Source of the DNA: Terana coerulea
Taxonomy: Eukaryota > Basidiomycota > Agaricomycetes > Polyporales > Phanerochaetaceae
Length of the DNA stretch: 64,000 bases
Reading direction: 5' to 3'
Assembly: GCA_024811115.1 (NCBI GenBank)
Contig: JAKOGH010000691.1
Location: 124,001-188,000, forward strand
Position numbers and translations under genes: made by a program. This document shows, in pieces, positions 1-64,000 of this stretch (positions are counted from its first letter, which is position 1; the number at the start of each line of letters is the position of its first letter). Below the pieces are notes generated by a model that had not been told where the DNA came from, ran no database searches, and saw nothing but the letters and a program-made list of their open reading frames with translations.

Positions 1-974
1 AGGCCTTTGTCGGATGATGAGAGCCATGAAGCGGTTTCCGGGAAATCGGGGTAAAAGAAGAAGACGAGGACAGCGCAAGCACAGGAGGGAGCGCCTTCCA
101 GGATGAACAGCCACCTCCAGGCTTGCAGGTTTTGAGCACGATTCATGTGCCCGACGCCATAAGCTATCGCACCGCCAAATGCACCACCTGTCAAGACGTA
201 TATAATGAGCTATGGTCGAGATGAGAGGTTGCGTAATACTGCGGCTCACCTAATGTAGCACAAGCAAGAATAAGGGCTGCTCGTAAAGCTCGCTCATCTT
301 GCTTATACCAGAAAGTCAGGCAATAGATCATGCCCGGGAAAAGCCCCGCTTCAAATGCGCCGAGAAGGAAGCGAATAACCACAAGACCTGCGAAATTGTG
401 GACGGCTCCGAGAACCATGGTCATCACGCCCCAGCCCATCATAAGGAATGCAATCCTGTAAGAATTGTTTCAAAATGATATGTATTGATTTAGGGAAGCG
501 ACGCTTACCAGCGACTTGGTCGAAACTTCTTCAGCATATAGTTCGACGGAGTCTCGAACAGAGTGTAGGCGACTATGAAGATCATAAGTGCCACCAAGTA
601 CTGCTGGTTTGAGATATGCACAGTTTGGACCAGCGAATCGCCGGTTGCACTATTTAGCAGCTTCGCATTGCCCTATGGAGGAGGACTTTCAGCGAGCATT
701 TATGACTACGTTGTGGGCAAGGTCTTCTTACGATGTTAGACCGGTCTAGGAAGCAGAGGAGGTATATGAACATGGAAGACGGCACCAGGCGCAAGTCGAC
801 GCGCCTCACAAGCCTATGCGAGACATGAGCCTCAGCCAATGTTATGCGCTGCACGCTTACTGACCTTGCTTCTGCTGCTGTGTTTCCAGCCTCTAGCGTA
901 GCGCATTCCTGTAATGCCTCCTCTTTCGATCCACTCTCCAACTCTAGCTCCCGCTTCTCATCGGAGAGACTCAT
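1..974 (-). CDS. MFS transporter, Dal5/allantoate permease-like (partial, runs off the window)
   Basis: Major facilitator of the anion:cation symporter type (allantoate, nicotinate and pantothenate permease relatives), a plasma-membrane importer whose substrate cannot be read from sequence. The start MSLSDEKRELELESG is followed by an intron at 814-864, then the first membrane segment (SSMFIYLLCFLDRSNI), FETPSNYMLKKFRPSRW and the family motif FEAGLFPGMIYCLTFWY. Only the N-terminal half is present; the gene leaves the window at base 1. It is closely similar in sequence and intron placement to the transporter at 3708-5489, so the two are paralogues flanking ERG1. It is transcribed divergently from ERG1, sharing a promoter region of about 535 bp. 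Confidence 0.85.
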
Positions 975-1509
975 CGTAGGCCTTGTTCAACTTGCTGGTG
1001 CTGAAGCTGCCGAGTGCAGAGGGACACCTATGAAGGGCAAAATATGAAGATAAAAGGGGCGGGAACCAAGACTTTGACTTGCCTCTGTTTTATATCTGCC
1101 GCGTCTTTCCACCGGTCTTCCCTTCCAATCATCTTACCATTCCCCGCATTTGAATCCTCGTGACCGCCGGTGTTGGACGTTTAAGACCGGACCGTTCTAC
1201 TGCATCTTGTGAAAGCTTTCGATTACTTAGCGACATGCAAATCCGAGGTACGGAGGGCTGGCCCTCCCGCGATGCATGTGAGAGTCAGGAGGAAGGCCAT
1301 TACTCGGCGTCGACGACATAGCATGTCAAATGGTCCCAAGGGGAATGATGCGCCTGATGGCGCATCAAACATAAATAATTAGCGAAATCGTACTACACTT
1401 CGTCCTGTTCTCACCGACACAGTCTCGACCATCGGTCGTCAACGTTCGAGGACCAGCGGGCCACGTCTAGACATCCGACCAGGAGCGTTCAAAAGCTGTT
1501 TCAACAACC
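975..1509. promoter_or_regulatory. Divergent promoter region between MFS transporter and ERG1
   Basis: Noncoding spacer between two divergently transcribed genes. It contains a perfect inverted repeat: TGATGCGCC (1346-1354), spacer TGAT, GGCGCATCA (1359-1367), about 145 bp before the ERG1 ATG, followed by the AT-rich run CATAAATAATT. The symmetry resembles a dimeric transcription-factor site. Assigning it to a sterol-responsive factor would be speculation. Confidence 0.5.
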
Positions 1510-3150
1510 ATGGCGTTCGTAAAACCTTCCACCTCGACGGCAACGGAGACGAGCGCGATGTGGCAGACACACTACGACATTATCATCGTCGGCGCGGGCA
1601 TCGCTGGCTCTGCGCTCGCCCACGCACTGTCGACCCTTCCTGACAGAGAGAAGCCTCTGCGGATATGTCTCCTTGAACGCTCTCTTGCTGAGCCCGTCCG
1701 TATCGTCGGCGAGCTCTTGCAACCTGGCGGGATAGCCGCGCTCCAGAAACTCGGCATGAAGGAATGCGTGGAGGGTATCGACGCAATACCGGTGCATGGC
1801 TACTGCGTCGTTCTGGATGGGAAGCCCGTACATATTCCCTATCCGCAGGGCAAGACGGGGCGTAGTTTCCACCACGGTCGCTTCATCCAGGCTCTTCGGA
1901 AGAAGGCGCAGGTTGCGAAAGGCGTAGAGGTCGTGGAGGCGACGGTCAGCGAGCTCATCGAGTGCCCCGTCACCGGACGTGTACTAGGGGTGCGTGCAAC
2001 GCGGAAAGAAGAAGGCGCGGTCGAGAAGGAGGTATTCCTCGCTGACCTCACCGTCATCGCGGACGGTTGCTTCTCCAACTTCCGTACCACCGTTATGGGA
2101 CCCGCCGCTCGCAAGCCTGAACTGAAAAGCCATTTTGTCGGCGTCGTGCTCGAGGACGCGGAGCTCCCGATAGCGAAGCACGGCACGGTCGTGCTTGTGA
2201 AGGACTTTGGCCCTGTTCTCCTCTACCAGATTGGCACACACGACACCCGCATGCTCGTCGACATCAAGGCGCCCCTCCCGAGCGACCTAAAGGGCCATAT
2301 TCTTGATAACATCGTCCCCCAGCTCCCCTCTGCCTTACACATCCCCGTCCAGAAGGCACTCGAGAACGACCGACTACGACGGATGCCGAACTCCTTCCTC
2401 CCACCTTCAGAGCAGGGCGGAAAGCACACGAAGGAGGGCGTGATTCTCCTCGGTGACTCGTGGAATATGCGTCACCCGCTTACTGGTGGAGGCATGATGT
2501 GTGCGTTCAACGACGTCGTCATCCTACGCGAATACCTTTCACAAGTCCGCGACTTTTCGGACTGGAAGGAGGTGAGTCACCTACTGCACCGATGGCACTG
2601 GAGTAGAAAGCCTCTGGCAAGCACCGTGAACATCCTCAGCGTCGCGTTGTATGACTTGTTTGGCGGAGATGGTACGCATCACTATCCATGTTGAGTCTTC
2701 GCACCAGCTTACAGTTGAGAATAGACGAAGGTCTTGAAGTCTTGCGAGTTGGATGTTTCAAGTACTTTGAACGTGGCGGCGACTGCGTCGAAGGCCCTGT
2801 GTCGTTACTCTCTGGGTGCGTATCCTTCCTCTGGTCGTCACACAGGAGACTAACTGTATCGCAGCGTTGTTGCATCACCCGTCGTGCTCTTTTCCCACTT
2901 CTTCGCCGTCGCATTCTATTCGATATGGGTGCTCTTTACCCACCCACGGACCGTCATTGGGTCTGACGGGAAGCCCGTACGGTATGTACCCACCATCGAC
3001 ACCTACCCCGTACTGTTCATCAAGAGCATACAAGTTGTACGTCTTCCGTTTCATCTCGCATATATGCCTGCTAACTGACTGCCTGAATAGTTCTGGACCG
3101 CTTGCGTTGTCTTCCTGCCACTGATGTGGACAGAACTTCGGTGGTGGTAG
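1510..3150 (+). CDS. ERG1: Squalene epoxidase (squalene monooxygenase)
   Basis: Catalyses FAD- and O2-dependent epoxidation of squalene to 2,3-oxidosqualene, the first oxygen-requiring step of ergosterol synthesis, at the ER and lipid-droplet membrane. Exons 1510-2671, 2725-2815, 2865-3036 and 3091-3150 join in frame to give 494 residues, the normal family length. The N-terminal FAD-binding Rossmann motif is DIIIVGAGIAGSALAHAL; the second FAD motif is GVILLGDSWNMRHPLTGGGM; the C-terminal membrane anchor ends in PLMWTELRWW. Intron ends were chosen to keep the conserved tail continuous. The gene is intact. It lies between two paralogous MFS transporters. Confidence 0.97.
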
Positions 3151-3707
3151 AACTTCGTCTGCCCGTCTTTCCCGCGGACACCTATAGCCACAAGCCCATA
3201 GACCTTGCATATCCAAGCATCGTTCACCGGGACCTTTACACTCTACACCCACTGTCGCATCGCATTGCACTATCATGGGGCACGTATTTATTGTATATCT
3301 AGTTACGTACCTAGTAGAGCCCGGGCGCGGGGCGCAGGAGGATGTACTCATACCCACGGCTAATGGATTTCGACGATAATGTACGTTGTCTGCTTCTGCT
3401 ATCGGCTAGTGTGACGGACACGGAGGATCGAGCCGTTGCTACTCAATGTGTTCCCGCAGTCGAACTCTCAGGTTTTATCTTCAAACCTTCATGGTTGGGT
3501 CACAAGATCGTTGGGTATCACAAATGGGGTTATAGAGGAGCATGGGTAAAGTATTTACGGATGAGAGGTGTATGTGGCACTGAGTGATTAATCTCATAGG
3601 TTGCTTAAGCTCCCGGACGAGGATGCTGAAAAGTGGCGAAGGTGAGAGGGTCGTTCATACTTCATCCCCTTGTACCTAGCGTTCCCCTCACCTCACAAGC
3701 TCTACAG
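3151..3707. other. Spacer between ERG1 and the second MFS gene
   Basis: Probably holds the ERG1 3' UTR and the promoter of the next gene. No recognisable coding sequence, RNA gene or clear TATA box is seen. A short in-frame extension upstream of the MFS start (ATG at 3633) exists but reads like noncoding sequence. Confidence 0.5.
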
Positions 3708-5489
3708 ATGATCCCCACTCCAGACGAGAACGTCGGCACGGACGTCGAGAAGAGTTCATCGGATTATGAGCTGCAGGAGTACGTACGTGAAGCAGTTCCC
3801 GAGGCAGACGTAGATGCTGGCGCGGAGGCAAGGTCAGTCGTTGTCTACTGCTCAGATTGCTTAGCGAAAATTTGACCGGGATTTTGAATGGATGTAGACT
3901 CGTACGACGTATTGACATCCGCCTGCTTTCCGCCTCTATGTTCATCTATCTGCTTTTCTACCTCGATCGAGCGAATATCGTAAGTATATATTCAATCGAC
4001 ACTGGCGGGGTCTGACGAGGAGCTTTGGCTGTAGGGCAACGCAAGAATACTGAACAGTGCGACAGGAGACTCTCTTGCACAAACGCTTCGCCTCTCTGAT
4101 CAGCAATACCTGATTGCACTTATGGTCTTTACTGTAGCGAGCATCGTGTTTGAGACTCCTTCCAACTACATGCTCAAGAGGTTTCGACCAAGCCGCTGGT
4201 ATGACTTAGGTTTATTCATTGATTTTCCGCACGGAGCTGACATGAGCTATCTCAGGATCGCGTTGCTGATGCTGGGCTGGGGTGGGACCACAATGATTTT
4301 AAGTGCAGTCCAAAACTTTCCAAGCCTAGCAGCGGTTCGCTTCATTCTTGGTATATTTGAGGCGGGCTTGTTTCCTGGCTTGATGTACTGTTTGACGTTT
4401 TGGTACAAACCGAATGAGCGTGCACTTCGAGCATCGCTGATAATAAGCAGCGCCACGCTTGGTGCGTATCATGCATTACCCTGGTCACAGCCCTGCTGGC
4501 GAACTCATACTCTCATACTGCAGGCGGGGCTTTCGGCGGGGCGATCGCATTTGGTATTGGCCACATGAACGGCGTCCATGACTTTGAGGCCTGGCGTTGG
4601 CTTTTCATTATAGAAGGGGCACCCTCCGTCCTATGCGCAATCCTCGTCTGGCTCTTCTTCCCCGACTTTCCCGAAACCGCAACCTGGCTCTCGCCATCCG
4701 AACGCGCTCTGGCGGTCGGACGCATCGCGGGCGTTGCCTCGCTGGGGCACGCGAAGATCACCTGGGCGGACGCACGAGACACTCTGCTCGACGGGCGGCT
4801 CTACCTTCACCACGCCCTGTGTGTCGCCTTCTCCATCGCGTTCTCGAGCATGGCGTTCTTCACGCCCACCATTGTGTCGGGCCTTGGGTACACAGGGCTG
4901 GCTGCCCAACTGTTCACCGTCCCACCATATGCTATTGCGTTTGTCGTCACGGTTTACGTCGCGTGGCAGTCTGACAAGCGAGAGATGAGGGCATGGGCCT
5001 CCTTTGCATCTTTGGTGATAGCGGGAGTAGCTTTTCTGATACAAGGTCTGCAATCAGCTTTTCATCTACTCACTACGTTGACGTATATTGGGCACGAAGG
5101 TGCTCTTTCACCACATGCCTTCAAGGCTCGGTATGCTCTGCTTTGCATTGCATTACCGTTCACCTTTGCCATGGATGCGCCGCTGCTAAGCTGGCTAATG
5201 GAAAACCTGAGGAATACAGGCGCGACAACGTTGGGCGTACCGCTCAATATCTCCATTGGAAACATCGGACAGCTCATGGGTATGTTTATTCGCCAAGAGA
5301 TGAGTGTATACTGACAGTCTGTTAGGGTTGTATATTTACAAAAGCTCAGAGGCCCCCGGATATCCTACTGGACATTTCGTGAATGCGGGCTTTCTCTTAG
5401 TTGGCGCAGTGGTTGCCCTAGTATTGCGCTCCGTTTATATCCGGCGTAATCGTGCGCTACGTCCTGGAGAGCGGAAGTGGCAGTTGTGA
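3708..5489 (+). CDS. MFS transporter, Dal5/allantoate permease-like
   Basis: Importer of the anion:cation symporter branch of the MFS, probably at the plasma membrane; substrate unknown. Exons 3708-3832, 3898-3979, 4035-4198, 4256-4461, 4524-5279 and 5326-5489 join in frame to 498 residues, a normal length. An acidic N-tail (MIPTPDENVGTDVEKSS) precedes about 12 membrane segments. Family signatures are FETPSNYMLKRFRPSRW, FEAGLFPGLMYCLTFWY and WRWLFIIEGAPS. The start at 3708 was preferred over an in-frame ATG at 3633 because the extra residues lack family character. It is a paralogue of the partial gene at 1-974. Confidence 0.93.
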
Positions 5490-5804
5490 TAACGCGAAGT
5501 TATGCGCAATCGAGTGCGGACAATTATCCTTGCAACAACGCAATCTATTCGGGTCTGCTCAGCCTCACAACGCCGCTTTCCCAGTTTTGGCCCTCGTATC
5601 GTAGGTTATCCCTGGACATTCCGCCTGGGACTAGTACTGTAGGCTGGCCGCTGTACTACTCGCGCGCCGGGGTGGCAGAGGGCGTTATGATATGTCATCA
5701 GGCTAACACGGACCTCGGAAACCTTAGACCGTCGCTTGACGCCCAGCCCGGGGAACGCTTCACGCTTTCTGCCCTCAACCCCCATATCAGCCGCGTTCTC
5801 CAGA
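5490..5804. other. Spacer / 5' part of the methyltransferase repeat unit
   Basis: No gene. From about 5720 it matches the sequence upstream of the second methyltransferase copy (about 6890), so the tandem duplication unit begins before the coding start. Confidence 0.5.
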
Positions 5805-6640
5805 ATGAAACTGAGCAAAGCCCTCACTATCCTCGGCCAAACATGGGGGACCGCAAAATTCGCGTTTCTCCCTACGCTTCGAGCAGTCCTGAAGCAGCCG
5901 ACGCTGCTTTTACGCCCTTCAGAGCTCTCGCAAGTGTACATGGCGCATGTCTGGGTTCCCTTCGGCAATGGCCTAGACGGCAACACGCGCGAGCTCAAAG
6001 AATCTCTCATAACCCCAAACGCGTCCGGCGTTGTACTGGATATTGGCGCAGGTACATTTCACACTCACCCTATTACTACAATTACGGTTCACGATGCTTA
6101 AACGAACCCATACAGGTCATGGCCACACTGTGCAGTACTTGGACCGCGACAAAGTCACCAAATACGTTGCGCTAGAACCAAATGAGCTCATGCACACCGA
6201 GATCCGCACATTGGCAAACAGCGCAGGCTTCACTGAGGCTGCCGGAACGCTGCTCGTATTGCCTTACGGTGCAGAGCACATCAGCCTCATCAACTCTGCC
6301 TTTGGGCAGAGAGCACTCTGTGGACACCATCACCTCCATCATCTCTCTGTGCAGTGTTCCGGAGCCACGGATCACTATCCGGGCGCTGTGCGAGCAGGTT
6401 CTCAAACCGAGCGGGACATTTCTGTTCTACGAGCATGTCCTGAGTATCCGGAGCGATGTAGCGTGGTGGCAGTGGTTCTGGACGCCGTTGTGGAAGTGGG
6501 TGTTTGGTGGATGCTGTCTGGATAGGCCGACTGATAGGTGGCTCGAGGAGGTTGGCAATTGGCGAAGTAAGGATATCTGGGAGGATGAGGACAAGGAGCA
6601 TATATTTTGGCATCGAGGTGGAAAGTTGGTCAAAGCGTAG
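5805..6640 (+). pseudogene. METTL7-like methyltransferase, copy 1, with +1 frameshift
   Basis: SAM-dependent methyltransferase of the METTL7/Methyltransf_11 type; the substrate is not predictable. Exon 1 (5805-6051) begins MKLSKALTILGQTWG and ends at the SAM-binding motif VLDIGAGHGH, which spans a short intron (6052-6115). Downstream are VALEPNELMHTEIR and, in another frame, LKPSGTFLFYEHVLS and a WW-rich tail ending at 6640. Against copy 2, this copy has one extra base near 6299-6304 (GCCTTTGGG versus GCTTTGGG), which breaks the frame after INSAFG. It is either a real lesion or a sequencing indel. Upstream and downstream sequence is also shared with copy 2. Confidence 0.75.
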
Positions 6641-6974
6641 AAGCGTAGTTGTGTCTAAAGAAGCTCTTGATTGTCGCGCCCGTTCGTCTTGCTTTACGCC
6701 GCTTCCCAGATACATGCTGATTCGTATAGGTCCGCGCACCCGCATCACTTTTCGTCTACCTGCATTGTCAACGACAGCTGTACGCCATTGTAATAAGTTG
6801 TCGCAGGTTGTGCCCATTGCACGGGGTGGCCAGGGCGCTGCCTTCAGAACTTGATGAGTCACCTCAATCAACCTGATACGGGACCCCGTGAACCTAAGAC
6901 CGTCGCAATCCCAAACGCGCGCGCATGCTTCACGCTTTCTGCCCCCAACCACCACCCCAGCCGCGTTCTCCAAA

Positions 6975-7805
6975 ATGAAACTAAGCAAAGCCCTCAAAAT
7001 TCTCGTCCACATATGGGGGACCGTGAAATTCGCGTTTTTCCCTACGCTGCAAGCGGTCCTCAAGCAGCCGACGCTGCTTCTACGCCCTTAGAGCTCTCGC
7101 AGGTGTACATGGCCCATGTCTGGGTTCCCTACGGCAATGGCCTTGACGGTAACACACGCGAGCTCAAACAATCTTTGGTAACCCCAAACGCGTCCGGCGT
7201 CGTACTGGATATTGGTGCAGGTATATGTCCAGCTTACCCTACTACGGTTACAATTTACTGGTCTTGACGAAAGCGATATAGGTCATGGCCACACCATACA
7301 GTACCTAAACCGCGACAAGGTCACCAAATACGTAGCGCTAGAGCCAAATGAGCTCATGCACACCGAGATCCGCAAATTGGCGAACAGCGTAGGCTTCACT
7401 GAGGCTGCCGGCACGCTACTCGTGCTGCCTTACGGCGCAGAGCACATTAGCCTCATCAACTCTGCTTTGGGTGGCGAGCCCTCCGTGGACACCATCACCT
7501 CCATCATCTCCCTGTGCGGCGTCCCCGAGCCGCGAAACACTATCCGCGCGCTGTGCGAGCAGGTGCTCAAGCCGGGCGGGACGTTCCTGTTCTATGAGCA
7601 TGTTCTGAGCACCCGGAGCGATATCGCGTGGTGGCAACGGTTTTGGACGCCGTTGTGGAAGTGGTTGTTTGGTGGATGCTGCATGGATAGGCCGACCGAC
7701 AGATGGCTCGAGGAGGCTGGTGATTGGAGGAGCAAGGATATCTGGGAGGATGAGGATAAGGAGCAGCTCTTCTGGCATCGGGGTGGAAGGCTGGTGAAAG
7801 CGTAG
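6975..7805 (+). pseudogene. METTL7-like methyltransferase, copy 2, with -1 frameshift
   Basis: Tandem paralogue of the gene at 5805, same predicted role. Exons are about 6975-7220 and 7282-7805. The start MKLSKALKILVHIWG runs to a premature TAG at 7089-7091, because one base is missing relative to copy 1 (CGCCCTTAGAGC versus CGCCCTTCAGAGC). The remainder in the next frame is uninterrupted: SAM motif VLDIGAG-HGHT, ALEPNELMHTEIRKLAN, LKPGGTFLFYEHVLS, and the C-terminus HRGGRLVKA. A shorter protein could start at the Met in VYMAHVWVP, but it would lack the hydrophobic N-terminus typical of METTL7-type proteins. Full length would be about 256 residues. Confidence 0.75.
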
Positions 7806-7953
7806 CGGTGTATTTATGTCGAAAAAGTGTTTTGATTATCGCGCCCGTTCGTCTTAGCCTATGCCACTTCCCAGCTATCCGCTGAGCCGTGTAGATTCGC
7901 TGATCTCCACTACCTTCCTGCTACATGCACTGTTCTCATTGACAAGGACAGCG

Positions 7954-9629
7954 TTACGCTGTAGAAGGCGCAATATGGACATCTTCAACGCTACTCTTAC
8001 CCACAGCAGCCCCCGTACCCATTCCTGCGTCAGGATCCATTATTGCTGGCACAATCACCTTGCTCAAGCCGAACGTCCACCATACCACCACTTTTCCCAC
8101 CACTTGTGCTTCAATTCGCGCCACCTCTTTCCTATACCCATCACCGCCATCCACCCGGATCCATTGTAGGAAATTATCCTTTTCCTTGCAGGATTCACAT
8201 AGCATATAGTCGAATATCTGTGGCCGTGTGAGTGTGACGGTGTCGTCGCCTGATGTGTATTTCGTCGGAGCCAAAAGGACATCATTGAGCCAGATGACCA
8301 ATGCCAGATGTCTGACGAGTTTGTGCCAGTGTCGGACCCGGGTCGTAGCGGATGCGGAGCTTGCCCTGGCTGTTGGTCGCATACAGAAAACGTCCAGTTG
8401 AAATCTTCTCCAGAAGCCATCTGCAGATGTATGTGGTAGAGACACAGAGGTTTATGGTGAAACTATAAATGTTGTTGTAGGTAGAGAGAACGTCATCGAG
8501 GCGTTTCTAGTCTACATTTTCAGAAAAGTCCTCCGTGGTATAAGTGTGGTCGGAAAGGTACAGCTCCAACTGTCGCTGACCGGTAGTATGTGAATGCGGG
8601 AGTTTGGCGAAGTCAAATGTCAACAATATGGCTTCAGAGGGCACTGTCGGGTCCAGGGTCATGAACTGGACCGCTAGACGTGAATAATCTATGTAATAAT
8701 GTTACAGCGGTCTGAATATGATGCTAATGGTAGCACATACCGCGGGCCTAATTTATAACTGTCGCCGGGTGTGGTTTTAGCTTGAAGAAGCTACACAGCA
8801 TGACAATCGGTATGCGAAATATGTCATCCAAAATCGGTTGAACATCAGGATGTAGCGCCGCAAGAATGACCGTAGCAAGTGCAATGTTTGCTTCAGCTTC
8901 ACGCCCTCCACAGTTCACCGCTCTCGTCCACTTCAGTGCGTGTGGGCGACGTTGCCCTGCTCGCCGAGATGCAATGGCCATGGGGACCATATCGGCGGTC
9001 CCATCATCGAAGATAACGTGGTCGTACTCTATTTGCTTCGCATTGGGGACAGACCGGATAAGCCGAAAGAGCTCGGTAATGCAATGAAAGCGCAAGCCGG
9101 AAAGCGCTAGCGAGCGAACATGGCTGAACAGTCCAAGGGGCAATGTCCGGGGAAGTGAGGCCGAAAGCGAGGGCGGGGCGGCGGGGCTGCTGGAGGAAAG
9201 AACCAGGTACCAGAATGATGGTTCCTGGCCAGCCGGGTGTAGGGCCGCACTTTTCAAGAGAGCGTAGTGCAGCCAAGGGCTCCAGGCCTCCGCGCACACG
9301 ACGGTCCAATTGTAAGCATACTCCTGAAGCCGTGGCAGTCCACGGATGGGGTGCTGGTTGAACCAGACGAGCTGGTCTATATCTTCGCGCGAATTTAACG
9401 TAAGCCGCTTGAAGATATACGGGCGACAGTGTAATGCCCAATATCGACAGGTTAGGCTGCATGATGAGAGTATTTTCTGCCACTCTTTGTGGGGAGCGGG
9501 CAAGTATAACAGTGCTTGGAGTTGAACCTGATATAACAGTGCTTGGAGAACCTGATTAACAATCTCAGGTGGGAGATCGCATCCTGTGGTGGAAGATTCA
9601 CTGGAAGGTATGATGAGCCTGTCAGCCAT
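7954..9629 (-). pseudogene. F-box-like protein, probably decayed
   Basis: The N-terminus resembles an F-box (DLPPEIVNQVLQALL ... LTCRYWALHCRPYIFKRL), the domain that docks substrates on SCF ubiquitin ligases. The main frame runs from the ATG at 9629 to an in-frame TAG at 8748-8750. A good donor (GTATGT, just below 8741) and acceptor then give a second coding-like stretch in the matching phase (SRLAVQFMTLDP ..., 8688-8507) ending in another TAG, after which coding-like sequence continues (VLSTYNNIYSFTINLC) and then shifts frame (WLNDVLLAPTKYTSGDD). Two substitution-type stops plus a frame change argue for a pseudogene, though an alternative 105-nt intron could bypass the first stop. An in-frame tandem repeat (9505-9555) duplicates the peptide QALLYQ near the start. 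Confidence 0.6.
9505..9555. repeat. Short tandem duplication inside the F-box gene
   Basis: Two adjacent near-identical units beginning TATAACAGTGCTTGGAG (27 and 24 bases). They keep the frame and duplicate a leucine-rich peptide after the F-box start. Confidence 0.75.
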
Positions 9630-10324
9630 GGTGAGAGGGAGGAGAGAGATCTAAAAGGTTATCGCTTAGCGCTCAGGCCGCTTTGAGAGATATTTCCAAA
9701 GCTCGAAGGAGTCAGGACCTCTCTCGAACTCTGGCTGATTCTCGCAACTTTGTGGCTCTGAACATACTTGCAGATAACTCCAAAACTCTGGCGGATTCTG
9801 GCGACCTTGCGACAGTCAAGGGTGGGGCTTAGGCTTCACCGACGGAGGCAGCACGGCAAGATCTGAATGGGAACGCAACTCAAGACAACAAGAAATTAAC
9901 AGCCTCCAGAAATGACAGCGTCCGAAAGCCGTTGTCCTATGATGGCATTTTTTCTTCTGGCAGCTACTATGCACTAAACCATCCCTACAACCCCACCAAC
10001 TTCCCTTGCCCCAGTAGTTTCATCACCTCCAAACACGCCGCTACTTGTCATGCATCCCAGTCTCGTAGCAAAAAATCCTACCACTAATCTTAAATAGCAT
10101 CGAACAAAATGACATGCAATCAGTACTGCAGCGACTGTAAACACAAATAAAACTACTCACTTATGTCGGCGTGCCGAAGCGGATGAATAAGTGGCTATCA
10201 ACGGCGGGTTGGTGAGCCACTGCTTCGTGCTGACCTCCGCAGTCAACGTTAGTCAGCGCACGGTCGCCCAGAGATTACTAGCAAAGGACATAAGGGTAAG
10301 AAGAAAGGAGGGCGCACCACGCAC
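9630..10324. other. Spacer without recognisable gene
   Basis: Contains two loosely similar stretches (AACTCTGGCTGATTCTCG near 9729 and AACTCTGGCGGATTCTGG near 9783) upstream of the F-box gene. No supported gene is seen. Confidence 0.4.
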
Positions 10325-11062
10325 TCATTGAAGATGTAGCATGTTGATGGTCGAGCAGCCGCCGCAGAAGATCTCGGCGCAGTACTCGTCGATCACACAC
10401 GTCGAGTCGTCGACCGCGGGGGCGTACTTGATCACGACGATGTGGTCCGGGGTGCCCCTCCTTGGCCTCTTCGGAACCTTTGGCGGCGCCCGGTTGGGTC
10501 GGGACGAACGCCCACCCAGACCACGACAGGACCGAGTAGTATCTCCTTGTCCTCTCCTCCGTCGCTGAGGAAACGGACGACGTCGATAGACGTCCACGAT
10601 AACTTGTAGCTGCTTAGCGTGTCCCTGACCTTGGGGGCCCACCTCCTCGTTCCAAATATCGTTAAGCTTGTGGCCGAAGACGCCACGCGCCTGCTTCAGC
10701 CTGCGATACGCTTCGGGACCCTTGGGCTTCACCCAGGGCCTCGCCTGGCCTCCTGTACGGTAGGTGAGCTTCGGGGGAGTGGGAGAGATGCCCGCATAGT
10801 AAAACAGGGATTCGGCCTTGGAGATGACATAGGAGGAGGAGGAGGAGGAGATGCTAGACTGGGAGTCGTCTTCGAGGCTGAGGCTGGAGAAGACGGTCGT
10901 CGTGGGGACAGGGATTCGATAGAGCCCTGAGCATGTTCCCGAGCGAAGACGAGACACCATGCGACAAACTCGATGGAAAGCACTAGATGAGTAGAGGGGC
11001 GCGTTAGTACAGTATAGAAGGACAGCAGCAGAAAGTAAAAGAACTCGCTTGGGCTTGTTCAA
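10325..11062 (-). pseudogene. Broken basidiomycete-specific hypothetical protein
   Basis: The reading starts MNKPKRVLLLSAAVLLY (hydrophobic) and reaches PPKLTYRTGG-PWVKPKGPEAY-GVFGHKLNDIWNEEVGP, a pattern I associate with a large uncharacterised Agaricomycete family. The expected continuation (KVRDTLSSYKLSWTSIDVVR ... LGPVVVWVGV) is present but one frame over: a run of five G on the plus strand (about 10633-10637) has one base too many. After PDPTG the family sequence is lost. Function unknown. It is either a truncated pseudogene or a gene with a homopolymer error plus a divergent end. Confidence 0.5.
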
Positions 11063-11610
11063 GCGTTGGCACTAAGAGAGACGGTTGTCATATACAAAAC
11101 ACAGTACTCGTCGCTTGAGTTCATCTTGAGGTTTGATTCTTGAAGCTTGGGGCTTGCTCGACTGCAGCCGGACAGAAGTACGCAAACGGCGGAGGACCAC
11201 ATACAGACAGGCTCAGGACAGCCGTGCAAGGCCTAGGCCCACTTCACAATGTAGAGCCGACCAATCACAGCGCTCCCATCAAGCACCGTCACCAAATCCG
11301 TCAATGGTCATCGTACCGACGCGCGCTTGGAGAATGGTGGCGAAGGCGCTCGCCAAATATTTCCTTGGCGCCGCCGTGCACCACACCCTGCTCAACGTTC
11401 CGCTCGACTTCAGACTCTTCCTCGTAATTCCATACTACGTTCCACTGCACGCGGCTTGTGTTGCACTTCTGTCGTCTCAGGATCAGCCGTTACGCAAACA
11501 CGCAGAAGAACAGCGCTACGTGTCTCGGGCAACGCGGAGGTGAGGTACAAAAGGGTAGGCCTGCCGCAGTGTTAGGGGCGAAGTGAAGGGGTTGTGGGAT
11601 ACCCATCTTA
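11063..11610. other. Spacer upstream of the EOS1-like gene
   Basis: Several mid-length open frames exist on the plus strand, one with a hydrophobic stretch (IPYYVPLHAACVALL), but none matches a family I recognise and none continues cleanly into the next gene. Treated as unassigned. Confidence 0.3.
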
Positions 11611-13488
11611 GTGAGCATGGAAGGGACCATTCACGAGGCACGATCACTTACCATGCAGCCATCTTGCGCAGACAGGTCTTCCGACTGCTTCATCGGTTTG
11701 ACACCGCCCGAGAGTCTGAGCAGCTCTACGTCCGGTTCAACTGGTAGAACGCGGTCGTACACGGCGAACATGCCTCTTCTCTTCTCCCAAGCCGGGCCGT
11801 CGTCCAGCTCAACACCAAACCTACGTCCCACACGACCGTCAACGGCAGCATTGCCGCTGCGCATGTCCGAACTGGGCAGCCCGCCGCCATATTCCCCGAG
11901 CCACCCGCAGGAGACCCCGCTTCGCCCTTCCTCGCCAAACGCGCCGCGTCGTCTCCTCACTTGCACAGTCCGCCGCCAAGCCCGATTTCTGCGCATGTGT
12001 ATTCACAGAGCCAGTCTGCGTCGCGAAGACCTTCGCATAGTGCTGTGAACGCGCTTGCGGGATCGAGCCGTCGGAACGCGTATGCACGCGCCGAGACCGA
12101 AGACGATGAGACCGACACAAGCCCCGAAGCTGACGATGCCGTCGTGTACCGTTCGAGGTCGCGTTCTTCTCACCAACCCGAGAGCAACCAAGGTCAAGTG
12201 GAGAGGCGAGCTTCGCTGGTACCCTTCGACAGCGATTCTTTGGCAAAGGCAAGGGGCGTGCCGACGCAAGTGAGCGGGACAGGGTGCGATTTATCACGAC
12301 AACGCCGGGGGTAGCATGTGCAGGAGAAACAGAGACGGAAAGCGAGGATGTGGTGAGTTTCTGCCCTGGTCGTCATATATGTTTTCTCTTGCATATATGC
12401 ATATATGCGCTACCCAACCCCAAGGACATAATAGACCATGTGACTTTGTCTAAGCTTCTCCCGAGCCCATTCATGGCGTGGTGCATACACTGGGGGAACG
12501 CAGATCATATTCACGCTGACGTTGCTGTCATCAAAATGCGCTCGCACATGATTCCCGCGGACTTGGAGCTTATATATGCCAGTCTCTGTTCATTCCTCTA
12601 TGTCAATCAGTTACTTACTAGCACTTTTGTCTCCCCCACTGCATCACGTTCAGTCCCGACATCTTCCCACCACCCGCCTTACCTCGTTCTCGTCCCTCTC
12701 ACCCCTCTCACCGCTGGCCGAGAGCATAACTATACCAATACCCTCGTCAACGTCAAGCACAAGACGACGCACCATCCTCGCCCTGGGCCCGCTGCTCTTC
12801 GAATTCTCAAGACTACTTTCAATTGTCCCGGCGATATTTGGGACGATCTACAACCTTTACCACATCATATGGCCCCCAAACCGGTATAGAACGAGCTGGT
12901 GTGGCGCTGCAGAGTATGCGATATGTGTGTTATGGGTGAGTACACATTTTGTTGCTTTGAACTACTTTACTGATTACGGTTGCAATAGTCAGTTTTGACA
13001 GGCTCGCAATGTCTGCAGCTCACGACGGGGCTCTTCAAACGGTGGCGAGTTTACTACTCGCCTCTGCCTACGCTGATTCGACTCTTTGCATTGCAAGGTG
13101 AGTCTTATCTCTATCTCTTCCCGCAGCTCGCTGCTTCACTTAATGTTTACGACGGTGCTAACCCCGCGCTGCAGCAATCTGTTGGCCCGCTACACAATTC
13201 ACGCTCACGTTCCTCGACCACGAAGTGCGACCGCTCGTCTGCTGGGCCGTGATCGGGACGACGACGTGCTGCTCGCGCGCGGTGCAGATGTGGGTCACGA
13301 GCAACATCGTCGAGCCATGCAGCCCGAGCGGCGCGCCGGGCGGCGGCGCGGACGCACTGAAGCGGCGGTCGCGGCGCCGGTGGGACTGGAACGCGGTGCT
13401 CCGCGAGTGCGCACTCCCGGCGGGCGTCGCGTATTTTGCGATGGCGTGGATGCTGATGCTGCAGGCGGAGTGGGGTGGGTGTTCGTAG
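11611..13488 (+). CDS. EOS1: EOS1-like N-glycosylation / ER membrane protein with disordered N-terminus
   Basis: In yeast, Eos1 is an ER membrane protein linked to N-glycosylation and oxidative-stress tolerance. The clear part is 12654-13488: LLFEFSRLLSIVPAIFGTIY, YAICVLWSVLTGSQCLQL, FKRWRVYYSPLPTLIRLFA, CWAVIGTTTCCSRAVQMWVT and ALPAGVAYFAMAW, with introns 12936-12988 and 13098-13174. An upstream Ser/Pro-rich region (TPPESLSSSTSGSTGR ..., RVRFITTTPGVACAG) ends in a donor at about 12352 and joins in phase to 12654, implying a long 302-nt intron. That N-terminal region changes frame near 11940 and near 12195, each consistent with one missing base. A simpler model would start at the ATG at 12576. 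The C-terminal identification is firmer than the N-terminal model. Confidence 0.65.
12391..12408. repeat. Perfect 18-bp AT-rich palindrome
   Basis: GCATATATGCATATATGC reads identically on both strands, within the presumed long intron of the EOS1-like gene. Function unknown. Confidence 0.6.
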
Positions 13489-16400
13489 GTTATGTGGGCG
13501 TGCTGCGGCGGTGGGACTGGGGTGCTGGAATACTCATCACTAGGCCGGATTTCTGTATAATAGAGCGCTGGTCCGCGGTACATGCATGTAATGCCAAATG
13601 ACATTGTTAGAGATTAGTACAGGGTGGCGTCGGTTTGCCATCCTCACTTTTGTTCTCACCTATGTTCTTTGAATTTCTTTTGTGATTCGTACATAAGGCC
13701 GTGACTACAACTCAGCTGCAATTACCCGCCAACTTGTATGATGTGTTCCTGTGCTCTACCGAGCTTCAGCACAACTTAACTTGATCGTATTCCACAGGTT
13801 CTAGCTGGTTCTCGCTATCATTTCTGCCTTGAGCCACCAGCAGGAGCTCTTAAGCTTGGAAAAAACCGGTGGCGTCTCTGCCAGGCATATGTAGTGGCGC
13901 TTTAACGTTCAACTGTGATTGGCTAGTGATTGGTGATCGCCGTTCTGGGTCTGGAGCCCCAGCTCCGGGCGCCTGTTGTCTGATCTCAGCCGTATCGAAA
14001 TTGGCAGGGGCAGTGGTTTGCACCGAAACACTTCGTAGGTTGAGAGTATCCTTGCACTGGCTGATTTGCTGACTTTTCTCCGTAGAATAATGTCAAATAA
14101 CGCAGAGAATCTCGCTGTGCGGTCAGAGTAGCGCTAGGTTCTGCCACACCGAGGAAGCTTCGCCTTCGACACGCGGGACACACGAGGATGCTGCCAGGCG
14201 TGTTCAATCGATGAGGCTTGGGCTGTGGCCCTGCTTCCGCTTAGACACTCTACACCTTCCCTTACAATACACACTTGGGCTATTAGCCCTTCACCGAAAT
14301 CATTCGTAACTCTTGTGCAGCGCTGTTGAGGGCGAGGTTGAAGAGATGCCCTCTCAAGGTTTGGCGACGAGGGGTGTCGGAAGTACAAGCCGGTACGTCT
14401 ACTCGTCTGTGGGGAAGATCTTCTCCACCGCAAGGTTACTGACTCGATAGCCTAGGATTTCTATCCGATACAGTTGCGATGACCCAGATTACGCACTGTA
14501 CTGTACGCGAGTCTGAGCAACATGAAACTTGGTGCCAGTCTTGAGGTAGAAAGAGGAAAGAGGAACACGTACATTTCGGTCTAATGTGCGAGAGACGTTT
14601 CTCATATCGTCCAGTTGAATGAACCACCCGATCTCTTTGCAAGAACAAGCTCTTGCGATCCTGCGCTATGCTTCTTGTTGTCCGAAGCCTGGGGCCTGAG
14701 TACGTCGATATGTCGCCAGCCGGAGTCATGCGGACTTGGCCGCTATGTCCTCGTAGTACTGAATGCCCTCATTTGAAGGCAGAAACACCGTAAAATCCGC
14801 TCAGATACGGCTTGTTATCGAGGGAGGGGGATGGGGGCTGGAATGAAGCAGTGACACCCGCGTAGTGAGTGAACCCTCGCCATGGTGGGCGTGCTTGGCG
14901 CGGCTGATGAGCTTGATCGCAGCGAAACTTCCGGACAGTGTAGCAGCGATGGGTGGCTTGCCAGTCATCCCCGAATGTGATGGGAGTCCAACGGGTGGGG
15001 CCGTATCCACGACATTCAATCCCGAAGACAACGTCGTCACGCGGCGCACTCGTGCGGTGGTCAGTAGTATTCCCCGTGCCTTACTTGTCGGATCTGTGAT
15101 GACCTTGCGACAGACACAAGCAGCAGCAAACGGCGGCGAAGGCCGAGTCAGGGTCCGGGATGTTGTAGCCCAAAATATTCGCCGACACCTTCGGGAGTGG
15201 ATTACAGGTTTGAAATGGACGGAAAATTTACATCTTGTCAACGCTCGATTGTGCGAGAGCTGTGGCCCCACTGTCGCCGCAACAAGACGTTCCGGCCTGG
15301 AAAACAACCACTGTCCGAAATGATGATCTCCAAGTCTTCTCTAAAATGGAGGAGAGGGGTCGGTGAGAACAGCCATTCCAAACTGAGTGCATCTACGGGG
15401 CCGCGTCATTGCCCTGGTTAGTGACACACACCGATGAGCTGCAATGATGAAATGCGGGCAAAGTTCCAAAATGTAAGTGGTGCCCGAGTTTATTCAAAAT
15501 TGCAATCGCAGTAACTCACTTACGCCGCTTGTTCCAAGTGCAATCATCAAGCCACTGCTGAAGCTATCTCTGATTGTTGGTCCGTGTTTTGCTCTCATGT
15601 TTCTTTCTCTTCTGATTTCCCCTCGTTCATTTGCATTTGCAAAATGTAGCCTCGCGTGCGCTCGCCGCTGTCGACTTGTCACGTACGGCAGACCACGCGA
15701 CAAGTTTCTCAGGGTCGCACAGACTGCTGCAAAACATGCGATGCTGCCCACATGCTGCGATAGATGTCGCTTGCGAGCTGCTCGGCAGATCCGAAAGGCA
15801 CTATAGCGTCTCAATTCGACCCAAGACGCCGCGCGATGAGAACCAACCTCTTGGCCTTCGGCCCTCGCCTTGCACAGCATGCAGTTCAGCTGCACACGCT
15901 ACGTTGTGTGCTGGCACAAGCCAGACATGTTCAGCTGAGATGTAAGTACAGGATCGCACTGCAGCCCCTTGTTCTTTGCTGATCCGATCCAGCTTTTCCA
16001 AATATCTCTGCAGCATGTCTAGTCGTTGTTTAGCCGCGATGCCAACGGCCGATCGCACTTCACCGACTCGCATACATGAGCCCGCTTCCACTTGTGGCAA
16101 CTACAAAGCTTAGGAGAAGAAAGATTGCTGGTCACCGTGAGAGTATCTATCGTGACCAGCAACAGCGCCGATCACTCCGCTCTCAGTGCCAGCGAATCTG
16201 GACGCAGCAATGAGCATTCCACCAATAGCTTTCTCACCAGTGCTGATCAGAGTTTCTTTCGTGTAGTAAGTGTTGGGTTAGCGGGTTTCCCGGAGCTCGT
16301 GTTTCTTATTGCAAACATTTAGGCGCACCAGTCCCGTCGCATGTTCTGGACGCATCTCCTCCTCGATCACGCGATCGCACACGATCGTACACCGCACCAT

Positions 16401-17426
16401 ATTGCTTCCTCCCGTGGTCCGGAGATTGCGGCTGTCATTCCGCGGAGAATCCCACACCCTTTGAAATTGGGCCAAGGGTCGTGTTTAGTAAAGTACGTGA
16501 GGTTCTTTTTGTCCGAGTCTGGTGGCAGCTGAGCGGTGGCTGTCAGGGTCGGGAACGGGCTTGCAGTGCTCTGCTGGCAGTAGGCTACCAAATTATTTGC
16601 CTTACCTCCGAGGGGACTGGTTGCAACCATCACGCGCGTGAACAGCTCGCAGGGTCCTCTAGGGGTGGCTTTGATTCTGATCCCACAATACAAGCCGGAC
16701 GGCGCTGATGGAGACGGAGACGACGGTGCGTGGACACAACCTTGCCTCCGATACATTTCGTGCAGTCTCATGCATCTATCAACAAGGTCGTCACAAACAT
16801 ATGGAGGTATTTGTCGGCTGAATCTTTTAAGAGAATGAAGGCGATGCTTCAGCTTCCGGAACCCAGTGGGGCGAGGATGAAGTTGTGCAAAAGATCTGTC
16901 TGTCGTTTACCAAAGGTTGCGATGCCGCGATGGCGAACATGGTGCCGTTGCCATTGCCAGCTGTGAGATGCTCTTTTCCCCGCATTTAGTCCACTCTCAT
17001 AAGCTCACGCGGTCGGGCAGAAGTTCTTGGAGCGGTCGACCACGCGGTTGTCTATTCGGGTATTCGACCGTGTCGTCGAATGAGCCGCAACCTCGAACGC
17101 TTATGAAGACCGCGCTCTGAGTACAACAGCTATTTTACGAGAAGGGTCTATGGTCTGATCTTGGGAAGTCAGCTAAGGCGTTTTGTTTCGGATCATTCGT
17201 TCACCTGAAGCGGCAGTGCACCTATCCGCTCGTACTCTCGAAGAGACCGTTGGGGTGCGTGGCAGAGCCTCTCTAAACCCATCTTTTTCGCTTTGAAATA
17301 GTGGTACGCAGATGCATAGCCCGAATCGCCTACCGACAAAACGATCGCGCCGCATCAAAATGCAGTTCTCGTCCTCCAGCACGCATTAACACGGACACTG
17401 CAATGCGCCAGCCATGTTATCCGCCG

Positions 17427-17459
17427 GGCATGATCGAGCGGAGTCCGCTCGATCATGCC
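17427..17459. repeat. Perfect 33-bp inverted repeat (16-bp arms, 1-nt spacer)
   Basis: Arms GGCATGATCGAGCGGA (17427-17442) and TCCGCTCGATCATGCC (17444-17459) are exact reverse complements around a single G. A match this long is not expected by chance in 64 kb. It could be a protein-binding site or the hairpin scar of an excised element. Confidence 0.9.
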
Positions 17460-19153
17460 GACACTCGTAGCTGTAAGCGAGAGACAGCTGGGCTGAACGT
17501 TATCCAAGACCTTGATGATCTACCTGGTGTACCGTGATATGCGGCCTGGAGATATCCTGACAATGGGCACCACTGTTTTGCAGCTCTGCCCGTCTCAGAA
17601 CGTAAGTTTTGCGTCTCACCAGCACATTTGGACCCATCTGACGTCGGTTACGAAGGACTGTGATTTATCGATAGGATAAGCCCTAATAAGCATGGTTTCT
17701 TCGGAGCAGACATGGCGCGCCCCCTACTAGTAAGAGCCAGTGGTATGCTTCAGATTCCAATACATTAACACTGTAAGTTCCAGATACGCATTTCCCCATC
17801 CCAAGAAAAAGTGCACAGCGCCAATGCTGGTTCTCCGCCGCTCGCTCCGTCGTATTTAATTACGCGCAGCTGACGCATGGCCATGTAGCTATTTCCGGTA
17901 TCATTCTCTGTAAGTTTAATCTGATTCACCCTTGTTACTGTAAATTCAACTATCGCAATGGGCTGAAGGATCGGGCTATTTCTTTGGACGATACGGAACG
18001 GAGCGATCTGCCGTTTCGCGGCAGACGAGCTCTGGGCCTGTGACGTCGGTTGGCGGCCGGAGCACTCTAATAAACGTGAACAACGAAACCTAGGACCGTC
18101 CCTCATCCATCAGCGGTAGTCTGATCGGAGACGCAAGCTCAGGTTACCGAGATACTTCGGGTTGCCACTGCACTGGGAAACAGAGCGGGGCGCCGTCGTT
18201 TGTGGGGGGCACTGCAGCCGCGACCAAAGCTCGCGTGACGTCAGCACCTCAGTGGCCGGAAATGCGGAAATCTGAGCTTGTTTCGGTGCGTTCTTCCGAT
18301 TTCTGTCTTTCGCTGTCGACAGACTAGCTTAGGCGGACGTTACGAAATTCGGCAAGCCTTGGCCGCTGTAGACCCTCGATCGAATTACCAAATTCCAGGA
18401 CCAGGGCCTATGCGTCGTCTGAAGATTTGGACTCTGTGAGAACTTCAAGCCGACTCGGAGTTCGGGAGTTGGGGCGCTCAATCATCCCTGAGTTAGATAT
18501 GGCGGTAAGTCTTGCTTGTCATCGGGCACCCCGTGAGCGATGTTCAGCTATTTCCGAACTTGCATCGATGTTACCGTTTCAGTGAGATATCTTGTAAAAC
18601 TACAAATATTCAAAAGCTGATATCCAACTAGCTCTCTGGATATATACGGCCGTCTAAGTACACTGCCGTCATCGTCGGCATTCCTGCCTTCCTGCGCCCG
18701 CGCGACACAGAGCAACGGCTGCCCGAACATATCACCGGGAGGGACTGCAGAAGAATGGAGGCACACGTGCTACACTCCTCGAATCCAGGGTCTGTGAGAT
18801 ATTCCCTTTCAGCCTCATCTCGCGTCACGACCGCTCACAGCGTTACCTTTGTACTAATTATTTAGGCGCAGTAGTGAGTGTACATCCACAACAGAGATGC
18901 CTGTCTCTATACCGCTCGCGTAAGGATGATGGTGGTGGTATACGGGTTGTCCTTTTCCGGACGCCTCCTAGGATCGCCCAAAATGGTTGCCGTCATCGAA
19001 ACAAGCTCCAGGCGCGGACATTTTCTTTCCCGCCGTAGCTAGGATCGGACAGTGTCCCGTCCGGCAAAGTCAACGCCAGTTTGCCATCGTACTGGGGCAG
19101 ATGGTAATTTGCCCGATAGCTGGATATACCGCTGTGCGGCTGGGCTGCAGCGG

Positions 19154-19159
19154 TATAAA
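19154..19159 (+). promoter_or_regulatory. TATA box of the small cysteine-rich gene
   Basis: TATAAA (in CGGTATAAAG) lies about 170 bp before the ATG at 19326. It is followed by a pyrimidine/adenine-rich stretch (ACACACCAAACCATCCCAAC) suitable for transcription start. Confidence 0.55.
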
Positions 19160-19325
19160 GAGGATCGCTACGCTGGCAGAAGACACACCAAACCATCCCA
19201 ACTCCCCTCGTCTCCGCGAGCTTTAACAGAAACACGCACGACCTAGGTAGCCTTCCACTGTGGCACACGATGCACTCCAAGGCTAACTTACCTCCACAGA
19301 CAACTTCATTTTAAGTTCGCTCACT

Positions 19326-19534
19326 ATGCAAACTTCCAACCCCGCCACTACCGTCGCGACAGAGGCCGCCCCTGTCTGCGTAAGTGCCCTCAATCCCTCC
19401 AATGGCCGATGCAGAGCTTACTTGTCTACTTGCCACAGATGTCTCGTCCGGTGAACTCCGCCGACTGCTGCCCCCGATGCAAGAGATATGTTGGGCCCAG
19501 TGCCGGCTCGCAGTGTGGCTGCCCTCCCAAGTAA
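19326..19534 (+). CDS. Small cysteine-rich protein
   Basis: A short gene of two exons, 19326-19379 and 19439-19534, separated by a canonical intron (GTAAGT ... CCACAG). It encodes 49 residues. The N-terminus is Thr/Ala-rich (MQTSNPATTVATEAAPVC); the C-terminus carries clustered cysteines in CCPRCKRYV and QCGCPP. There is no signal peptide. The clustered Cys suggests metal binding (metallothionein-like), but this is inference from composition only. A TATA box sits at 19154. It converges tail-to-tail with DPH2, whose stop is 206 bp away. Confidence 0.6.
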
Positions 19535-19739
19535 ACGCCACGGCATCAGCATTGAATAGTTCATATTTATGATTGTGGGGGTTACTGCACTCGAGAGACA
19601 ACTCTTGTAGACCTCATTCTTACACGGACTTCGCTTTAGAGAGAAAGTGTATCCCCTCATCGCGTATGCGTCTCGGCTTATGCGTCTCTGTTATACAACA
19701 CCACATAGAATTCGTACTACAGTGTGGCTGGCGCAGCTA

Positions 19740-21673
19740 TCAGCGGCGGTCGGTCTGGTAACCTCTGGCAATGCCGCTCCGCCCTTGCTCCAGAACGCTC
19801 GGCGCATCTTCACCAATCCTTGCCTCGAGCCCTTGGTACGTACGGCTTTGTAGGAATTGACCTACACATGTAACGGTGGTCAGTATATGGACGGAAATGA
19901 GCAGTAACCACATACTGGCGGCGCTGTCCGACATAACGGTTACGGCGTTCTCTTTGCTCCGCAGTACGACGGCGGACGGGTTCGCCCCATCATCCGCCGT
20001 GGTTGCCGCACTGATTTCGCCGCCGTAGCGCTTTGCTTGTCGGTACTGGCCCGTAACCAGCGAGAACATCGGGCGGTCTGTGACGTCGTCATCGTCGTCT
20101 GACCCGATCGCTTGTGAGGCACTGGTGTCTCCTTCCTGGTTCAGCGCGAGTTTGCTGAAGTCAAGGACATATTGGCCAGTCCAGCTGGGCTCCCGTTGCA
20201 AAGCAACTTCAAGCTCGTACGGTGTAATAATGGGCCGCAGGAATTCCTGGAACAGGTGTGCGTTATGACCGTCGGTGTTGAGAGGGGCGAGAAAAATTAC
20301 ACACCTTCGCCTCTACGAGACTATTCTCCGGACAGGCGACCAAGACAAAGCACTCAATTTCCAAGAAATTGCCAAGCTTCGCGGGGTTGAGCTTCCCAAC
20401 TGTGATCGTATAGCTCTTCTTTTGTGCTCTAGAGAGCATCGTACGAAGCCGAGAGATGAGTGGAAGGTACGAGGCTGACAAGATATTTCAGCGCTACTTG
20501 GCAATCAAGGGTCGTGTGCTTACTTACCGACTCCAAGCGTGCCAACCAATATACCAAAGACATCGGCATCCCGGGCCTTTTGGACAGTCGCATACCGCCG
20601 CATAAGTAGCCTATTTGTCCGTGTAGACTCCAGTCTTGCTGATTGAGTTTGGGGATCGTAGGAGTATACCTTCATAACGCTTAGCGAAGCGAAAACCAGA
20701 TATGTAACTTCATAACTCACACGCGAGATTGAATGAGTAAGAAGAAGGTTCGTTAGACCAAGGCTTTCTCCACCGACGTAGCATATGGTGTCGTACTGCT
20801 CTGCGTTACTGTCATCGCTGATCGCAGTTGACGAGTTTGTTGCTATTGACGATACCGGAGAGCAGAATAACGGCACCACGTGGTAGGCTACTTTGCTGGA
20901 ACTGGGTAGCATGACTTGCAGTTTTTGTGAAGACTGTCTATAGTTTCTTCAGCATTTTAGGAAGCCAAGTTTTCATCAAACTCACCGGCTGCGTGCGCAT
21001 AGCGTACGTCAGTACGTAACAGCACATTGGTCGAAGGAGCCTCTGACGCGCTGAGGGCCTCAGCCAGCTTCATTGCCGCGTCATCGACGTTAATGTCGCT
21101 TTTTCCGAACACGTAGATGACGGGTAATCTTGATGTTCTGATTTAATGCGGAAAGTAAGTGCCCTGTCGCTGCAATCTCCTTCCAAATACGCACTGACTC
21201 ATGCAAGCATGCCCATAGTGAACCATTGCATCGGCCTCTACATGCTGTGCTGCGACTTCGTCTACACAGCAGCTGTGTATCGTAGGGTCAGCTTACTAGT
21301 ACATAGCAGGGTAACAATAGCCTGCCTGCCATATGAGGTATCCGCGAGAACGTAAAACTCAGATCCCTGACTGGTCTTGGCTTTTAATGAACGATATATC
21401 GGTACGGAGGCATGCAGGAGTTCGTCCGGAAACTGCAGTGCAACCTATGAACGATATCGTCATCAGAAATCTGCGAAAACATGTATCGAATACCGCCATA
21501 ATGCTCACGCGCTTATAACCATGCTTCGCGATCTCCTGCACAGTACGATCCACCTCGAAATAATCTTCCAAAACGTTCTGCGAGACGTTTTGAGGAACAT
21601 CGTCCGTCTCGACATGTATTTCTCTGCTAATCACGTCTTCACCCGAAGCAGAAAACGTATTTGTTTCTGTCAT
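19740..21673 (-). CDS. DPH2: Diphthamide biosynthesis protein 2
   Basis: With Dph1, Dph2 forms the radical-type [4Fe-4S] enzyme that transfers the 3-amino-3-carboxypropyl group of SAM to the histidine of elongation factor 2, the first step of diphthamide synthesis in the cytosol. Nine exons (21509-21673, 21326-21444, 21195-21272, 20986-21137, 20721-20914, 20528-20669, 20305-20474, 19916-20246, 19740-19861) join in frame to 490 residues. Signatures: [87 protein letters not shown] and [11 protein letters not shown]. The cysteine of SCCVDEV spans an intron whose donor reads AG|GCAGGC, an apparent GC-AG intron. The start at 21673 gives [19 protein letters not shown]. The gene is intact. Confidence 0.95.
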
Positions 21674-22028
21674 CTCTGGGTGATCTCCAGTACTGTCACG
21701 GGCCTTGGAGGGTACCTCCACTCGGGCAAGTCGCTTCTTGGGTCTTCCATACAGCTTAGTACTGAATTAAGCAAGCACGAAACTTGGCGACTCACTTTCT
21801 TTGATTAATTTATCCTACTATAGCACGCAATTCAAGCGAGAATTCTCAAATTTAAAAGGACGAGCCAAAAGGACGAGCTTGAGTGTAAGATGATCAATCT
21901 AAAGAACGCTAGCGCCTGTAGGAAGTCGGCCATGTCATCGGCATTTTCCGGCGCTTGCCGAGCACTTCGCGCGGCACGCCGACACCTCGTCACGCTTGTA
22001 GCTTTCCACCACCCGCTCGCTGGCCAAC

Positions 22029-24352
22029 ATGTCATCGTCCGCTACCGCCACCGCGCCAGGCGTCGTCGAGCGCGTCCAAAATTTTGTCTCTGATAACAAG
22101 AAGGTCGTCATCATCGGGGCGCGGCCGTGGCGGCCGTAGCAATCGGAGGTGCTGCATACTACGCTTCAACTTCTGGTTCGGACGACAGGGCTGCCCGCAG
22201 GAAGGAGAAGAGGAAGCCCAAATCATCCAAGAAACGTAAAGATGGGGCTGAAGCGGACGGGCCTCTGCTGGAGGAAGTGACACCGAAAGCTGCGGAAGGA
22301 GAAGGTGAATAAACCAGCATATTCTTTAGTCGGAGCCACAAGCTCACCGTGCCCTCAACCAAGACGACCTCAAGTTTACCGAGGATGACGTCTCAAAGAT
22401 GTCAACACAGGTATAGCGCTTTTGCTTCACAGTAGGGAAGATACTCATCATGGTTCAGGAGCGTGGCTCGCTCGCTGCCTCGCTAAAAGGCAAGGGCAAC
22501 TCTGCCTATGGTGCCCATGACTTCGTGAAGGCCGCGGAATACTACTCGAAAGCTATTCAAGTCACGCCCAAGCCGGAGCCAACGTACTACAGCAATCGGG
22601 CCGCATGTACGTTACAAGTGTTCGCTGTGCAATCCATTCTCATCATGTCGCCACCACAGGTTACGTCAACATGAAGCCCTCGCAGCCCGAGAAGGTTGTC
22701 GAAGACTGCAACGAAGCGCTCAAGCTGGACCCACGTTACGAGAAGGCTCTCAACCGACGTGCAAACGCTCTCGAGACACTCGGCCGCTATGAGGACTCTC
22801 TGAGAGGTATGTTAGGCTTATGACCCTCCCTAAACGTATCGCTCATTAGTCGCCAAGACTTCACCGCCTTGACTATCTTCGAACAATTCAAAAAGGAGCC
22901 CACAACGACCGCCGTTGAGCGCGTATTGAGGAAATTGGCTGAACAGAAGGCTAAGGAGGTTCTCGCCGTGAGCATTATCAAGTTGTCATTATCTGGCTTC
23001 TTGGTAACACGCATATAGACACGCCCAGAAGCTCGACTTCCCAGCCATACATTTATCAACGCGTACTTCGGCGCATTCCGTTCACGTAAGTCATGTAAGC
23101 CATAATCTGTGATTCGTCTGACCCCATCTGTTAGGACCAATCCCCCAACTTCCTGTAAATCCGATTTCGGGCGACGAGAGACTGGTGGATTCCCTCAAGG
23201 CATTGGAAGCGCACAACTACATTCACGCCTTGACACTTGTCAATGAAGCTTTGTTGCAAGGGATCTCTTGGGATGCTGGCAAGGCTGAAGCGCTCAACCT
23301 GCGCGGAACTTTCAAGTACGTGTATTGTTGATGACAGCACAGTTTAAAGCTGATCATTTGAAAGATTCCTCACTGGTGACATCGATGGATCGAAGGAAGA
23401 TTTGATGGCTTCCACTGCTTTGACTCCCAGTCTGACTCAGAGCTGGGTGAAGCTTGCGAGTATTTACATGGAGCAAGGCGACCCAGTCAAGACATTCGAG
23501 TGTTTCGAGGAGGCACTGAAGCATAACCCCAATGATCCTGACATATTCTACCACCGTGGACAAGGTAGAGCGAATCTTACTCCGGACACGCCATATCTCA
23601 CCAGCCGTATTTCCTAGTTCTATTCATCATGAACAAGTTCGAAGAGGCTGCCAATGACTACATCAAGTCAACCGAGCTTGATAAGAATTTCGTCTTCAGT
23701 CACATTCAACTCGCAGTAGCTCTGTACAAAGCTGGTCAACTTCCGAAGAGCTTGGACACCTTCCGCCGAACTCTGATCGACTTCCCACAACGAAGTGAGC
23801 CGTACAACTACTAGTGAGCTGTCATAATCGGACCTCCATCGACTTGTGCTAATTGTCTCCTAGCGGCGAGCTTTTGCTTGACCAGACCCGGTTCCAAGAG
23901 GCAATTGACAAGTTCGAGAAGGCAATCGAGATTGAGAACGCGAAACCACCACCAGTAAATGTACTTGCTCTGGTGAACAAGGGTCTGGCCATGTTCCAGT
24001 GGCAGAACGATATCCGCGCGGCGGAGCAGTGCTGCGAGGAGGCGATCCGTATCGACCCGGAGAGTGAAGCCGCAGTCGCCACGCTTGCTCAACTGAGCCT
24101 CCAGCAGAACAAGATCGACGTCGCCGTCAAGTTGTTCGAGAGGCAGGCCGAGCTCGCCCGGAGTGAAACGGAGCTTATCAGCGCGCTCACATATAAATAC
24201 GTACGTCGCTTCTGCATACGCCTCTCTGTGCACTTCCGGCTCAGTCGCCACAATTACAGGCATCTGCGTCTCAGCTGCAGTTCCTCAGGGACTTCCCTGA
24301 GATGGCGGCGCAAATGACGGGCCTTGCCCAGGAGCTCGCCAGTGCCGCATGA
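22029..24352 (+). CDS. TOM70: Mitochondrial import receptor TOM70 (frame break near the N-terminus)
   Basis: Outer-membrane TPR receptor that takes Hsp70/Hsp90-bound carrier precursors for import through the TOM complex. About 11 exons, with introns of about 48-60 nt. The N-terminus is [19 protein letters not shown], then a membrane anchor ([15 protein letters not shown]), a basic linker ([12 protein letters not shown]), and TPR repeats beginning [20 protein letters not shown], continuing through [18 protein letters not shown] and [13 protein letters not shown], and ending [17 protein letters not shown]. Within the anchor (GGGGCGCGG, about 22116-22123) one base is missing relative to the expected frame, so the literal sequence stops after KKVVIIGA. 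Everything after it is intact, so an assembly error is likely. It is divergent from DPH2, with starts about 355 bp apart. Confidence 0.9.
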
Positions 24353-25013
24353 AAATGTCGAGCGTACGGCTTGAGGAGTGGTTTGGTTTGAAGGACGCTT
24401 TCGATCTCCATAGCTATGTACATCCTTTTAATACCTATTCACGTCGGTTGAATCAACATCCCCTCTCCTCCGCTTCGCACATGGTGCCGGTCTCCGGATC
24501 GTCACCGTTGGTGAATTCGCTGAGACACTTGATGGATCTGCATTCTTCGACGGCTTGTCGGCGGCCGCAGTGGGAGCAACGCTTGTGCCTGGTGTACTGC
24601 TTACTTTTTGATGGTGCCGAGATCATTAACCCCGCCGTGGCTGTCGCTTGGATCTGCAAGCCTCTGCCGATAGATCAAAGTTGAAGTTGACATTGGGCTC
24701 TCCGTTGTCCTACACAAGGTCCGTCGGCGGTCGCACTTGTTTTCCGCGCGGTCTCGATGTTGGTTTGCTTCGCACGGGCGCTCAGCCGACTTCTAAGCGA
24801 GCTGAGAGCTCCGAGTTTGATGTCTTGAGATTGGATGGCGTGGAGAGATTGATCATTTTTGAGTTCAGGTCGGTCGCAAATCTTGCCCTTGCATCATACC
24901 GTATCATGAGCGCGTTTCCTGATGCTATAAGTGTACGGCTCGGGGTGCGCTGAGGATGCGCCAACTTTGACCGCCCTCAGCCTACGCGAGCAGCCTCGCA
25001 GTTCCCTGCCAAG
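24353..25013. other. Spacer between TOM70 and DUF6533 gene 1
   Basis: Open frames on both strands (plus 24648-24953; minus 24453-24659 with several cysteines) have no family motif and no convincing introns. No gene is called. Confidence 0.4.
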
Positions 25014-26683
25014 ATGGGATTGGATCCTGACCTGGTGTCGGATGTCGTATACATGTGCGTTCCTGTGATGTCGCCTCAGACGACGCTGACCAGACAACCT
25101 TCTGCATGCTCAGTCAGACAACCAACCGCATTGCCATGGCGGTGACTGGTGAGAGCGCTTCGCACTTTGGTCAAATAAACTTACAGCTCAACGTCTGCCG
25201 TAAACAGCCCTGGTTGCCTATGAGTATCTCGTCACTTTCCACCGAGAGTGGGACCTCGTATGGAAGGCGAAGCTTAGTGTGTCCTCGGTACTGCTGCTGA
25301 CCACCCGCTGGGCCATGCTCTTCGTCGCCATATTTCAAGTGGCTCTCCCACCAGTACGTCGTGAACACTTCCGCAGCATGTGATATCGGCTGACGGTCAT
25401 CTAGCCGGGCACGTATGTCCCATCTTACTTCCTATGCGCGCGGAAATATCGCTCACGATGCTCACAGCTGTGGTCTGGGAGAAACGATTGTGTCAAACGT
25501 GCCCATTATAATTGGCTACATCCAAACAGCCTGTATGTGTTTTGCCCGCTTTTTATTTCCGACAGCGACTCACTATCCTTCCAGTGTTCTCCGCATTACG
25601 TGTATGTGCACTATGGGAACGAAACTACCTGCTCTTCGGAGTGGTCACCAGTGTGGGCCTCGTGCCTCCAGTAACAACAATAGTAAGTTGTGACTTGTTG
25701 CTCATGAATCACGGATTGACGCCAGTGAAGCTCTACACGGTTCGGTCAAGCTTTCAATATGTTGGCTGGCCTTTGTTTGTATGCGTTCAATCGTCGACAT
25801 TGCCCGACAAGGAACGCAGTATGTAAGTGTTCCGGAATTACACGGCTAAGATGCGAGCTAACTATTCGTGAATAGAGGTAATGTGCCATGTCTTGATTGT
25901 CCAGACCGACATTCACTCGGCTATAGTCATCTTTCTCACGCGGGGATGCGTCATAACTATCGACCTCCTCGTTCTCACCCTGACGTGGATCAAGACATTT
26001 CAGCATGTCCGAGATGCCTGGAGGCTGCAGATCAATGTGTCTATATCAGCATGCCTACTTCGTGACGGTGAGTGACAAACTTTGGGAGAAACTGGCCGCC
26101 GCTGATTGCTCATCCAGGAACGGTGTACTTCATGTACGTCTCTCGGATATATTTCATGTCCTCACAGCTGAATTGACGTATCCTTACCAAGAATTCTCCT
26201 GGCAATCAACATTCTTGAGCTCCTTACCTTCACATCAAAAGCGGTATGTTAAGTTTCGCAATCTCAGTTCACGTCAATCAAAACACCAATGCGTTGGATT
26301 AGAATTTATCCTACGTCTCGCCGTTCACATCCGTTCTCGTACGTGGCCTATCATCCCAATCATCAGCCAACATCGCTGACCTGACCTGCCCCTGAACACA
26401 GCCGCCACTGCTCGTCTCGCGCTTTCTCATGAATCTCCGCGAGACCAGTATCCAAGCGCCTCCGACGATAGACCTGCAACACTTGTCCCGATACTCTCTG
26501 CCCGCTTTGAGGATCCCGCAGAGTGTGGTGGGCAATATGGGACAGCCATTGAACGACGCATATACCGCGGGATTGGACTCCGGTACCGGTCTGGACGGCA
26601 CTACGATGGAAGGCTCCAGCTCGGGGATAGGGGAACGATCGCTTGGTGATCCTGCGGCGGAACAACCGAAAGAGGCATGCTAG
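25014..26683 (+). CDS. DUF6533 multi-pass membrane protein, gene 1
   Basis: A basidiomycete-expanded integral membrane family of unknown function. The start MGLDPDLVSDVVYI leads to the family signature VAYEYLVTFHREWDLVWKAK, then alternating membrane segments: LLLTTRWAMLFVAIFQV, FSALRVCALWERNYLLFG, FLTRGCVITIDLLVLTLTW, LAINILELLTFTS, and a cytoplasmic tail after LLVSRFLMNLRET ending in AEQPKEAC. About 11 short introns were inferred, including a very short exon (CCGGGCAC) between 25388 and 25450. All joins keep the frame. It is paralogous to the genes at 47396, 50208 and 57381. Confidence 0.85.
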
Positions 26684-27151
26684 CATAGAGGTCAGCGCAG
26701 CGTGAGCAATGATCCCGTTGCGCAAGGGAATTCACTGACAGATAGTAAGGCATTATAGTACTGTATACTTAATATGATGTTGCACTTGTCTCTAAATTCG
26801 CTTACCCAGGATGTTATCCACGACAAGCACGTCCAGTAGCCCCAATCAAGCAGCATTGGCATTATTGATACATCATTATACAATGTAATACACACAAAGT
26901 CAACAGTACAGGCAGGGATCCTACACAGCATATGTACAGGACTCGCGGACAGGGATTCGGGACACCGTAATTATACAACAGTCAGAAAGTGAATCATCTT
27001 AAGCAAAGGACGAGAGCCAACACTAAAGCGCGAGAACATAAACAGGTTGGAGGACACCCGAGACTCCAACAGAGCCTTCAATGCTACCACTATACTTCCG
27101 TCAATAAATAGCAGAAATCCCAGACGAATGAGAAACCTACCTGGCGCATAC
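26684..27151. other. Convergent spacer
   Basis: Region between the tails of DUF6533 gene 1 (plus) and the SRA gene (minus). AT-rich, probably two 3' UTRs; no gene seen. Confidence 0.5.
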
Positions 27152-28596
27152 TCAAACGGGCTCGTCAGAGCTCACAGACAAGTGACGACGAGGAGGGGCT
27201 GTTCGCAGACGTTTGCCCCGTCGCTGTGAGCTGGCTGGGCTGCCCGCCGCACGCTTATTAGGGCTGGAAGTTGCCTACGACCGACCCAGCATTAGCGATC
27301 CCATACGGGAAAGTCACGGAGCCACAGAGCTTACTTTAGTCTCAATATCGGCAATGTCATCACTGGTGGGGAAGACGAATGAATGAAGACCCAACAACAT
27401 TCATTAGATAGAATAACGTACAACATCTCCTGCAGATCTTCCAGCACCGAGTCGACATCAGAGCTATCGGCGCTCTCATCCTCCGTTACTGAACCGTCGC
27501 TCGTACTACCAGAGCTTTCATTCTCCTCTTCGCCATCTTGTAGCCGCCTGTGTTCAGCGCGGCGAACGCCTATGTCTGAACGGTAGCCTGCGTCCGGGTG
27601 CCGTTCGATGATAAGCCGCGGCTGGCCAGGGCGGCGCTATCCTACGGTGTGAGTGCACATTCTTTGGGTACAGAAGCGAGCCATACGTACAGTAAAGTCA
27701 AACTTGCAGACGTCCAAATCGGTGTCAGGGTTTCTCTCGATCCTTGCCTAGTATAACATTTAGTGAAAGGTCGTTTCACGAGTGTAGAAATTGTACATAC
27801 GTTGGAGACGGTGTATAAGCCGTCATACCGGTATCTGGGGGTTATTATTAGACTCACTGAATGCCAAGGGTGCAACTAGTGCGACTCACCCACTCTGTGG
27901 CGCATAGCGAGACGGGTTCTGGCAACCGCGCACAACGCGCACTGGTCTGCCGTGTTCCGCAGATGCCTTTCGTGTCACTGTGAGTACCACGCTTTGTGTC
28001 TTCAATAAAATGCGCCTGCCTTCAGATGCCTATTGTTGATGTCATCGAAAGTCTGGTGGGCGACTTGTTGACTGTATCGAACCTGTTGCGGCCGTGAACA
28101 AGCAAGCCTGACAGTGCTGGAGACGACGGACATTCTTAGCTCCACCGCCGCTACCCTGGTAGGTGCTACGTTGGTATGAGGAGCATTCATCAGTAAGCCA
28201 GGTAGCCAGTCACTTACAACGTTATGCCATGGTCGTCGTCCTCGGAGTACATGCCGTTCAGAACCACGCTGCGGGCTCCACGGTGAGCCCCGTTGGCCTC
28301 AGTGCCATAGATTCCACCGAACAATTTGGGGTGCACATGTGCAGCAGCCACAGCTTTCCTGAAAGAATTAACAAGATTGGTGGTAAGCTCTCACTGTAGT
28401 CGAATGTCATCTTTTGTGAAGTCGAGCTTACCGATTCTCAAATCGCGCCCCTACCGGCACCCCGTTTATATGTCCAAAGGTTGCTGAGGGACTGCATAGC
28501 TTCATAAACCTGCTACTAATCTCGTTCCAATGACTATACATACTGTGGGCCCTGATGTTTCTCAGTCGTTTGCTTGGGGGGACGTTCTCGAGGCAT
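27152..28596 (-). CDS. SRA-YDG domain protein, gene 1
   Basis: The SRA (SET and RING associated) or YDG domain binds methylated or hemimethylated DNA in UHRF1 and SUVH proteins; here it stands alone with no RING or SET domain. The start MPRERPPKQTTEKHQG precedes the SRA core: FGHINGVPVGARFENR, AAAHVHPKLFGGIYG, ARSVVLNGMYSEDDD, FTYQGSGGGAKN, QTFDDINNRHLKASAEHG, RPVRVVRG, YAPQSGYRYDGLYTVSN, LDVCKFDFTRRPGQP. An acidic Ser-rich linker and a basic tail (NKRAAGSPASSQRRGKRLR) follow. About 10 exons; one intron has a GC donor (AAG|GCAGGC) with an AG acceptor. All joins are in frame, giving roughly 330 residues. Nuclear chromatin role inferred. Confidence 0.88.
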
Positions 28597-29410
28597 TATC
28601 GATATCCCGGTAAGCGTCCCAATCTGGCTGCCTCTGGCTTGTGTTGAAGATCGGTGTTACAGTAATTCAAAGTTGTCACCACACGGCCTGCCGTGTCGTT
28701 TCAACTAAGGCCTGTATGTCAAGAATATGGGTCACTCTAGATTCGTTTGGGCCGGGTGCAGGATGTGCGTGCGAGATTACCGCAGCCCACTGTACTTACC
28801 TTGCTACCAATTGTTCCAATGTCGGTTATCCCCGAGCGGATCAATTCCCAGATATGACAGCTCCGTCATTCCCGCCACTCTAATTAGCGCGCGGCGAGCA
28901 GGTGGCGATGGGACTCAGATAATGAGTCTTGAGCAAGACAACCACCACGAGCCGTAGACGAAGACGTCGTTATCCTTCTGACCTTTCTGCTTTATGTTAC
29001 TCAATAACTATGCCGATTTCGAATTCACCTCCGAGCCACGTCGGGGCGATGTTGAACAGCGGCGTGGACGCCTAACAGCGGACGGATCATAACAAAGTCC
29101 TCGAGTCCCGTTCAATCCAATCCGACTCTCAACGTGACCTGTCGCCGACGCATATGACCCTGGCAGTGCGCCCTTCAGCGCATATATACAACCCTCTGGA
29201 AGACCACGCAGTAAAGGCGACAGTGGACGCACCATTCCCGACTTCCGACGGTCGCGAGTACCACGTTGGTCGTATCGGCAACCCACCTCGATAACGAAAC
29301 CACTGTTCGCTTGGTTTTTCCTACTCTGACGACGACCAGACCATGCCCGCCCTTCGTCGAGCACCATTCCTCTTGCGGGCCCAACTCTCGGAGCGCCGTT
29401 TCTCCACGGC
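28597..29410. other. Divergent spacer between SRA gene 1 and the AASS-like gene
   Basis: Likely promoter sequence for both genes. A long minus-strand open frame (29008-29637) overlaps the first AASS-like exon and is judged a shadow. No other gene seen. Confidence 0.45.
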
Positions 29411-32400
29411 ATGTTCAATATAGAACAGTGTCGAGTGCATTGACTGTAGGCATTCGTCGTGAAGACCCCGTACGGATCTGGGAGCGACGCTGTCCTGTCA
29501 CCCCAGATGCTGTCTACGACTTGGTGAACAGAGAGGGCGTCCAGGTCTTGGTGCAGCCATGCGAGAGGAGAGTCTTTACGATGCGCGAAATGCAAGAGGT
29601 GCGTCCTGGCCATTACTGTCATTATGCTGGAGCTCACTGAAGAGGATATATGCGTGCGTTATAGGCAGGTGCAACCCCACACGAAACCTTGAGCCCTGCG
29701 CATATTATTCTGGGTATCAAGGAAACCCCACTCGCGGAAATCCTCACGGACCCACTCGCCCTCAAGGGTCAAGAACAAGCCGTGCCACGAACGCATTTGA
29801 TGTTCTCGCACACACACAAGGGACAACCGTACAATATGGAACTGTTGTCGAAATTCCTCAACAATCCAGACTCGGCATCTGACCTGCAACGGCCACGTCT
29901 GATTGACTATGAGCTTCTCACCGGTGAAGACGGTAAGCGTACGGTCGGCTTTGGCTGGTATGCAGGAGGTAAGCTTGACCTACGATCTTATGTTCCCTCG
30001 ACTATTGGTTTAATCCTCGCGTTCGACAGTGGCTGGCGCATTGGAATCTCTTTCCGCACTTGCACACTCGCTGCTTGAAGCAGGTTTTGCTTCGCCCTTC
30101 CTTGTGAGGTTTTCTCTATATTTTTCCCTCATTATTCTTTGCCCGTATTTATTGTGCTTATTTCCGTCTTGTATAGTCGACCCCACGCCCACATTCACAC
30201 CCCTCACTGCCCTCTCTTCTCACCTCGCTCAGAACGCTCGTCGGCGATCGCATTGCGAGCGAAGGAACGCCACCGGCCCTTGGCCCGGTCGTGATCGGGG
30301 TGACAGGGTGGGTATATGCGCTCACTCCATCGGGCTTGCCGCTGATATCTACTTTTCTTTTGCGGCACGCAGTACAGGAAAAGTCGCCCAAGGCGCATTG
30401 GACCTTTGGCAGAGCTTCCTACGCAGATTGTGCGAGTAGAGGAGCTCTCACGGCTTGTGAGCGATCCTGGTAAGTACCATGTTTTTCCTACTTCGCGTCT
30501 CATTCGCTCATTTGATATATCATTGCATCTCTGCAGACACAGATCTACGCAAGGTATGTACTGCAATTGGGCATGCTTACATGCCGGCTAATCCAACTGA
30601 TACAACTTGTGATGAAGATCTACGTGGTGCATGCCTTGCCGCAGGACTACTTCGTCCGGGAAGACGGCGCGGCGTATGATCGCACGCATTATTACGCAAA
30701 CCCGTTGGCGTACTCATCCGTTTTTCACGAGCGGGTGAGCGTAGCGTTTTTGCTGCCTACCCTCGTCGCTGCAAGCTGACCGTGGCTCATTCAGATTGCG
30801 CCGTATCTCACTCTTTTCGTGAACGGCACCGGTTGGGCTCAAGGCTTCCCACGCCTCATGTCGAACAAGCAGTTGGGTCTGGCACTGGAGGCGGCGCAGA
30901 CGGTGGGCAGGGGACGGTTCACATGTGTGGGTGACGTGAGCTGCGACGTCGAGGTATGCACACGCTCGCCCTCCCTCCCGGCCCACGGCTCATTAACCAG
31001 GATGACAGGGCGGCCTTGAATTTCTGCCGCACTCATCAACGCTCTCCGAGCCCTTCTTCACCGCGCGTCCAGCGGGTCTGCCCGCGCACCTGCCGGGTGT
31101 GACGATGATGGCGGTCGATATCCTACCAACGGCGTTGCCGCGCGAGGCGAGCGAGCACTTCAGCGCGGTGCTTGGGCCCTACCTGCGCTCCGTTATCCGG
31201 GGGTACCGCGGCGAGGACGGCGGGAGCAAGGCCGCGGCGCTGGAGCAGGCGACGATTGCGAGTGAGGGGCGGCTGAGAACAAATCATCAGTGGCTGGAGG
31301 ACCCGCTGGGAGTGTGGAAAACGTCTGAGGAGGCGGATAGGAAAGAAGGGGTTGGAAAACAGAGCGAGGTTGCCCTGCCGGAGAGGAGGAAGCGAGTGCT
31401 GATGTTTGGGAGTGGCATGGTCGCGGGCCCTGCTATCGATGAGATCGTACGGCGGGGCGACGTCGAGCTCGTCGTCGGTGGGTTTCCGTTTTGTGTTTCT
31501 TGCAGCTGCGTCCATACTGACGCTGTTTTGTAGCAAGTAACGACATCACAGAGGCCCGAAGGCTCACCGCGGCACACACCACCGCGCGTGCAGTGACCGT
31601 GGACATGTCCGACCGCGTCAGGGTTGCAGAGCTCATCAGCGAGGCGGACGTCATCGTCAGTCTTCTGCCAGTGCTGTTCCACCCGTCTGTCGCGGAGCTG
31701 TGCGTCAAGCTGAAGAAACACCTCGTTACGGCGTCGTACATCTCTCCAGCAATGCGTACCCTACACGACAGGTATGCAGCCCTCTGTTTTGCATCATGCA
31801 CCCTGGGGCTGACGTGTGCTTGTCTGCAGTGCTGTAGCGGCGGACGTCCTGCTTATGAATGAGATTGGCCTGGACCCTGGTATTGACCACTGCTCCGCCA
31901 TCGCACTGTTATCTCGCCTCGAGCAGGAGAACAAGCAAGTGGTGTCATTCACGTCGTTCTGCGGCGGCCTGCCCGCGCCCGAGCACACCCAGAATATCCC
32001 GCTCAAATACAAGTTCAGCTGGAGCCCGCGCGGCGTCCTGAGTGCGGCGCTCAACGGCGCTCGGTACCAGCTTATGGGACAGGTACGTCTTCAAACGTTG
32101 TGCAGCGATTGGGCATGCAATGACCGAGAGATACTCGATAGCGCAAAGAGGTGGAGGGGAAGGATCTGCTCAAGAAGGGCCTCTTCAACGACCTTCCTGT
32201 GTCTGATGTACTCAAGCTGGAGGGAATCCCGAACCGAAATAGTTTACCCTACGCCGAGACGTACAACCTGCGGGACGTGCGGACGCTCGTGCGCGGTACA
32301 TTGAGGTACTTCACTTGTACCAGCATCTCCAGTGGAGCACGGCTAACACATGGCCTCGCGACAGATATCCTGGATTTTCGCACCTCATGCATGCCTTCAA

Positions 32401-33008
32401 GCTTCCTCGGCCTTCTCGAGCCCACTCACGAAGTGAAGATAGATTGCTGGTCGGACCTGCCGCGCGCCGCAATGGCCCACCAGCTCGGGACGGCTGTGCC
32501 CAGCGACCCAGCGTCTTTCATCTCTGCCCTTCGACAACTTGTCGGTGAAGATGACCAAGAAGTCTTCGAGGCGTTGGCCTGGCTCGGCCTTGCACCGGGT
32601 GCCTCTAGGGAGCTCGAGATACCCGTTGCCGCGCATGCGACTGCGCCCCTCGACCTCTTCGCGAGCGTGCTGGCCCACCAGCTGCGATACCTCCCTGGCG
32701 AACGGGACCTCGTGTTGCTGCAGCACGAGATCATCGCCCGCGCTGCGTCCGGTGCCGAGGAGGTGCATACGTCCTCGCTGACGGTGTACGGCGACGCGCG
32801 TGCGTCGGCGATGGCGCGGACGGTCGGGCTCCCGCTCGCGTTTGCGGTTCGCGCAGTACTGGACGGCAAGGTCGCTGCGCGCGGGGTGTGCGGCCCCGGC
32901 GTGGAGCGCAACGTCTGGCAGAATGTGTTGCGTGGCTTGGAGGAGACGGGATTGGGCATGGTCGAGGGTGTGAGGCGGGGACGGACGGTGGAAAGCGCGC
33001 TGGTCTGA
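29411..33008 (+). CDS. Bifunctional lysine-ketoglutarate reductase / saccharopine dehydrogenase (AASS-like)
   Basis: In animals and plants, AASS (LKR/SDH) degrades lysine via saccharopine in mitochondria. The N-terminal LKR domain shows VGIRREDPVRIWERRCPVTP, FSHTHKGQPYNMELL and LIDYELLTGEDGKRTVGFGW. The SDH domain shows RVLMFGSGMVAGPAIDEIV, SEADVIVSLLPVLFHPSVAE, LLMNEIGLDPGIDHCSAIAL and LRDV-TLVRGTLRYPGFSH; the stop is at 33008. About 12 exons. Frame breaks: one base missing near 30405 (GACCTTTGGCAG), one extra near 32403 (AAGCTTCCTCGG), and no in-frame ATG before the conserved N-terminus (the nearest, at 29411, is one frame off). Family identity is clear; integrity is uncertain. Fungal lysine biosynthesis uses separate LYS1 and LYS9 enzymes, so the fused form is notable. 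Confidence 0.85.
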
Positions 33009-34200
33009 TGCGTGGGGTGCTGAGTGGTAACCTCTGTAGATGCTGTATTGCGCTGCACCTTCCATGAGTGCGTATAATCAAATTGGATGACATATCATGC
33101 AAACGTCGTGCAATTGTACACGATACGGCCACGCGCATATCTTCATGCTTCAGCGTTCAACATTCGACATCGAATACAATTGAAGGCGCCTTGTACCGTG
33201 TTGACGGACTGTAAACCCCTTGCAGTACTGTATCTAACGAACGTATCGCAGACTTCTGCTCTGACCTTAGACCGGTGAGTCAGCTTTCCGTGTACATTTG
33301 TTTCTTGATTTGGCTCACGCATTGTCGCTTTTAAGCCTAGGATGTACGTGGAGTGCTTACGATACTTCCGAAATAGGAGTTTACACAAATACCAAGGTCA
33401 ATTCTCAACAGCCCATCCGATATCGCTCTCAGAATCTCGCATGCTGTTAAACCCGGGGGAGTCATGCAGCAGGCTGCAGCCCAGCTACTATGAATCTGTC
33501 CGTGTCCTATCGATGCTCACACCAGCAACCGCATGGCTTTCGGTCGCCATCCGCCAGGTTTCCAGACCTCGAGTCAACGCGTCCAAAACGAGAACTTCCA
33601 TACGTGCCTGGGAATGCATGTCTTGACCCTTGTCTCATTTGGCGATCCATTCGCTAGACTGACACCGAGATATATAATGATGCGGGCGGGCTGAGATTCA
33701 GCTAGAAAAGCTTCTTACCGCTGAGCGAGACCAATCTGCGGCGAGAAGCCACTCACCGGCGGTCCAAACGGTCCCTACAGCATCAGAAGAATGCGGTACC
33801 CTGGTCATAATGGAACGATACCTCTCTCTGCAATCCTCAGTATGCCCTCGGGCAGCGGGCTGGTTTTGTCAAGGTGCGGGGCCATGCTGCTGAAATTTGA
33901 CTATGGTCCATGCTCAGTCGGATATGTGGTTCCAAGGGTATAGGTGCCCATAGTAAGGTACATGCGCCTTCCCGCGACTCAGGACCGTCCCAGCTCTACC
34001 TCTGGGGCCTTTTTACAGCACCTACGCACTTCCTCGATATCAATCTGATATCGTCCTATTCGCCAGCACGATGACGACAATAGCATATCAGCTCCGTGAA
34101 TAGCTAGAGGCCGCTGGCCCATGTGCAAAGACGGTCAGAAATACATTCCAGAGAGTCGAAGATTATGTGTGCTATGCTATCTATGTGTAAAGATGCAGTA
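33009..34200. other. Convergent spacer, no gene seen
   Basis: Only short overlapping open frames. It separates the 3' ends of the AASS-like gene and the APH-like gene. Confidence 0.45.
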
Positions 34201-35069
34201 TTAGATAGAATAGAGCCAGAGTCCGCGTTCGAAATATGGGTCCGTGATGAATGGGATACACCACTTCCAAGAATTGCGAGTCTCATCAGTTGAAGCAGCT
34301 ACGGCCATGGCAATAAATTCGAAGTATCTTGGATAGAACCCTGCATACCCAAAATCTATCAACCAAGGTATACCATCGCGACCAAGAATGATGTTCCGCA
34401 TGTTGAGGTCATTGTGAGTAAAGAAAAGCGGATCATGGACCAGGGGGCCATGCTTGGCACGCGGCTCCAGATACGCCCGTACACATTCGAAGAATTTGGT
34501 GCTATCCTTGAAGGGACCGGCCTCGAAGTCAAAAAACTGGGCGCCATAGCAGACACGATGGCCACTTCCGAGAGGCCCAGGAGGCGGTTGGTGTTGAGGC
34601 GGACTCGTCGCAGCTGACGCACGTAGCCGCGAAGAGCCCATGCAACCCGAAGCTTGGCCCATAGGGAAAGGATGGGCCAGGCCTTGTCCAAGCGGTCCCC
34701 ATCAATGAAGTTCATAACGATATTCATGTAGTGTTCGTTTGGGGCTGGGATCATCCGGTGTACACGAGGTACCGGTATCGATGTTTGCTCTCTTACGAGT
34801 CGAATGGCCAAGGCCTCAGGATGGCCATCCTCACGGCTACCATCCCAGTCCGGAACTTCTTTGGCAACCGTGCTGTTGTCCAGTTTATAGACGGTTAGGT
34901 TTCCCAGCCAGCCTCCAGAGCCTGGAATGGGCATAGCTTGGTCGACCTTTGCCTGCAGCTCTGCTTCAGTCAACAAAGGTGGTTTGGACTGATTAACAAA
35001 TTCAGCCATGATTCGAACGTAGTACTTAAGCCACTCACCGTAGGCATTCTCGAAGGAGTCCGACCCCAA
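34201..35069 (-). CDS. Aminoglycoside phosphotransferase-fold (APH) kinase-like protein, with frame break
   Basis: A protein-kinase-like small-molecule phosphotransferase of the type expanded in fungi; substrate unknown. The start MGSDSFENAYGEWLKYYV leads to an N-lobe (NLTVYKLDNSTVAKEV; EALAIRLVREQTSIPVPRVH). The C-lobe carries the catalytic loop FTHNDLNMRNIIL (Brenner-type HxDxxxxN) and the metal-binding IDFGYAG. The two halves lie in different frames: near 34579-34588 (AACCGCCTCCTGGG on the minus strand) one base is missing, so LRRVRLNTNR should continue as PPGPLGSGHRVCYGAQFF. Stop at 34201. It could be a pseudogene or an indel error. Confidence 0.75.
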
Positions 35070-36097
35070 GATATGTCTTCAATCAGGTCGGCAACCTTGA
35101 TCAATAGCAAGTAAAACCAGCGTCTCAACAACGAAGGTCTTAACAATCGACAAGTTCAGCAAATAGTGTCTAGTATGACCAGACAACTTTACTAACCTTC
35201 GCATTCTAATGTGTTGATTTGAAACTTTCCGATAAACTGCTTTTATGAAGACGCTGAGGAAGGCGAGAGAGGGCACTCCAGTCACGTTGCAAGCTGTTGT
35301 GTTTACACTAGCAATTGACCGTCACCCTCTTGGAGTCTATTCATAACATGTTAAGTTCCGCGGTTCGCGCCACGTGCTCGCGAGCTGCTGAATGTGAGGT
35401 TTGTTCAGTTTGTGAGCCGCTATACACCGCAGGCCTGGGAGACTGCGCGCTGCCGTACTGCGAATAACTTAAGTAGGGGAAGAGTCAGGTTCGGGGACAT
35501 GTCGGTAGGGATGAGCGCCTATTGATACAGCGATTTTTGGGCAGGGCAGAAGCTCGTAGTCGCTGCAGCATCCATGTACCTCCACACAATCCAACAAAAG
35601 CTACACGAAAATGCGCGGACCAACGATGCCTATCGATTGGTGCAGGCGGTACAGGATTTGGGTGACATTTGGCCACGTTGTAGGGAGATTTCTCACTTCG
35701 CCAGCGATGTTGAAAAGCACGGGCGCTACGTGCTGTGAATTTGTACATGTTTGCTCGGCCTTCAGCCCCCTTAGGAATATGCTCTCGCTCCGCTCGCTCG
35801 CAAAAATGCACTGTATATGACAAACGTGACGTATAAGTACTTTCCCTTACAAATTTTGTGCAGCTCAGTCCCCGGCCCTTACAGGAGTTTGTAGTGACTG
35901 AGTATCTCACATTGCAGTCAAAGCGCTTAAGCCTGCATAGTCAAAGCGCTCAAGCCTGCATGATCAACCGGAGGATGCCGAGGCACGTGAGCAACCCGGC
36001 GTTTGGCATCAAACGCGACCCCGGGACAATGGACGTAATTATACTCATCTTGAACCGCGACTCCCACCACGACCTCCCTTCCACCAGACAGTTTAAT
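35070..36097. other. Spacer between APH-like gene and SRA gene 2
   Basis: No supported gene; weak open frames only. It contains a 23-bp tandem duplication at 35917-35962. Confidence 0.45.
35917..35962. repeat. 23-bp tandem duplication
   Basis: Two adjacent units starting GTCAAAGCGCT and differing by two bases, about 140 bp upstream of the SRA gene 2 start. Confidence 0.8.
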
Positions 36098-37812
36098 ATG
36101 GAAGTACGCCGAAAACTTGCCAAAACACGAACAAAAGGCACATACAGAGCGGATGTGTAAGTATATGTTGACGAAACATTTGAAGTAGCTGACAGGATCT
36201 CTCTACAGCCCAGGGTCCATTTTTGGCCCAATTCGAGGGACTGCTGTCGGGATGCGTTGGGAGAACCGGTGAGCTCCTTGATCATTGTGACCTTTAACAT
36301 GTCTGACGACAGTCAATATAGAAAAGCTCTCAGTGCAGCTCATGTGCACCCGCCTCTCATTGCAGGAATCTACGGCCGGAAAAGGACGGCGCGCGAAGCG
36401 TAGTGTTGGCGGGCGAATTTGCTGACGAGGACTTCGGGGAACGATTGTGCGTCCTTCCGTAATTTTTGTCTCCGAGTCCATCTCAACCTTTTCTTTCTTT
36501 CGGTAGTACATACATTGGCAGTGGCGGCCGTGAACCAGGGGTAAGTTACTCTGTCTCCTTCCATTGTCAGCCACCACATTCCACAACCACTCGCGCTGAA
36601 CTGGCAGCCAGTCGCTACCTCAATGCTATCTTACTAACGCCGTGACTGTTCTCTAGGTCCGTTTCGGCACACAGACCCTCGACCAGTCATTTGACAACAA
36701 TCTGAACGAAGCACTACGAGTACGTGACCGCACTTTATACGCTCTCCTCGGACCATCTCCGATATAACTCTGCGGTTCTCATGGTCTCCTGTCTGCGGGT
36801 AGATTTCGGCAATACGCAAGAAACCTGTGCGTGTCATCCGCGGGGCAGGTCTGAAGTCGAAGTATGCACCGAAAGCTGGGTATGTATTGCACCTGAGTCC
36901 TGTCTGCTTTCTGCATTGAACACTCGACCTTCCCGCAGATTCCGGTATGACGGTCTCTACATTGTTTCAAATGTAAGTATGTCCTTCCACAATCCAAAGC
37001 TATCGGCTCATCCGCATCGCTACAGCCCCGCGTAGAGAACGGCCCATTAGGACTCAACGTGTGCAAATTCGATTTTACGGTGCGCCCCTCCGCTTTGCCA
37101 GACTCTTGAAAGATTCAAATCCTATTTGTTGATTGCAGAGGGCTGGCGGTCAAGACCCTCTTCCATCACCAGAAGCACACCCTGACGCACACTACCAGAC
37201 CGACATTGACATTCGCCGGGCAGAATACAAGCGTTCGCGCACCGACGCCAGCAGTCCACGGTCCTCCTCGCTACAGCCGAAAGCCGGGAGCTCGAGGGAC
37301 GGCGGAAGCGATGAGACCAATGACTGGGAAGATGATGTTGATCAGGAAGATCTCTTGTGAGTTAATATCAAGTTCTTCATATTCCTGAAATGCATGCTCA
37401 GAAGTGCTCAGCGGGGATATGGATGATGTCGAGGTTGTCCTCAGACCTGTCAGAACGCACATTGTACGCGATCACCTCGCGCTATCTCATCGTTGTAATC
37501 GTTGACCTCTCTGGATAGATTGCTCTGAAGCGTCGGACCGATAACAAGAAAGACAAGGGTCAGCGGAAGCATAGGCTCATCGCTATTGGGCGGCACATTA
37601 TGCGTGTTCTGGAGCAAAAGCGGCAGGAGGAACATGACGAGGGTGGGCGCACGGCAGAGTGGTGGAAGCACGCGCTATGGGACTACATCGCTGAGGCAAT
37701 GCCAACCGTTGAAGTACCTACACCGGAACAAGTGGAACGGTGGTATCTCAACTATGAAGTCCTGGCGAAGAAGGATGATGTGGAGAGTGAGAGGAAGCCT
37801 AGCATGGCCTAG
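36098..37812 (+). CDS. SRA-YDG domain protein, gene 2 (frame break in one exon)
   Basis: Paralogue of the gene at 27152. The start MEVRRKLAKTRTKGTY precedes SIFGPIRGTAVGMRWENRK, AAHVHPPLIAGIYGR, ARSVVLAGEFADEDFGER, FTYIGSGGREPG, DQSFDNNLNEALR, RKKPVRVIRGAGLKSKYAP, FRYDGLYIVSN and LGLNVCKFDFT, then a linker matching gene 1 (HPDAHYQTDIDIRRAEYKR). Unlike gene 1, it has a helical C-terminal extension (LIAIGRHIMRVLEQKRQEEH ... WYLNYEVLAKKDD). About 11 exons. One base is missing in GGCCGGAAAAGGAC (about 36376-36384), which would stop translation after GIYGRKRTAREA. Role as a methyl-DNA reader is inferred from the domain. Confidence 0.82.
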
Positions 37813-38375
37813 TCCTAGGGTCAAGTTGAGCATCTTTAATTGGTGCGTCGCTTCGGGCTCGTCTATGACTGCCATTTCGTGCTGTTTCTCACTGGCTTGT
37901 AGGGTTAATCAGGCACTGCCGTCTCACGAGTCACTCGCCGCTGGACAAGTTAATGAGTTCAGCTTCACGATGTTTCAAATATGAAGTGGGCATGTTTTAC
38001 TGTACTGTTGTGCTTTCCGTTGTATTTCAAGCTTTGAGTCTCGCGCATCGATGTTTTTGTGCTATCAATCGTTGTGCTATCGCCTCCAACCAAATAAAAC
38101 ATCGTGGTCGATGCTTTGTCAGATGGCTTAGAGGGAAGGCGACGGCGAGTCGAGTGATGCGGCGAATGGCGGGTTTTGCCGTGCTTGTACAGAACAGTGT
38201 GGAGTTCCTAGAACTTTGTGGCGTTCACGTGGGCCTGTGTTTCTTGCTCATGCGGTTGTACACCATAACAGACATACTCTTCAATGCCGCAACGCGCGGG
38301 CAATCATCATTATTCTCTGCAGCAAACATCTCGGCCTTCATTATTTGGTGACAAGATATAAACAGAGCCGGTACA
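37813..38375. other. Convergent spacer, no gene seen
   Basis: Between the 3' ends of SRA gene 2 and the cytochrome P450. Short open frames only. Confidence 0.45.
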
Positions 38376-40298
38376 TCAATCGTTATAAACTTTGCGTTCA
38401 CGAGCGTAAACCGGCAGCCCATTCCGCGAGCACAGAGTGAACGAGGGCTGGAACTGCATCTCGAAGCCGTCCTCGAACGCGAGCTCGTATCGATGGAACA
38501 GCGCCGCCAGCGTCAGAGACATTTCCAGCATAGCTAGACCTTCGCCTAGCACAATGTCAGCAACGTGATTGATATGGAGGTGTCGGGAGCGGCGTACCCA
38601 TGCACTTGCGTGGCCCGTAGGAGAATGGGAAGTAAGAGCCTGGCTTGGCCTTTTTCTGTTCCGGCTCTCCGGACTTCGAGGTGCCCATCCAGCGCTCAGG
38701 CTTGAACTCGTCTGCATCTTCACCCCACACGTTTGGATCGCGGTGTACTGTAACACGGGGTATCGTATCAGCTCACCAGCTCGCAATCCAAACGCAGCCG
38801 GGACATACCTTGAGGATTCCACAATGCGAGCGTCGTGTTCGCCGGTAAAGTAATCCCGTCAATCTCGACGTCCTTCGGAGTGTACCGAAAGGTGCCGAAC
38901 CCTGGTCCGTTGTATCGTAGTGTCTCTTTGATGACGAGGTGCAGATACGGAAGACGTGAGACCTGCTCGATCGTCGGCACGACACAATCGGCCGGGAGCG
39001 CGGCGTTGAGCTCTTCACGGAGTTTGGCAAGGACATGAGGGTGGCGAAGCTAAGATGTATAAATGGTTGAGGTAGCTGAGAGATCAACGAAAAGCTGAAG
39101 CGCTTACGATTTCGTTTACGGCGAAGGTCATAGTATGTGCGGTTGGATCGCCCCCAGCGACAAGAAAGGTGACTATAAATTATGCCGTCAGCTTCTCAGC
39201 TGCACGCCTGTACTATCGGATGAACGCACCGTAGTTATCGACGAGCTCTTCCGCAGAGAAAAGATATTTACCGTCAGGTCCTCTTTGCCTATAAAAATTC
39301 GTCAAATACAACGTCAACGACCGTGGAAATCGATCAACGCACTGAGCTAAAATCTCAAAGATTCTTTTGCTTCCCTCGTACCCACCGTCGGTCTTCTCGG
39401 CATCGCCCACCGTCCGCGCCATTTGCACAGCAATATGCCCGAGGTCCCGCAGCTCCTTGATCGCACGGAGCATGACCCGCGTACTCTTCAAGAAAGGGAC
39501 CTTGGCGCGTAACGGGAATAGCCCGCACTTCATGAGTTCTGGAAGGACGTCGTGGAAGATTTGGAGGATACGGCAGTCCGTGCCGTCGCGGAGCGCATGA
39601 AGCTCTGTTCCGAAGGCGACGTCGCCGATGAAGTCGAGAGTGAGGAGGACATGCAGTGTCGAGAGGTCGATGACGGTCTTCATTTTCGCGGCGTTGTCGA
39701 TCCCCTCAATGAACAACTGCGCGGTAAAGAGTCAGCAGTCGAAGCATATCAGACAAGATAACTGAGATACTCACCGTCAGGTACTTGTGCAAGGAAGGGT
39801 ACTGGTCATTCACTGTGCGCGGCTGGAACGCAGGCGCGAGACCCTTACGCTGCATTTTCCACCGCTCCTGGTCCATCTGCGCGAACAGCGCACTCCCCAC
39901 TGAGTGGCTTGAATCCAGCGTACTGCGCGGGAAACTTGGGCCAATTCTCATTCGGCAATCTTCTTGATGAGGTTTGGGTCACCGACGTAAATTACCCGGG
40001 AGAAAAGGCCGTTCCACTGGGGAAGACAGTGAGTGGTGGTGCGCGGTCGCCTAAAGACGAGAGGACGTACGGTCTGGTATATGGGTCCATACTGCCGGTG
40101 CCAGCGGCGCCATTTCTCGTGCACGTCTTCCGTCATTGTCTGCTCGAGGTTTCCGGACCAGATATTCTTGACAGGAGGACCAGGGAATTGTCGACGGGCT
40201 TTGACGTAGGTATGAACGAAGGATAATAATTTGGCGACGGCGGCGGCGATGCAGAGGAGAGAGTATGGAGAGGTGAGAAAATCGTACATCGTAGGCAT
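38376..40298 (-). CDS. Cytochrome P450 monooxygenase
   Basis: ER-anchored haem-thiolate monooxygenase; substrate and CYP family cannot be assigned. The N-terminus MPTMYDFLTSPYSLLCIAAA is a membrane anchor, followed by the proline-rich FPGPPVKNIWSG. Conserved elements: WKMQRKGLAPAFQPR (C-helix region), I-helix VAGGDPTAHT, K-helix KETLR, PERW-type PERWMGTSKSG, and the haem loop PFSYGPRKCMG with the ligand Cys. It ends YARERKVYND. About seven to eight exons, with short introns including one right after the haem-loop glycine. A TATA element lies about 65-70 bp upstream of the ATG. Confidence 0.93.
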
Positions 40299-40362
40299 AG
40301 TGAGCTTTCTGCGGGATATGCGAAGGTGAGCACCACTGAAGAGCGACTCCTTGAAAATGTGT

Positions 40363-40371
40363 GTTTATATA
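40363..40371 (-). promoter_or_regulatory. TATA box of the P450 gene
   Basis: On the minus strand TATATAAAC lies about 65-70 bp upstream of the P450 ATG (40298), a good spacing for a core promoter with a short 5' UTR. Confidence 0.6.
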
Positions 40372-41605
40372 GAGTCCCGATGCGGGCGCGGAGTGCGGGG
40401 ACTTGGCTTGCGGCGCCCATGGCAGCCTTACCACCCACGACGTCCACGAGCGGCGGGAGCTCTGTCCGTACACTGGCTTCTTCCGAGCACTGTAAAGGCT
40501 AATCCGCTCGGCTTGGCTTCGACGGTGCCGGGCGATGGCTGTGAAACCCCTGGCGACCTGTGCTTCTTTCACTTCAGCATGGGCGTGACAGGTCGAAACA
40601 GCATTAGCCGATATACGAAGGCGTTGGGCGGTCTTAACGGTTCGCGGAGTGTACAATGCTTTTGCATGCCTCCGTGCCGGCGATCCGTCTGAAGGTACGT
40701 GTTGTGGCCGCTATGCATCTAAAACATTGCACACTTGACCTTTGATAAACTTAGCAAGTCTAGTCGTATGTTCAAAGCCTTCCAAAGAGGATGCAATGAT
40801 CGAGTTCGTGGTGACATCGCGAGTCCCGACGTTTGATGCCCAGCGTTTGATGCACCAAGCAACTCCGCACCTGTGATAGCCTGTTTAGCCACCCAAACTT
40901 GAATCCAGCTGGCGAAATGAACGGACTCTTAATACCACAATAACGGTAGCGACTACCGTGGCACACAGGCACCAAGCTGCGGGCAGTACTCGTAGCATCA
41001 ATTGGCTAAATAAGTGCGACTTGAGGTTAGCTCAAACGCACGCATTTCCACCACCTGAGAGTATGCATTACTTACTTGCTATATCAATAAAAAGGCCAGG
41101 CAGCCAGGCATATTAGTAGATGTTGGTGGTTCACTGTCAACCTGGAAACCTGTCGAGTCCGAGATCACACATGGACACATGTGCGCCTATCAATATTTCC
41201 TGCAAAATTGGTCCCATAGCGTGCTGCTTTCTGTGCACATCAACTGCTCCAAATATGGAGCCACTCGGGCGTACTTTGGCGCAGAAAGCTGTAAATGGGT
41301 CATTCTGAGGCAAATATTGACACTGATTTTGAGCGCTCACATAGGCGGCGGGTTCCTGGCTCCCCAGCCAACGTTTGTTTCTAGACCGTCGCTCGCCAGT
41401 ACGCCAGCGCATGCCGCACGAGGCAATGCCAAGAGGAAACAGGTTCTGCGCAGCGCGCCTGTTCATGCCCGTAGTCCGATTACATAAAGGTCGCTTGAGC
41501 TTGGCTTGAACCGCCTCTCCCTCTCTGCACGGTTCAAAATTCAGAGGTCCTCCCCAGGACTCCTCATCTCCTCATCTCGTCTCCTCGGCCTTAACTTCAT
41601 TTCAG
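40372..41605. other. Divergent spacer between P450 and MCT transporter
   Basis: Short open frames on both strands without domains. Probably promoter sequence for both neighbours; pyrimidine-rich tracts (CTCCTCATCTCCTCATCTCG, near 41560) precede the MCT start. Confidence 0.45.
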
Positions 41606-43432
41606 ATGCCGTCGTCCTCCGGCTCTGTTGACGAGAAAGTCGAGAAACCGGTCGATGTTGCCCCTCCCACTGAGCTTGAATACCCTGAAGGGGGTCTTCA
41701 CGGATGGCTCGCAGTGTTAGGATCTTTCCTCGTCTACTTTGCCTCATTTGGTGTCATAAACAGCTTTGGTGCCTTCCAGGTGAGTACAAACACAGCGTCA
41801 AGTTTGTCGGGGATGTCTCAATGATCACAGGTCTTTTATCTTGACACGTACCTCTCGCGTTATACCGCAACCGCCATAGCTTTCATCGGAGCACTTCAAA
41901 TCACGCTGCTCTACGTCGGAGGTATCGTCATTGGACCATTGTTCGACGCAATTGGGTTGAAAGTATGCCTGCGACTGCTGCTCGCTGTATGTGTGTTCAT
42001 TGTTCTCATCGTCTTTCTAGATTCTATACCCTATCGGTGCCTTGGGAAGTGTCCTGTCCCTAGTAGCGCTCTCATTTACCCGACCTCAGCACATCTGGCA
42101 GCAATTCCTCACACAGGTCCATTTATCTCTCAACTCACATCAAGCTTTCATCGCTGAATCATGTCATAGGGTGTATTCTTCGGCTTGTCGGTCGGCTTCG
42201 GCACGTACCCCGCTCTGGCCGTGGTGGGACAGTACTTCAAGACTCGTCGGGCGCTCGCTATGGGTATCGTCGCGGCAGGAAGTAGCGTTGGTGGGGTATG
42301 CCTGCCCATTATGTTCGCGAAGCTATTCGATAGGATCGGGTTTGGTATGGCCTCTACTTTTCTGTCATTGCTACGCAAACCTAACTGGAGCTTTATTGCG
42401 ACGCTCAGCATGGTCAGTCCGTGTTGCCGCTCTACTTACGCTGTGAGTCATTCCTTCCAATCTACTCTCCCCACCCATTGGTTTTGGCAACGGCTGATGC
42501 TTATGTTTGGCCAACAGATTCTGTTACTTAGTCGCCATGATTATCTCTCGTACCAGATTACCGAGGAAGTCCCTTCCGCGCGTTAATCAACTAGTTGACT
42601 TTGGTGGATTTAAGGATCCGAGATACCTCGCGCTCGCGATCGGCTCCGTGCTCGTCAACTTGGGGTTGTATTCGCCTTACTATTACATTGGTGCGTTGAG
42701 GAAATCACTTTGGTATGATGCGCTTACACAACAGCTTCTCTCAGAGCCGTTCGCCGTTCAGTACGGCGTCTCACCCTCGGTTCACACGTACCTGCTCTCC
42801 ATGATCAACGGCGTCTCGTTCTTTGGGCGCATCATGTATGTCGCTGCCATCTCTCTCGACGGACTTTCCCTGGACTGATAAATCGATTGCTCAATCCAGT
42901 GGAGGACAGCTCGCCGACCGGTACGGCCGCATGAACGTCCTCTGCCCAAGCACCCTGCTCTCCGGAATCCTGTGCCTCGCGCTCTGGCTGCCGTCGCGCG
43001 GCGCTGTCTCGCTCGTCATCTTCGCATGTACCTACGGTATGTATCATTCCTTCATTCCATCTAACATATTGTCCGCGCCCTCTGACGACGTCACATAGGT
43101 TTCTTCTCGGGCATCTTCATCTCCGTCAGTGCGGCCGCCGTTGGACAGCTCTCGCCCGTTGACCGGCTCGGCGCGCGTATTGGGACGTTCTTCTTGCCCA
43201 CAGCTGTCGCGACGCTCGTCGGCACACCGATCGGTGGTGCGTTCGTCAAGATGGGAACGCGCGGGGAATATCACCACGTAGCGATCTTTGCGGTGAGTAG
43301 TTGCGCCGGTCTGATGTCGGGTCAGGCGTAGCTGACTGTGGCTTTTTCTAGGGTGTCACGATTGTTGCAGGGAGTGCGCTGCTCTACGTCTCCCGATTCT
43401 TGTGTTCGAGAGATTTTCGGGCCAAGTGGTGA
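41606..43432 (+). CDS. MFS monocarboxylate transporter-like protein (MCT/SLC16 type)
   Basis: Plasma-membrane MFS protein of the monocarboxylate porter branch; substrate unknown. The start MPSSSGSVDEKVEKPVDVAP precedes the family motif EYPEGGLHGWLAVLGSFLVY. Further signatures: FGVINSFGAFQ, YVGGIVIGPLFD, FFGLSVGFGTYPALAVVGQY, KTRRALAMGIVAAGSSVGGV, YSPYYYIG, GGQLADRYGRMNVLCP and FFSGIFISVSAAAVGQLSP, ending CSRDFRAKW. About ten exons with short introns; all inferred joins keep the frame, so the gene is intact. It is divergent from the P450. Confidence 0.9.
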
Positions 43433-45099
43433 TTGTGCGTGGATGCGTACCACGATTTCCCTACGTGACTTGTCAATCCACCATGGGAGGAGTACTCCGG
43501 TCGATTTTTACGCTTGGTTGACAAGCTATGTTCTTGCATACGGCTGATGATGAATTCCGTACTGCAAGAGATGTCCTCCCACTGTTCTGGAGCCCTACTA
43601 AAATCAGAGCCCCAGCAAAAGTCATGAATATCTTAGTTACATCACATACTTGTCATAAACGGCTATTCTGCATGAAATGTTAACCCCAGTCATTGGCCAA
43701 ACCAGGGACGATTGATGTGAATGCATGCCGTAGTCAGAGTCTCGGGCTAGCTCCGAACCCACGTGCGAGTAACGCCACAAAGGCTGCACTTACCCTTTGG
43801 GATGTCGTAGGCGCATACCAGAGAGCGCATTATTCCGACACCTATCTGAATACGACAATGTTCATTTGCCAATGACGCACACTTCACACCTCACTGCTGC
43901 TCTTTGCACTACATACTTTTAACAGTACCGCTGACTAGGGACTCAGATTGGCTGCGCTATTGAGCCAAAAGTGCCCACTCGTCAGAACCGTGCGCAGGCT
44001 GTTTTGCATGCAATTCCTTTTTCTTCTCGGATGCAGGTATGCAGTGTGCTTTGGCCTCTATTGATAGCTGCAAAACATTTTTACATCACCTTATTATCCT
44101 CGTATACGTAGTGTCTTAGGGAAACTCTGTCACTTCCCACTCTGAGTCGGTCGGCTATGAGAAGAATGAATGTGATAATTCAAGGAGTAGGCGCAGAAAC
44201 GGTGTGAGATGCGCTCAGCAGGCCATGTAGACTCCGGAGAGCAATGGAGCCGATAACAGGATGTGGGGCTCCAACTGTGGTGGCCAGAATCCCCGCAGTG
44301 CAAGTAACCATCCTACATGAGAATCTACAACAGAATGCAATACACAGCCACATACTGTAAAGGCAGCAAGATGGTTATGCTTCGCGCGAACTCGTTCACA
44401 CAAATGCGCCGCCGACCCTAATACGCTTGCCAGGGCGCACCAAAGTTGAGAATGGTCTAACCAAAACAGCGGCGACACAAGGAATAGTCCTCGGCAAAAA
44501 GCCTCTCACACGGTCTTTAGTGATTATATGCATATTTACTAGTAGCAGCATGTAGGAAATGAAAATGTTACTTACCGTAAGCGCATGCAAGATGATGAGT
44601 GGGATGGTGTGGCATGAGTGCAGCTATGGTATCAGTCATAAAATACCGGGGTATAATTCTTCAGGCGGAAGATTCCCATGCATCCATATTGGCCGTAACG
44701 ATCCGCCAGTTCAATGGGAACTGCAGCAGAGTTCGTTCTCGTCCATAGTTGAGCTTGAGCTGAACATCAGTCACCACAGCTGTAGTATAAGCTGCATGCC
44801 AAATACCTCACAGAGTCACCTCTTCGTTTCGAGCATACACTTGAAGGTATAGTTCAACGTTATAACCGGGTCGATACAGGTTCCTTTGCGCAGTGGAAAG
44901 ATGGTGGCAGGAAGAAACGGCAGTCAAAGCGGTCGTGGCGCCTATGAATGCCATTTGCGGTAACGGCGATCACCGAGGAGACGCGTGAAGCCGCCCGAGC
45001 ACCAACGTCAGCTTTACCACATACCACATCCTCAAAATTACCCCTTCTCTTGGGCCGCCTTATTGCACAAGCTGAGCACATCCGTGCACAGCAGGACTT
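43433..45099. other. Spacer with weak minus-strand coding potential
   Basis: No firm gene. On the minus strand around 44200-44850 there are hydrophobic, coding-like stretches (LFWLDHSQLWCALASVLG; VQLKLNYGRERTLLQF) that suggest a membrane-protein relic or a multi-exon gene I could not assemble. Confidence 0.35.
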
Positions 45100-46528
45100 A
45101 TGTTAGACTCCGTTTTATCCCGCCTAACAGTGGGAGCCGTCGGTCTGACATGCAAGACCTTTCTGAACGTCGGGTACTGCTCCTCGGTCAAAGTAAACGG
45201 TTTGGAACACTTGGAGAAGGCATTAAAGGATGGGAGCCGAGAGCAGGGGAGAGGAGTTGTAACTAGTACGTTTCTATTTACTTTTCACCAGCGGTATCAC
45301 TGACTTCTGACCATGCCCATAGTCAGCAATCATATCTCAACGTGCGTACCTCCATGCCGAAGTATTGACTTCGCCCGCAATAACATCTTCAAACGCGTAA
45401 TAGCCTTGACGATCCCGTGACCTGGGGAACACTGCCATGGAGCTGGTACTTTGACTCCAGAATGACGCGCTGGTCGCTTGGTGCCGCCGATATCATTTTT
45501 ACGAACCCGTACGTTTTGTGCTTGTTCTTGTTGCGTCCCTTGCCAAAACCAACAACATCTCTCGTTAGGTAGTGTGTTCTCGGCATTCTTTCGCAAAGGC
45601 CAGACACTTGAGACGTTCCGAGGCAAGGGTATCTTTCAGCCTGCGGTAGATACAGCAATAGAGAAGCTAAATCGCGGGGACTGGGTATGTCCATTTGTCC
45701 CCCGTCAAATTACGCCGTGCTTATCTTTCCGCCATAGATACACCTTTTTGGCGAGGGCAAAATTCACCAACCGGGCAACTACCCTTCGTTATCAAGCCCG
45801 TCCGCGCTGCACCCGATGCCTCCCGATTCTGCCACGCATCAGACGAAGTTCTCCAACAAGTCGGAGCTGGACTCTCAGTCTCCACCATTACTATTACGGT
45901 TCAAATGGGGCGTGTACGTACAGCTGCACCCATCACTGAGCTAGATTTCTGATCGCTCCCTGCAGAGGTCGGATCGTGATGGAGGCTAAGGAGCCACCAA
46001 TAATTATTCCAATGTGGCTGTCCGGTGCGTTCGATACTGTCGTTATGGAACGTGAATTGACACCGTTTGGTTCGAGTAGGCTTCCAAAATCTCATGCCAG
46101 AAGGTCGCGGTTTCCCTTGGAAATACCAACCTCGGAAAGGTGTCGCGCTCAGCGTCACGTTCGGCGAGCCTATCGACGACCAAGAAATTCGACGGGCGTT
46201 GGCGTCAACTCGCACACGTCTAGCAAGCCATTCGACCGGCGGCCCAGCAGACATTGAGATCACGGCCCCAACGGCGCTGGATGCTGTCACGCCCACAAGG
46301 ATGATTGTGAAGGACGCCGAACTCAGCCTTGGGGATGCTGTAGAAGAGGAGCGAAGTCGAGCGCAAGCTGGCGAAGGGTGGTTGGGTGGTATCGTGGACG
46401 AGAAAGGCCGGGAAACGGATGAGGCGGCGAGACAGAAAGAGACGGCACGAATACGGAGCGAAGTGACCGCCGTTCTGCAGAGGGAAGTGGAGAAGCTTGG
46501 GAGAAGTGTGCTGGATCGTGGCGGATAA
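45100..46528 (+). CDS. TAZ1: Tafazzin (monolysocardiolipin / phospholipid transacylase)
   Basis: Remodels cardiolipin acyl chains on mitochondrial membranes. The start MLDSVLSRLTVGAVGLTCK is followed by CSSVKVNGLEHLEKAL, the acyltransferase HX4D motif NHISTLDDPVTWGTLP, IIFTNPVFSAFFRKGQ, the FGEGK variant of the third motif (IHLFGEGKIHQPGNYPSL), LLRFKWGVGRIVMEAKEPP, IIIPMWLSG and NLMPEGRGFPWKYQPRKG, then an acidic C-terminal extension ending GRSVLDRGG. About seven exons; all joins keep the frame. The DUF6533 gene 2 follows. A partial copy of the 3' half lies at 60285-60467 in the opposite orientation. Confidence 0.92.
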
Positions 46529-47395
46529 AGGGAAGATGTGTTCGGTATGTTTGAACATGGCTATCGTATTTCCAGCTACATACATTGATCGTTTACGGAG
46601 CAGTTGAGAAGGACTCGCGGGCGGAATGGAATCCGCTTTATGTGCGTCGGCTGTGTACATAGCTTTGCTATCTATCTTGATGTAATACCTGTTTTACACT
46701 AGAAGAGTTGCGAGCAACTTGGTGATTCGTACCGCGGCAGTGCGCTTATAATGTTCACCCGAGGAAGTCATACTTCTGTAGTTCGATCCTTGTTGGTATG
46801 GAACATCAACTGGATGTCTGCTGTGCTCATTGATAACTCGTGGTCATAGCGCGGCCATTGATAGCTCAGCCCTGACGTGTACAGGTGTTCAGGGCGAGAA
46901 CTTGGAATTGGAGTACACGTGGCAGCGCTTCTGCAATTCTCAAGTCGCAGGCTGCACCGCCAAGTTCTTTCAACAATCTACTTTTGCCCACTGCTTCAAA
47001 CATCGTCTTGGGATGAGTTAACGTTACAGCGCACTGAAGCTGCAGAAGGACAAACGGGCGTGTTCTCTGGCCCCTAGTCTCAGTCAACTCGTCGGCGGTG
47101 GAGAATGTTCACATACGAGTTACTCCGTTAGTCCATGGGTTCCCTCCTTACCCTGAGCCGACCGAATGAGACTGGCTGTTCTAGTAGTATCAGGTTCTTG
47201 GAAATGTCCGTTCCATGTATCGGTATGGCCTTCGCAGAGTGTTCTGCAAAGTGCCGGTGCTGTGCAAGCGAACAAACTTGAAATGGCCATTCCGTAACAG
47301 ATGGCGCCAAATTGCAACGCTATATGTACCCCACGGTATGTAGGGGATTTGACATTGAAGCTCGCTCGTGTGCATTCTCGCTTACATGTCGTCGA
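46529..47395. other. Spacer between TAZ1 and DUF6533 gene 2
   Basis: No gene seen; short open frames only. Confidence 0.45.
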
Positions 47396-49193
47396 CCTTA
47401 GATCCGTCTGACAATGCGATGGTACTCCAGGCGCTGTCTGAATAGTGCGTGCACTTTTTCAACTCATACATGACTCTCATGCCCTGAATATTCCCAGTCA
47501 GACAGGCAACTACATCATAATGGCTACAACCAGTGAGCACGAATTGCATGCCTTTATGGAGAGTACACTCACGGGTGGCTCAAAAGCTCTTGTTGCCTAT
47601 GATTATATCCTCACCTTCGAACAAGAGTTCTCCGCTGTATGGAGGAGAAAGTTGACTGCAGCATCTTACTTACTCCTTTCAACGCGCTGGGTTATAGTCC
47701 TACAAGCTGTGCTCGCGTTCCAGCCGCCTCGAACAAACAAGGTATGTGCAGTAAAGGTAGCCTTGCACCACACATGCTGGCTCACTGCGTTCTGCATACT
47801 AGACGTTAGTTTTATCAGCATTCATCGCTTGCTGACCCTAATTGAGTAAAATGCAGATGCACAGCACTCGAGATATCGTCGTTGGTCCTCATTCTCATTG
47901 CAATCGTACAAACTGCTGGTACGCGCGTTGATGCATTGAATTGCGCCCATAGCCGTTCGTACTGATGATTCCTGTAGCATTTTCAGCGTTGCGTGTCTAC
48001 GCTCTGTGGAACCGAAATATTCCTGCGCTGCTGGCCGTATTAGTCCTCGGATTAGTCCCCTTTGGTGTCAACGCGGTGCGTACTGGTTGATGGAGTAAGC
48101 ATCTTATTCAACGTTGTTTGATGCTGCTCGTGTAGGCCGTCGTTTTTCGCACGAGCTTTCAATACGTTGGCCCACCTTTCTCAACATGTAACCAGAGCTC
48201 CACCATCAGCGGCGCTGTCCTGAATGAGTACGTATCATGTTATACTTTTCGGAAGTTTGGCTAATCAGCCCTTAGCTGTACGTGCATACATTGAAGATTT
48301 TTCGCAGTCTTATTCCTGATGGAATTGCAGTGACATATGCGTCCAGGGTCTCGCTAATTGCCATGGATTCTCTTGTTCTTGTTCTAACTTGGATGAAAAC
48401 ATTCAAGCAACTGCGAGAAGCCCGGCGGCTGAATTTGTCCTTCCAATTTCAAGTTGTCTCCTCCAAGACGGTGTGTTTACTTCAGATACTAATGCTTATC
48501 AAGGTTGCTAATGATAAGCCACCCTTTACTTTCAATAGGGACTGTCTACTTCGTGTAAGTGGTCAGTTCTTTCTTCCACAATTCCATGCTGAAAGTAATG
48601 CCTCAAAGGACTCTCCTTGCCGTCAATGTTGCGCAAATTCTAGTCTACAATTCTGTACATTCAATGCGTCAGCCACAGGCTCACTCACTCACTGTGATTT
48701 ACATAGGCCGCAGCGGTCATCAATGGGCTCAACGAATACGCTGTACGAGTTTTTTGTCGCTGAAATATGAGCTATGTAGCTGATATCACCTTAGCCATCG
48801 GTCCTTGTCGTGCGATTCATGTTGGATTTACGGCAGACCAATAACACACCGGAGACACTCTCTGAGGTAAGGTTTGTCCCAAGAGTATCCAATGCTCGCT
48901 TCGCAGGCGTGTCGGATACCATCGATAAGTTCGGCAAGCCTTTGGAGAGCAGCCTCTCTGCGGAAGTCGTGAAAGGGGGACATTGTAGCAATAATCATGA
49001 AAACGAGGTAGACGGAAATGGTGGTGGTTGCCCAGATTCTGCTGATGTTATGGAGGTTCATGGTGCCGAAGAGGTGAGTGACCACAAAGTCTGGCAGTTG
49101 AGATTGCAAGTAACACCAGGGCGGCGCATTGACAGGCAGGCTCAGGTTCAGATGTGTAATTGCGACGATTCGTACTTCAAGTACTCAACCTAA
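47396..49193 (+). CDS. DUF6533 multi-pass membrane protein, gene 2
   Basis: Uncharacterised basidiomycete membrane family. The start MSSTLDPSDNAMVLQALSEY joins over a short intron to QTGNYIIMATT and the signature VAYDYILTFEQEFSAVWRRK. Membrane segments: LLLSTRWVIVLQAVLAF, SSLVLILIAIVQTA, FSALRVYALWNRNIPALLAV and LIAMDSLVLVLTWMKTFK. Also seen are RTSFQYVGPPFSTCNQSS, the late segment LLAVNVAQILVYNSV and NGLNEYA joined by an intron to SVLVVRFMLDLRQTNN, then a hydrophilic tail. The junction after QPPRTNK needs a very short exon that I could not place with certainty. Closest to gene 4 (57381-59199). Confidence 0.82.
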
Positions 49194-49613
49194 GGCTATT
49201 CTTCTAAACCCTCCGATCCATGTCAACGGATATTTCTCATCCCGTATCCAGCTACCTGATTGTTCTCCATTATTATTCATGCCATCGAAGAGACTCGCTC
49301 TGTAGTACGGTGTAACGTCCTTTCTGCTACCAACACTTATTCTTCCACCGTGCTATTGACTCTGCATCTAGGCAGTATCAAGGCGTCGGTTGGCATTGGT
49401 CACATCTACCGGACTTGACACCGAGCAGGGACGATGAGATGCTAAGCATATATCTACGTCCCGAGGGTATCTCCCCGCTCTCACTTCCGATTCATACCGC
49501 TGAATTGGTGCGATCTCTGCTCTTCAGTATCATGACAATCGCATACTAAGCCGCTTGCTGCACCAGGTCCCTTGATTTGCCTCTGTCACGATAAGTGCCA
49601 TCGAACAAGTCGG

Positions 49614-50123
49614 CTATTCGGGGCGCCTTCCACGCAGTCGTGTGAGCACAAATACCCAAGTCATAGCAAGGACATCTGAAAGCTCTTCCGACCTCCTGTG
49701 GCGGTGCGCATGACCAAAGATACGATGCCAGGCACCGCGGTCAGCGCAGAGCTTATAGCGAAGTAAGGCGCAAACGGGACTCCAGATGCCATTCAGTGCC
49801 AGAACGAGATGTGAAGATCCTCGATGCCGCCCGCTGCTCATTAGGTTCGGATCCTTTTCGTGTGATACTGCGGAAGTCTCATACCCAGCCTCCTGTTGTA
49901 GATTGAATGGCGGGAGCTGAAGACCTTGAGCCAGATGGGCTCCAACCGGTTCTAGCGTATACACCTTTGGCGGATATATCATCAGTGAGCGGGCATGAAG
50001 GACTGGTGGTCCATCTTGGTCCTCTTCATCTTCACCTGCAGAGTCATATTCGGCCCTTTGGCACTTTAATACTTCATCATGGCAGGCTCTACTGGTTCGC
50101 TTGACTTTAGTACGATTCAGCAT
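49614..50123 (-). CDS. Hypothetical open reading frame
   Basis: A single 169-residue open frame starting MLNRTKVKRTSRACHDEVLK with an acidic patch (SAGEDEEDQDGPP). No domain, signal or membrane segment is recognised and no paralogue is seen in the window. It is divergent from DUF6533 gene 3. It may be a chance frame; reported only because it is the sole candidate in this interval. Confidence 0.2.
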   Translation of the reverse strand: MLNRTKVKRTSRACHDEVLKCQRAEYDSAGEDEEDQDGPPVLHARSLMIYPPKVYTLEPVGAHLAQGLQLPPFNLQQEAGYETSAVSHEKDPNLMSSGRHRGSSHLVLALNGIWSPVCALLRYKLCADRGAWHRIFGHAHRHRRSEELSDVLAMTWVFVLTRLRGRRPE

Positions 50124-50207
50124 AATCGCCTATCTAATGTAAGCCGCACACATTCGATGTATCGCTTCACGAGCTGATGCCGGATACCACAGTATTTCGA
50201 TGGTACG

Positions 50208-51716
50208 ATGACTCTTCAGATACCTGCTTGGCCCTCCAGTGACTCACGCTCCTCAAATTCGCCCAGTTATCAGCTGTACACTGCTGGTAAGTGCACGACA
50301 ATGTTCTACCCGGCCGACCATCTCACTGATTGTCTTAGGTTTATGACTTTATTCTGACACTTGACTCCGAGAAGACCCTTATCTGGCCGTCGTCATGGTC
50401 GGCCACGAAGATACTTTTCTTGTTGACAAGATATGCGCCGTTCATTGACGTTAGTATTGTGCTGTGGCGTGAGTACCTCTGCTTAGCAGGGCTGATCCTT
50501 ACTGGCGTTGCTAACTCCTACTCATGAAGAATTGCTCAAGTCCGACATGAGCCCAGCGGATTGCTCTTTCGTCTACCAAAGCACAGGATGTAAGTCACAC
50601 GAGTAGAATTCGAAGCCGAATCCTGACAGTCTTCAATATCAGGGCTGCTGCTTAGCGGGATCTTGATCGCTGAGGGTATGTGCGAGCTTAGGCCTTGGGG
50701 ACTTGTCAGGAATACTTACCTACTTCCCTCAGTCATTCTCATGCTTCGAACTTGGGCCGTCTACGAACGAAGCAGAGCGATAGCGATCGGCCTCATAGTG
50801 TTGACCCTGGTGACTTGGATCCCCAACATGACCAGCTTGGGTCTCTTCCTCAAGTCACTCCGATGTACGTGCACCACACTTTGCATACTTGACGTACGGT
50901 GACGCTGTCCCCAGATGGTCCTTTACCAGTTCAACATCTCTCAGGCTCGGGCTGCCATGTCGTATCGGGCAGCCCAATCATTTTTGTGTGTTGGGCGCTG
51001 TTGATGGTTTACGAAGCAGGTTTGTACCCGTAGCAACTTCATGGCAGAGTGTTCTTGATGGAAAAGGTAGCTATCCTTGGGCTCATGGTCATCAAGGCAG
51101 TGAAGAACTGTGTGTTGCGCTTTCTTTTGTATGTAAGGCCTCACCGTTGACCTCTCCGTTTTAAGATCGAATCGATAAGAATTCGGCTATCTTCCAGACC
51201 ATTTTCAAAGATGGTGAGTCACAGTTATGAATGCACATGACCCTCAGCTGTGATTAAATCTGTTATCCCAGGCACAATGTTCTATATGTATTTCTTTGTG
51301 CTTTCGACCGCGAATGTGATAGTCATTTTGACTGCCTCAGTACGTGTGGTGCCTCCAAATGTAAAATGTTGGATAGCTTACTTTCATCTTCCCTTTCTTC
51401 AGGCGGATTTCATCAATTTACTCTCCCTGTAAGTCATATGCCAGACCAAATCTACTGTAAAGATCAGCTGGTCAACTATCCACAGCCCTGAGCGTATGCT
51501 CCACTCGATTTTAACTGCGAGGATCATCCTGAACCTTCGCAAGCTTGGATCAAATCACAAGCTCGGCCTCAGCACGTTCTCGGTGGGAGTCCGCGGGCAA
51601 GGGCTGTTGCCCCCGGTAATGACTTGGAGTTTGCGCATTACCCGATGACAAGTGGGAACCCTACGAACGTGCCCACTGTCACGGAGAGCGAAACCATCGC
51701 TGAGGCTACTGTATGA
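50208..51716 (+). CDS. DUF6533 multi-pass membrane protein, gene 3 (divergent; frame uncertain at two joins)
   Basis: More diverged member of the same membrane family. The start MTLQIPAWPSSDSRSSN leads to the signature YDFILTLDSEKTLIWPSSWS, then KILFLLTRYAPFIDVSIVLW, LLKSDMSPADCSFVYQSTG, VILMLRTWAVYERSRAIAIG, TMFYMYFFVLSTANVIVILT and ARIILNLRKLGSN. The first exon/intron join is off by one base as read, so either the acceptor is unusual or there is an indel near 50338. Near 51600-51630 the tail may switch frame to end EFAHYPMTSG ... IAEATV (stop 51714-51716); staying in frame would end about 70 bases earlier. Confidence 0.7.
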
Positions 51717-51971
51717 TACATTTGGTTGAGTGGATAATATGGGGCTGTTGAAACTGACGTTGGGAAGGTTTGCTATTTAAGATTAGTATGTTGTGTATAT
51801 TTGTCTGGATGCATGCATTTTACCATGTTTGCTGCAGCTCGCTATTTTGTCATACCATCACCATGAAGGAACACGTTACTCTATATGCGCGGACCCCCGC
51901 GCAAAATGACCTTGGCTGCTTGAGAATCATCTCCTCTTGCAATCATTCCAACCGCTAGTGAGGTGTTATTG

Positions 51972-52035
51972 TTCCAATAACCCGGCTAGGTACCACGTGA
52001 TGCTAGCGGCGGCGGCAACTAGCGAGTTATTGGAA
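51972..52035. repeat. Short element with 10-bp terminal inverted repeats
   Basis: TTCCAATAAC (51972-51981) and GTTATTGGAA (52026-52035) are exact inverted repeats around 44 bases containing (GGC)n. A second partial copy of the motif lies just before (GTTATTG). It could be a MITE-like remnant or a hairpin. Confidence 0.5.
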
Positions 52036-52045
52036 GCCCGCGTGC

Positions 52046-52081
52046 CTAATGCGGCATGTGGCGCTAATGCGGCATGTGGCG
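52046..52081. repeat. Tandem 18-bp repeat (two perfect copies)
   Basis: CTAATGCGGCATGTGGCG occurs twice in direct succession (52046-52063 and 52064-52081). The second copy overlaps the left target-site duplication of the SINE-like insertion. Confidence 0.9.
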
Positions 52082-52091
52082 AAGTTCACTT

Positions 52092-52630
52092 TTTTTTTTT
52101 TTTTTGATCTCTCGTTTATACACATTCAAGCTGAGCTTATGCAGTGTCGTACACGTGATCAACTAATTTTAAGGACCAAACACGTACAGAATCAACAGCA
52201 CCCATCCACTTCGCGATCGCTTCGACCCGGGTCATCTGCTCGGACCTTCCTTATTTGACTTCCGCATCACTCCATCGAAAGTGGTCCCTTCCCGCTAATT
52301 GGACTGTGCGAGAGCGCCCGCTACCTGCCGGGACTTTTTGATGCCGATTTGGCTGGTGATGCCCGGGCTTACAGTAAGCCTTATGCTGTGACGGTGACGA
52401 ATCAAGGGGGCTGGGGCCGCGGAAGGACGGCTTGCCGGATCGTTTGGGTTGGGCGGGCCGGTTTAGGAAAGATGGGTTGCTGCATCGGGTATGTTGAAAA
52501 TTAAAGAGTGGAATGGTTAAAGGGGGGCAAAGAAGGTGATGGGGGGCCCCTGTGGGATTTGAACCCACAGCCGTACGAAAGGACGCCTGAGCTATCCACT
52601 AGCTCTGCCCACTGAGCCAGCAGGGCCCCT
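52092..52630 (-). mobile_element. tRNA-derived SINE-like retroelement with 13-bp target-site duplication
   Basis: Read on the minus strand, the element starts at about 52630 with a tRNA-like head (52629-52543), continues through about 430 bp of unique body and ends in a poly(A) tail (plus-strand run of 16 T, 52090-52105). It is flanked by a perfect 13-bp direct repeat GCGAAGTTCACTT at 52079-52091 and 52631-52643. A tRNA-like promoter, a 3' poly(A) tail and a target-site duplication are the defining marks of a SINE mobilised by a partner LINE. No protein is encoded. No second copy was noticed in this window. Length about 540 bp. Confidence 0.8.
52543..52629 (-). tRNA. tRNA-like head of the SINE (RNA polymerase III promoter); anticodon not assigned
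   Basis: The 87-nt segment has an A box (TGGCTCAGTGG), a D arm GCTC...GAGC, a T arm GTGGG-TTCAAAT-CCCAC with a B box (GGTTCAAATCC) and nearly complementary ends (GGGGCCCTG / CAGGGGCCCC). The spacing between acceptor and D arm is irregular and no anticodon stem pairs cleanly, even allowing an intron. It is therefore better read as a tRNA-derived SINE head than as a functional tRNA gene, although an intron-containing tRNA (an Arg-type loop is one possibility) cannot be excluded. Confidence 0.65.
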
Positions 52631-52643
52631 GCGAAGTTCACTT

Positions 52644-54021
52644 GAAGAGCAGGTGTATACAGCAAGTTGTTATTTCTAATAAGCTGTACTAGCTATAATA
52701 TATGCATGCATGCATTACTCATGCTACGACATTATGTATGCTCATGGCTAGCCTAAGCTAGCACTGGCACCAGCAAGTCAGCGGGCACGTCAGTAAGGAT
52801 TTGATGCGAGTGCCATTAATGAACAGATAACTGCGGGGACCCCGGCACAATTCTTGGTACTTTGCAAGGCCTTCATCTCTTCTTGGAGCTGATGGGGTCC
52901 TCGTTCTCACTTGCTCTGCCCCACCATCTCCGTCCGCCCACTTGTTGTCTATTTCTTTCGTGCAAGCATATTCGCTGGGAAGACGCCGCGGGAAAGCCAC
53001 CAGTATGCTATCCTAGAGACATTCTCCATGAGTCAAAGATTACGAGAGACCAATACCGAGCAGGTCAAAGCGCAGGAGAAAGCCAAAGTTAGCTATATGC
53101 ACTTTCTACGAATTTCATCGCGCATATACCCAGCTAAGAAGACGCTAACGCCAATGCTCGGCATTGAAGTCTTCTTATGCTGCATCTACCATGCATGCTG
53201 TAGCACTTTTGTTCCTGTTTGCGTTGCGTCCGTCTCCTCGAGCTGGAGATCGCTCGCTTGTCCGGGATGAAGCTAAGATGCTTCCATTGCGAGTCCTTTA
53301 GGTGAGTTATTCGTTCGAATACATGGAAGAAGGATACTGACTGGTTGTATATAGACCATCGTGTTTTTTTTATGTGGCGAAGATATATTGTATTGCACAT
53401 CACGACGTTCGACGCCTTCCCTTGTCGGACGAAGGCTGTCAGTCGGTGCGCGTATACATGTGTTTGGTCGACTTGCGCTGACTTGAATCCTACAACTAAG
53501 AGGGCCGAGTTATCGCCACCGGGCAAGCTCTGATACTAGGTTGCCCGAATCGTCTCAGAAAGACATGGGTATTCCAAGATACGCTCTAGATACGCCGCGT
53601 AAGTACGCATGTAGCCAAGTTCGTCAGGTTCAGCCACTTACATTGCACCATCTTAACGTGTAGAGCTCGGTGCAGCCTCCTGCTGCGAAGATGTCCCCTC
53701 ATGTCGTCCTCACCTCCGCTGCGTTGGGGGCAGAGGCGGTGTGTCTTAGCGCCCGGCACTAGCTCCGCCCTGAAAAGGAACCCTCGGCCTTTGTTCCGTG
53801 TAGCGCCCCGTTCGCCCCGCGCCGAGTCAACCCCACATAAGGCAGCTGCGCGGTTGCAATTCCGCGAAGGCGCCGTCATAAGAGCCGGAGACGACGCAAG
53901 CCTTATCTCCTTCCCTACCACCCACCACCTCCCTCGTTCACTCGTCGGAGGCTGCTTTCTACTCAACACAGAACACAACCAACACTAGTGGGAAGGCCAC
54001 AACAACTCTACGGAACACAAC
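52644..54021. other. Spacer upstream of the fungalysin gene
   Basis: Open frames on both strands (minus 53586-53978, plus 53701-53988, plus 52911-53270) show no domain and overlap each other. The last 100 bases, rich in CA (ACACAACCAACACTA), look like a fungal 5' leader for the fungalysin. Confidence 0.45.
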
Positions 54022-56850
54022 ATGCGTCGTTTATTCGTCGCTTCCGTGCTCGCCGCCGGCCTCGCTGGCACGCTCGCTGGTAGCTCCGCCGCACACGCTC
54101 CTCTCAACCTGGCGAGGCGTCGTAAGACCATGGGCTTTGGCCCTGACCACCCGCATGCCGTCTTTGAGACGTCCGTCCCCGAGACGTTCCAGGTCTCGAA
54201 TCTCCTGTCGGGCGAGACGGACCCATTCGCGGTGGCGAAGGACTTCGTCAACCGCGCTCTTGTGCCGACTTCGTTTGCCTCGGACGGCGAGGCGGATTTC
54301 TACGTGCGGCCCGACTCATATGTCGACTCCAATACCGGCATCGCGCACGTCTACCTCCGCCAAGTTGTCTATGGGATCGAGGTCGCGGATGGTGATGTCA
54401 ACGTCAACGTAGATGCTCAGACGGGCAAGGTGCTTAGCTACGGTAGCTCAGTGAGTCTATCCCCGGCAATTTCTATAACAAGCCCAGGCTAACGACTGTA
54501 TCAGATACACTCGTCGTCGCTTCCAAGCTTTGCTTCGGCACAGGAGTCATCGACCGTAGACGTTCACGCCCAGCATTGCGCGAACCTTCGTCAAGAGCTC
54601 GAGTCTCGCCGCTCGCAGTTGCAAGCCATCACCGGCCGCCTTCATGGAGGCCAGACCGTCATGTCGGATATGGTCGATCAACTTGCAGCTCTCGGCAAGG
54701 AGACGCTTGGACTTCTGCCGCACCTATACCAGTGGAATTGCCGGGACGTCGAGACACCGAACATGCTCGCCGAGCTGCACCCTTCAACGTTCGCCTCGCT
54801 CTCGAACGATATTCCTGACGTCTCTTCGGCTCTACTTTCGTTCATGATTGCCGCTACTCCCGATCATCTCATGGCGAAGGAGATGACCGAGAAGCCTCAG
54901 TCGTACCTGGACAAGATGCAAGTGCACACCCTTCACCATCTCCATACGGCCGAGCTGGGGCCCACTCCTTCCATGGAGATTGAGGGCGTTCCCGCCACCA
55001 CGGACAAGGTTAAGGCCCGCTTGGCTTGGATTCAAGTACCCAAGGACCGTGAGATGGGTCTCGAGCTCGTTTGGAAGGTATGTCATTCATTCACGCGTGG
55101 TTAGGGGCGTATACTGACAGCCTCATCATTTGTTAGTTCGAGGTTCCCATGGCAGACAACTGGTACGAAGCTGCCATCACCTACGCTGCGCCCCACAAGA
55201 TCGTCAGTGTCGTTGATTGGGCTGCTGACGGCTGGGTCGATGAGCCGACGCCCCTCGACACCGATTCCGCTGAGATGCAAGAGGAGTTCTTGACCGACAT
55301 GCTCAACCGCCTCAACGAGGCACTAGATGTACATGCGGACGTCGCGCCGACCCCTAAGGAGCCTAAGCTCCCGTCGGCTCGTCTTCCCGCCAAGTACACG
55401 GTCTTCAAGTGGGGACTGAACGACCCTTCGGAGGGTGGCAGATCGATCGAGGAAGAGAGTTTCGACGCTCTCGCCAGTCCCGTTGGATGGCATGTCGTTG
55501 AGGTCGCTTCAGACCCTGCATCTGGCGTCAACCTCAATGCCAAGGGCGCATTCCGCAACACCTCTACCACGTGGGGTAACAACGTTTTCGCTCACGAGAA
55601 CTGGGAGGGCGAGAACGCATGGGTCACCAACTACCGTCCTGCTGCGCAGGTCAACACCTCCAGGGCCGACAATGGCGAGGAGAGGCTGATCTTCAACTAC
55701 GAGTACGACCCGCAAGAGACCGACAAGACGGACTCCATGCGGGAAGCGCGGAAGTATATCAACACTACTATCACTCAGCTCTTCTACACCAGCAACCTCG
55801 TCCACGATTTGTTCTACCGCTACGGCTTCGACGAAGTCTCGGGTAACTTCCAACAGCACAACTTCGAACGCGGCGGCAAGGGCAACGACGCCGTCATCGC
55901 CAACGCGCAGGATGGCAGCGGCTTCAACAATGCCAACTTCATGACCCCTCCTGACGGCCAGAACGGCCGCTGCCGCATGTACCTGTGGAACACCGCCAAC
56001 CCGTACCGCGACGGCGACCTCGAAGCCGGTATCGTCATTCATGAACTCGCTCACGGTCTTTCGACCCGTCTGACCGGTGGACCCGCCAATTCGGGCTGCC
56101 TCGGCTGGGGAGAGAGCGGTGGTATGGGCGAAGGTTGGGGCGATTTCCTCGCCACCACGATCCGGGACGTCAAGAACAAGGGTGAGGTCAAGGACTATCC
56201 GATGGGCGCATGGGCTGCGAACAGGGTTGGTGGTATCAGGAACTTCCCCTACAGCTTGGTACGTTTCACCGCTCTGACATCGGTAGCATTTACTGACTAT
56301 TGACCCATAGAACACTACCGTTAACCCATCGACCTACAAGACCCTCGACAAGCCGGGATACTGGGGCGTCCACGCCATCGGTGAAGTCTGGGCCCAGATC
56401 CTCTGGGTCGTCGAACACCACCTAGTCGAGAAGCACGGCTTCAGTAACACGCTCTTCCCTCCCAAGCCCCTCGCGAACGGCACCGTCCCCGTCGGCGACT
56501 TCTACCGCAACAGCACGGACAAGCTCCCGAACGTCGCCAGCGGCAAGCTCATCCCGAAGCACGGCAACACGCTCGCGACGCAGCTCGTCATCACGGGCAT
56601 GAAGCTGCAGCCGTGCCGCCCGTCGTTCTTCGACGCGCGCGACGCGATCATCGAGGCGGACAAGCAGCTGACCGGTGGCGAGAACTTCTGCGAGCTGTGG
56701 CGCGGCTTCGCGGAGCGTGGTCTTGGGCCCGACGCGCGTGTCGACGGCCGCACCCCGTGGGGTGGAGGTATCCGTACCGATGACTTCCAGGTCCCCTCGG
56801 ACTGTCTCGAGGAGGAGCCGACGCCGCAGCCCAAGCCGACAGGGCTCTGA
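54022..56850 (+). CDS. Fungalysin, secreted M36 zinc metalloprotease
   Basis: Extracellular endopeptidase made as a preproprotein. The signal peptide is MRRLFVASVLAAGLAGTLAG; the FTP/propeptide region includes FYVRPDSYVDSNTGIAHVYL and VNVDAQTGKVLSYGSS; the catalytic domain carries GIVIHELAHGLSTRL (HEXXH zinc site) and the downstream glutamate in GGMGEGWGDFLATTI, followed by GVHAIGEVWAQILWVVEHHL and a C-terminal FCELWRGFAERGLGPDAR. Exons 54022-54450, 54505-55077, 55137-56259 and 56311-56850 join in frame; the protein is about 890 residues, somewhat longer than many family members because of an enlarged prosegment (about residues 150-350). The gene is intact. Likely used for protein-nitrogen scavenging. 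Confidence 0.95.
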
Positions 56851-57380
56851 GGTGCTTGTCTTGCGTTCCTGTGCCCGTGTCCATTATGATCGACGACGAG
56901 TTTCTTCTGCATACCCTCATATATGATACTCGTACAGCCGTTTTATGACTTGTTATTCTGCCTGACAGCCTATCACGAATATCTGCACGCTGCTTATCCG
57001 CGTCATGCGGATTGGTTACTGGAGTACATGCTTGTGGGGCTTGTGTACATTAGTGGACTGGACTTGCTTGTGTGCTTGGACTGCATCTATACATCTTACA
57101 CTATGCTCCGCTCTCGCGATGAAGGTTGGTGAAGAAAGCAGGGACTTTGTGGCGTTCGGCGATCGCCCGAGACGGCAGATGTCTTCGACAGCAGACCACG
57201 GGAGATGGACCCAAACAAAACCACCATGTAGTACCAGCATGAATGCAGCGCCCATCGATGCTGTCAGCGCCAAAGGGAAGTGCTAATAGTTGAGCGGCCG
57301 GACACACTTTGGAAGACTATATCGACATAAAATACAGATAAATGACCACCGGTACGAGTAATTGAGACACAAGTCACTAC
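56851..57380. other. Convergent spacer, no gene seen
   Basis: Between the 3' ends of fungalysin and DUF6533 gene 4. Only short open frames. Confidence 0.45.
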
Positions 57381-59199
57381 TCATCTAAGCCTGAGCCTGA
57401 GCATGTTCATCGACCTTGGAATTTCGATGCCACTGGTGAGTAATAACCTATGGATGTTGCGATCACTCACTTTATTGAGTACACGAACGTCCGCATTATC
57501 AATGACAACGATATGGTCGCTGACACTGCCCTGGGCTTGATCAGTCCCGCCACTAACGCTATATTCTCCTTTAACCGATTCCTCAGTAAAGCTATATTCC
57601 AGCGGCTCGCCGATGTTGCCAATAACCTCTGGTACGCTCACGAAGCGAGCACTGGACAGTCGTGAGACATTTTGTGTTTCGGACACCGTCGTGTCTGGGG
57701 CCTCGTCAATTTGTCGGAGATTAAGCATAAACCGGACGACCAAGGACGGATGGCTGAAGGCGGTATGAGCGTTTACTCGACTTGATGCCATAAAACTCCG
57801 CACGATGTATTCGTTGAGTCCGCTGATGACGGCTTCATCCTGCAACAACTGGGCGTTCAACAGTGAGAGATATGACTGAGCCAACGGACGTACGGCACTA
57901 AATTCCACTATCTGCGCCACGTTGACGGCCAGAAGAATTCTTTTGAGACGGTTTTTAGTTGTGCTGATATGGATGCGAGCGCGATGGGCTTCCACGCACG
58001 CAAAGTATACAGTGCCTATTCAACGCAGATGTCAAGTTGCCGTCGTTGAGGACTAAATTATCTGGGGTCGAAAGCGTGCTCACCATCCCGAACAAGACAG
58101 CTGGTAACTGACAAGGGCAAAGCCAGCCGACGAGCGGCCCGCAATTGCTTGAAGGTCTTTGCCCAGGTCAAAGCGAGAACGAGTGAATCCATCGCAATCA
58201 TCGAGCACCGCGTAACATATAACACTGCAAAACCGCGACCGATCAGTCGCTGGGATGGAGCCCGGCGAAGCAGTTGAGCCCAGACGTACATCTATTTGCT
58301 AGTTAATAATGCTCTTAGATCAGTCGATATGACACATACATCGTGTTGAGACTGGCGCTGACAGCGAAGCTCTGGGTGCAACTTGAGAAGGGTGGTCCGA
58401 TATAGCCAAAGGTTGTGTGAGAAAGGCCAAACTGCCGGGATGTTCAGATTATGTCGAGCTGTACGCTGTACATGTTGGCCGGAACGTACCGCGTTGGTGC
58501 CTACCGGCACGAGCCCTAGCGCCAAGACAGCCAGCAGCACGGCAACCTTGCGGTTCCATAATGCGTACACACGCAAGGCCGAGAACGCTGTAAAAGGAGG
58601 CAGTTAGCAAGGGCATACGCCAGACGCCACGCGTCAAAATAACGTACCCGCAGTTTGCACGAATGCGATGAGGATAAGGACCGCCGACCACATCGTGAGT
58701 GCCGTGCACCTACTTCACTCAACAATAATCACAGGTGAATCAATGCTGACTGCACTGACGTCTGGTTGCAAGGACGCACTTAGTCAAGGACAGAGTAGAC
58801 ACGCTCCAATGACACTGACCTCTTTTGTCCTGGGCTGCTGGAACGCAACGATGGCTTGCAGAGCCATAGCCCAGCGGGTCGAAAGGAGCAAAACGGACGT
58901 TGCGGTCAGCTTCCTACGCCAAACCGCCGACAGCTCTTGTTCAAACGTTATAAAGTACTCGTAGGCGACTAGAGCTGTCAACGATCAGTAGGCCTCGTTC
59001 ATTACAGCGCAGCGTGACATCGAAACTCACTGACTCCGGCCGCCGTGATATAGTCGTTCGTCTGACTGTGAGCACCCGAGAAAGGAGAGGACGAAGTTGA
59101 GCGATATGTGCTGAGCGAAAGATGAGACACGCACAGCGTTAACAGTGCCTGTAGTAGAGCCGCATCGGCAGCTGAATTGGAGGGCGAGCTCGAGGACAT
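57381..59199 (-). CDS. DUF6533 multi-pass membrane protein, gene 4
   Basis: Closest relative of gene 2 in this window. The start MSSSSPSNSAADAALLQALL (ATG at 59199) joins to QTNDYITAA and the signature VAYEYFITFEQELSAVWRRK, then LLLSTRWAMALQAIVAFQQ, LILIAFVQTA, FSALRVYALWNRKVAVLLAV, LVLALTWAKTFKQLRAAR, ILLAVNVAQIVEFSAV, NGLNE-type SGLNEYIVRSFMASSR and VVRFMLNLRQIDEAP, ending RSMNMLRLRLR. As in gene 2, the join after QQPRTKE probably includes a tiny exon. Its order relative to the nearby tafazzin fragment mirrors that of gene 2 and TAZ1. Confidence 0.82.
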
Positions 59200-60284
59200 G
59201 AAGGGCAGGGGAAGGGTAGGCACGAGAGGCTCTTCGCGCACAACGTTGTGCATGCCACAAAGTAGACATAGCGTCGCTGTTTGTGCACTCTAACTGCGGC
59301 AGAACAAACACACGCTGATTAGGTTCAGTACGCATGTACAGGAGACATCCTAAGATTCCTAACACGAATGTATCATCCACTTCTCGAAGCCATACAAGTG
59401 CGCGAAATGAACATCCGCTCTGACAGCCTAACAAAGGGACTATGAACTTTCAGTCAGCCGAGAACAAAAGGGAAGCCAATGAAGATACTCGTCTGTTATT
59501 ATATAGCAATAACGGCATGCGCTCTTCAAACAATATACGAACGAGCAAGAGGCTTCATGAGCATCCTCACGCTCGATACCTGTGTTCCAGAGGCCTCTCG
59601 TATAAGGAGATGTGATGTGCAGCACACATCGCGCATCTATCCGATATCATGCGGAACAGCTAATGTGTAAACCTTCTCCATCGTTGGCAGATAAGCTGAA
59701 ATAGGGCTGAGCGATCCGGGGATGTCGCGTTGTCGCAAGTTGAACGTTGAGCGTTTAGACATGAAGGAGGGGCGCTGCGATAGCGGCTGGCCTAATATTT
59801 TCGACAGTAAGCAGAGGCGACGCGGCGAGGGCATGGATACGGACCTGCGCGACTACTCGCAAAAGCAGAAAATAAGCGTAAAACGAGGAGACACCTCTAC
59901 CCGAGCTTCATTTCAAGGTGTCAGCTAGATCACCTAGCGTTCTCACCGACTTAAGCTTTGTTGGGATCCCAAGTTATCACTGCCCCCAGCAGACGTTTAG
60001 GGGCTGCTCCATAGCAACCAGTGGAAAGACGGCATAGTACAGTACCGCATCCAGCTAGGCCCAGCATAAGCGCACTACCGCGCCTTGAACCATCCACTTG
60101 GGAGACGTTTCATCGTAATGGGTGCTAAAGCTGTCAGGACAGACTGCGCGCGCATATGATGCTGTCTTTCCAATTCAGCAGCGGGTGCTGTACATCGGCT
60201 TTGGGATGGTCAATACCTGCAAGTGGAAATACAACAGCAGTGTATAGACATACAGGTCGCGCCGTCTCTCTACGCATCACGGCC
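59200..60284. other. Spacer between DUF6533 gene 4 and the tafazzin fragment
   Basis: No gene recognised. By position it corresponds to the 46529-47395 spacer of the presumed parent locus, but I see no extended identity by eye. Confidence 0.4.
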
Positions 60285-60467
60285 CAACACTCTCCTTCCA
60301 AGCCTCTCCACCTCTCGGAGGTAAGTGATTTCCAAAAGAAACAGCGACCGTCTGGCATGAGACTTTGGAAGCCTACTCGAACAAAACAGTGTCAGTTCAA
60401 GTTCCACAACGACAGAGTCGGACGCACCGGACAACCACATTGGAGCGACTGTTGGCAGCTCCTTAGC
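60285..60467 (-). pseudogene. Truncated, internally deleted tafazzin copy
   Basis: Minus-strand sequence matches TAZ1 from AAGGAGC...CCAATGTGG-TGTCCGGTGCGT, through the TAZ1 intron (the TTGTTCGAGTAGGCTTCC acceptor region), into TCTCATGCCAGA-GGTCGC and TTGGAAAT, then jumps to the TAZ1 3' end (GTGGAGAGGCTTGGAAGGAG versus GTGGAGAAGCTTGGGAGAAG). About 340 bp of the parent (roughly 46140-46485) is missing. Because intron sequence is retained, this is a DNA-level duplicate, not a retrocopy. It cannot encode a functional acyltransferase, as the HX4D domain is absent. Confidence 0.8.
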
Positions 60468-60469
60468 TT

Positions 60470-60691
60470 TTAGCCCCACGACCACCACTGTCCGCCTGCA
60501 CCCCTGGATCCGGAAAGCTGGTCGAAATTGGGTGCGCCATTTCCAGGGGATCCGATGTCGGGCGGCGGCGGCGGGATCCGGCGAAGCAGCAAACAATCCC
60601 GCGGAAGCACGAGGGCGTCCACTGGACAGAAGCCGACTATGCAGAGAAGGAGGAGGGCGATCAACATATTGAAGGCGGTTGAATTGGGCAT
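60470..60691 (-). CDS. Small secreted protein candidate
   Basis: A 73-residue frame, MPNSTAFNMLIALLLLCIVG then FCPVDA, with a strong hydrophobic signal peptide (probable cleavage after VDA), followed by a short mature part rich in Pro and Gly (RRIPPPPPDIG, SGSRGAGGQWWSWG). An in-frame upstream ATG at 60766 would add 25 residues and spoil the signal peptide. The stop lies right at the edge of the tafazzin fragment, so its 3' end may have been created by that rearrangement. No homologue recognised. Confidence 0.45.
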   Translation of the reverse strand: MPNSTAFNMLIALLLLCIVGFCPVDALVLPRDCLLLRRIPPPPPDIGSPGNGAPNFDQLSGSRGAGGQWWSWG

Positions 60692-61738
60692 TGTACAACT
60701 GGCGTGCGCTTGGAGTGGTGTTACGCGTTGGGTGTGTGCGCGGTCTGTCACCGTCTGAGAATGCATCCAACCCTACAGACAAGGAAGCAGACCACTCACA
60801 GACTGTACGTGTGCTCGAGAAAACCTGCTCTAAGGAAGACTTGCTGCCCTCCAGCGCACCCTATTTATCGTTTCTCGGGCAAGTCTCGGGGGACGAGGAC
60901 GCCGGCAGCATATGTTTCGTACAATGCAAACTTCCTCTGCGGAACAGCAAAATGTCAGAATCCAGCGGTTACATGGTGAGAAGGCAATGTCTCAGTGTGA
61001 GCTTCAGATCCATATATCAGCGCCACAAAGCGTCTACCAGCGTGGTGAGTGCGATGAACGTTCATCTCGCGAGGCTCGACGGTATGAGCCTCAGTGATCT
61101 TCTGAGGACCGCATCCCTGCTGGTTTGGAAGAGGGTGGGCTGGCTAGTTCCGAATGGCGGTGGGTGCGCTGCATATGTCGGTGCATTGTACGAATTCTGG
61201 CAGTAATCCGCGGTCGCCCCGCAAGATATATACAAGCGTGATATCCGCGCTTCACACTAAGTTTGATAAACAATTTGGCACGACGATCCTTGTGTAGGAA
61301 CGGCCACACGTTCAGTGTTTCGCTGTCCATCTATCAAGGGCAGGTACGCGCATTAGCGTAATGCCACTGCAGAAAAGCCGAACTCACCGGGTATTCAACT
61401 GCGATATCTTGCGAGATAATGGTCGACGATCTGAAAGGAGGTGAGTCGCAAGGATAGATATTTCTCCAAATTTTCCATTCAATTCGCCACGGATGTTACT
61501 GTGCGAAAGTTATAGTAGGTGTCACATTAATTGATTTACACTGGGAACTTGAACGGGACGGGAGAGTATGCATGAGGTGTACAGTAGGGTATCGTCTGTC
61601 TGAAATGTTCATTGTGGGTCGTAAAGGTCGTAACGTCATGCGTTCCTGGAAGAAACCAATTCACCACGTTCAGCATATTTCGGGAACATTAGACCAGGAG
61701 ACTTACGCCAGATTCTGTCGGTGATGCTGGTGAGCAGC
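60692..61738. other. Spacer with overlapping open frames
   Basis: A 175-residue plus-strand frame (60679-61206) overlaps the small secreted protein in antisense and has no domain; it is not called. Otherwise noncoding. Confidence 0.4.
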
Positions 61739-62634
61739 TTAACACGCGCATCCGCCCCCACCCACATCCTCCTCCGCATCATCTAGTGAGATAGTGCCCG
61801 GCATGCTGGAGTTGCTCTTCTGCACCTGGGTAGCTGCCGTACCAGTGGCATTCTTCGCTCCAGCCTTTGTTCCAGCCGCAGCCTTTCCAGCCTTGCCTGT
61901 ACCTTTCTCGGCACTCCAAAGCTCGGGTTCGGCCACAATGCGTCGCACGACTTCCTCGAAAGCATCCTCGACGCCGACAGCGGTCTTGGCTGAGGCTTCA
62001 AAGAACAGGCTGTTCATGCGGGTGGCAAAGTGTTGGCCTTCGGAGTAGGTGACTTGGCGAGAGTATTCCTATTCCGAGAACAAGACGTGTAAGCAAAAGT
62101 GAACATGGAACCACGACTGAGACTTACTTTATCCACCTTGTTCCCTACAACCATCTTCACCACCTTCGGACTAACGTAAGTCTCAAGCTCGCTGAACCAC
62201 TTCGGGAGCGCATCGAACGACTCTCGGTTCGCGACGTCATACACCAGGAACACGCCGTGTGCACCACGGTAGTAGGAGGAAGTGATAGTACGGAAGCGTT
62301 CTTGCCCAGCGGTGTCCTATATCAAATACATCAAGTAGACGACAGAATTGCAGGTCCATGTATGCGCACCCAAATGCTCAGCTTGACCTTCTTTCCGTCT
62401 ATATCCATCTTGTGCACCTGTAGAGCTTCTTTTGAGTCACTGTTGCGGCAGTACATGCTATGAATAGTGGATGGAAAGGTAACTCACTCTAAAATCCACA
62501 CCGATAGTTGCGCTCGCCTCGTCCTCCGGAACCCATTGCTCATCGGAGAACCGCAGCAACAAGCTGCTCTTTCCAACAGAGCTGTTTCCTATGAGGAGTA
62601 GCTTGACATTGATTGGTGGTTGCGCCGAGGCCAT
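61739..62634 (-). CDS. Rab18-like small GTPase
   Basis: Membrane-traffic GTPase; Rab18 relatives act at ER and lipid droplets. Exons 62488-62634, 62370-62417, 62128-62316 and 61739-62068 join in frame (about 237 residues). The start [17 protein letters not shown] leads to the P-loop GNSSVGKSS, switch I ATIGVDFR, switch [13 protein letters not shown], the Rab18-like [20 protein letters not shown], the guanine motif GNKVDK and EASAKT. The hypervariable tail is Ala/Gly-rich and ends GGGGCAC, a double-cysteine (CAC) geranylgeranylation motif. Intact. Confidence 0.93.
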
Positions 62635-64000
62635 GTTTGTGCACGAAATGAGGGAATAAGGGTGGACTCTGCGTCGGGTTGGGCCTGAGGTAATATGGAG
62701 AAAAGTCGACGAATTCTAGCGGATTCTCAGTACGTAGTTGTAAGGGCCTCTCTGGCTGTGTGAGAGGTAGATGTAGGGGTTTACAGAACGTGGTTGCGTG
62801 CAGGCTTAAAGCTGCTCAGTGAGGGTAGAGGTACGTAAATGAGGTGCTCGGAGGCGCGTGTGGCCAATGTGCTCCCTGTGTGCTCCACAACTCAGCGCTC
62901 CGGTCCGCATTGGCGGTGGGCGGATCAAATTGATGCGCCATGCGCTCCGATGCCATGAAGAATCAGTCCCGTGTTGATCTCAAGCGAAACTTGTCCTGCG
63001 AGAATTGAGTGTCTACTGCCTATAGAGCGATAGTTTCACATAGTAGCTCGCGGTCTAGGGCAAGTCTCGTGATACGTATTTGATGTTACTTGACGAATAT
63101 TAATCTCTCAGTGTTGCTCTGGTCATGTTCTGGTCTATAGAGAGCGGTGAGGAGCAACTCGAGTTGCTCTAATGATAAGTGAGTATTTGAGCTGTGAACA
63201 ATACATCGCAAGGTGATCTTCACCCGCTCGGCCAGAGCCCCGAAAGTCTATGTCCCTCCCGCCTGCACTCTCATCTACAGGAAACACGCCGGCTCAAGAT
63301 GACCACGTAGCCGGGATAGCCGGAAGTGGACGGGAGTCGTTGCGGCCTGGTGGATGGAGAGATGCCGGGGCAGCGTAGGGAGACGACATTGGTCCATGTA
63401 ACACCATCATGTACGCTCCCAGTGCAAAAGTGATCAAAGGAATATTTATGCATATTATTTTTGGTAATAAGATCAACCGAAGGAGCTGGGATACGTCAGT
63501 CAATCTTTGGGAATGCGTGAAGCTCGATGGGACTTAGCAGCCAGCACTCCAACGATATGCTAGGAGCACATTATAGTACTCACAGAGGCTTATATACCAA
63601 CCATTGACTGCAGCACTTTCTCATGTCGAAATCAACGCGGGCGGGTTTCAGCGCACATTTCCGAAGTGCAATGCGCTTGTACCATCAAACAGGTTGTACA
63701 TGTGTTCCTCGTCTTTAGCACAGCCCTACGGCATTGAATCGATATTGCAAGACCATATTGTGTGGAAATAGCATTTGTGTTGGTCTACTACGTCCCGAAC
63801 AGAACCACAGGGATCAAAAGCAGGGCGACGGCATATGTGGCGATTTGGACGCAACTGGCCGCGCTTCAACTCCAATCTGCTGACCTGCGTCGTCGTGCGT
63901 ACACTCAGCGATACGATGTCACGGTAGGGAGACCTTTGTTAAGACTCACCGCCTACCCAATCCGATCCGCGGTCACGCTACGTCCCTCGAAGACCAAGGT
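62635..64000. other. Terminal spacer, no gene seen
   Basis: Upstream region of the Rab gene (minus) and beyond. Only short frames without motifs; a few AT-rich tracts (near 63080-63110 and 63440-63470). Confidence 0.45.

What the first reader, a model, noticed from the sequence alone, without database searches (positions are those of the whole stretch)
52079..52643. Complete tRNA-headed SINE in a basidiomycete-like genome
The sequence directly shows a tRNA-like head with A and B boxes, about 430 bp of noncoding body, a 16-nt poly(A) tail and a perfect 13-bp target-site duplication. This combination identifies a tRNA-derived SINE in family terms. Few SINE families are described in fungi, and the body matches none I recognise. 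The perfect duplication and uninterrupted tail suggest recent insertion, so a partner LINE may be active.
Basis: partly seen in the sequence, partly recalled or inferred. Interest (0 to 1): 0.8.

Follow-up and report, generated by a model that had tools for sequence, protein, structure and literature searches.

The report
Low-copy tRNA-headed SINE in Phanerochaete-like fungus
This is a genuine, recently inserted copy of a small non-coding jumping element (a tRNA-headed SINE) in a wood-rotting fungus; the kind is ordinary, but seldom described in this group of fungi, and its tail matches no helper element found here.

Summary
On the minus strand, 52630-52092 is a 539-nt element: tRNA-like head with A and B boxes, body, 14-16 A, flanked by a perfect 13-bp duplication. 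The host is Phanerochaete-like (squalene monooxygenase 84-86% to P. carnosa and P. sordida). The assembly holds 19 matching pieces (19 of 19 candidates), about 17 sites. Outside the element, this copy's flanks found no other match. Five of 12 near full-length copies have different perfect duplications of 10-15 bp; 132 mismatched flank pairs reach 8 at most, and that pair is one duplicated locus, otherwise 6. Three copies are 97.8-99.2% identical to the consensus; several older ones decay mainly by C-to-T change, strongest at CpG. This is a tRNA-derived SINE family with recent members. The head is closest to tRNA-Trp among 40 of this fungus's tRNA genes, but no program calls it a tRNA at default settings. 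The weak point is the helper: no search for the tail found a LINE. Two recent poly(A)-tailed LINE families exist; their tails resemble the SINE's only marginally and neither was found intact. Real, new member of a known kind.

The parts
52092..52630 (-). SINE, 539 nt including the tail (sense strand is minus)
   Evidence: matches elsewhere begin and end at or within a few bases of these borders; sequence
52631..52643 (.). 5' target-site duplication (AAGTGAACTTCGC on the sense strand)
   Evidence: exact direct repeat
52079..52091 (.). 3' target-site duplication
   Evidence: exact direct repeat
52541..52629 (-). tRNA-like head (acceptor-like stem, extended D-like arm, T-like arm)
   Evidence: fold z -2.67; closest of 40 own tRNAs is tRNA-Trp(CCA), z 7.5; sub-threshold tRNA-clan match
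52609..52619 (-). A box TGGCTCAGTGG
   Evidence: sequence; motif in copies
52555..52565 (-). B box GGTTCAAATCC
   Evidence: sequence; motif in copies
52155..52540 (-). body without known relatives
   Evidence: its longest reading frame, 115 aa, found no protein relative
52106..52154 (-). tail before the poly(A), ending GACACTGCATAAGCTCAGCTTGAATGTGTATAAACGAGAGATC
   Evidence: found with the poly(A) only in copies of this family; fewer C-to-T changes at non-CpG sites in four old copies
52090..52105 (-). poly(A) tail, 14-16 A (two bases shared with the duplication)

Best explanation
It is a copy of a low-copy tRNA-derived SINE family of a Phanerochaete-like polypore. RNA polymerase III transcribes it from the A and B boxes in the head (inferred). 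The RNA, ending in a genome-encoded poly(A), is taken by the reverse transcriptase and endonuclease of a poly(A)-tailed LINE, which nicks a new site and copies the RNA in by target-primed reverse transcription (inferred from anatomy: duplications of variable length, 10-15 bp in the clear cases; poly(A) directly before the 3' duplication; 5' start nearly the same in the copies that keep it). The family has a younger subfamily and an older one (77.7-83.8% to the younger one's consensus), plus one very decayed copy (69.8%). The helper is most likely one of the recent poly(A)-tailed LINE families, but which one is not shown.
For: Multi-copy, 19 of 19 candidates. Exact duplications of 13, 12, 10, 15 and 12 bp in 5 of 12 near full-length copies, each different; control of 132 mismatched flank pairs: 99 none, maximum 8, and that one is the duplicated pair L009/L011, otherwise 6. 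Only the element, not this copy's flanks, matches elsewhere. At the A-box position 14 of the 15 rows that reach it fit a loose motif; B box 13 of 17 rows. Head aligns best to tRNA-Trp(CCA) of 40 own tRNA genes, z 7.5, 21 of 23 bases across the T arm. L001, L002, L003 at 99.1, 99.2 and 97.8% to a consensus that includes them. Poly(A)-tailed LINE copies in the same genome: C717, and the C121/C588 pair, 98.5% alike, the C121 copy with endonuclease, reverse transcriptase and RNase H domains.
Against: No tRNA program calls the head a tRNA at default settings and Rfam stays below its cut-off. No LINE shares the tail by BLAST or pattern. Of the 12 copies, 3 showed no exact duplication of 5 bp or more (L004, L008, L011), and four more only 5-8 bp, which the control does not clearly exceed in every case (L006 5; L018 7; L009 and L012 8). 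No transcription data. Neither recent LINE was found intact.
Confidence: 0.93

Rival explanations
1. Retropseudogenes of a single-copy host Pol III non-coding RNA gene: a functional RNA gene is the source and the copies are dead passengers of a LINE.
For: Low copy number (about 17 sites) and clustering of the best copies near one consensus fit few source genes.
Against: Two diverged subfamilies (the group L013, L014, L015, L017 is 76-82% to the query) and the head-body-tail build are the usual SINE picture. A source gene without tail and duplication was not searched for as such.
Confidence: 0.05
2. Non-autonomous LTR element with a tRNA-like promoter (TRIM of the Helenus type, reported from some Agaricomycetes).
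For: tRNA-like sequence, and length within the 311-1263 bp reported for Helenus (PMC10886601, passages read).
Against: No direct repeats of LTR kind in 51900-52800; duplications of variable 10-15 bp rather than the 5 bp reported there for solo LTRs; poly(A) end.
Confidence: 0.01
3. Segmental duplication, or a DNA transposon/MITE.
For: Two pairs of copies (L009/L011, L013/L015) share kilobases of flank, so some copies are duplicates; a few others share parts of flanking repeats.
Against: In the 19 loci compared, the flanks of L001, L002, L007, L008 and L018 share nothing beyond the element at the threshold used; five copies have different duplications; no terminal inverted repeats.
Confidence: 0.01

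Closest known systems
Mg-SINE of Magnaporthe (with LINE MGL)
   Same: tRNA-derived fungal SINE of similar length (472 bp, about 100 copies; PMC5063351 introduction), thought to be LINE-mobilised
   Different: Its 3' end is stated to be similar to that of MGL (PMC2104539 passages); here no LINE with the tail was found. Sequences were not compared: none in hand.
AfuSINE2 families of Aspergillus fumigatus
   Same: tRNA-related low-copy SINEs with duplications of 4-14 bp (PMC5063351, start of abstract and passages)
   Different: AfuSINE2-1a is stated to end like LINE I-1_AF and in ACT repeats, this one in poly(A); their tRNA sources are given as Ala, Arg, Gly, Met, Thr and Ser, here tRNA-Trp is closest.
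Foxy of Fusarium oxysporum; SINE2-1_BG of Blumeria; nrs1 of Nectria
   Same: Described fungal SINEs (PMC5063351 introduction)
   Different: All in ascomycetes; sequences not compared.
SINE rows in repeat annotations of Agaricomycetes
   Same: SINEs counted by pipelines at low copy: 6 and 9 copies in two of five Boletales species (PMC5689174 passages), 29 in Sanghuangporus weigelae (PMC10803629 passages); a class also predicted in the polypore Cryptoporus (PMC11856377 passages)
   Different: Counts only; no anatomy in the passages seen.
Helenus (tRNA-bearing TRIM) of fungi
   Same: tRNA-like Pol III promoter in a short element; found in some Agaricomycetes
   Different: LTR element; this one has no LTRs and ends in poly(A).

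Membership tests
tRNA-derived SINE (SINE2 type) | tRNA-like 5' head with A and B boxes | tested here: met
   A box in 14 of 15 rows that reach it (one search counts 15 of 17 rows, one of them, L013, at another position), B box in 13 of 17; best of 40 own tRNAs is tRNA-Trp(CCA), z 7.5. Against: ARAGORN default finds nothing, Rfam below cut-off, no SINE copy among the 62 genome tRNA matches listed (63 of 1503 candidates scored).
tRNA-derived SINE (SINE2 type) | dispersed copies with individual target-site duplications of variable length | tested here: met
   Of 12 copies: 5 exact 10-15 bp, 3 at 7-8 bp, 1 at 5, 3 none; control maximum 8 in 132, 6 without the duplicated pair
tRNA-derived SINE (SINE2 type) | A-rich or simple-repeat 3' end next to the duplication | tested here: met
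   14-16 A in this copy; A-rich ends in the 12 near full-length copies printed
tRNA-derived SINE (SINE2 type) | non-coding body, no own reverse transcriptase | tested here: met
   longest frame 115 aa; only 3 candidates shared words with it and none scored E<=1
tRNA-derived SINE (SINE2 type) | 3' tail shared with a partner LINE (stringent type) or poly(A)-only dependence (relaxed type) | tested here: inconclusive
   No LINE with the tail; marginal similarity to two LINE tails (41 and 78 of 3000 shuffles); 3' ends of the commonest LINE family not reached
tRNA-derived SINE (SINE2 type) | transcription by RNA polymerase III | not testable with these tools
   no RNA data
Helenus-type TRIM | long terminal repeats flanking the element | tested here: not met
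   only an 18-bp tandem repeat and the 13-bp duplication as direct repeats in 51900-52800
Mg-SINE / Foxy / AfuSINE families | sequence similarity to the named family | not tested
   their sequences were not compared; SINEBase and Repbase are not available here

The most novel reading that the evidence does not exclude
A basidiomycete SINE family with a tail of its own that no LINE found in the assembly carries: either it moves by poly(A) alone on fungal LINEs (an Alu-like arrangement, unlike the shared-tail pairs reported for Mg-SINE/MGL and AfuSINE2-1a/I-1_AF), or it mimics only a short motif next to the poly(A) (roughly AAAC..AGA.C) with which two different LINE families of this genome also end.
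Probability: 0.25. Interest if true: 0.5.

Novelty: new member of a known kind. Interest (0 to 1): 0.33.

Why it matters
The fungal SINEs named in the introduction I read are ascomycete ones, apart from an oomycete set; basidiomycete ones appeared to me only as counts in repeat tables. A clean, young, low-copy family with perfect duplications would give insertion markers for strains, and a system in which to ask whether fungal LINEs recognise a tail or merely poly(A).

Tried and rejected
Rejected: TRIM/Helenus (no LTRs); MITE (no terminal inverted repeats); segmental duplication as the general explanation, though it explains two copy pairs. An empty allele of this insertion is not in the assembly, so polymorphism could not be tested. 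Looking for relatives of the body through stray protein predictions gave nothing. The tail has no fold beyond shuffles (z 0.79; 158 of 200 shuffles at least as stable). LINE-tail sharing: local alignment to the C717 LINE no better than shuffles (1421 of 2000), an end-anchored version weak (8 of 300); a later anchored scoring gave 41 (C717) and 78 (C121/C588) of 3000, with only two non-LINE sites as genomic controls, so I treat it as a hint. A 27-base antisense match of the body to a LINE 3' stretch (L093, 88.9%, E 0.005) was not followed up. Tail conservation, in four old copies only (L008, L009, L012, L018): C-to-T change at non-CpG sites 2 of 64 in the tail against 122 of 793 in positions 1-450 (Fisher p 0.005), but no deficit at CpG (10 of 20 against 85 of 220) or at A/T sites (4 of 112 against 33 of 757); the region was picked after seeing the profile, and when C-to-T changes are set aside the most conserved windows lie in the head, not in the tail. 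My first flank script read many loci in the wrong orientation; searches replaced it. Rfam matches to mascRNA and the CPEB3 ribozyme are below cut-off and taken as chance or tRNA-likeness.

Full report
What is there. The element lies on the minus strand. Read in sense it runs from 52630 to 52092 (539 nt): a head of about 90 nt with A box TGGCTCAGTGG and B box GGTTCAAATCC, a body, a tail ending ...GAATGTGTATAAACGAGAGATC, and 14-16 A, flanked by AAGTGAACTTCGC on both sides.

The head. The 89 nt 52541-52629 fold with a 7-bp acceptor-like stem, an 8-bp D-like stem and a 7-bp T-like stem (-45.6 kcal/mol; z -2.67; 4 of 200 shuffles as stable). It is not a tRNA: no call by ARAGORN at default settings (with introns allowed; a lowered threshold draws an imperfect tRNA-Ala-like cloverleaf and another on the opposite strand), and only a sub-threshold tRNA-clan match in Rfam (26.7 bits against 47). 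The tRNA search of the genome listed 62 matches after scoring 63 of 1503 candidates; no SINE copy is among them. Against 40 tRNA genes cut from this genome (of the 62 listed; 23 kinds by type and anticodon), the best alignment is to tRNA-Trp(CCA), z 7.5, with 21 of 23 identical bases across the T arm; next come genes called tRNA-Met (6.7) and tRNA-Gly (6.1). An origin from tRNA-Trp is likely but not proven.

The family. Searching the 48.4-Mb assembly with the element gave 19 matches (19 of 19 candidates). Joining L012 with L016 (one copy split by an insert) and, less surely, L017 with L019 (same contig, complementary parts, opposite strands) leaves 17 sites. Two pairs (L009/L011, L013/L015) share kilobases of flank and so descend from one insertion each, leaving about 15 insertions. 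A search with the diverged copy L015 gave 11 matches, all at sites already known. With a 2.1-kb query around this copy, the other matches stop at or within a few bases of the borders of the element.

Target-site duplications. Among the 12 near full-length copies (L010, L013, L014, L015, L016, L017 and L019 left out as truncated, rearranged or parts of another), exact duplications were 13, 12, 10, 15 and 12 bp in L001, L002, L003, L005 and L007; 8, 8 and 7 bp in L009, L012 and L018; 5 in L006; none in L004, L008 and L011. In 132 mismatched pairs of flanks 99 had none and the maximum was 8; that pair is L009 with L011, a duplicated locus, and the next value is 6. The five long ones are thus clear, the 5-8 bp ones suggestive. 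By eye, L004 has a 12-bp pair with two mismatches, both transitions.

Age and decay. Identity to the consensus of the 12 subfamily-A rows (which are part of it): L001 99.1%, L002 99.2%, L003 97.8%, down to 84.9% (L011). L018 is at 69.8%; L013, L014, L015 and L017, at 77.7-83.8%, form an older group. In several copies the changes are mainly C-to-T or G-to-A: 25 of 25 in L004, 18 of 23 in L006, 43 of 50 in L008, 37 of 44 in L009, 27 of 28 in L010, 31 of 41 in L012, 114 of 156 in L018. In others they are not: 1 of 12 in L003, 8 of 26 in L005, 10 of 21 in L007, and about half in L011 (45 of 79) and the older group (32 of 80, 35 of 76, 19 of 42, 38 of 65). Pooled over 16 rows the rate is 0.213 at CpG against 0.064-0.090 at other C contexts, and the CpG excess is seen in each of the eight copies looked at singly. 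This looks like cytosine methylation followed by deamination, or a RIP-like process (inference).

Host. The frame at 1516-2691 is a squalene monooxygenase whose best named relatives are from Phanerochaete sordida (86%) and P. carnosa (84%). The species is not identified.

The helper. The tail was sought three ways in the whole assembly: a 139-nt query (14 matches, all at SINE copies); a 19-mer with up to 3 mismatches (18 sites, 12 of them SINE copies; the other 6 equal the 6 found with the reversed control pattern); and GTGTATAAAC followed within 3-14 bases by A6 (30 overlapping hits at 9 places, all SINE copies; control 0). The DNA search skips very common words, so this is absence at that sensitivity. 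Reverse transcriptases are plentiful: the RVT_1 family gave 150 matches after scoring 150 of 249 candidates, LTR and non-LTR not separated; a LINE reverse-transcriptase query gave 130 (104 of 152 candidates scored). Two LINE families are recent and end in poly(A). LINE-A (C717, with a second contig C716 that has the same flank) has one open frame of about 1100 codons with reverse transcriptase and RNase H and ends ...CACCAGATTC(A)15-17. No LINE-like frame continues upstream, and the endonuclease search (25 of 25 candidates, 14 matches) lists none on C717, so this copy is probably 5'-truncated. LINE-B (C121 and C588, 98.5% alike over 4 kb) ends ...AAAGGAGACC(A)13. Its C121 copy has endonuclease, reverse transcriptase and RNase H domains in separate frames; for the C588 copy the reverse transcriptase was found in the frames scanned and the endonuclease. 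Both copies are split over several frames, so neither is shown intact. End-anchored comparison of the SINE tail with LINE-A and LINE-B gave 41 and 78 of 3000 shuffles as good; other scorings for LINE-A gave 8 of 300 anchored and 1421 of 2000 local. I read this as a hint at most.

How it most likely works. Shown: multi-copy, dispersed, individual duplications, poly(A), tRNA-like promoter boxes, no protein relatives. Inferred: Pol III transcription; capture by a poly(A)-tailed LINE; target-primed reverse transcription. Not shown: which LINE, and whether the family is active now.

Comparison. In the introduction of PMC5063351 (read) the fungal SINEs listed are from Magnaporthe, Fusarium, Erysiphe/Blumeria and Nectria, all ascomycetes, plus an oomycete set. 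Mg-SINE is stated to share its 3' end with MGL (PMC2104539 passages) and AfuSINE2-1a with I-1_AF (PMC5063351 passages). In basidiomycetes I saw only counts: two of five Boletales species (PMC5689174 passages), Sanghuangporus weigelae, 29 elements (PMC10803629 passages), and a predicted class in the polypore Cryptoporus (PMC11856377 passages); the Laccaria transposon survey names SINEs only in its introduction in the passages found (PMC3411680), and Sanguinoderma (PMC10989896) does not use the word. The literature searches listed no title, and no start of an abstract, that describes a polypore or other basidiomycete SINE family. That does not prove there is none: Repbase, SINEBase and most subscription journals are not held, and most listed papers were not opened. 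So: a new member of a known kind, with an open question about its tail.

Noticed in passing
window 52046-52081: 18-bp perfect tandem duplication (CTAATGCGGCATGTGGCG twice) directly beside the SINE, its last 3 bases overlapping the target-site duplication.
   Followed up: partly
L012 (G000:C561:446139-447361): A SINE copy is split by a ~670-bp insert with ends TAGTGTTTTGA/TCAAAACACTA; 8 SINE positions (363-370) align on both sides, which suggests a hAT-like non-autonomous DNA element.
   Followed up: partly
L139 (G000:C588) about 4148-4813: The LINE-B copy is split by an insert rich in GGTTCAGTTC with ends TAGTGTTGCC/GGCAACACTA and GATATCCC on both sides, also hAT-like.
   Followed up: no
G000:C252:46988-48549: Two SINE copies (98% and 94% to the query) lie about 490 bp apart in opposite orientation.
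   Followed up: no
L008 (G000:C610:387172-387702): Flanks of this SINE copy form an inverted repeat (CAAATGTTGAC / GTCAACATATTTG) instead of a direct duplication.
   Followed up: no
L010, L014, L017, L019: An unidentified repeat, starting TGTCRCGGAGACGAGCTC in L010 and L017, sits next to or inside several old SINE copies; in L010 131-bp direct repeats (85% alike) directly flank the truncated SINE.
   Followed up: partly
L007 (G000:C278:19771-20296): A LINE reverse-transcriptase match begins at 20294, so this SINE copy sits in or beside a LINE remnant.
   Followed up: no
G000:C316 (134.6 kb): Many tRNA genes of different types on one contig; possibly the mitochondrial genome (inference).
   Followed up: no
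window 55137-56303: Long frame with a HELAHG motif, from recall a fungalysin-type metalloprotease; about 2.5 kb from the SINE.
   Followed up: no
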